Assembly (NCBI GenBank): GCA_016936955.1
Contig: JAFGWW010000299.1
Coordinates: 1-32,263 of the forward strand
DNA: 32,263 nucleotides
Source: Planctomycetota bacterium
Lineage (GTDB): Bacteria > Planctomycetota > SZUA-567
Direction of reading: 5' to 3'
The notes under the pieces: generated by a model
The model's input: the letters and a program-made list of their open reading frames with translations, nothing else
Databases searched by the model: none
Told to the model about the DNA's origin: nothing
Shown here: positions 1 to 32,263 of the stretch, one piece after another
Layout: every line of letters begins with the position of its first letter
Position numbering within the stretch: the first letter of the stretch is position 1
Position numbers and translations under genes: made by a program

Positions 1-398
1 GAATGAAACAAGACCTTGGCACCGGGCTGCTTTATGGCTTCAACATACCAGTTTTTATCGTAACACTCTGCAACGCAGACTGTTACGTCAGGATTGCGAG
101 CCACGTACAGCTCCGCAACCTGACTGGCCATGCGCACATGCTCAAGAGGCCCACGGAACAGAGTCAGATTTACGCGCTTTTTCCGCGGCTTGCGGATCAG
201 GAACGTACCCTTCCCTACCTCACGACGGGCAATATTCTCTTCAGCAAGCGAGTCTAACGCCTTTTTGGCTGTTACTCGGCTTACATTAAAAGTGCTCGCA
301 ATCTCGCGTTCCGAGGGAAGCAGGTCTGTTCCAGACGCTTTCGCCTCATTTAAAAGCTGATTACGGATTACTAAATGTTTCGGTACTCGCTTCGCCAC
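1..398 (-). CDS. GntR-family transcriptional regulator, C-terminus cut by window edge
   Basis: Reading the minus strand from a GTG at 398 gives 132 codons that stay open to the left edge. Residues about 5-70 form a GntR winged helix: the LLPSEREIASTFNVSR segment is the recognition helix region, followed by VGKGTFLIRKP for the wing. After a basic linker the chain continues with NPDVTVCVAECYDKNWY, which resembles the start of an extracellular solute-binding-protein fold used as a sensor; that part is inference because only about 50 residues are visible. The GTG start is supported by a GGGAGG ribosome site about 9 nt upstream and by a near-consensus promoter at 431-459. It is divergent from the secreted beta-helix gene and both promoters hold the same palindrome, so it probably represses itself and that gene until a sugar ligand binds. 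Confidence 0.8.
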   Translation of the reverse strand, partial: MAKRVPKHLVIRNQLLNEAKASGTDLLPSEREIASTFNVSRVTAKKALDSLAEENIARREVGKGTFLIRKPRKKRVNLTLFRGPLEHVRMASQVAELYVARNPDVTVCVAECYDKNWYVEAIKQPGAKVLFH

Positions 399-430
399 GG
401 TTAATGCCTCCCTTGATAGCACTTAATAAA

Positions 431-459
431 ATAATAGTCCAATTGGATACAAATGTCAA
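431..459 (-). promoter_or_regulatory. Sigma-70 promoter of the GntR gene with operator inside the spacer
   Basis: On the minus strand a consensus TTGACA (459-454) is followed by exactly 17 nt and a TATTAT (436-431). The palindrome TCCAATTGGA (438-447) fills the spacer next to the -10. A regulator bound here would block RNA polymerase. The same palindrome recurs in the facing promoter at 582-610. The elements are read directly; binding by the adjacent GntR protein is inferred. Confidence 0.75.
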
Positions 460-581
460 CACGCTACGCTCAACAGAGCAGTTTTATCATTAATTCTGTC
501 GCATATATGCAAAATTACCCCGATATATCATTGTTTTGAGACGGTTGTGCCAAAATATATGCATCCATCTGGAGTTTTTAT

Positions 582-610
582 TTGACTAAGTAATCCAATT
601 GGACTACTTT
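582..610 (+). promoter_or_regulatory. Sigma-70 promoter of the secreted beta-helix gene with operator inside the spacer
   Basis: TTGACT (582-587), 17 nt, TACTTT (605-610). The palindrome TCCAATTGGA lies at 594-603 in the spacer, directly before the -10. The shared block extends to TCCAATTGGACTA and, read in each promoter's own direction, has the same placement as in the GntR gene promoter, which argues for one regulator controlling both. About 95 nt of leader follow before the start codon at 708. Confidence 0.7.
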
Positions 611-707
611 AAATCTAAGAAGCCCGTACCGCTCTGTAAACCAGTTGTAGATGAATCGATTTTAGGCTTTCAAATGGCTGCTAATAAGTTTCCGGAAAGG
701 ATTATGT

Positions 708-3700
708 ATGAGAACGCTCTTGAGTCTGACTGCCTGCGTATTGCTGCTTTTCGGAATGGGTCAAAGCAGTGCGCAGGACTATTACGTTATACAAACGGAA
801 GGAGCTTCAGACGAAAACAGCGGCCTGAAGGAATCGCCATGGAAAACAATTGCCCACGCCGCAGCCACAGCAAAAGCTGGCGATACCGTCCATATCGGTA
901 AAGGAATTTACCGGGACAATTTGAAGGTTATGAATTCTGGCACAAAAGACAATCCTATCACCTTCATGGCAATGGGAGACGGCCAGGTTCTGATCTCTGG
1001 GGCGGATGTAATTGCTGGGTTCAAAAAAGAGGGCAATCTATGGGTGATCAGGCCGTGGAAAGTAAAATTTGGCTGGTACTGGGGGGATGAGTCAACCTAC
1101 CCCGAGGTAGCCAACCCCAATTGCCCGTTCATGTCTGCGGCCAGGCGGGAGAACATCTTCATCAATGGCGTTCCACTGCAATGGGTGCCAAACAAACAGG
1201 CTCTCGCTCCTGGACGCTTCTACTGGAACGGCAAGCCGAACTCGAATGACGGAGAACTGCTTGTCTGGCCCGAAAAAGATATGGACCTGTCGCAAGAGAC
1301 GGTTGAAGTACCCATGCGTGAATGCGTGTTGTCCGGCCCTTGGGGATCCTATCCGAGAGGAATTTCTGAAGTGCGCTCGGCGAAGAAGGAAAACCAGTAC
1401 GCCAAGGCCGACTGGATCAATATCAGGAACATTACCTTTGGATATACGAATGAGGGGTTTGTCACGTCCGGGGCCATAATAAGCGGAGACAACTGGACAC
1501 TTGAGGATTGCGTTTTTGAATACATGAACGCGGGTGGAGTCTGGATTGGTGGCGATGATGCTGTCCTGAAGAGAGTGACAGCCCAATACAACGGCAAGGT
1601 CGGGATTAACGGAAAGTTCAGGGTTGTTCGAGCCTTGCTGGAAGATTGCATAAGCACGCACAATAACCGGAAGTTTTATAAGATCTACTGGGACGCTGGT
1701 GGCCTTAAACTGCATGATGCCCGCGACACGGTTGTTCGCAATTTCATAACCGCCTTTAATTTTGGCTCGTCGCTTTGGTATGACTGCGACTGCATTGGTA
1801 ATAGAGTTGAAAATTCGTTGTCTTTTGGCAATGACGGATTGGGCTTCTTCTATGAGGTTTCAGACAAGGGAACTTTTGTAAACAATGTCTCATTTGGTAA
1901 CGGATGCGGATTCATGTACGCCCACTCCGCAAATGGCCTGATTGAAAACAATGTCGTTGTCGGTTGCAGTTCAGGGTTTATTCTCGGTGGAGACCGGGGT
2001 AAATTCAAAGGCGTCAATACCACTTTCCGCAATAATATCATCATGGAGACGCGCGGACATAATGTCGGCTGGAAATGGAGCAAAAATCCTGACGGGCGCT
2101 CCCAGCAATCAAAGAACATGATTACCCAAAACCTGTTTGCATCCATATACGGCAATAAGGGCTTTGAAATGTACAAGACGTTGCCGGGGCTTGCAGAATT
2201 TGAGTCAGAATACAAAAACGGGTTTGATAATCATCAGATACGCGGGCTGGAGGAAATGGATACGGAAAACCGCAGCAGGCTTAACGCTTCGATGCGCCGC
2301 ACTCTTGAAGGAGTCAGGGCTGTCGAGCCGCGGTTCAACTTGAATATAGATGATGCAAAACTCACGCAGATCTGGGAGCTTGGAGCTGGGGGAAATGTTG
2401 GCGGCTATTGGATAAGCACCACTGATGGCCCGGTTCTGGTATTGGTCATCAATAAAAAAGAGGTGTTTAGCCTTATGTGCGAAGGCGAATGCAAGCCGGT
2501 ATTGTGGGAGTTCCACCATCTGGGTAAGCACCGGATCAACCCCGCTAAAGCATATGGGAAATTATACACATTCGAATCGGAAGCGCGCTTTGCAATAATC
2601 ACTGGCCTCCCGGCGGGGACGGTTCCTCTCAAAGGATTACTACAGGTCAAGGCTTCGAAAGACGGAAAACCAACAAGCGAGATAATTGCAGGGGAGACCG
2701 CGCAGATCTCTGTTACCGTAAAAAATATATTCAGCAAACCCGTAGAATTTTCGGCCAATGGAATCGGACTGGACAAGGCGACATTTACCCTCGATGCGGG
2801 ACAGATCAAAAATCTGGAATTTAATGCATCCCCGGTTGGCGGCACCAGAAGTCTTACATACAAGCTCCACAGCGAAGCACTCGGGGCTCCATACCAAAAG
2901 TCTATTCCTCTCAATGTTGTGAGAAAAGTAAAGGCCAGCGGAACAGGCAGCCAGGAGTATAACATCTCAGTGGATACTGAAGAGCAACGGGACGCAACCG
3001 TCTGGGATGAAACAACCGGAGACAAATGGAAAGGTAAGGCTGACGTATCTGCCCAAGCCGCTGTGACCTATAACAGCAAGAGCATGAGTGTTCATGTAAA
3101 AGTCACGGATGACAAATTGTTCTGCAATAAAAGCGAGTTGGGAGGTGGCGACGGCATTATTGCGTACATCGACACCAGAGCACGGCCTGGACTTCGTTCA
3201 AGCAAGTCTGGTGACGGTGTTTATCGAATCATGGTGCCGGCATCGCGCACAGCCAACTGGTCAGACATACCCGTCAGCCAGAAAAAACCGTTGGTCACCA
3301 ACGGGGATTTCGAGGCAGGCAAAAATGGCTGGTACATTCCCAATGGAAGTAATGTGTCTATCGTCACGGACCATTCCAGCAGCTATGCCCATATTTTAGG
3401 GGAATCCGTTATCCAGCGCGACATCAAGATCAAAAAGGATTGGAAGAAACTGGTCCTGACAGCAAAGGTTCGCTACAAAAAAATCATCCCCGGACAACTG
3501 GGTTGGCATTGCGGGCGCGTGGTTCTTGACTTCAAGAACAATAAAGGCAAACATGCTGGCGGTTGGCCTGAGATGATGGATTTCAAGGGAACACAGGAAA
3601 AGTGGATTACCTTGTCAAAGGAATATGAAATACCGGCAGAAGCAGAGACTGTACGCCTTCAGGCAGGCATGTGGTCCGTAAAGGGCGGTGAGCTTGATGT

Positions 3701-3989
3701 TGATGAAATAACACTGGCGCCAGTCACTGATAATGCCGGAGAAGATACAGAGAGTATTCGCGCCACCGGCAAAAAGTCAGGCTCCGGTTATGAAATTCGC
3801 CTGACAATACCCGCGGGGATGTTCCAGGGTGCTGGTTTTGTAAAAGGGCGGGAATTCGGTTTTAATCTTGCCGTTTGCGATTCTGACCGGCCCGAGAGCA
3901 AGGAACCGGAAACACGCCTTTTCTGGAATGGCAACGGCGGTTCTGTAGATATCTGCCCCAATGAATTCGGACTTTTGATATTGGAGTGA
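708..3989 (+). CDS. Secreted parallel beta-helix protein with Ig-like and interrupted CBM9 domains
   Basis: This 1093-residue protein starts with a signal peptide (about 1-22, hydrophobic core LLSLTACVLLLFG, likely cut after SSA). Residues about 24-75 (ESPWKTIAHAAATAKAGDT) match the DUF1565-like opening of right-handed beta-helix polysaccharide-binding or lyase proteins, and the helix repeats run to about 480 (repeated N-N-V/I-F/S rungs such as VENSLSFGNDG, FVNNVSFGNG). An Ig-like stretch covers about 640-745. A CBM9-like module starts near 750, is broken by a CBM4/9-type jelly roll at about 860-1006 (LVTNGDFEAGKNGWY to DVDEITLAP), and resumes at about 1014 to the end (FGFNLAVCDSD...LFWNGNGG). 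The start is chosen for GGAAAGGA at 693-700. First gene of the run behind the operator promoter; the likely role is binding or cleaving an acidic polysaccharide outside the cytoplasm. The substrate is unknown. Confidence 0.8.
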   Translation: MRTLLSLTACVLLLFGMGQSSAQDYYVIQTEGASDENSGLKESPWKTIAHAAATAKAGDTVHIGKGIYRDNLKVMNSGTKDNPITFMAMGDGQVLISGADVIAGFKKEGNLWVIRPWKVKFGWYWGDESTYPEVANPNCPFMSAARRENIFINGVPLQWVPNKQALAPGRFYWNGKPNSNDGELLVWPEKDMDLSQETVEVPMRECVLSGPWGSYPRGISEVRSAKKENQYAKADWINIRNITFGYTNEGFVTSGAIISGDNWTLEDCVFEYMNAGGVWIGGDDAVLKRVTAQYNGKVGINGKFRVVRALLEDCISTHNNRKFYKIYWDAGGLKLHDARDTVVRNFITAFNFGSSLWYDCDCIGNRVENSLSFGNDGLGFFYEVSDKGTFVNNVSFGNGCGFMYAHSANGLIENNVVVGCSSGFILGGDRGKFKGVNTTFRNNIIMETRGHNVGWKWSKNPDGRSQQSKNMITQNLFASIYGNKGFEMYKTLPGLAEFESEYKNGFDNHQIRGLEEMDTENRSRLNASMRRTLEGVRAVEPRFNLNIDDAKLTQIWELGAGGNVGGYWISTTDGPVLVLVINKKEVFSLMCEGECKPVLWEFHHLGKHRINPAKAYGKLYTFESEARFAIITGLPAGTVPLKGLLQVKASKDGKPTSEIIAGETAQISVTVKNIFSKPVEFSANGIGLDKATFTLDAGQIKNLEFNASPVGGTRSLTYKLHSEALGAPYQKSIPLNVVRKVKASGTGSQEYNISVDTEEQRDATVWDETTGDKWKGKADVSAQAAVTYNSKSMSVHVKVTDDKLFCNKSELGGGDGIIAYIDTRARPGLRSSKSGDGVYRIMVPASRTANWSDIPVSQKKPLVTNGDFEAGKNGWYIPNGSNVSIVTDHSSSYAHILGESVIQRDIKIKKDWKKLVLTAKVRYKKIIPGQLGWHCGRVVLDFKNNKGKHAGGWPEMMDFKGTQEKWITLSKEYEIPAEAETVRLQAGMWSVKGGELDVDEITLAPVTDNAGEDTESIRATGKKSGSGYEIRLTIPAGMFQGAGFVKGREFGFNLAVCDSDRPESKEPETRLFWNGNGGSVDICPNEFGLLILE

Positions 3990-4209
3990 CCTCAACGGTG
4001 TGGACACGACAAGCTTTTATAACGGGCATAAATTTGCAACTAACCGATTTATTTTCGCCTGTCAATAAAGCTGCTGTATACTTAATATTTGATAGAAGCA
4101 GACGTAATTTTAATGATCAACGTATAGCAATATTAGTAACTCGGGATTTTTTATCCGCGACAATGAGTTGCTTATAGCCAAGACCATCGGGTACCTGAAA
4201 GGCGGAACC

Positions 4210-5088
4210 ATGAAACACCATTCATGCCTCGACTCATCTGTCAATAGCAGCAGCAAGAAGAATACCCGCACGCTAAGCATATCACAAGCCTCCCCTTATG
4301 CCCCACCCCATAGAGATATATCTGGCTATCAGTCGAGGCAAAGATCACTGAGAAAAAACAAGATCACAGTGCGGGCATCCATAAAAGCTTTTACCCTGGT
4401 TGAGCTATTGGTCGTTATCGCAATTATCAGCATGTTGACGGTCTTGCTGCTACCGGCTTTGCGTAATGCCGTCACCGGAGCCAGAGCACTGTCATGCCTG
4501 TCCAACCACAAGCAAATCGGACTCGCTTTTCAGTTGTACCTAGAAGAAAACAGAGGCATGATGCCGCGCGGCCAGGATTTTATTAGTCATCAGTCTGATT
4601 ATGTTACTCAAATCCCGAAGTATCTTGATGGCGATAAAAATATCTGGTGTTGCCCTAACGCCACCTATGCCGGCAAAGGGTGGCATTATCTGTCCAATCC
4701 GGCTATCATGCGTGAAATCAGGTCGGCTGACATTCTGGCTGGCGTAGACACTATTCGCTATAGAGATATCGGTCGTTTCACCGAAGTAGTCGTCATGCTT
4801 GACGGAGCCCAATATGACGGCGTAAGTTGCCCTCCCATGGGCAAGTTTATTGACTGGGCCTGGGGGAGCACCTACAGCCCAACCTCAAGCACAAACAACG
4901 AACCGGTTACTCTCGGCCCAAATCTGGATGTATCTACGGCTAAACATTACATACGCTGGCGTGAGCGAGGCACATCAGGAGCCAAGACAGGGGCGGCAAT
5001 TAATGTGCTATTTGCAGATTGGCACGCATCCACCATGGTCTATGGCACTCTTTTACGACATAATATGCGCCCGAATAAAAAGCCATGA
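4210..5088 (+). CDS. Prepilin-like (pseudopilin) protein with long leader, H-X9-DG type C-terminus
   Basis: The 292-residue product carries the class III prepilin signal [16 protein letters not shown] (processing expected between Ala60 and Phe61, with Glu65 at position +5), then a hydrophobic helix and an [22 protein letters not shown] segment typical of the DUF1559/SBP_bac_10-like pseudopilins abundant in Lentisphaerae and Planctomycetes. Near the C-terminus [11 protein letters not shown] is a variant of the H-X9-DG processing-associated motif (DG read as DW). The ATG at 4210 is preferred for AAAGGCGG just upstream; it gives an unusually long, Ser/Arg-rich 60-residue leader. A GTG at 4369 would give a 7-residue leader but has no ribosome site that I can see. 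It follows the beta-helix gene by 220 nt. Such proteins are presumed to be envelope-anchored; the function of this expanded family is not established. Confidence 0.85.
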
Positions 5089-5254
5089 TTGAGCCAAGCT
5101 TTCGCATTCAGAAAACTTATGCGGAGAGCATCATTGCAAAATATGCGCTAGGTCGCTGGGTACGGCTTTCGCTTTCCCCTGCGTAAATGAAAATTTGATA
5201 TATATGGAATTCATCCGCATTGTCGCGGCGAACGGCCAAAGGTTCGCCGGAAGC

Positions 5255-5548
5255 CACTGACAGCATGATTAATCATGAGCGCATGCCAAGTAACCGTCAT
5301 GGCTTGCCGGATAATGAACGGAGACGGCTGCAACTGCATTTTTCAACGGACATGATAGATTGGTGCTTTGCTGGTCTGGTGGCGATTGGGCCTGAAGAAA
5401 AGCATCAAGGCATTATGCAAGCATGGTTATTGACGGTAATGATTTAATGGTGCTGAGCCGCTCCGGAAATGAGAAGGCAAAAAGTCCGCATGACGGCAAC
5501 ATGATCACTCTTCATCGGGTAGAGAATTTCAGAAATCTGGTATACTGA
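5255..5548 (+). pseudogene. C-terminal remnant of a sialidase/BNR-type glycosidase, frameshifted
   Basis: Two overlapping frames together read like the tail of a sialidase-family protein. The first (from about 5255) gives RLQLHFSTDMIDWCFAGLVA and ends near the KHQ codons at about 5404; the second picks up near 5411 with HYASMVIDGNDLMVLSRSG, continues with EKAKSPHDGNMITLHRV, and stops at 5546-5548. The single change of frame at about 5405-5413 and the lack of any N-terminal part mark it as a decayed fragment. It sits between the pseudopilin and the esterase. Family assignment is from memory of the motif style and is moderately sure. Confidence 0.55.
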
Positions 5549-5586
5549 TTACAATGTTCGTCATGGCATCAACACGAAAGGTAATT

Positions 5587-6906
5587 ATGAAACACGTCGC
5601 TTGCTGCATTATATTGCTTCTTTGTATTACCTCTTCTGCTTTTGCCGTGGATGGTGAACCTGCGGCAATTCCTGAATGCAACGTGCGTAATGGGCTTCCA
5701 AACTTTTACAGTAAACTCAAGTCTGGGGAAAAGGTCACGATAGCCTACTTTGGAGGCAGCATCACTGCTCAACCCGGGTACAGAGTAAAGTCTGCCGAAT
5801 GGCTCCACACCAGATATCCCAAAGCAAGCATCGTTGAGGTTAACGCAGCGATTGGGGGCACGGGATCAGACCTCGGGGTCTACCGAATGGACGATGACGT
5901 ATTAATCAATAAGCCTGACATGCTCTTTGTTGAGTTTGCTGTCAATGATGCCCACTCTTCGGAGGAAAGTGTTGTTCATGCAATGGAAGGAATCGTTCGA
6001 AAGGCAATCCGCGCAATACCCGATATTGACATATGCTTTGTATACACGTTCACGCAAGAGCAGTATGACACTTTGGCTAATAACCGGCTGTTCAGTTCGA
6101 TCAAGGCCATGGAAAAGGTTGCTTCCCACTATGGCATTTCCAGCATTCATTTATGGAAGGAACCTGTTGCAATGACCAAGGCCGGTAAGCTGATACTCAA
6201 GGCCCCGCAGGCCAAAGTGGAAGCGGTAGCAGGGAAGAGCCTGGACGGCCTTAAAGCGGAAGATGACAATGGCGCAGAAACCCCCATGCCGTTCTCCAAG
6301 GATGGCACCCATCCATATATCAATACGGGACACAAGCTCTACACAAATGCAATAAAGCGATCTCTACCCATGCTTGATATCGGTACTCCTGCCCCGCATA
6401 CTTTGCCGGAAGCGATAATTGTTCCCACGCTGGAGAAATGTAAAATTTACGGTATCAAACAAAGCATGCTTGATGGCTTCTGGGCTGAAGTCAATAAGGG
6501 CGATGACCGCTCGGGCTTCTTAGAGCGTTTTAAAAGCATGTGGCTTTCCGAATCGCCCGGAGCCAGCATAAGTTTTAAAGTCATGGCAAGGGCCTGTTAC
6601 ATTTATGACATCCTTGGCCCCGATTGCGCTAAAGTACAGATTTATATAGATGGGGAACCGGCTGAAATGCTCGACAGGTTCGATCGCTTTTGTACATTCA
6701 GCCGGATTGCAACCCTGAAGGTTTTTCGTAACAGTAAAAACATCGAGGAGCACGCCGTCAAAATTGTGATTCAGAAAGAGCGACCAGCGAGAAGAAAAAT
6801 ACTGGGGCCATATAGAAGCAGGGAACTGGATAGCAATCCCGGTAAATTTGATGGCACCAAATGGTTTATTGGCGGGATACTTCTTGATGGCGAAATCATC
6901 GAATAG
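5587..6906 (+). CDS. Secreted SGNH/GDSL-family hydrolase (carbohydrate esterase-like)
   Basis: The 439-residue protein has a signal peptide (MKHVACCIILLLCITSSAFA, cut before VDGEP). The SGNH blocks are all present: FGGSIT with nucleophile Ser58, a glycine-rich block II (IGGTGSD, about 89-95), FAVND with Asn120 and Asp121, and DGTHP with Asp239 and His242 completing the triad. About 150 residues after the catalytic part form an extra C-terminal domain. Members of this family in polysaccharide loci remove acetyl or other acyl groups from glycans, so it probably deacylates the substrate handled by the neighbouring glycosidase; the substrate is inferred. The ATG at 5587 is preferred over 5554 because GAAAGG lies just before it and the signal peptide then starts normally. 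Confidence 0.85.
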   Translation: MKHVACCIILLLCITSSAFAVDGEPAAIPECNVRNGLPNFYSKLKSGEKVTIAYFGGSITAQPGYRVKSAEWLHTRYPKASIVEVNAAIGGTGSDLGVYRMDDDVLINKPDMLFVEFAVNDAHSSEESVVHAMEGIVRKAIRAIPDIDICFVYTFTQEQYDTLANNRLFSSIKAMEKVASHYGISSIHLWKEPVAMTKAGKLILKAPQAKVEAVAGKSLDGLKAEDDNGAETPMPFSKDGTHPYINTGHKLYTNAIKRSLPMLDIGTPAPHTLPEAIIVPTLEKCKIYGIKQSMLDGFWAEVNKGDDRSGFLERFKSMWLSESPGASISFKVMARACYIYDILGPDCAKVQIYIDGEPAEMLDRFDRFCTFSRIATLKVFRNSKNIEEHAVKIVIQKERPARRKILGPYRSRELDSNPGKFDGTKWFIGGILLDGEIIE

Positions 6907-6941
6907 AAGTTTAAACCTGCTAAAACTTAACCCTCTCTACA

Positions 6942-7784
6942 ATGGGACATCCTATGCAACGCGTAGCTGTAACCGAGTACTCACATATAGTCTATCCTCC
7001 ATTCAAAGGCATAGACATACGGCGTTATCTGGTTCCTCATACCGGATATTACCATACACATAAACTGCATCAGATCGTAACTGTCCTTGCGGGACGCATA
7101 ACCTTCTGCGATGCGGAAGGTGTGAGTTATGAGTGCAAGGCGGGAGATGCGCTCTTAATTCCGAGCAACGTGTCCCACTCATGGAGCATGGGCAAGCGAA
7201 CCTGCGAAACACTTCAGATTTATCACGATTCACTCAAGATAGATCAATACGGCGAGATCGCGCTTTTTTTTGGCTGTGCAAATCGCGGAATGGTCAAATA
7301 CACCATAGGTGCGGACGAGTTCAATTCTCTGGCGAAAAGAATAAAAAGCGAAGTTACGGCGAAGGCATACAATGGCGGGTTGCTGCTGCATGCTCGATTG
7401 GTTGAATTGCTGGCATTGATCACCCGGCAGTCTCCTGAAGGAATACAGCCTTCTTCCCGCGCACTGGAGATTGTGCGGGAATCGCTTAGCTATATTGAGA
7501 GCAATTTGCGGCATCCGTTAACAGTCGAATTACTGGCAGAGCACGTTCACCTTAGCGCCAGCCGCCTGGCGCATATATTCAAGGAACACACAGGGAAATC
7601 GCCATTGCGTTACGTCAATGATCTTAAAATCGAGCGAGCGTGCAAGCTGATGTTGTATTCGGATATGAATGTGAGCCAAGTTGCAGAATATTACGGGTTT
7701 TCATCAGTCCATTATTTTAGCAGGCTCTTCAAAAAGACCTGCGGTGTGAATCCTACCGAGTTCCTCTCCCGCTTTCGAGAATAG
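6942..7784 (+). CDS. AraC-family transcriptional regulator
   Basis: This 280-residue protein has an N-terminal cupin-type sensor (about 40-95, PHTGYYHTHKLHQIVTVLAG, then GDALLIPSNVSHSW) and a C-terminal pair of helix-turn-helix motifs (about 180-278). The first is LTVELLAEHVHLSASRLAHIFKE; the second is the typical MNVSQVAEYYGFSSVHYFSRLFKK, followed by GVNPTEF. It starts 35 nt after the esterase stop and precedes the GH-A glycosidase, so it is probably the local activator responding to a sugar from the substrate. No clear ribosome site is seen before the ATG at 6942; the ATG at 6954 (MQRVAV) is an alternative. Confidence 0.9.
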   Translation: MGHPMQRVAVTEYSHIVYPPFKGIDIRRYLVPHTGYYHTHKLHQIVTVLAGRITFCDAEGVSYECKAGDALLIPSNVSHSWSMGKRTCETLQIYHDSLKIDQYGEIALFFGCANRGMVKYTIGADEFNSLAKRIKSEVTAKAYNGGLLLHARLVELLALITRQSPEGIQPSSRALEIVRESLSYIESNLRHPLTVELLAEHVHLSASRLAHIFKEHTGKSPLRYVNDLKIERACKLMLYSDMNVSQVAEYYGFSSVHYFSRLFKKTCGVNPTEFLSRFRE

Positions 7785-7895
7785 CAGCAATGTGCAAATA
7801 AACGCAATTCTATCTAACGACAACACATAATATATCGGGTATTGTTCACGCAGCATATGGCTGTGCTGTATACAAAACTACCCGGAGATTGTGAG

Positions 7896-9299
7896 ATGAA
7901 GAGGATTGGCAAATTGCGCATGATGCGGTCTGATGAAATCGAATCATCTGGTATCGGCATTGGATTTGAATGTCTTGACAGGGAGATCTTCGATCCCGAG
8001 AGATGTTACGACAAGCTCGCAGAGATAGGAGTCAAGCACGCTCGTTGCCAGACCGGATGGCTCAGGTGCGAGAAAGAGAAAGGCGTCTATGACTTCGACT
8101 GGCTGGACAAGATTGTTGACAACTTGCTACAGCGCGGCATCAAGCCATGGTTTAATGTATCCTACGGCAATCCGCTTTACATGGATGGTGGCGAGAGTAA
8201 TGCCTGCGTAGGGATGGTGCCGCTGTACTATGGTGATGAGACGCTTCAGGCATGGAGGCAATATATAAATGCTTTGGCAATGCATTATCGCGATCGAGTT
8301 TCTCATTTTGAAATCTGGAATGAACCAGAAGGAATCGATTTCTGGCAACCAAAGGCGCCTGATCCATTAGAGTACGCCAGATTCATCCGGGTCACCGCAC
8401 CTTTGATTAAAGATGCAATTCCCGACGCGAAGATAGGCGCCTGTTCAAACTTCGTATTCTATCCCGAATACATGGTTCCTCTATTTCGCAGCGGGATTGC
8501 TGAGTTGCTCTCATTCTACTGTGTCCATGCCTATCGTATCCAACCGGAACTGCACTATGCCAGAGAATTGAGGGCATTGAGGAAACTCATGGATTGCAAT
8601 GGGGGAGAACATGTCGACATATGGCAGGGCGAATCGGGATACGCATCACATTTTCCTGAGAATCACTGGCTCGGCACATATGTGCGCGAGAGCGAAATCA
8701 ATCAAGCGAAATGGCTGCTTCGGAGATTTTTTACCGATTGCTACCATGGCGCAAAGATGACCTCATTCTTCCAGATGGTTGACATGACAGCCAAACCATA
8801 TCAAAAAGCGGTCAATACTGTTCAATCGCCCGCACGCCATGGCATTCTGAATGGCAATACTTACACACCAAAAATGGCGTACAACTGCCTGGGAAATGTC
8901 GCTGCAATTCTGGATGCGGATACGAAACCAGCCGATCTTTTCGCCAAGCTAAGCCTTACTAAAGCATTTCCCAAATCAATGCGGACATCCAGACTCCCTG
9001 ATATATCGGCCACGGTTTTGGGATTTGAAAGAAACGGGTACCCGCTCTACGCTTACTATATTCCAGAGGATGTTCAGATGGAGTACGGGAAAGTTAATGG
9101 CGTAACGTTAGAAGTCCTGAAAGATGAATGTTTACAAAACATCAACGACCCGGTACTGGTCGATATGCTTGATGGTGAGATATTTTCCTTCGCTCCTCAC
9201 CACGACGGCAAGCATGCACTATGCTTTACGGAGCTTCCAATAACAGATTATCCAGTCATCATCACTGATCGAATGGCACTTGAAAACAGGATCGCCTAG
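7896..9299 (+). CDS. Clan GH-A glycoside hydrolase (GH39-like)
   Basis: The 467-residue TIM-barrel enzyme has the two clan GH-A catalytic glutamates: FEIWNEPEG gives the acid/base Glu143 and DIWQGESGY the nucleophile Glu246. HAYR near 211 and KPWFNVSYGNP near 84 are further barrel-strand signatures. GH39 (xylosidase/iduronidase-type) is the closest match I recognise, but GH5-like families cannot be excluded, so the bond it cleaves is open. No signal peptide is seen, so it should act in the cytoplasm on imported oligosaccharides. The ATG at 7896 follows CGGAGA by about 7 nt; in-frame TTG 7842 and ATG 7857 lack such a site. It is coupled to the transporter gene, whose ribosome site overlaps this stop codon. 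Confidence 0.8.
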   Translation: MKRIGKLRMMRSDEIESSGIGIGFECLDREIFDPERCYDKLAEIGVKHARCQTGWLRCEKEKGVYDFDWLDKIVDNLLQRGIKPWFNVSYGNPLYMDGGESNACVGMVPLYYGDETLQAWRQYINALAMHYRDRVSHFEIWNEPEGIDFWQPKAPDPLEYARFIRVTAPLIKDAIPDAKIGACSNFVFYPEYMVPLFRSGIAELLSFYCVHAYRIQPELHYARELRALRKLMDCNGGEHVDIWQGESGYASHFPENHWLGTYVRESEINQAKWLLRRFFTDCYHGAKMTSFFQMVDMTAKPYQKAVNTVQSPARHGILNGNTYTPKMAYNCLGNVAAILDADTKPADLFAKLSLTKAFPKSMRTSRLPDISATVLGFERNGYPLYAYYIPEDVQMEYGKVNGVTLEVLKDECLQNINDPVLVDMLDGEIFSFAPHHDGKHALCFTELPITDYPVIITDRMALENRIA

Positions 9300-9308
9300 G
9301 AGGCCAAT

Positions 9309-10577
9309 GTGAGCGCAAGCATTGCCGGCACAGTTGAAATATCCAAATCGGTCCGCACGTGGTCCCAGCAGACCTGTGTACGACACAGCTTCTGGAACGG
9401 CCTGGGCGTTGGCTTTCTGTATGGAGATATCATTGCTGTCATCGCCCTATTCTACGGCGCCAAAGAATTGCACATGAGCCTTCTTTTCGGTGTAATATAT
9501 ATGTCCCTTCCTGCAGCATTACTGGCCCCGCTTTTTTTAGCGGGACGGGATTGCACTACGATCTGGCGCTCCATGTGGCTTTTGCGAACGCTTATAATAC
9601 CTCTGTACTTTCTATTGCCTATACTTCCAGCACCCTATCGCGCCTGGTTCATTGTCGGCATCTACGCCGCATTCTGTATTTTACGTTCGATAGGCGTTTC
9701 GGCGTCCCTGCCGGTAATGCGCAGAGTTTCAACATGCAGCGATCGTCAGGCTTTATTCGGTCGGCACATGCAGGCATTCATGATTGCATGTATGTTTGTA
9801 ACCATCACGGCATATGCTGTTCTTGAAGGTGGATTATTCGCGGAAGAGCTGACTCGCTATCAGGTTTTGATCGCCTTGGGGGGCATCTTTTCTTTGGTGT
9901 CAACGGTCTATCTCTACAAACTGCCACATACCGGCCCCCTTGAATCCATATCGATGCGGGAGCTGCTTGCCATCCTTACTAACGTAATGCGAGACCATCA
10001 TTGCCGCCACCTGATCCTGATAACTCTTGGCAATACTTTTATCCTTGTGCTATGTGGACAAGTTATTCCGCACATGAAGAGCGCGATGAAAATAAATAGT
10101 GGTGGTATCGTGCTTCTGTGCTCAAGTGGACTATTCGCGGCCGCCATCGCCATGCATGTATTCAGGAATTTCGGCAGTAGATTGAATACATTCAAGCTTT
10201 TGGCCTACCTGCATGCAGCCATAGCCTGCAGTATGATTTTTCTTGCCTTATCCGGAGGCTTTCTCCCTTCGGGAAATGTTATCGTATTTATTCCCGCCAT
10301 CGCCCTGCTCTATGTCAGCAAGAGTTCAGCAGTTGCGATCATCACAAGCCTCCAGGCCGATAGCCTTCCCACAATAAGGCAATATGCCTATTCTGCCATA
10401 TTCCTGGTTGCTTCCGCCTTCTCTGCCGCTTTGGCGGTCTGTGTGGTTTTTGTCGTGCAGAATGAACTTGGCACCAATACCAGCTGCTTACCCGCCTACG
10501 TCTTCTGCATTTGCGCTGCTGCATCGATGGGACTATGCTTATTTGTATTAAGAATATCCAGAGGATGCACTACCTGA
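9309..10577 (+). CDS. MFS-like multi-pass membrane transporter
   Basis: 422 residues, almost entirely hydrophobic, with about 12 predicted membrane spans and short charged loops (for example FLAGRDCTTIWR, MRRVSTCSDRQALFGRHMQ). The overall layout matches major facilitator sugar transporters, although the classical loop 2-3 signature is not clear. The start is a GTG at 9309: AGGAGG at 9298-9303 overlaps the TAG of the glycosidase gene, and the overlapping ATG at 9307 is followed at once by TGA. Tight coupling to a cytoplasmic glycosidase suggests it imports that enzyme's oligosaccharide; the substrate is inferred. Confidence 0.75.
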   Translation: MSASIAGTVEISKSVRTWSQQTCVRHSFWNGLGVGFLYGDIIAVIALFYGAKELHMSLLFGVIYMSLPAALLAPLFLAGRDCTTIWRSMWLLRTLIIPLYFLLPILPAPYRAWFIVGIYAAFCILRSIGVSASLPVMRRVSTCSDRQALFGRHMQAFMIACMFVTITAYAVLEGGLFAEELTRYQVLIALGGIFSLVSTVYLYKLPHTGPLESISMRELLAILTNVMRDHHCRHLILITLGNTFILVLCGQVIPHMKSAMKINSGGIVLLCSSGLFAAAIAMHVFRNFGSRLNTFKLLAYLHAAIACSMIFLALSGGFLPSGNVIVFIPAIALLYVSKSSAVAIITSLQADSLPTIRQYAYSAIFLVASAFSAALAVCVVFVVQNELGTNTSCLPAYVFCICAAASMGLCLFVLRISRGCTT

Positions 10578-10711
10578 TTGACGGCATTTTGCTAATGCCA
10601 AGACGCGCTGCAACTCTTTTGCCCGGTTCAATTCGTCCGCAGGTCAAATGCCGCCAGCACATTTCCATGGCGTGCATATAAAACACTGTCGCTGATGACC
10701 GGATGTGACCG

Positions 10712-11061
10712 ATGCTCCTTGGAACCGAATTTAATCTGGAAGAGTCAACGAGCTACGACAGAAGCGGTCTATGGTACAACTCCAAATATCCAAACTATTT
10801 CAGCAATATAGATTCATCGTGCCAGCTAAGAAATTCACCGCCTTATCATGTCCATCTCGTTTATTGCTTATGGTCGATACCTGCCGCACATGGTACTGGG
10901 ATTCTTATCAGATTTCATGGAACTGGACAAGAGCTCCTGCGTATCGTCATAATGAGCGCCCCAACATCCTGTTTGCCGACAGACGTGTGTCGTCCACAAG
11001 CGATCTGCACACTGATTACTTGGCCAATCAATTGTTCCATAATGCTAGCGGCGTGCCATAA
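10712..11061 (+). pseudogene. C-terminal remnant of a pseudopilin, frameshifted
   Basis: A first frame reads SGLWYNSKYPNYFSNIDSS (from about 10758) and a second, after a shift near 10815-10830, continues KFTALSCPSRLLLMVD, TWYWDSYQISWNWTRAP and then RHNERPNILFADRRVSS, stopping at 11061. The last part is the H-X9-DG motif of pseudopilins with DG changed to DR. The FTLVELL N-terminus is missing. From 10578 to 10711 I see nothing that can be assigned. It lies just downstream of the transporter, at the place where the other loci carry intact pseudopilin genes. Confidence 0.6.
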
Positions 11062-11205
11062 GGAGGCTGGCAATAATCTGATCCCTTAAAACGACCCCGG
11101 ACTGTAGTTTCAAAGTAATGCCCTTAAGCGATAGTTGGCCTCCATACCATATAATGGACATGGAATTTAAACCCCCATGTAAAGGATTAAACTTAGCATT
11201 AATTC

Positions 11206-11249
11206 TTGTGACGAATTTGTGACGAATCGAACGCATTTTCGTCACAAAT
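11206..11249. repeat. Clustered TTGTGACGAA direct and inverted repeats
   Basis: TTGTGACGAA occurs at 11206-11215 and again within 11216-11226, and its reverse complement TTCGTCACAAA at 11238-11248. The second and third copies form a perfect 12-bp inverted repeat (11215-11226 with 11238-11249) around an 11-nt loop. The cluster is about 130 nt from the tRNA-His fragment and recombinase tail, so arm-type recombinase sites are one possibility; an operator or a hairpin are others. Confidence 0.6.
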
Positions 11250-11348
11250 AGGCACTTTTAAGCATAATATGCACACCCAGTTTGTGTCCAGTTTAACGCC
11301 TATAAGTCCTGTAAAGACAGCGAGATAAGTGATTTATGCGGTGAAGTT

Positions 11349-11726
11349 TTAGTAGGTGATGTTCTCATAAAAACCTGCTTGTGGCTCTGGAGGTCGGGGG
11401 TTCAAATCCCCTTTCTCTCCCCAGTTAATTTTCGCCGAAAGTCCTGATATTAAAGGGTTTTCCGCGTTTTTTGTTTCCGGCCGGGAAACAGCCGATTTAC
11501 TCAAATTTACTCCATTTTTCTGGATCTTAACCTTATTTCGAGTCAAATAGCGAGTCGATTTTTCTTGGGTCTTTTCGGTCGATATGGATGCAGCTAACCC
11601 GAAGTCCGGCAGCCTGGCAATGGCTTCGGACTTCTCTTCCAGCTTGATGTGAGCATAGCACTTCATGGTCAGGTTTATGTCGGAATGGCGCATAAGCCGC
11701 TGGGCTTCCTGCGGGTAACCTCGTAA
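11349..11726 (-). pseudogene. Tyrosine recombinase (integrase) C-terminal remnant overlapping the tRNA fragment
   Basis: The minus strand reads GYPQEAQRLMRHSDINL followed by TMKCYAHI, which is the end of a phage-type integrase catalytic domain, then a charged tail and WGEKGDLNPRPPEPQ encoded across the tRNA-His fragment, ending at 11349. That tail peptide is typical of integrases whose 3' end lies antisense to their tRNA target. An in-frame stop at 11730-11732 limits it on the N-terminal side; the core-binding domain and the first catalytic residues are gone. It cannot be active. Confidence 0.75.
11379..11423 (+). other. 3' fragment of tRNA-His (likely attachment site)
   Basis: The bases read as a tRNA from the anticodon loop to CCA: loop TTGTGGC with anticodon GTG (11381-11383), 3' anticodon strand TCTGG, variable loop AGGTC, T-arm GGGGG / TTCAAAT / CCCCT, acceptor strand TTCTCTC, then C73 and CCA at 11421-11423. 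A C at position 73 is characteristic of tRNA-His, agreeing with the GTG anticodon. Upstream, CCTGC (11374-11378) cannot pair with TCTGG, so the 5' half is missing. Such 3' tRNA pieces are the classical footprint of integration by tyrosine recombinases, and a recombinase tail overlaps it antisense. Confidence 0.7.
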
Positions 11727-11852
11727 TATTCATTTTCTTGAAACCTTGCAAATGCAGTTTAATTGCTACATAATGGGTATGTGCTGGCCGTGGGCGGTCA
11801 ATCATTGCATAACTAAGTGTTTTTTTGACGGGTTTGATTGAAGGAAATCTCT

Positions 11853-13544
11853 ATGACATTTGATCCTCCTGCGTTGCCTGAAGAGCAAAATCCTGAAGGT
11901 GAGGGAACAGGGGATGTGCTTTCGGAAAACAAGCCCGAGCCTCTGGAAGCGGTGAATAAAATCATCCCGGATGTCCCTGGTCGCAAGGCTCTAACTGCAT
12001 TATTGCTGGTGGTGCTATTTGACTATTTCCTATACCGCGGCAGCGGTGGCTTGGGATATGCTCTTCTCATGCTTATTACTGCGCCGCTTCTTTACCACGC
12101 ACACACCCAAGCACCAGGAAAGTTCTTTTCGCTTCCTTTGGGGTTGCTCCTGATCTTGGCGATAAAGACTCTCTGGCAATGCGATTTATTTACACCGTGG
12201 CTCGGTTTCTTTGTTCTGGCGGCGCTGGCCCTTTCCCTCACGGGATCTCTTTCCTGCATCATAGATGCGTCAAAGTCCATCGCATTTTCCGTGCTTCGCA
12301 GTCCGATCATAGAAGCCGCGTTCCTGCGCGTTTTCGCAAGGTTGCGGCTTGCGCGAAAACTTGGTGCAATAGACGGATGGCCAATACTGGTTCCGCTACT
12401 TGTGATCGCCATCTTTCTGACAGTTTTCGGTTTGGGAAATCCAATCATCGCCTCTTGGTTGTCCACGGCTGGAGAGTGGTTCTCGCATCACATGCATAAT
12501 TTTACAGACTTGCTTCCATCTGGCTGGGAAGTTGCATTTTGGATTGCCTCTGGTCTGATTGCGGCGGTCTGGCTTTGTCCCTTCAAAACCGAAGCTAAGC
12601 AACTAAAAGATTTGCTTGGCCATGATGAGGACCTGCCGGAAGAATATAACATTAATGAAGAGGTAGAACGGCGTTCTCTTATGGCGCGAAATACATTGAT
12701 AGCCGTGAACCTGCTATTTGTTGCTTACAATGCAGTAGATGTTAACTACCTTTGGATCCAACAGTCTCTTCCAGAAGGAATCAGCTATTCAGAATATGCC
12801 ATTACCGGTACGGTATGGTTGACCGTAGCGCTAGCCCTTACTTCTTTCGTGTTGGGCGTTATTTTTTCAGGCGACTTGAACTTCCATACACGTACTCCCC
12901 GGCTACGCTTTTTCGCTTGGATATGGGCCGTGCAAAATCTCCTTCTCGCTGTTTTTGCTTATCACCGTCTATCTCTTTATGTATCGTTCAATGGACTGAC
13001 AAGATGGCGCACAGTTGGCGCTTTCGGCATTACGCTTGTCATCTTCGGTCTTCTGATCGTTGTGCGGAAGATTCTCAATAAGAAAAGCTTTCTCTGGATG
13101 GCGCGGCGTCAACTTGTTGCTTTTGCGCTGACAGTGTTCGCCTTAGGCATTTTTCCTATTGATTACATTGCTCATACCGTTAATACTCGGCAGATTCTCG
13201 CGGGTGAAATTGGCCCGGCTTATCAGGTAGTGAATCAACCTAAATCGGCAGAAGGTTTATCTCCATTGATTCTGCTCTTGGATTCGGAGGATGTTACGGT
13301 CCGTGAAGGTGTGGCGGGTGTGCTATTGAAGGAACTAGAAATTCTTCGGGAATACGACCGCATTAATACGCGCTGGACCTATAGTGAACTCTCGCGGCGC
13401 TGGGCTTTGCAGAAGCTTACCGAAGCCGAACCGCGTTTGCGGGAATTAATCCCGGACGGCAACTGGCAGAAACGAATTGATGCGCTGGAGGCTTGTACGA
13501 GTGGTTATGAATGGCCGGGGAGAACTGTGGAGTGGAGGCGTTGA
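11853..13544 (+). CDS. Polytopic membrane protein, DUF4173-like
   Basis: 563 residues: an acidic soluble N-terminus (about 1-45), about 12 membrane spans from 46 to 450, a cytoplasmic loop LLGHDEDLPEEYNINEEVERRS near 255, and a soluble C-terminal domain of about 110 residues. The segment YHRLSLYVSFNGLTRWR (about 370-386) is the signature I associate with DUF4173/DUF4153 membrane proteins, whose function is unknown. The ATG at 11853 follows AAGGAA by 6 nt. It begins about 130 nt after the integrase relic, so it may be chromosomal flank or old cargo of the lost element. No partner gene is visible. Confidence 0.7.
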   Translation: MTFDPPALPEEQNPEGEGTGDVLSENKPEPLEAVNKIIPDVPGRKALTALLLVVLFDYFLYRGSGGLGYALLMLITAPLLYHAHTQAPGKFFSLPLGLLLILAIKTLWQCDLFTPWLGFFVLAALALSLTGSLSCIIDASKSIAFSVLRSPIIEAAFLRVFARLRLARKLGAIDGWPILVPLLVIAIFLTVFGLGNPIIASWLSTAGEWFSHHMHNFTDLLPSGWEVAFWIASGLIAAVWLCPFKTEAKQLKDLLGHDEDLPEEYNINEEVERRSLMARNTLIAVNLLFVAYNAVDVNYLWIQQSLPEGISYSEYAITGTVWLTVALALTSFVLGVIFSGDLNFHTRTPRLRFFAWIWAVQNLLLAVFAYHRLSLYVSFNGLTRWRTVGAFGITLVIFGLLIVVRKILNKKSFLWMARRQLVAFALTVFALGIFPIDYIAHTVNTRQILAGEIGPAYQVVNQPKSAEGLSPLILLLDSEDVTVREGVAGVLLKELEILREYDRINTRWTYSELSRRWALQKLTEAEPRLRELIPDGNWQKRIDALEACTSGYEWPGRTVEWRR

Positions 13545-13557
13545 CTATATACAGTTT

Positions 13558-13589
13558 TTACATTTGTGTGCTAAGCACAGGAGATGTAA
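13558..13589 (+). terminator. Imperfect stem-loop after the membrane-protein gene
   Basis: Outer arms TTACAT (13558-13563) and ATGTAA (13584-13589) enclose inner arms TGTGCT (13567-13572) and AGCACA (13574-13579), starting 14 nt after the stop at 13544. There is no strong T-run, so it is a weak terminator candidate. The rest of 13590-13825 shows only a short GGGGC/GCCCC inverted repeat near 13710. Confidence 0.25.
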
Positions 13590-13825
13590 GAATGCTATTT
13601 AACTCAAATCCCAATGATAACTATACATAACCAAACCAAGGGAGCCCGCACCCATCCATGCGTCTACCCATTATGTGACTATTTCTCTCTTTTGGCAAGC
13701 CGTAGGGGCGTAGCCCCGGAAGGGTAGCCAAATCGTGTTGTACTCCCTGTGCCCGTTCTCTATAAAAGGTAGTGCGCACACAAAAGGATATCAGCAGGAG
13801 GGGTTAATGGCTGGCGCTGATTACT

Positions 13826-13849
13826 TCTGCACCAGCTCACTGGTGCAGA
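13826..13849 (-). terminator. 10-bp perfect hairpin with the decarboxylase stop codon in its loop
   Basis: Arms TCTGCACCAG (13826-13835) and CTGGTGCAGA (13840-13849) pair perfectly around a 4-nt loop that contains the TGA stop (13839-13837) of the ornithine/lysine decarboxylase gene. No T-run follows on the minus strand, so a factor-dependent terminator or an mRNA 3'-end stabiliser is more likely than a classical intrinsic terminator. Confidence 0.45.
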
Positions 13850-14979
13850 TGAACGACCTTTGCCGGACTGAACCCGTTGAAGTGCGTGGCGGAGGCGATA
13901 CTGTAGGCGCCGATTTTGGGGCTGAATACCAGATCACCACGCTTCAGGGTTGAGGGCAGCTGCTCGGCCATGCTGATCACGTCAAGAGCGTCACAGGTCG
14001 GGCCGAAGACCGTGCAGATCTCTTTACGCCCCTTTTTGAAAGATTCAATTCTGTACTGGCAGTGATCAAAAATAATGCCGGAAAATGTATTGTACACGCC
14101 ATCGTCGATGTAGTAACAGAGCTTTCCATCCCGTACAGCCTTGCCGATAATGCGACACACAGCCGTGCCGGCAGTGGCGACGAGAAACCGACCGGGCTCG
14201 GCAAGAATTTCCACGTCCTTTGGGAAGAGACGGTCAAGCTCAGCATTGATCGTGCGGGCTAGTTCAGCGAAGGGACGGACGGTCGCGTCGTAAGGTGCGG
14301 GAAAGCCTCCGCCGATATCGAGAAGGTTCATCTTGTGGTAACCACGGTCCTGCACCTCGCGATAGACGTTTGCGGCGAGATTGATGGCCTGCACGAAATT
14401 CTCATAGTTGGTTGTCTGGCTGCCGACGTGGAAACTGATGCCTTCTACCGTGAGTCCGGCACGGTCGGCGGCGAGGATCAGGTCCACCGCCTCGCCCGAC
14501 CCGGCGCCGCACTTTGATGAGAGTTCGACCATGGCGCCGGTATTCGGAACCTTGAGCCGCAGAACGAGCCCAGAATCGGGGGCGTAGCGCTTGATCTTTT
14601 CAATCTCCTCGGCATTGTCGAAGGTGACAAGCGCCTTGTAGCGATTGAGGTGCCGGAGGGTATCCTCGTCCTTGATAGGATTTGCGTAGATGATTTTATC
14701 CCAGATCCAGTCCTGCCGTTCTTTGGCCGGCATCTTTTTGATGTACTGGTAGACGGTCTTGAATTCCGGCATGGACGCCACATCGAAGCTCGCGCCCGCT
14801 TCAAAAAGCGTGCGGACGATCTGCGGATCGGGGTTGGCTTTGACAGCGTAATAAGCCTGTACCCGGGGAAGGTACTTACGGAACAGGACATAGTTACGGC
14901 GCAGTTCGTTGTGATCCACGACAAAGATCGGGGTGCCATGCTCTTTGGCGAGTGCCTGCAATTCCGCCTGCGTTGCCAT
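13837..14979 (-). CDS. Ornithine/lysine decarboxylase, eukaryote-like (alanine racemase fold)
   Basis: This 380-residue PLP enzyme makes the diamine (putrescine from ornithine, or cadaverine from lysine). Fold-type III motifs are present in order: YYAVKANP with PLP lysine Lys47, SFHVGSQ (about 196-202) contacting the cofactor, GGGFP (about 236), EPGR (about 271) binding the phosphate, FGPTCDALD with the catalytic Cys329, and IGAYSIAS with Tyr359. Length fits the bacterial lysine/ornithine decarboxylases. Start at 14979 follows AAGGAG by 6 nt. It is the last gene of a three-gene polyamine operon, 28 nt after the carboxynorspermidine synthase. Whether ornithine or lysine is preferred cannot be read from the sequence; a following spermidine pathway favours ornithine. 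Confidence 0.88.
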   Translation of the reverse strand: MATQAELQALAKEHGTPIFVVDHNELRRNYVLFRKYLPRVQAYYAVKANPDPQIVRTLFEAGASFDVASMPEFKTVYQYIKKMPAKERQDWIWDKIIYANPIKDEDTLRHLNRYKALVTFDNAEEIEKIKRYAPDSGLVLRLKVPNTGAMVELSSKCGAGSGEAVDLILAADRAGLTVEGISFHVGSQTTNYENFVQAINLAANVYREVQDRGYHKMNLLDIGGGFPAPYDATVRPFAELARTINAELDRLFPKDVEILAEPGRFLVATAGTAVCRIIGKAVRDGKLCYYIDDGVYNTFSGIIFDHCQYRIESFKKGRKEICTVFGPTCDALDVISMAEQLPSTLKRGDLVFSPKIGAYSIASATHFNGFSPAKVVHLHQ

Positions 14980-15007
14980 AGGGAACTCCTTAAAATGTGA
15001 CTTTAAA

Positions 15008-16357
15008 TCAGCTCTTGGGCTGCCTGGACGGATCGAGGGCGATCATCGGGTTGGCAGCAGAAACGGTAACGGTGGCGGTGGAGTTGGCCAATTCCTCTTC
15101 CAGCGCCAGGACGTTGCCATTAAACGACTCGGCGCTGTTCGGGGTGATCTCCTTCACCTCCGTCGGCAGGCCGATCTGGTTCAGCAATTCAATAAACGGA
15201 TCAGGGTCAAGCTCTTCGACGTTGACCATGGTCTGCGGGTCCCATGTGCCATTGGCCACCAGTATGGCTGCGGCAATCGGCGGAACGCCGGCCGTGTAGC
15301 TGATGCCCTGACTGCCGAGCTCTTCGTAGCAGGACTTGTGGTCTGAGACCTGATAGATCAGCACTTCGCGGGGTTTGCCGTCTTTGGTGCCCTTGACGAA
15401 ATTGCCGATACAGGTTTTGCCGGTATAGCCGGGAGCAAGAGATTTTGGATCCGGCAGCAGTGCCTTGACAACCTTCAGCGGGACTACCTCCTGACCGGTG
15501 CTGAGGGTGACAGGCAGGTGATCGAGAAAGCCCAGAGTGCGCAGAACCGTAAAGACATTAATGTAATGGTTCCCGAATCCCATCCAGAAGCGGATCGAAT
15601 TGGCGTCGATATTGGCGGAAAGGGAGTGCAGTTCGTCGTGGCCGTTCAGGTACACGGGGCAGTCGCCGACGACGGGGAACTTAACGGTTCGTTTTACCGA
15701 GTGGGTAGGATACTCTTTCCACTGACGGTCAATCCATGTCCAGACCTTGATGAATTCGCGGAAATTGATCTCGGGATCGAAGTTGGTTGCAAAGTACTTG
15801 CCGTGGCTGCCGGCGTTGACATCCACTATATCGATGACGTCGATGGTGTCAAAGTAATGCTTGCGGGCCAGAGCGCAATAGGCGTTGACGACGCCGGGGT
15901 CGAAGCCCACGCCGAGAATGGCGGTCAGCCCTTTCTCCTTACAGCGGTCGCGGCGCTTCCACTCGTAATTTCCGTACCAGGGTGGATTCTCGCAGACCTT
16001 TTCGGGATCTTCGTAAATGGCGGTATCCATGTAGACTGCGCCGGTTTCAAGGCATGCTTCAAGAACCGCCATATTGACAAACGCGTTACCGAGATTAACG
16101 ACAATTTCACTGCCGGTCTCCTGGATGGCGCGGACAGTGGCAGCCACGTCCAGGGCGTCAAGTTGACGGGTCGTCAGACTTCCCGCCGGATCCTTCAGGT
16201 GTCCCATGGAACGGATACTATCGGCGATCTCATCGCATTTGCTTAATGTACGGCTGGCAATACAGATGTTGCCAAGGACATCGTTGTGCATGGCTGCTTT
16301 GTGCGCAGCGACATGGGCGACGCCACCGGCGCCGATAATCAATACGTTCTTCTTCAT
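15008..16357 (-). CDS. Carboxynorspermidine/carboxyspermidine synthase (saccharopine dehydrogenase family)
   Basis: The 449-residue enzyme has an N-terminal Rossmann motif VLIIGAGGVAHVAAHKAA (about 5-22) with CIASRT for the second strand, and the Lys9-like saccharopine dehydrogenase fold: NLGNAFVNMAVLEACLETG, YMDTA, and LGVGFDPGVVNAY in mid-protein. In bacteria with the alternative polyamine route this enzyme condenses aspartate semialdehyde with putrescine or diaminopropane by NADPH-dependent reduction, giving carboxy(nor)spermidine. The neighbours, a diamine-forming decarboxylase and NspC, fix the assignment over lysine catabolism. Start at 16357 follows GAGGAG by about 8 nt; it lies 22 nt downstream of nspC. 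Confidence 0.9.
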   Translation of the reverse strand: MKKNVLIIGAGGVAHVAAHKAAMHNDVLGNICIASRTLSKCDEIADSIRSMGHLKDPAGSLTTRQLDALDVAATVRAIQETGSEIVVNLGNAFVNMAVLEACLETGAVYMDTAIYEDPEKVCENPPWYGNYEWKRRDRCKEKGLTAILGVGFDPGVVNAYCALARKHYFDTIDVIDIVDVNAGSHGKYFATNFDPEINFREFIKVWTWIDRQWKEYPTHSVKRTVKFPVVGDCPVYLNGHDELHSLSANIDANSIRFWMGFGNHYINVFTVLRTLGFLDHLPVTLSTGQEVVPLKVVKALLPDPKSLAPGYTGKTCIGNFVKGTKDGKPREVLIYQVSDHKSCYEELGSQGISYTAGVPPIAAAILVANGTWDPQTMVNVEELDPDPFIELLNQIGLPTEVKEITPNSAESFNGNVLALEEELANSTATVTVSAANPMIALDPSRQPKS

Positions 16358-16379
16358 GGGTCATTCTCCTCTTGTATCG

Positions 16380-17486
16380 TTACGAAAGGCTCTTTTTATA
16401 ATCATCGTAGCTGAAGGTGCGGATAGTTTCTATGGTGTTGTCCAGACGACGGACTGCTATGGCGGGCATGGGCAGGCCATTGAACCAGTTCTTCTTGACC
16501 ATGGTATACCCGGCGGCATCGGCGATGCGGATGGTATCGCCCGCTTTCGGGACTCGGGAAAGGCGGGTGGTGCAGAAAACATCCCCCGCCAGACAGCTGC
16601 GCCCGGCGATCGTGACCGGATGCTGGCCCGGACCCGGATGGGCGATCTGTGCCTCCAGACGATAAATCAGCAGGTCCAGCATATGCGGTTCGATGGATGC
16701 GTCAACTATGGCGATGGTGCGCCGATTCTTCACAACATCCAGCACTGTGGTGACAAGCTCGGTAGACCTGGTAATGGCTGCTTCGCCCGGCTCAAGGTAG
16801 ATCTGCAATCCGTGGGTATCGGAAAAGGATTTCAGCTTATCGCAGAACCGGTCCAGCGGGTAGCCATCTTTGGTGAAGAAGATGCCACCGCCGAGGCTGA
16901 TCCATTCCAGCTGCTGCAGAAGTTTGCGGTAGCGTTTGCCCAGTAGATCCAGGGTCTCGGAAAGCTGGTCAAAATTATCGTTTTCGCAATTGAAGTGGAA
17001 CATTGCGCCTCGAATCAGTGGCGCAATTTCCTGCAGGGCTTTTTTATCGGAGACGCCAAGGCGGGAGAAGCGGCGGGCCGGATCGGCGAGGTCAAAATGG
17101 GAGTAGCTGACCCCCGGATTGATCCTGATCCCGATATTCATCCCGGCAACGACTTTCTGGTAACGCTTCAATTGCGATACGGAATTGAAGATGATCTTGT
17201 CGGCAAACGACTTGAGCTCTTCTACCTCCTCCGGTGGATAGGCCACGCTGTAGGCATGGGTCTCTTTGCCGAAGGTTTCTTTACCAAGCTTTGCCTCATA
17301 AAGAGAGCTGCTGGTAGTGCCGTCCATGTATTCGCGCATAAGGTCGAAGACACACCAGGTTGAGAAGCACTTCAGAGCAAGCAGTGATTTTGCTCCCGCC
17401 TGCTCACGGACCTGGCGAATGCGTTCAAGGTTGCGGACAAGCTTCTGCTCATCAATCAGATAGTAAGGAGTTGCGGGTGCGCTCAT
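16380..17486 (-). CDS. nspC: Carboxynorspermidine decarboxylase
   Basis: This 368-residue PLP-dependent decarboxylase removes the carboxyl group of carboxynorspermidine or carboxyspermidine to yield the final triamine. TPYYLIDEQKL at the N-terminus, LLALKCFSTW with PLP lysine Lys39, HFNCEN (about 165), SLGGGIFFT, LEPGEA (phosphate binding) and GRSCLAGD with the catalytic-type cysteine are the NspC pattern. The ATG at 17486 with AGGA about 8 nt upstream is used; a TTG two codons earlier is less likely. It is first in the operon nspC - synthase - diamine decarboxylase, so the genes run in reverse order of the pathway. A regulatory candidate lies upstream near 17574-17604. Confidence 0.9.
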   Translation of the reverse strand: MSAPATPYYLIDEQKLVRNLERIRQVREQAGAKSLLALKCFSTWCVFDLMREYMDGTTSSSLYEAKLGKETFGKETHAYSVAYPPEEVEELKSFADKIIFNSVSQLKRYQKVVAGMNIGIRINPGVSYSHFDLADPARRFSRLGVSDKKALQEIAPLIRGAMFHFNCENDNFDQLSETLDLLGKRYRKLLQQLEWISLGGGIFFTKDGYPLDRFCDKLKSFSDTHGLQIYLEPGEAAITRSTELVTTVLDVVKNRRTIAIVDASIEPHMLDLLIYRLEAQIAHPGPGQHPVTIAGRSCLAGDVFCTTRLSRVPKAGDTIRIADAAGYTMVKKNWFNGLPMPAIAVRRLDNTIETIRTFSYDDYKKSLS

Positions 17487-17804
17487 AGCCAAATCCTGTA
17501 GGGTACGGAGAATAGCTCAATCCATTGGCCATGGGCAACCAACAGGCATCCAAACGGTAATGAATGTCCACCCAGTATAACGCGTTTGTGCTGTCTTTTA
17601 AGACTGGATAACAAGGAGCATTCAGCAAGTCGCATTTAGCATTTATCGCTGGTCAAGTCAAGTTATAATTGCATTTAATTGCAGGGCTTCGAAGATGATT
17701 GGGCCTGCCAGGGCTTGTTACCCTCGAGCGCACCATCTTGGTGTGCTCTCCGGCGACCATTCCGATCGCAGAGATTGATAAAAACCTGAGATAAGCCAAG
17801 CAAT
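17487..17804 (-). promoter_or_regulatory. Leader of the polyamine operon: weak promoter candidate and short palindrome
   Basis: On the minus strand TATACT (17579-17574) could serve as a -10, with no convincing -35. GTCTT-TT-AAGAC (17593-17604) is a small inverted repeat just upstream of it and could be an operator or form part of the -35 region. The stretch 17650-17804 probably belongs to the decayed recombinase but cannot be read reliably. Confidence 0.25.
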
Positions 17805-18170
17805 ACAGTAAGGGCAAAGACGAGAAGGGGGGACGTGGCGACAGGGTACCGATTAAGAGAGATATGGTGGTTGATCTTGCTGAGTACTGCGCGAGCCCCG
17901 CGGCATTGCCAGCTGCCAAAGCATTCGGGGAGATGCAGGCTAAAGGTGCTTACATGTTGCGGCAAGAAGCTTGTTGCAACCGGTATTGACCGGCGGTAGG
18001 GCAACCGAGGGGAGATCCTCAATTTCCACCGCTTGCGTCACACCTTCGGAGCCATGCCGGCAAAATCAGGCTTTCACTACAAGATATACCAAGACTTAGT
18101 GCGGCATAGCGATATTAATTCTACCATGAGCCTGTCCGTGCATAAGGTGCTTGACGGCAGATCAAATTAG
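17805..18170 (+). pseudogene. Tyrosine recombinase remnant with several frameshifts
   Basis: Three frames must be joined to read it: TVRAKTRRGD from 17805; then PIKRDMVVDLAEYCASP and KAFGEMQAKGAYMLRQE from about 17850 to a stop near 17988; then LVATGIDRR, NFHRLRHTFGAM and QDLVRHSDINSTM to TAG at 18168-18170. HRLRHTFG is the His-x-x-Arg catalytic box of phage-type integrases, and RHSDIN is the segment before the catalytic tyrosine; the usual YTH is changed (SVH), so the nucleophile is lost. It faces right, opposite to the relic at 11.4-11.7 kb, and is a different copy. Confidence 0.7.
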
Positions 18171-18335
18171 TTAATGAACGGCCTGGCTTTTCCACGGCAA
18201 TAGATGTTTCAATGGGTTATATTACTTGAACCGGAAAAAGGTTAAAATACACACTGTGGTTTTTGTGTATATTTAAAAAGGTCATTAATGACCCACCAAA
18301 AAGCCTTGCAATTATTTTTCCATAAATTGAAAATT

Positions 18336-18366
18336 CTGTAACCTTTAGGCATCAGCAAGACATTTG
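18336..18366 (+). promoter_or_regulatory. Putative ECF sigma promoter before the sigma gene
   Basis: CTGTAACCT (18336-18344), 14 nt, GACATTTG (18359-18366). The AAC core in the -35 is usual for ECF promoters. The same two blocks at the same spacing recur at 20611-20641. The start site would fall near 18372, leaving about 15 nt of leader that includes AGAGGAAG. This suggests that the sigma factor drives its own gene. Confidence 0.6.
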
Positions 18367-18387
18367 AGGGTGAAAGAGGAAGAATAT

Positions 18388-18951
18388 ATGAGTAATGGGT
18401 TCTGCCCGGACAGTATTGTTGCGAAAGTCAGAGACGGCGATATTGGAGCCTATGAGTACATCATAAAGGCTTATGATGATGATGTGCGCATGGTTCTAGG
18501 AGCTATTCTTCCCGACAATTCCATGGTCGAGGATGGGGCGCAGGAAACCTTTATTACAGCTTATCACAAACTCGAGGACTATGCAGCCGGGACAAACATG
18601 CAGGCATGGATAAAGGAAATCGCCAGGAATACGGGCAGGAACATGCGCAGAAAATGGCTGCAGCAAAACCGCCTGAAGTGCTCGTACCATGAGCACATAC
18701 GCATTGAACTTGGCGACATGATAGAGGAGAAGGTTGAGGCCATAAGCAGTGATGTTTCAGAATCACTGCAGGATTGCATTCGGCGATTACAGGAAAATAC
18801 CCGCCTGGTTGTCAATTTGTATTACGAAAAAGGGAATGAGTGCGCCCAGATCGCAGAAAGCCTGAATCGGACTACGAGTTGGGTTAAGGTTACGCTATAC
18901 CGAGCACGGCTTTCCCTTGCACAATGCATGGAAGCTAAAGGAATTATCTGA
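18388..18951 (+). CDS. ECF-type RNA polymerase sigma factor
   Basis: The 187-residue protein has region 2 at about 10-80 (VEDGAQETFITAYHKLEDY is the 2.2 helix, AWIKEIARNTGRNMRRKW the 2.3/2.4 DNA-melting and -10 reading part) and region 4 at about 132-182 (QENTRLVVNLYYEKG, then CAQIAESLNRTTSWVKVTLY as the helix-turn-helix reading the -35). It resembles the sigma factors of Planctomycetes and Verrucomicrobia that sit next to FecR-like genes. ATG 18388 with AGAGGAAG upstream is preferred to TTG 18364. The following gene begins 1 nt after its stop, and the pair is probably cotranscribed. Confidence 0.9.
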   Translation: MSNGFCPDSIVAKVRDGDIGAYEYIIKAYDDDVRMVLGAILPDNSMVEDGAQETFITAYHKLEDYAAGTNMQAWIKEIARNTGRNMRRKWLQQNRLKCSYHEHIRIELGDMIEEKVEAISSDVSESLQDCIRRLQENTRLVVNLYYEKGNECAQIAESLNRTTSWVKVTLYRARLSLAQCMEAKGII

Positions 18952-18952
18952 G

Positions 18953-20494
18953 ATGGAAGAGCGTATCGAGAGCCTTACCCATGATTTTCTCTCCGGCCAC
19001 ATGGCGGAAGAGGACGGGCTTGAGTTGCTCGATGACATCCGCAACAATGACGCCCTCATGGACGAACTCTCCGACCAGGTTTTTCTGGATGCAATACTCA
19101 AACAGCTTTATGCCAAACCAACCGATAGTCAGACTGTCATACAAAAGCTAAAGGAAATGCGCGCCAGCAATACTGCAAACGCGGTAATTTCGAGGCTTAA
19201 AGAAGCAAAAAGTGAGAGGAGCACCTCGCGCAGGAAATCAAAACGCGTTAGTGGCGCCTCCCGCTCAAGCAGAAATTCGCGCCGCTCTGACAGGAGACGC
19301 AATATTATTCCCCTTTGGCTTAGCGCGTCCCTATGTGCGGCTGCTGCCGTTATAATCCTGCTGATATATGCTGGCCGTACTGCACCGATAGAGAGCAAGC
19401 AGGGAATCGGAATAGCCAACTCAAGCAATGGCACAAATGCAAATACCAACGCCGACAGCGAACTAATCCTTACAATGAAATCCTTCAAGGGATCTGTAAG
19501 GAAGATCTCAAATGCCGGTGCAACTCCTGCGTTAAATCAGATACGTATTTTGCCGGGTGAAGCTATCAGCACAGAAAAGGACAGCGTTGCAGTTGTGGCA
19601 TGGCCTGATGGCACCGAGATGTCTATTTCGCAAGAATCTTATGTAAGAGTGGCTGATACAACCAAACGACTCCGCAACAGGGAGCTATATCTCGACAAGG
19701 GCAGCTTTTCCGCGAAAGTCGAGCCCCAACCCGTTGGCCGCCCATTTATCGCCAACTCTTCCCACGGCGGGATAGAAGTTGTTGGCACGGAATTCACCTT
19801 TATGACCGAACCGGATATGGATCGCCTGAAAGTGACCAAGGGAGCGGTCAAGATTAGAAACGTTAGCTCCGGCAAAACGGCTGAAGTCAAGGCTGGATAT
19901 GAAGGCCGGTCCGGAGGCGATGATGTGCTTGTTGTTCGTTCCGCTGGAGAAATGCGCAGGATTGATCCGAAGAATAAAGCTGTCGTGGATTTTGACCGCT
20001 ATATGCTTGGCAATGCATCGGCAGAAAATGTTGAAAATGCCTTCTCGGTTTTCGCTGCGAAGTCTGCAAAGAGCGAGCCGCGCAAGCTCCGCAAGTGCGA
20101 TAAGGAATTGTTCATTGTCGACCTGGGTCAACCCGGGAAGGCATTCACGACGAAACCAGGCGGCAGTCCGGATTGGTCGCAACCCAACAAAGGCTTCTTC
20201 GAAGATGTCGACCGGAAAGTTGCATTAGCGACCTCCTGCGGGGTATCCCTCAAAATAACTGTCATTGATCTGGAAAACGCGCTAAGTGTCGACAACACAC
20301 CCCGCGACAGGGCAGCGGCCTTGGGATTTGTCAGATGGTTCTCCCCCATTGTGAAAACATGGATTAGCCAGGGCCATGAGGTTGCATTGGTCAATGCGTA
20401 TCTGCCAAAGGGGATGCCGAAGAGTACCAGCTTGTTACTTACCGACATGTCTGCTGAATTCAAGGCGGTTATCAGCACGCATAAAGACAAATAA
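18953..20494 (+). CDS. FecR-domain membrane protein, presumed anti-sigma factor
   Basis: 513 residues. The first 85 or so (LSGHMAEEDGLELLDDIRNN) form a short cytoplasmic helical domain as in FecR-type anti-sigma factors, followed by a very basic Arg/Ser linker (about 85-115) and one membrane span near 117-140 (LWLSASLCAAAAVIILLIYAG). The periplasmic FecR domain covers about 175-330, with VVAWPDGTEMSISQESYVRV, VVGTEFTF and VTKGAVKIRNVSSG. Beyond about 385 is a 130-residue extension (ELFIVDLGQPGKAFTTKPGG and on) that I do not recognise; it could sense a ligand. ATG 18953 is used, with AAGGA upstream inside the sigma gene. It probably holds the sigma factor inactive until a surface or periplasmic signal arrives. 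Confidence 0.82.
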   Translation: MEERIESLTHDFLSGHMAEEDGLELLDDIRNNDALMDELSDQVFLDAILKQLYAKPTDSQTVIQKLKEMRASNTANAVISRLKEAKSERSTSRRKSKRVSGASRSSRNSRRSDRRRNIIPLWLSASLCAAAAVIILLIYAGRTAPIESKQGIGIANSSNGTNANTNADSELILTMKSFKGSVRKISNAGATPALNQIRILPGEAISTEKDSVAVVAWPDGTEMSISQESYVRVADTTKRLRNRELYLDKGSFSAKVEPQPVGRPFIANSSHGGIEVVGTEFTFMTEPDMDRLKVTKGAVKIRNVSSGKTAEVKAGYEGRSGGDDVLVVRSAGEMRRIDPKNKAVVDFDRYMLGNASAENVENAFSVFAAKSAKSEPRKLRKCDKELFIVDLGQPGKAFTTKPGGSPDWSQPNKGFFEDVDRKVALATSCGVSLKITVIDLENALSVDNTPRDRAAALGFVRWFSPIVKTWISQGHEVALVNAYLPKGMPKSTSLLLTDMSAEFKAVISTHKDK

Positions 20495-20610
20495 TTCATT
20501 CACCCGATATCTCATCGTTGCATCCCTTTTTGACTATCGTCGAAGAGGCCTGGTGTAACCGTGCTTTCTATCCCGCATTTTTTGATGATCCCCGAAAAAT
20601 AAGAAGATTC

Positions 20611-20641
20611 CTGTAACCTCTCCACGCTGACACGACATCTG
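20611..20641 (+). promoter_or_regulatory. Putative ECF sigma promoter before the large secreted protein
   Basis: CTGTAACCT (20611-20619), 14 nt, GACATCTG (20634-20641). It matches the site before the sigma gene at 16 of 17 bases in the two blocks, with the same spacing, while the 14-nt spacers differ. About 45 nt lie between it and the start codon at 20690. Confidence 0.6.
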
Positions 20642-20689
20642 TATGTGAATAGGAGGAACTGGGAGACTGTTTTGAAAGAAGGAGAGAAA

Positions 20690-23600
20690 ATGAGGTATAA
20701 TGGACTGCGAAAATGGTTTAGGAAAGCAAGAAAGCAAAGCCGTACGGTCACCTGTGGTCTGGTGGTGTGCATGGCTCTGCTCGCGCCCTTGTCAGTTTCA
20801 GCTGCCGATGTGACTGTCGACCTCGGGCCCGAGATAAATGCTGGCGGCACGGCGGGCGGCAATCAATACCAATCCGACCTCCGGGTTAATCCTCTCGACC
20901 TGAAAAACTACTGCATAACCACCAAGAACAGCACGGACGAAACCAAGACCGTGCTCCTTCATACCGCCGATGGTGGGGCGTCATGGAGCAGCGTTCCGAT
21001 GACAAATACCGGCGACCCGGACGTAGTCTACGATCTTTCCGGCAACGCCCACTGGATGTTCATCGACAAGGCTAACAGCAAGCGCCTGGGTTACCGCAAG
21101 AGTACCGATGGCGGTAAAACGTGGGGAACTAAAGTGGTTATGGACTCTGCCCTTGACCATCCACATATCGCCTGCGACATGAACCCCAGCAGTCCTTACA
21201 AAGGCTCTATTTATATAGCTGGCCGCAACTTCTCGGGAGAGAAGGTTACTATTTATCGTTCCCGCGACGCCGGCTTAACCTGGAGCAAAACCGTTCTCTC
21301 CCCCGGTACCCAGCTCGGCTTGGGGTTTGTTTTCAATCTGGTCATTCTTTCGGACGGAACCCTGATCGTGCCCATGCGGACCAAGAACAACATACTGGCT
21401 GTGGACGGCTATTACGCAGGTAACGAGGTGGATCTATATTGCCTGCGCTCAACCGACGGTGGCGTGAATTTTGACCAGCCGATTCTTGTCTCACCCAAAG
21501 ATAGCCCTGCAAAAAGTGGCCCTGGTGGATTCTACGGCATGAGCGCCGGAGTTGGGAAATACAACGGAAAGGACAGGCTTTATATCTCTTTCGTGAAGAA
21601 CTTCCCCTCCCCGAAGCCATGTGGATTAATGCTTACCAACTCGGACGACGGCGGAAAGACCTGGAGCACCCCAAGACAAATCGTGGGACCGACCGCCAGC
21701 GACTGGGGCGCGGGTTCCTGCAGCGTTATGGTGAATAGGGATGGCGTGATTGGAATCCAGTTTTATAGTATATATAAGGGCGATAGCAAGTTCGACGTCT
21801 TCTTTACCGCATCGGCCGACGGCGGACAGAATTTCACCACTCCCGTCCGTATCACCAGCGGCCCCATGATTGAACCAGCTCCGCAGCCACGCTATTTCGG
21901 CCAGGATCAGGTTTACGGCGACACCGACAAGGACGGGAAGTTCCATGTGGTCTGGACGGACGCCCGCAACAACGCGACCCAGTATACCATTTACACCCGC
22001 GTAATAACCGTCAACGGCACATTAGAACCGGTCAATAGCGCCCCCGTAATCGAGTCAATTTACGCCGATCCCTCGTCAGTAACTCTTCCTGAAAAGACGA
22101 CCCTCGGCGTAATCGCCAGCGATGCGGATATGGACAAGCTTTCCGTAAATTGGAGCAAGACAGCGGGGCCCGGAAGTGTTTCTTTTACCAGTCCCGGTTC
22201 TGATGTGACGAGCGTATCATTCAGCGTGCCGGGAGAATATGTTTTCAAAGCGACTGTGAGTGACGGGGAGATATCCATTAGCGACGAGGTCATCGTTACA
22301 GTAAATGCTGCACCGGTTCCGGCCAACGGTCTCGGGATTACCCGCGAGGTGTGGTTTGACATTACCGGCACCAGCGTCACGAATCTCACCAATTCGTCCC
22401 GCTATCCCATGCAGCCGGATCTGCGTGAAATTCGGTCTTCCTTCGAAGCGCCCACTAAAATTGGCGACTACTACGGAACAAGGATGCACGGGTATCTGCT
22501 GGCGCCGGTGACGGGCGATTATACGTTATGGATTGCTGGTGACGATAACTGCGAGCTATGGCTCAGCACGGATGAGTCTACCTCTCAGGCAAAAAAAATT
22601 GCATACATTGCGGGTTGGACCAGTTCGCGTGAATGGACCAAATACAGTTCGCAGCGTTCGGCCGCGATCAGACTTGTCGCCGGACAACGGTATTATATCA
22701 TGGCTCTTCAAAAAGAGCATTCTGGCGGGGATTGCCTTGCGGTTGCGTGGCAAGGACCGGGGCTCAATCAGCAAGTCATCGACGGCAGTTATCTGTTCCC
22801 ATACAACGAAACCGTAAGCGATCTGTCGGTTGAGCTCAATGGTGTTCTCTCATCCCATGACGTAGAGGTTTATGCCGGCTCCCAGAACACGGTTGGCACC
22901 GCACTTGTCGAAGATAATGGTAGCACCCTGCACATAACCGGTAATCTTTGGAGAAAAGTAAATCTCGGTTCTGTAACTGTTACCAAAAATACTGTTCTTG
23001 AATTTGACTTCGCCAGCAGCGCCCAAGGCGAAATCCACGGCATCGGTTTTGATAATGATGACGGCGTAAGCTCTGACCTTACCTTTCAGGTTTATGGCAC
23101 CCAAGGCTGGGGGATTACCAAATTCCGCGACTACGTTGCCCTCTCTGTGAAACACTATGTGATCCCGGTTGGCCAGTATTATACCGGAACTTTCTCGCAT
23201 CTTATGTTCGTCAATGACCATGATGTTACCAGCCCGACCGGCGATAGCGTATTTTCCAATATAAGGATTTACGAGCAGGCTGTTGCCAGTCCAATCGGGG
23301 AAACCGGCACCGTCAAGGCTGCCCAAGCATCTAGTACAGAGTGGCATAAAGTGACCTTCCGGAATAGTTATACCAACCCCGTTGTTGTAATGGGGCCGCC
23401 AAGCTACGAAGGTTCTGATCCGTCGTCTATTCGTGTCCGCAATGTCACAACCACCAGCTTCGAGTGGCAGCTCGATGAGTACGATTATCTTGACGGAAAA
23501 CATGGCGAGGAGACTGTTGGATATATGGTTGTCGAAGCGGGCAGCTACCGTCTCGCCGATGGTTCCTTACTCCAGGCGGGCAAGGCACAGGTCACCGCCC

Positions 23601-24118
23601 AGTTTACCGGCATAACCTTCCCTGTTGCTTTTGCCTCAACACCTGTCTCTTTGACGCAAACCATAACGGTTAACGATGGCAGCGCCGTGGTTACGCGCCA
23701 GACCCAGGACGGCCCGACCGGCTTTCAGGTTTGTTTGCAGAACCAGGAGTCCAGAGCCTCCACCCCCCACTCGACAGAGACGGTTGCATGGATATCCTTC
23801 AGCGCCGGAGCCACTGACTTTGGCGGCCTGAAAACAAGCGTCTCCCCTCTTACCACCGAGATAGATCACGAATGGGCAGCAGTCAGGTTCTCGGAATCAT
23901 TCAGTGTTGCCCCAGTAGTCCTCAGCTCGATGCAGAGCACTCTTGGTGGTGACACTTCAGCCCTTCGCATGAAGTCCTTCGCCACGGGAAGCGTAAGTAT
24001 CATGATAGAAGAAGAAACATCAAAAGACACCGAGGTATGGCACAAGAAAGAAACCATTGGCCTTGTAGCAGTTGAGGCAGGCGACATCGCTGGAAGCGAG
24101 GTAAATGTTATCAAGTAA
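20690..24118 (+). CDS. Large secreted sialidase-like (BNR) protein with Ig, PA14, CBM-like and tandem C-terminal domains
   Basis: 1142 residues. A long signal peptide (to about residue 38, LVVCMALLAPLSVSA) leads into a six-bladed BNR/sialidase fold of about 40-445. Asp boxes are at about 92 (TADGGASW), 138 (STDGGKTW), 191 (SRDAGLTW), 254 (STDGGVNF), 319 (SDDGGKTW) and 375 (SADGGQNF). An Ig/cadherin-like domain follows (about 449-545), then PA14 (about 548-690, LLAPVTGDYTLWIAGDDNCELWLS), a carbohydrate-binding-like jelly roll (about 718-865), and at least two copies of a beta-rich module (about 870-950 and 1057-1142, each opening with EW, aromatic F and ending VVEAG or VAVEAG). ATG 20690 follows AAGGAG. 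It is probably the target of the adjacent ECF sigma. Sialidase activity is not certain, since I could not place the arginine triad. Confidence 0.82.
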   Translation: MRYNGLRKWFRKARKQSRTVTCGLVVCMALLAPLSVSAADVTVDLGPEINAGGTAGGNQYQSDLRVNPLDLKNYCITTKNSTDETKTVLLHTADGGASWSSVPMTNTGDPDVVYDLSGNAHWMFIDKANSKRLGYRKSTDGGKTWGTKVVMDSALDHPHIACDMNPSSPYKGSIYIAGRNFSGEKVTIYRSRDAGLTWSKTVLSPGTQLGLGFVFNLVILSDGTLIVPMRTKNNILAVDGYYAGNEVDLYCLRSTDGGVNFDQPILVSPKDSPAKSGPGGFYGMSAGVGKYNGKDRLYISFVKNFPSPKPCGLMLTNSDDGGKTWSTPRQIVGPTASDWGAGSCSVMVNRDGVIGIQFYSIYKGDSKFDVFFTASADGGQNFTTPVRITSGPMIEPAPQPRYFGQDQVYGDTDKDGKFHVVWTDARNNATQYTIYTRVITVNGTLEPVNSAPVIESIYADPSSVTLPEKTTLGVIASDADMDKLSVNWSKTAGPGSVSFTSPGSDVTSVSFSVPGEYVFKATVSDGEISISDEVIVTVNAAPVPANGLGITREVWFDITGTSVTNLTNSSRYPMQPDLREIRSSFEAPTKIGDYYGTRMHGYLLAPVTGDYTLWIAGDDNCELWLSTDESTSQAKKIAYIAGWTSSREWTKYSSQRSAAIRLVAGQRYYIMALQKEHSGGDCLAVAWQGPGLNQQVIDGSYLFPYNETVSDLSVELNGVLSSHDVEVYAGSQNTVGTALVEDNGSTLHITGNLWRKVNLGSVTVTKNTVLEFDFASSAQGEIHGIGFDNDDGVSSDLTFQVYGTQGWGITKFRDYVALSVKHYVIPVGQYYTGTFSHLMFVNDHDVTSPTGDSVFSNIRIYEQAVASPIGETGTVKAAQASSTEWHKVTFRNSYTNPVVVMGPPSYEGSDPSSIRVRNVTTTSFEWQLDEYDYLDGKHGEETVGYMVVEAGSYRLADGSLLQAGKAQVTAQFTGITFPVAFASTPVSLTQTITVNDGSAVVTRQTQDGPTGFQVCLQNQESRASTPHSTETVAWISFSAGATDFGGLKTSVSPLTTEIDHEWAAVRFSESFSVAPVVLSSMQSTLGGDTSALRMKSFATGSVSIMIEEETSKDTEVWHKKETIGLVAVEAGDIAGSEVNVIK

Positions 24119-24312
24119 GGTGCATTTCCTTTGGTCAGATTCATGAGCAAATTTGGTATTCGAAAGGAAATTTGGTGTAGATAGAGTAAATGTTTTTCTG
24201 AATGTCAGATCTACTCATTATAAGCATTATACAAACATGAGTAATGCCGTTGATGTTGCTTTGCCGTGTCCATCGTCAGCAAAATTGGCAAAGCTATGGT
24301 GAATCAGTTAGG
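24119..24312 (+). other. Intergenic region after the sialidase-like gene with a weak inverted repeat
   Basis: ATTTCCTTT (24124-24132) and AAAGGAAAT (24163-24171) form a 9-bp, AT-rich inverted repeat just after the stop. Its 30-nt loop and low GC make it a poor terminator. I see no gene in this stretch. Confidence 0.3.
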
Positions 24313-24363
24313 TGAGATAGTCAAGGACTGATGGGCGCAGCGAAGAAGGCCTTGACTATCTCA
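24313..24363. repeat. Perfect 14-bp inverted repeat with 23-nt loop
   Basis: TGAGATAGTCAAGG (24313-24326) and CCTTGACTATCTCA (24350-24363) are exact reverse complements. The pair lies about 85 nt before the transposase relic. It may be a piece of the lost insertion sequence, a hairpin RNA element, or a terminator without a T-run. Confidence 0.6.
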
Positions 24364-24447
24364 GATATCTCTGACAGGTTTGGGTTGCCATCCAGTGCAA
24401 ATGAGCCTGTTGTGAACAAGGACGTAGTAAAGTAAATCCGCCGTGCA

Positions 24448-24545
24448 ACGCGGCGCAGGTTCAGTGCTTAGCAGAAGATCCAGATCGTTTTGGAAGGAAT
24501 GAGGGGGAAGTGCCGGTTTATGATCTCTGCCGCAAGGAAAATATT
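24448..24545 (+). pseudogene. Transposase N-terminal (IS3-type OrfA-like) remnant
   Basis: The plus strand reads TRRRFSA, then a TAG stop (24469), then QKIQIVLEGM, and after one frame change near 24502 GEVPVYDLCRKENI. This is the helix-turn-helix opening of IS3-family OrfA-like proteins. With a stop and a frameshift inside 100 nt and no catalytic part, it is a relic. From here to 24674 I see nothing but the repeated octamer AGAGCTCA near 24624 and 24689. Confidence 0.55.
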
Positions 24546-24674
24546 GGCTGTCGGTTTACTACATTTGTGTCATTGATGTAGATGATATGCACACTACTCA
24601 GTTAGTGTTAAAGGATACAAAAGAGCTCACTGTGCAGTTCCTTCAGAACAGCACCGCTGTGCTACAAATCATAA

Positions 24675-26389
24675 TCAGGATTTTGAGAGCTCATGTTTTC
24701 CACCTTTCACTACAAAAGGTTGGCCATGATTACTTTGGGGTAAGTGGACAGTTGCCGTGATAGGTTCGGGGATATCCACATGAATTTGAAAAGCTTTCCC
24801 TGATTTGTTTTCAAAAGACATCTCAACTGGCCCATGGGGGGTAGGAAGTTTTATCTCCCCATATTCCAAGGAACCTGGCTGGGGTTGAATTATCATGTCG
24901 CCAAAACCCGGTGCGGTCGGCCGTAATCCCATCAGTCTGCGGGGTATGATGTTGGCTGGAGCAGCCCCCCATGCATGGTTCCAGTCGAGATTGTTTTTGT
25001 ATTTCCAATCCCATGCCTCAAGGGTCATTGTTGAACCAAGCTCAATCATGTTCCACCAGCTTCGGTCATGTCTGGCTGTCATAAGGGACAACTCATATCC
25101 GTCTTCACCTGCTCCATACAGGCCGTCAAGAAGATGCTGCGCTCCATAAACACTGCATGCCATCCCTCTGGACTTTATAAATTCAATTACCGACTTCGTT
25201 CGGTCCTGCGAGACAAGGCCAAAAGCCAAAGCAAACATGTTTGCATGAAGTGAGGCATGGGTTGAACTCTCGCCATCAATATACACGCCTCTGTCTTTAT
25301 CGAAGAGCAGCTCGTTAATTGATTTTGCAACAAGTGCAGCCGCTGCACTCAAATTTGATGCATCTGCCTTACGGTTTAAAGCTTCGGCAATGTGCGCCAT
25401 TGCCTGCAAGGCTTTATAGTGGAATGCGTTTACAACCGTATTGACCGGTGCCATGTCGTATTCATCCCGCTCCCCGAAGTTTCCCTTCGTAAACTCTTTT
25501 GGCGGCCAGTCAACAAGGTCTTTAGGAGAACGGTCCAGATGCAACGCATCAACAAGCTCGCTGGTTACCATCCCGGTTTCGGTGCTTATCAGGCCGTCTT
25601 CCCTCTTCAGGCATTCGAGAGTGCGCAGCTGCAGGTCATCATAACATTCGTCCATAAATGCCGCGTCGCCTGTATACATGTATTCAGCCCACGCCATTAA
25701 GGGGGAATGAAGCAGCCATTCGGTCGGCCATGTCGGATGATGGATAAAATGTCTTTGCGTAGCCCTCGCCATTTCATAGCTGGCATCAAGGCAGTAATGG
25801 CATAGCTGGTTGATGTAAGCATCACCCTCATACGGGATGCGTTCCCTATCCCCGTCCACATACAAGCCGCAAAAAGTTGTGGCCTTGATTGTATGTTTGC
25901 ATATATCCCACACCTGGTTCAGTGTTTCGTCAGAGCACTTGAAGTGCGAGGCATCATCATTGAAGGGGTAATGCACCATCACCTGCGATATGTCGATAAG
26001 CTTCGCCGATTTGCCGTCGGGAATGATAATCTCACAATAACGGAACGGCATTACCTCGCCGATCTCGGGAGGCATCAGGATAGCCTGCGGGCCCGTATTT
26101 CTTTCATCCGGGGGAATTGCCACCGTATACGTCTTAATGCCTGCCTTTACCGGGATTTCAATTTTCCGGTAACGGACGCACCCTTCCGGTTCGCGTTCAA
26201 GCTTATTTTCCGCCGACAGTTTTTCGCAAGATGCACCTCGATTGAGCAATCGTTGCTGATATCAAGGGAGATTTCAATTGTCCCAAAAACGGCTTTTTCA
26301 AATGCGATAAAGAAATGCCCCGCATTTATATTTAGCATTCGCTTTGGCTTTAAGTGTGTTGTTGTGAGGGGCAGGCTGGCCTGGTTCAT
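24675..26389 (-). CDS. GH78-type alpha-L-rhamnosidase, frameshifted near the 5' end
   Basis: Frame one starts at ATG 26389 (GGAAG about 8 nt upstream) with MNQASLPLTTTHLKPKR, GTIEISLDISND and CSIEVHL. Near 26225-26233 the reading must move to the frame that continues EKLSAENKLEREPEG, YRKIEIPVKAG and on to 24675; one base appears to be missing. Joined, the product has about 570 residues: a beta-sandwich domain, then an (alpha/alpha)6 barrel. YVDGDRERIPYEGD holds the acidic residues of the GH78 motif, and ELGSTMTLEAWDWKYKNNL with the following NHAWGAAPANIIPRRLMGL is the second signature, before a C-terminal beta domain. No signal peptide, so probably cytoplasmic. The family would release terminal rhamnose. 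The open frame downstream of the shift alone spans 24675-26249. Confidence 0.75.
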
Positions 26390-26465
26390 TTTAGTAGTCT
26401 TCCGATTACGGCTTCTATTTGATTGCCAATTATTAAGCAGAAAAACTTATTCGTCCATTTAACCT

Positions 26466-26636
26466 TTATATATCGTTAGTGTCAATGGGCTGCAACCTGC
26501 CCTTACAACCAATTTCTTCATGATATGCCTGATAGCTTTTTTGTTTAGATAGATTGGATGTTTTCCCGAGCGGACTTCCTTCAGGATGGCGTTGTCGAGA
26601 TATATAGGTCACCAGTCTATAGCCCGCTATTCTCAT
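26466..26636 (-). pseudogene. Possible C-terminal coding fragment, unidentified
   Basis: A 56-codon stretch reads like folded protein (RQRHPEGSPLGKTS, KQKSYQAYHEEIGCKGRLQP) and ends in a normal TAA, but there is no ribosome site and no upstream extension. It lies about 75 nt before the rhamnosidase gene on the same strand and may be the tail of a lost operon partner. I do not recognise the family; it could also be chance. Confidence 0.25.
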
Positions 26637-26688
26637 GAATGAACAGCAAAAGCATAATGTATTCCGGGCTTGTTTCAAGGGGGAGAGG

Positions 26689-27534
26689 TTATTCTACCAG
26701 CTTGATCGTTCCCATTGCAGCGGGCGAGATGTGGGGGCAGCCGTGCTGGGTGGGCGCCCAGTTTGCGGGAAAGAGTTCGAGTTTTCCGTTCTTTTCCGAA
26801 ACGCGCCAGTCGTAGCGCAGGAAATTCGCGCGCATGGTCATGGCCTTGAATTCTTTCGCGCCCAGTCGGTGCAGAAGCGTCTTGGCGGGAAGAGCAAGCT
26901 CCACCGTCCAGCCCGTTTCTTTGCCATTCTCCGTCAGCTTGCCGGTTCCGACCCTTAGCCCGTCGAACTCCCACGCGCGAAAACCCCACAGGTCTTTCGA
27001 GGAGAACTTGGGAGTCAGGCGCAGGCTGGGCGTGGACTCCGCTTCGGCGGTGAGGAGGAATATCTTGTCCAGCACCTCACCCGCGGGATTGATCTGTAAT
27101 TCGACATATTGCCGTGCGTCGCCCACAGGGTCGATAAAGACCTCGCACACATCCTCGCGGTAAAGGTCTTCGTCGTGTTTGTACTTGCCGGTTGATATTA
27201 TGTTTTTATCGTGGCAGGTAAAGAAGACATAAAGATCGGACTTGCCCCACATGATGCGTACTTCCGTTCTGGGGTCCGGATTAAGAGGAGATGGCTTGAT
27301 GTGCAGCGGAGGGGTTAGTCCGTCGATAAGGGCCGCCTTGTCCCAAAGCTTTTCATCGAGCTTGCCGTCGATCACCGGTGCGGTTGCGGTAAAGGGAATG
27401 GTGAGAGACGGGGTTGTTGCCGTTTTGGTTTCTTTCGGCGCTGCCGGTTTCTGAGCGGAACTGTCGCTGCCGCAGCCTGCGAGGACGGATGCGAAAAGGA
27501 TGAAGAAAGCCAATATGCAATTTCTGGAGCCCAT
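26689..27534 (-). CDS. Lipoprotein with a CBM9-like domain
   Basis: 281 residues. The N-terminus has a lipoprotein signal with lipobox VLAGC (Cys21), followed by a Ser/Ala/Lys/Thr-rich linker to about 45. Residues about 47-280 form a CBM9-like domain: APVIDGKLDEKLWDKA at the start, VRIMWGKSDLYVFFTCHD, REDVCEVFIDPVGD, YVELQINPAGEV and GWTVELALPAK. Such domains bind reducing ends of sugars or occur in uncharacterised outer-surface proteins. Start at 27534 follows AAGGAGA by 5 nt. It is last in the operon that begins with the glycosidase-like gene and lies 50 nt after the second pseudopilin, suggesting a surface glycan-capture role. Confidence 0.85.
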   Translation of the reverse strand: MGSRNCILAFFILFASVLAGCGSDSSAQKPAAPKETKTATTPSLTIPFTATAPVIDGKLDEKLWDKAALIDGLTPPLHIKPSPLNPDPRTEVRIMWGKSDLYVFFTCHDKNIISTGKYKHDEDLYREDVCEVFIDPVGDARQYVELQINPAGEVLDKIFLLTAEAESTPSLRLTPKFSSKDLWGFRAWEFDGLRVGTGKLTENGKETGWTVELALPAKTLLHRLGAKEFKAMTMRANFLRYDWRVSEKNGKLELFPANWAPTQHGCPHISPAAMGTIKLVE

Positions 27535-27584
27535 GAAATCTCCTTCTTTAAAAGGCGCGAAAATTGATAGAGAAAACGTTTCGA

Positions 27585-28352
27585 CTACGGAGGCGGAACC
27601 GGGGCGTAGCCGTTGAAATAATCGAGAAGGTACTCTCCTCCTCGCGAATTTTCACCCTTGTCCACCCTGCTCTTGTAGCCGTTAAAAAAGGTTGAACTGT
27701 TGCGGTTTCGGACCGTGTCGTCGGGGTCGTTGAAGGTTGCGGCCGCGCCGTTGGCGTTTACATAGTTATAGGCTGTTGGGTGGTTGTTGCGCCACTGTGA
27801 GTTGCTTTTGAGGCAGACGTCGTTGGCGAGGCCAAAATCGCCAGGTACCTTCTCCAGTTTGAAGCCGGTGTACATGGCGAATGTGTTGTCTCGCTTGCTG
27901 TAATAAAGCGCAGCGAGAGGCTCGCAGACGTTGTATGAACTGCGGGTATCGTGCTTGAGGCTGTACAACCTCTTTGATGTGGAACTGAAACCGGGTTGAA
28001 CCTTGGTCCAGCCTGGAGCACTCTCCGAGGCGGGGCAGTAAAGCACTTCCGGTTCGCTCGAATCATAGTCCATGGCGCCGTCGTCGATGAGGGTTCCGAG
28101 GTGGCGAATTCGCGGGTCGCTCTGGCGGGTGAGAAATTCGGTTTCCCACATCTGGTAGCCGTAGGCGTAGCCGTCGTTGTTGTCCGCATAAAGGCTGCAG
28201 AGCACATAGACCTGTTTGAGGTTGTTCTTGCAAGCGGCGATGCGGGCCTGGTCGATAGCAATTCCGAGGGCAGGCAGGAGCAGGCCTGCGAGAATGGTTA
28301 TGATCGAGATCACGACCAGCAGTTCGACGAGGGTAAATGCTCTTCTGCGCAT
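27585..28352 (-). CDS. Prepilin-like (pseudopilin) protein
   Basis: 255 residues starting [18 protein letters not shown], with predicted cleavage between Ala5 and Phe6 and Glu at +5; the hydrophobic helix runs to about 30, then [29 protein letters not shown], the usual pseudopilin continuation with LYCPAS further on. The C-terminus (NGYAPVPPP) lacks a clear H-X9-DG motif. The ATG at 28352 has GAGGA about 7 nt upstream and gives a normal short leader; ATG 28397, just after the stop of the preceding gene, would add 15 residues. Second of two adjacent pseudopilin genes in the operon. Confidence 0.85.
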
Positions 28353-28399
28353 CAGGCAATCCTCGCAACAAGCCTTCCTGCTTTCAGCATACCTCATAG

Positions 28400-29077
28400 T
28401 CAACGCCCAGACCAGAAAGTATCCATGCCCGCTTCGGGATATTTTATTTCGGCGGGGAACATGGTTTCCGAATGGTAGTCGGTGAAGAGGACGTTGCTGC
28501 GGCCGTAATGCCGCTCGAAATCACCGATGCGGTCGGCCGCGAAGCCGGAGGTTATAATAACCGACCCGCCGGATTGTTCAGTTCTTATCGTCTCGAAGAC
28601 GAGGGCGGTGCGGCTCGGGCGCAAAATCATCCTGGATTTTTTCGGAGTCCAGTAATTCTCGTTACGGATTCCGGTGGTGCACGGGTCGGTGTGCAGTATT
28701 TTCATGTTCATGCCGTAATCCTTGGCCGGGGTTTTCTGCCAGGCGTTGGTGCGCCCCATGTTTCCGGGGCAGATGAAAATGCCGTCCCACTCCTTGTTCG
28801 GATTGAGGGTTACTCTCCAGTTCGGAACGCTGGCGTGCTCCGGCTCCGCCCCCGGGAAAGGATCTTTCGTGGGGGCCGGCAAATATCCGCCGAACTCGTC
28901 GGTGTACTGGCAGAACAGGACGCCCATCTGTTTTTCATTGTCCATGCAGGCGACAAGCCTCGCGTTTTCGAGAGCCTGCTGCAAGGTCGGCATGAGGAGC
29001 GCCGCAAGGACTGTTATGACTGCAATAACAATAAGCAATTCGACAAGGGTGAATGCTTTTCTGCAACAGTGCATCAT
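28400..29077 (-). CDS. Prepilin-like (pseudopilin) protein translationally coupled to the regulator
   Basis: 225 residues: [20 protein letters not shown] gives a short basic leader, Ala8/Phe9 cleavage and Glu at +5, followed by [28 protein letters not shown] and the C-terminal [15 protein letters not shown] (a variant of H-X9-DG) are typical of the family. The ATG overlaps the stop of the GntR/LacI-type regulator (ATGA-type overlap, 29074-29077), so translation is probably coupled. Two different pseudopilins side by side could form a hetero-oligomer, but no assembly ATPase, platform protein or prepilin peptidase gene is in the window. Confidence 0.87.
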
Positions 29078-30153
29078 CTCTTCCCTTTGAGCGGGCCGGT
29101 GGACTCTCCGACAAAGAGAGGCATTTTATCCGGACCGATGACGAGGGGGCCGTCCCACTCCCCGCCGCCGATGATCCAGTTGAAACAAATTTCGAGATAG
29201 GGGTCTGGGTCTTCGAGTTCGAGAACGGTGAGTGATGGGTTGAGATAGCGATAGTAGCCGTCGCCGCCGAGGGAGCAGATGGAGATGTCTTTCCCGATCT
29301 TTACGCCTTCTTCGGAGAGAGCCCTCATCACCCCCATGCTTGACACTTCGCCGGTGATGAAAATAGCCGAGGGGAGTTTCTTTCCGGAAGAGATGTAGGC
29401 CTTCATGGTTTGATAGCCCTGCTCGATAGGCTTGCCGTAATTAGGCACGGGGTTGTCGACAAGCTGGGCTTTCTCGCCGAGTTTTCGCTCTTCGCACCAG
29501 ATGCGCCACTGGTCGATGCGGCGCAGAACGCTCTGCGAACTGGGGAGAAAATTCCAGCAGTCCACACTGTAATGGCCAAGCGACGCGAGATAATCCAGCA
29601 GGTCCGGCACGCAGGAGGGCGGGGTGGTCAGAATGCTCGGGATGCCGAAGTCAGATCCGTCGTGATCCATGCAGACCACGGGTGTGCCCTTCTTTTTTGA
29701 TTGGTCGGCGAGGCGGCCAGAGAGCCACTTGTTGCCTTTGGGGTCGATGCCGCAGAGCAGGACGGCGTCGAAGGATTCGAGGGTTTCGCCCACGATGGGG
29801 TCGTCGGGATGGACGAAGTCGATCGCCCTGACCTGCACGCCCATGCGGCGCCCGGTGTGTTCGGTCGCGCGGCATAACCACTTTGTGAAGGGGGAGGACG
29901 AGGCGGGGCTGAGGAAGGCGACGCGGTAATTGGCCTCCTGCCGATCCATGGTGGCGCTGTTGTCGAGGCGGCCGTTCTCGTGCCTGACCAGCGTGCCCTC
30001 GTCGACAAGCATCTGTATGGCGCGCCGCGCAGTCATGCGGGATACCCCGAGCTCGCTTGCCAGACGCCGCTCGGAAGGGAGACCTCCGATAACATAGTCT
30101 CCCTTGCCGAGGCGTGATTTAAGTGTTTCAGCTATTGCCTGGAACTTTGCCAT
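29074..30153 (-). CDS. GntR-type winged-helix regulator with LacI/periplasmic-binding sensor domain
   Basis: 359 residues. The N-terminal GntR winged helix (about 1-65) shows LPSERRLASELGVSRMTARR and LVDEGTLVRHENGR. A type I periplasmic-binding fold follows from about 75 (YRVAFLSPASSSPF), with SFDAVLLCGIDP, PVVCMDHDGSDFG, LPSAIFITGEVSSMGVMRAL and DISICSLGGDGYYRYLNPSLTVLE, as in the LacI/AraR sugar sensors. AraR-type proteins have this same architecture. Start at 30153 follows AAAGGTGA. It is 10 nt downstream of the glycosidase-like gene and overlaps the first pseudopilin by 4 nt, so it is probably the operon's own sugar-responsive repressor; its operator should lie right of this window. Confidence 0.9.
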   Translation of the reverse strand: MAKFQAIAETLKSRLGKGDYVIGGLPSERRLASELGVSRMTARRAIQMLVDEGTLVRHENGRLDNSATMDRQEANYRVAFLSPASSSPFTKWLCRATEHTGRRMGVQVRAIDFVHPDDPIVGETLESFDAVLLCGIDPKGNKWLSGRLADQSKKKGTPVVCMDHDGSDFGIPSILTTPPSCVPDLLDYLASLGHYSVDCWNFLPSSQSVLRRIDQWRIWCEERKLGEKAQLVDNPVPNYGKPIEQGYQTMKAYISSGKKLPSAIFITGEVSSMGVMRALSEEGVKIGKDISICSLGGDGYYRYLNPSLTVLELEDPDPYLEICFNWIIGGGEWDGPLVIGPDKMPLFVGESTGPLKGKR

Positions 30154-30163
30154 TTATTCACCT

Positions 30164-32263
30164 TTATTTGATCAGATAACTGTTGAGCTCCATTTTACTG
30201 CTCTTTACCGTGAAGACCAGCTTGCCGTCTTTCTCGACAGCCGGGATCTCCGCGCCGGTAACCAGATCGGTTACCGTGGTTTTTCCGGCGAGGGGAAGGC
30301 TGACCTCAAACTCGGCGTCCTTCATTCCCTTGAACACGACCGCCGCATAAACGCCATTTGCGCTTTCATAGGTACGGACGCGGACGTCCTTGGCCGCCGG
30401 GTTCTCCGCCGCGACCGCATCCTCGACCACAGTGCCCTTGATGTCGGGCAGGGCGAGGTAGGCCTGGGCGAAGCGGCGATGGTCGTCGGCAAATCCGCAC
30501 CCATAAGTGTATGTCGTAAATGTTATCACATTTGCATCGACATGGTAAAGGGTCATTATCTGATGGGCCATGGAAAAACCCTGGCCGCCGGGGGTCATCT
30601 CGCTGGTCTGGTAGTCGTCGTTCTGGATATTCCAGCGCCCCTTTTCCTCATAGTAGAACATGTCGCACATGGCCATGCCGCTGCCGGTGCGGAAGTATTT
30701 GAGGTACTGGTCGTTGTCAGCCAGATAACGCCAGTGCACCGGCGCGAAGAGGTAGATATCCTTCACGTCCTTGAAAAGTTCGGGGTGGAGGTTCCACTCC
30801 ATTGCGCCGAAGTTGGTGACGATATTAAGGTAGTCGGCGTCCTTGAGCTTGAGCTGTTCGGCCTTGATGCGCTTGTACCACTCTCCCGCGCGGTCGACAT
30901 TGTAATAGTCCGACCAGTCCTGGGGCTTGTTGAAGCCGTTTGGCGTGGGGCCGAGGTTCCAGCCGTCCTGATCCCAGTTATAGTAGAAGAGCTTGAGGTC
31001 GGGGCGGTAGCTCTTGAGTTTGTCGCGCATCTTGATAAGGAAATCGCGGCGCTTGCCGTACCACCACATATGGTACTCGTTCTTCATCTTCTTGGAGGCC
31101 CACTGGGCGATCTTCTTGGCGTCGCCCTCGGGCATGGTGTTGCCGGTTTCCTTGCAGAACATCTCCACATCCTGCTTGCCGTAGCTGCAGGTGATGCGCT
31201 CATTGCGCATGCGCCAGAGGAGGCCCTTGATGTGCGGGTATTTCTCGATCTTGCTGCCCACCATGTCGTCGAGCAGGGTCTCCATCTCTTTCCACGTGTC
31301 GGGGTGGAGGATGTTGGCGCCCCACTGGCAGAAGCGGCCGCAGGGGTCGATTTTGCCGTCGGGGCCGATCACCCATGCCTCTTTCGGGAGGGCTGGGCTG
31401 CCGCCGTATTCAAAACGCGGGGCGATGTCGATACCGGCCTTGGCGGTAGCGGCAAGATACTTTTCGTAAATCTCCGAATTATCCTCGCCGGTCAGTTTTG
31501 TCGCCGAGTTCCACGCGTCCGGTTCGGGAACGGAGAAGCCGACCCTGGTTTTCATATAGGCGTGGCCAACCCATTTCTGGAAGACCGGGGAGATCATGTT
31601 CAGCCCCATGAAGCGGGCGTCCCGGGCAAGGTCATAAGGCACGCGGTCGGGCATGCGTTCCCAGTCAGCCATGAGAATGCGCTGAGGCAGGCCGTCGGGT
31701 TTGCGGATCACTGGGTAATGTTTCTCGATGTCCGGGATCTCGTAAAGGCGGATCTCGCCCGCTGCGGGGCCGGCCTCGAACTCCGGCGCGTAACAGCGGC
31801 CGATGTCGTGGAAAGCAACCCAGAAGCCGTGCTTGCCGCTGGCGGCGCGGGAACCTTTGTAGCCGAAGGTGAAGTCGTCATTGAAGACGATATTGTCAAA
31901 CCACTGCCATTCTCCGGTCTGGGGGTAGTTGCCCTTCGGATCGTCAACAGCGGTGCCGGAGCGGAAGCCTGTGCCCTCGTAGTTGCGCCCCGTCTTGATA
32001 TGCATGGCCTGATACCGCGCCACATTGTCGGGGTAGGATACGCGCAGGATATAACCAGTGTGCGGTTTGACCTCGCCGCGGCCGATGCGGTAGAGGAAGT
32101 GCTCGTTGTTGTTGGCTTCGCGGTATTTCTTGCCTTTGAACTCCTTGACCGTTACGCCTTTTTTCCACGTTGCATAAGCGCGGCGGCCGACCCAGCTGTC
32201 GCGGATGCCGCCTTCCTTGTAGGGGTGCTCGTCGGTGGCGGGGTCTTTGGAGCAATCGATCAC
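30164..32263 (-). CDS. TIM-barrel glycosidase-like protein, N-terminus cut by window edge
   Basis: 699 residues are visible, open to the right edge. About 1-190 is a beta-sandwich region (YILRVSYPDNVARYQAMH, WFDNIVFNDDFTFG). A TIM-barrel-like catalytic part follows at about 193-590 (RILMADWERMPDRVPYDLARD, IDIAPRFEYGGSPAL, KGLLWRMRNE, KLFYYNWDQDG, DIYLFAPVHWRY), and the C-terminus is a small beta domain of the kind that closes many GH-A/GH13 enzymes (VSLPLAGKTTVTDLVTG). I cannot assign a numbered family; acidic residues near RMRNE and WDQDG are candidates for catalysis. It is the first visible gene of the operon with the regulator and pseudopilins. Whether it has a signal peptide is outside the window. 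Confidence 0.7.
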   Translation of the reverse strand: MIDCSKDPATDEHPYKEGGIRDSWVGRRAYATWKKGVTVKEFKGKKYREANNNEHFLYRIGRGEVKPHTGYILRVSYPDNVARYQAMHIKTGRNYEGTGFRSGTAVDDPKGNYPQTGEWQWFDNIVFNDDFTFGYKGSRAASGKHGFWVAFHDIGRCYAPEFEAGPAAGEIRLYEIPDIEKHYPVIRKPDGLPQRILMADWERMPDRVPYDLARDARFMGLNMISPVFQKWVGHAYMKTRVGFSVPEPDAWNSATKLTGEDNSEIYEKYLAATAKAGIDIAPRFEYGGSPALPKEAWVIGPDGKIDPCGRFCQWGANILHPDTWKEMETLLDDMVGSKIEKYPHIKGLLWRMRNERITCSYGKQDVEMFCKETGNTMPEGDAKKIAQWASKKMKNEYHMWWYGKRRDFLIKMRDKLKSYRPDLKLFYYNWDQDGWNLGPTPNGFNKPQDWSDYYNVDRAGEWYKRIKAEQLKLKDADYLNIVTNFGAMEWNLHPELFKDVKDIYLFAPVHWRYLADNDQYLKYFRTGSGMAMCDMFYYEEKGRWNIQNDDYQTSEMTPGGQGFSMAHQIMTLYHVDANVITFTTYTYGCGFADDHRRFAQAYLALPDIKGTVVEDAVAAENPAAKDVRVRTYESANGVYAAVVFKGMKDAEFEVSLPLAGKTTVTDLVTGAEIPAVEKDGKLVFTVKSSKMELNSYLIK

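Follow-up and report, generated by a model that had tools for sequence, protein, structure and literature searches.

A palindrome repeated in the spacers of two divergent promoters: candidate operators of a GntR-type regulator with a probable solute-binding sensor

The Locus and Its Two Divergent Promoters

The stretch of DNA analysed here (the window) is the entire contig C114, 32,263 nucleotides long, of the assembly G000, a MAG of 3.66 Mb that is 61% complete. Its first gene (1–398, minus strand, GTG start at 398) is cut by the contig end and encodes the N-terminal 132 residues of a GntR-type regulator (P0002), which matches the winged HTH model of Pfam GntR (PF00392) with an E-value of 2.7e-12, above the cut-off. 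Divergently from it, at 708–3989 on the plus strand, lies a gene for a predicted secreted beta-helix protein of 1093 residues (Pfam Beta_helix, 7e-10), the N-terminus of which matches the solved xylosidase 3vst (E 2.8e-11) and which also has a weak CBM9-like region (CBM9_1, 1.8e-4, below its cut-off). Further downstream are genes for prepilin-type, GDSL esterase-like, and GH39 beta-xylosidase-like proteins, along with an AraC-type regulator (6942–7784). This gene content suggests that the locus may have a role in the use of a xylan-type polysaccharide.

Each of the two divergent genes is preceded by a sigma70-like promoter. The promoter of the regulator (431–459, minus strand) is strong, with 11 of the 12 consensus positions: TTGACA (459–454), a 17-nt spacer (453–437), and TATTAT (436–431), which on the minus strand reads TTGACA-TTTGTATCCAATTGGAC-TATTAT. 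That of the beta-helix gene (582–610, plus strand) has the same geometry, with TTGACT (582–587), a 17-nt spacer (588–604), and TACTTT (605–610), and reads TTGACT-AAGTAATCCAATTGGAC-TACTTT. It is the weaker of the two, its -10 box being poor, and its score of 8/12 falls under the threshold of the promoter scanner (at least 9/12), which is why it does not appear in the scanner's output.

A Palindrome Shared by Both Spacers

The palindrome TCCAATTGGA occurs in two exact copies in the window, at 438–447 and at 594–603, and both copies lie inside the 17-nt spacers of these promoters, each separated from its -10 box by a single C. The claim of the earlier note that the same palindrome lies beside the -10 box in both promoters is thus borne out, and the string TCCAATTGGACTA, which is common to the two, consists of the palindrome, this C, and the TA of the -10 box. 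Outside the palindrome and the C, the two spacers coincide in just one letter, and the pair is therefore not a simple duplicated promoter. The symmetry extends further around the second copy: a repeat search returned the extended palindrome AAGTAATCCAATTGGACTACTT (588–609), with one mismatched pair, and no other 20-mer of the intergenic region is as symmetric as 589–608 (9 of 10 pairs matched), which is centred on the same copy. MerR-type promoters have spacers of 19–20 nt, and an operator of that type was ruled out on the basis of the normal 17-nt length of both spacers.

The same letters can be read as perfect 14-nt inverted repeats (435–448 and 593–606), and one might suppose that a recombinase acts on these repeats to invert the promoter segment between them, given that the arms are 100% complementary and 144 nt apart. 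The arms are, however, accounted for by the palindrome, the C, and letters of the -10 boxes, and since the core of the repeat is itself palindromic, inversion would merely swap the two -35 boxes and yield equivalent promoters. Moreover, no recombinase family was found among the window proteins scanned, which represent part of the open frames. We consider an invertible segment hardly credible.

The two copies are 156 bp apart from start to start, close to the 155 nt estimated earlier, which corresponds to a computed 14.7–15.0 helical turns. This spacing is compatible with looping, one of the two options named in the earlier note beside independent repression, but does not demonstrate it.

The intergenic region contains a second palindrome, GCATATATGC, at 501–510 between the two -35 boxes, and an inverted copy of ATATATGC at 555–562, 46 nt from it. 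It is possible that this pair is a site for an activator or a second regulator.

Expectation by Chance and Distribution in the Genome

In simulated 309-bp sequences that kept the dinucleotide make-up, two identical 10-bp palindromes arose in 18 cases out of 40,000 (about 5e-4), and TCCAATTGGA is the only 10-bp palindrome repeated within the 32-kb window. The promoter geometry shared by the two copies is rarer still by chance: both promoter scores were reached at one common geometry around planted palindromes in 0 or 1 of 60,000 simulations, depending on the criterion, a test that is post hoc because the promoters were picked after the palindromes had been seen. For the weaker beta-helix promoter alone, at fixed geometry, the probability is 0.9%.

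A search of the whole assembly by pattern matching found three exact copies of TCCAATTGGA, as against five of a reversed control pattern. This number, which is no higher than chance would give, might be taken to mean that the repetition is a coincidence without function; yet two of the three copies are at this locus, within one 309-bp region and at the same promoter geometry, so that coincidence appears very improbable. The third copy is on contig C175, within an open frame of 851 residues, and in the 61% complete assembly no exact copy was found in non-coding DNA beyond the pair described here. The palindrome is therefore not frequent at random positions, as a genome search proposed earlier might have revealed, and, since the remaining exact copy falls within a coding gene, it is to be regarded as a private, local operator pair rather than as the motif of a regulon.

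Sites with at most one mismatch occur at 26 places in the assembly, nearly all within open frames of at least 100 residues. Apart from the pair described here, there are three exceptions: TCCAATTTGA (C13:8556), which is outside any such frame, and two sites in short frames, of which, judged by eye, the one at C407:14875 resembles a terminator hairpin and the one at C460:308 a ribosome-binding region. The corresponding number for the reversed control pattern is 123, and it is possible that CAATTG-like words are under-represented in this genome.

Comparison with Known GntR Operators

The usual consensus of GntR operators is NyGTNxACNy, with GT and AC 2–4 nt apart, and exceptions such as BioR are known (PMC4494728). 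TCCAATTGGA has CC/GG where GT/AC would be usual, and the closest GntR-like reading is a half-kept GT-N8-AC (GTCCAATTGGAT). A symmetric site with GT and AC at the canonical distance of 2–4 nt is absent from the entire intergenic region, so the palindrome remains the best candidate for an operator there. Among the literature matches listed for the palindrome string (titles and abstracts), there was no GntR operator.

The arrangement of the sites is a familiar one. Double sites are common in GntR divergons, and where the distance between the sites grows with the length of the intergenic region, each site is believed to regulate the operon that it belongs to (PMC4494728). In the account of Suvorova et al., this kind of layout is found with regulators of the FadR and HutC types, where the double sites are separate and each one presumably governs the operon closest to it (PMC4494728). 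As in those divergons, the regulator here is divergent from a structural gene, and one palindromic site is present in two copies, one near each gene; the differences lie in the core of the site, NyGTNxACNy there and TCCAATTGGA here, and in the sensor, which here is probably of the solute-binding type.

The departure from the consensus (PMC4494728) raises the question of whether another regulator, for example one of LacI type or the AraC-type protein encoded at 6942–7784, controls both promoters through these sites. The genome does encode further regulators with a GntR-type HTH, and the AraC-type gene is nearby. A distant regulator, however, would usually have more sites or a site in its own promoter, and a regulon search of the 61% complete assembly found no further exact promoter copy; moreover, the regulator gene nearest to both sites is the divergent GntR gene itself. 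Control by another regulator is thus unlikely, though clearly less so than coincidence.

The Regulator and Its Paralogue

The earlier note described the solute-binding sensor as apparently fused, but of the part that follows the HTH, which is itself complete, the window retains no more than about 57 residues. Support for a fusion comes from a complete paralogue in the same genome (C42:5116-6546, 476 residues), which is 64% identical over the 132 residues of the regulator and which, like it, has an N-terminal winged HTH of the GntR superfamily (PF00392, above the cut-off), followed by matches to SBP_bac_8 (5e-15) and SBP_bac_1 (1e-7). Since the homology does not end with the HTH but reaches the beginning of the SBP portion, the regulator of the window is likely to be a GntR HTH fused to an SBP_bac_8-type domain. 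Its HTH has one Arg in PSER and another in VSR, which, matched by eye, correspond to G-contacting positions in FadR and, in the case of VSR, also in AraR (PMC4494728).

The chimeric nature of such a protein is reminiscent of the AraR subfamily (Bacillus subtilis), in which a GntR HTH is joined to a binding-protein-like sensor, namely a LacI/GalR-type C-terminal domain, and which controls sugar and polysaccharide genes. The paralogue's sensor, however, matches the ABC solute-binding type (SBP_bac_8/SBP_bac_1) instead, and no LacI-type model matched in the paralogue, the C-terminus of the window regulator being missing. The palindrome is also unlike the AraR operator. As for the HutC type, the paralogue has no match to the UTRA domain characteristic of its C-terminus, and NCBIfam HutC-type models covered the HTH alone, with scores far below the cut-offs.

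Upstream of the paralogue, the HTH of which is nearly identical, no such palindrome was found. Its gene sits between prepilin-type genes (N_methyl/DUF1559) and has no divergent promoter.

Proposed Mechanism

The identical placement of the two palindromes, their rarity, their location in promoters, and an adjacent gene of repressor type all agree, and for this reason an operator function is the best explanation of the pair. We infer from the sequence that both copies are, quite probably, operators bound by the adjacent GntR-SBP regulator, which would repress both the gene that encodes it and the beta-helix gene transcribed in the other direction. The earlier proposal of an operator for the GntR protein holds as the best reading, but its main weakness is that the palindrome does not follow the canonical GntR consensus (PMC4494728). 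The lack of such a palindrome upstream of the paralogue, the failure to find an orthologous divergon, and the poor -10 box of the beta-helix promoter also count against it.

Bound at either copy, a dimer of the regulator would occupy the stretch between the -35 and -10 boxes of the promoter concerned and, being beside the -10 box, would keep RNA polymerase off, so that one protein would repress both itself and the beta-helix gene. Release would follow when a ligand, probably a sugar or an oligosaccharide, binds to the solute-binding-type domain in the cytoplasm. The GH39 beta-xylosidase-like and GDSL esterase-like proteins encoded downstream provide a carbohydrate setting, which is in keeping with this reading. 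The sites would act mainly one per promoter, with cooperation by looping being possible, and the locus is most likely a locally autoregulated divergon. Such a layout is already well documented for GntR regulators; the regulator fusion is less usual, and the operator core is non-canonical. If the proposed mechanism is correct, a GntR-SBP regulator gains an operator that can be tested directly and is linked to a secreted carbohydrate-active protein, within a layout that is itself ordinary.

GntR-SBP Regulators in Other Genomes

The combination of a GntR HTH with an SBP domain was found in 2 of the 392 genomes sampled from the phylum, with at most four candidates scored per genome, and a literature search under GntR and solute-binding terms found no described fusion of this kind. 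Tentatively, these proteins might represent a rare one-component class in which a GntR HTH is combined with an ABC-type solute-binding domain as a cytoplasmic sensor, and which, with the non-canonical operator TCCAATTGGA, would place a polysaccharide-degradation locus under paired spacer operators. No orthologous divergon was found among the relatives, the class, the family, the phylum sample (at most four candidates per genome, which makes the negative outcome there less firm), and the collections of genome contigs and viral contigs.

The homologue in the genome G281 is 33–34% identical, with an SBP_bac_8 match slightly under the Pfam cut-off. Its gene, which lies in the region 769-13541 of G281:C46, has the same direction as the neighbouring genes, with no divergon; these neighbours are prepilin-type genes and a gene for a CBM9 protein of 1030 residues, beyond which lies a fucosidase-like gene, whose product resembles an alpha-L-fucosidase. 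The same kinds of neighbour thus recur with the GntR-SBP regulator.
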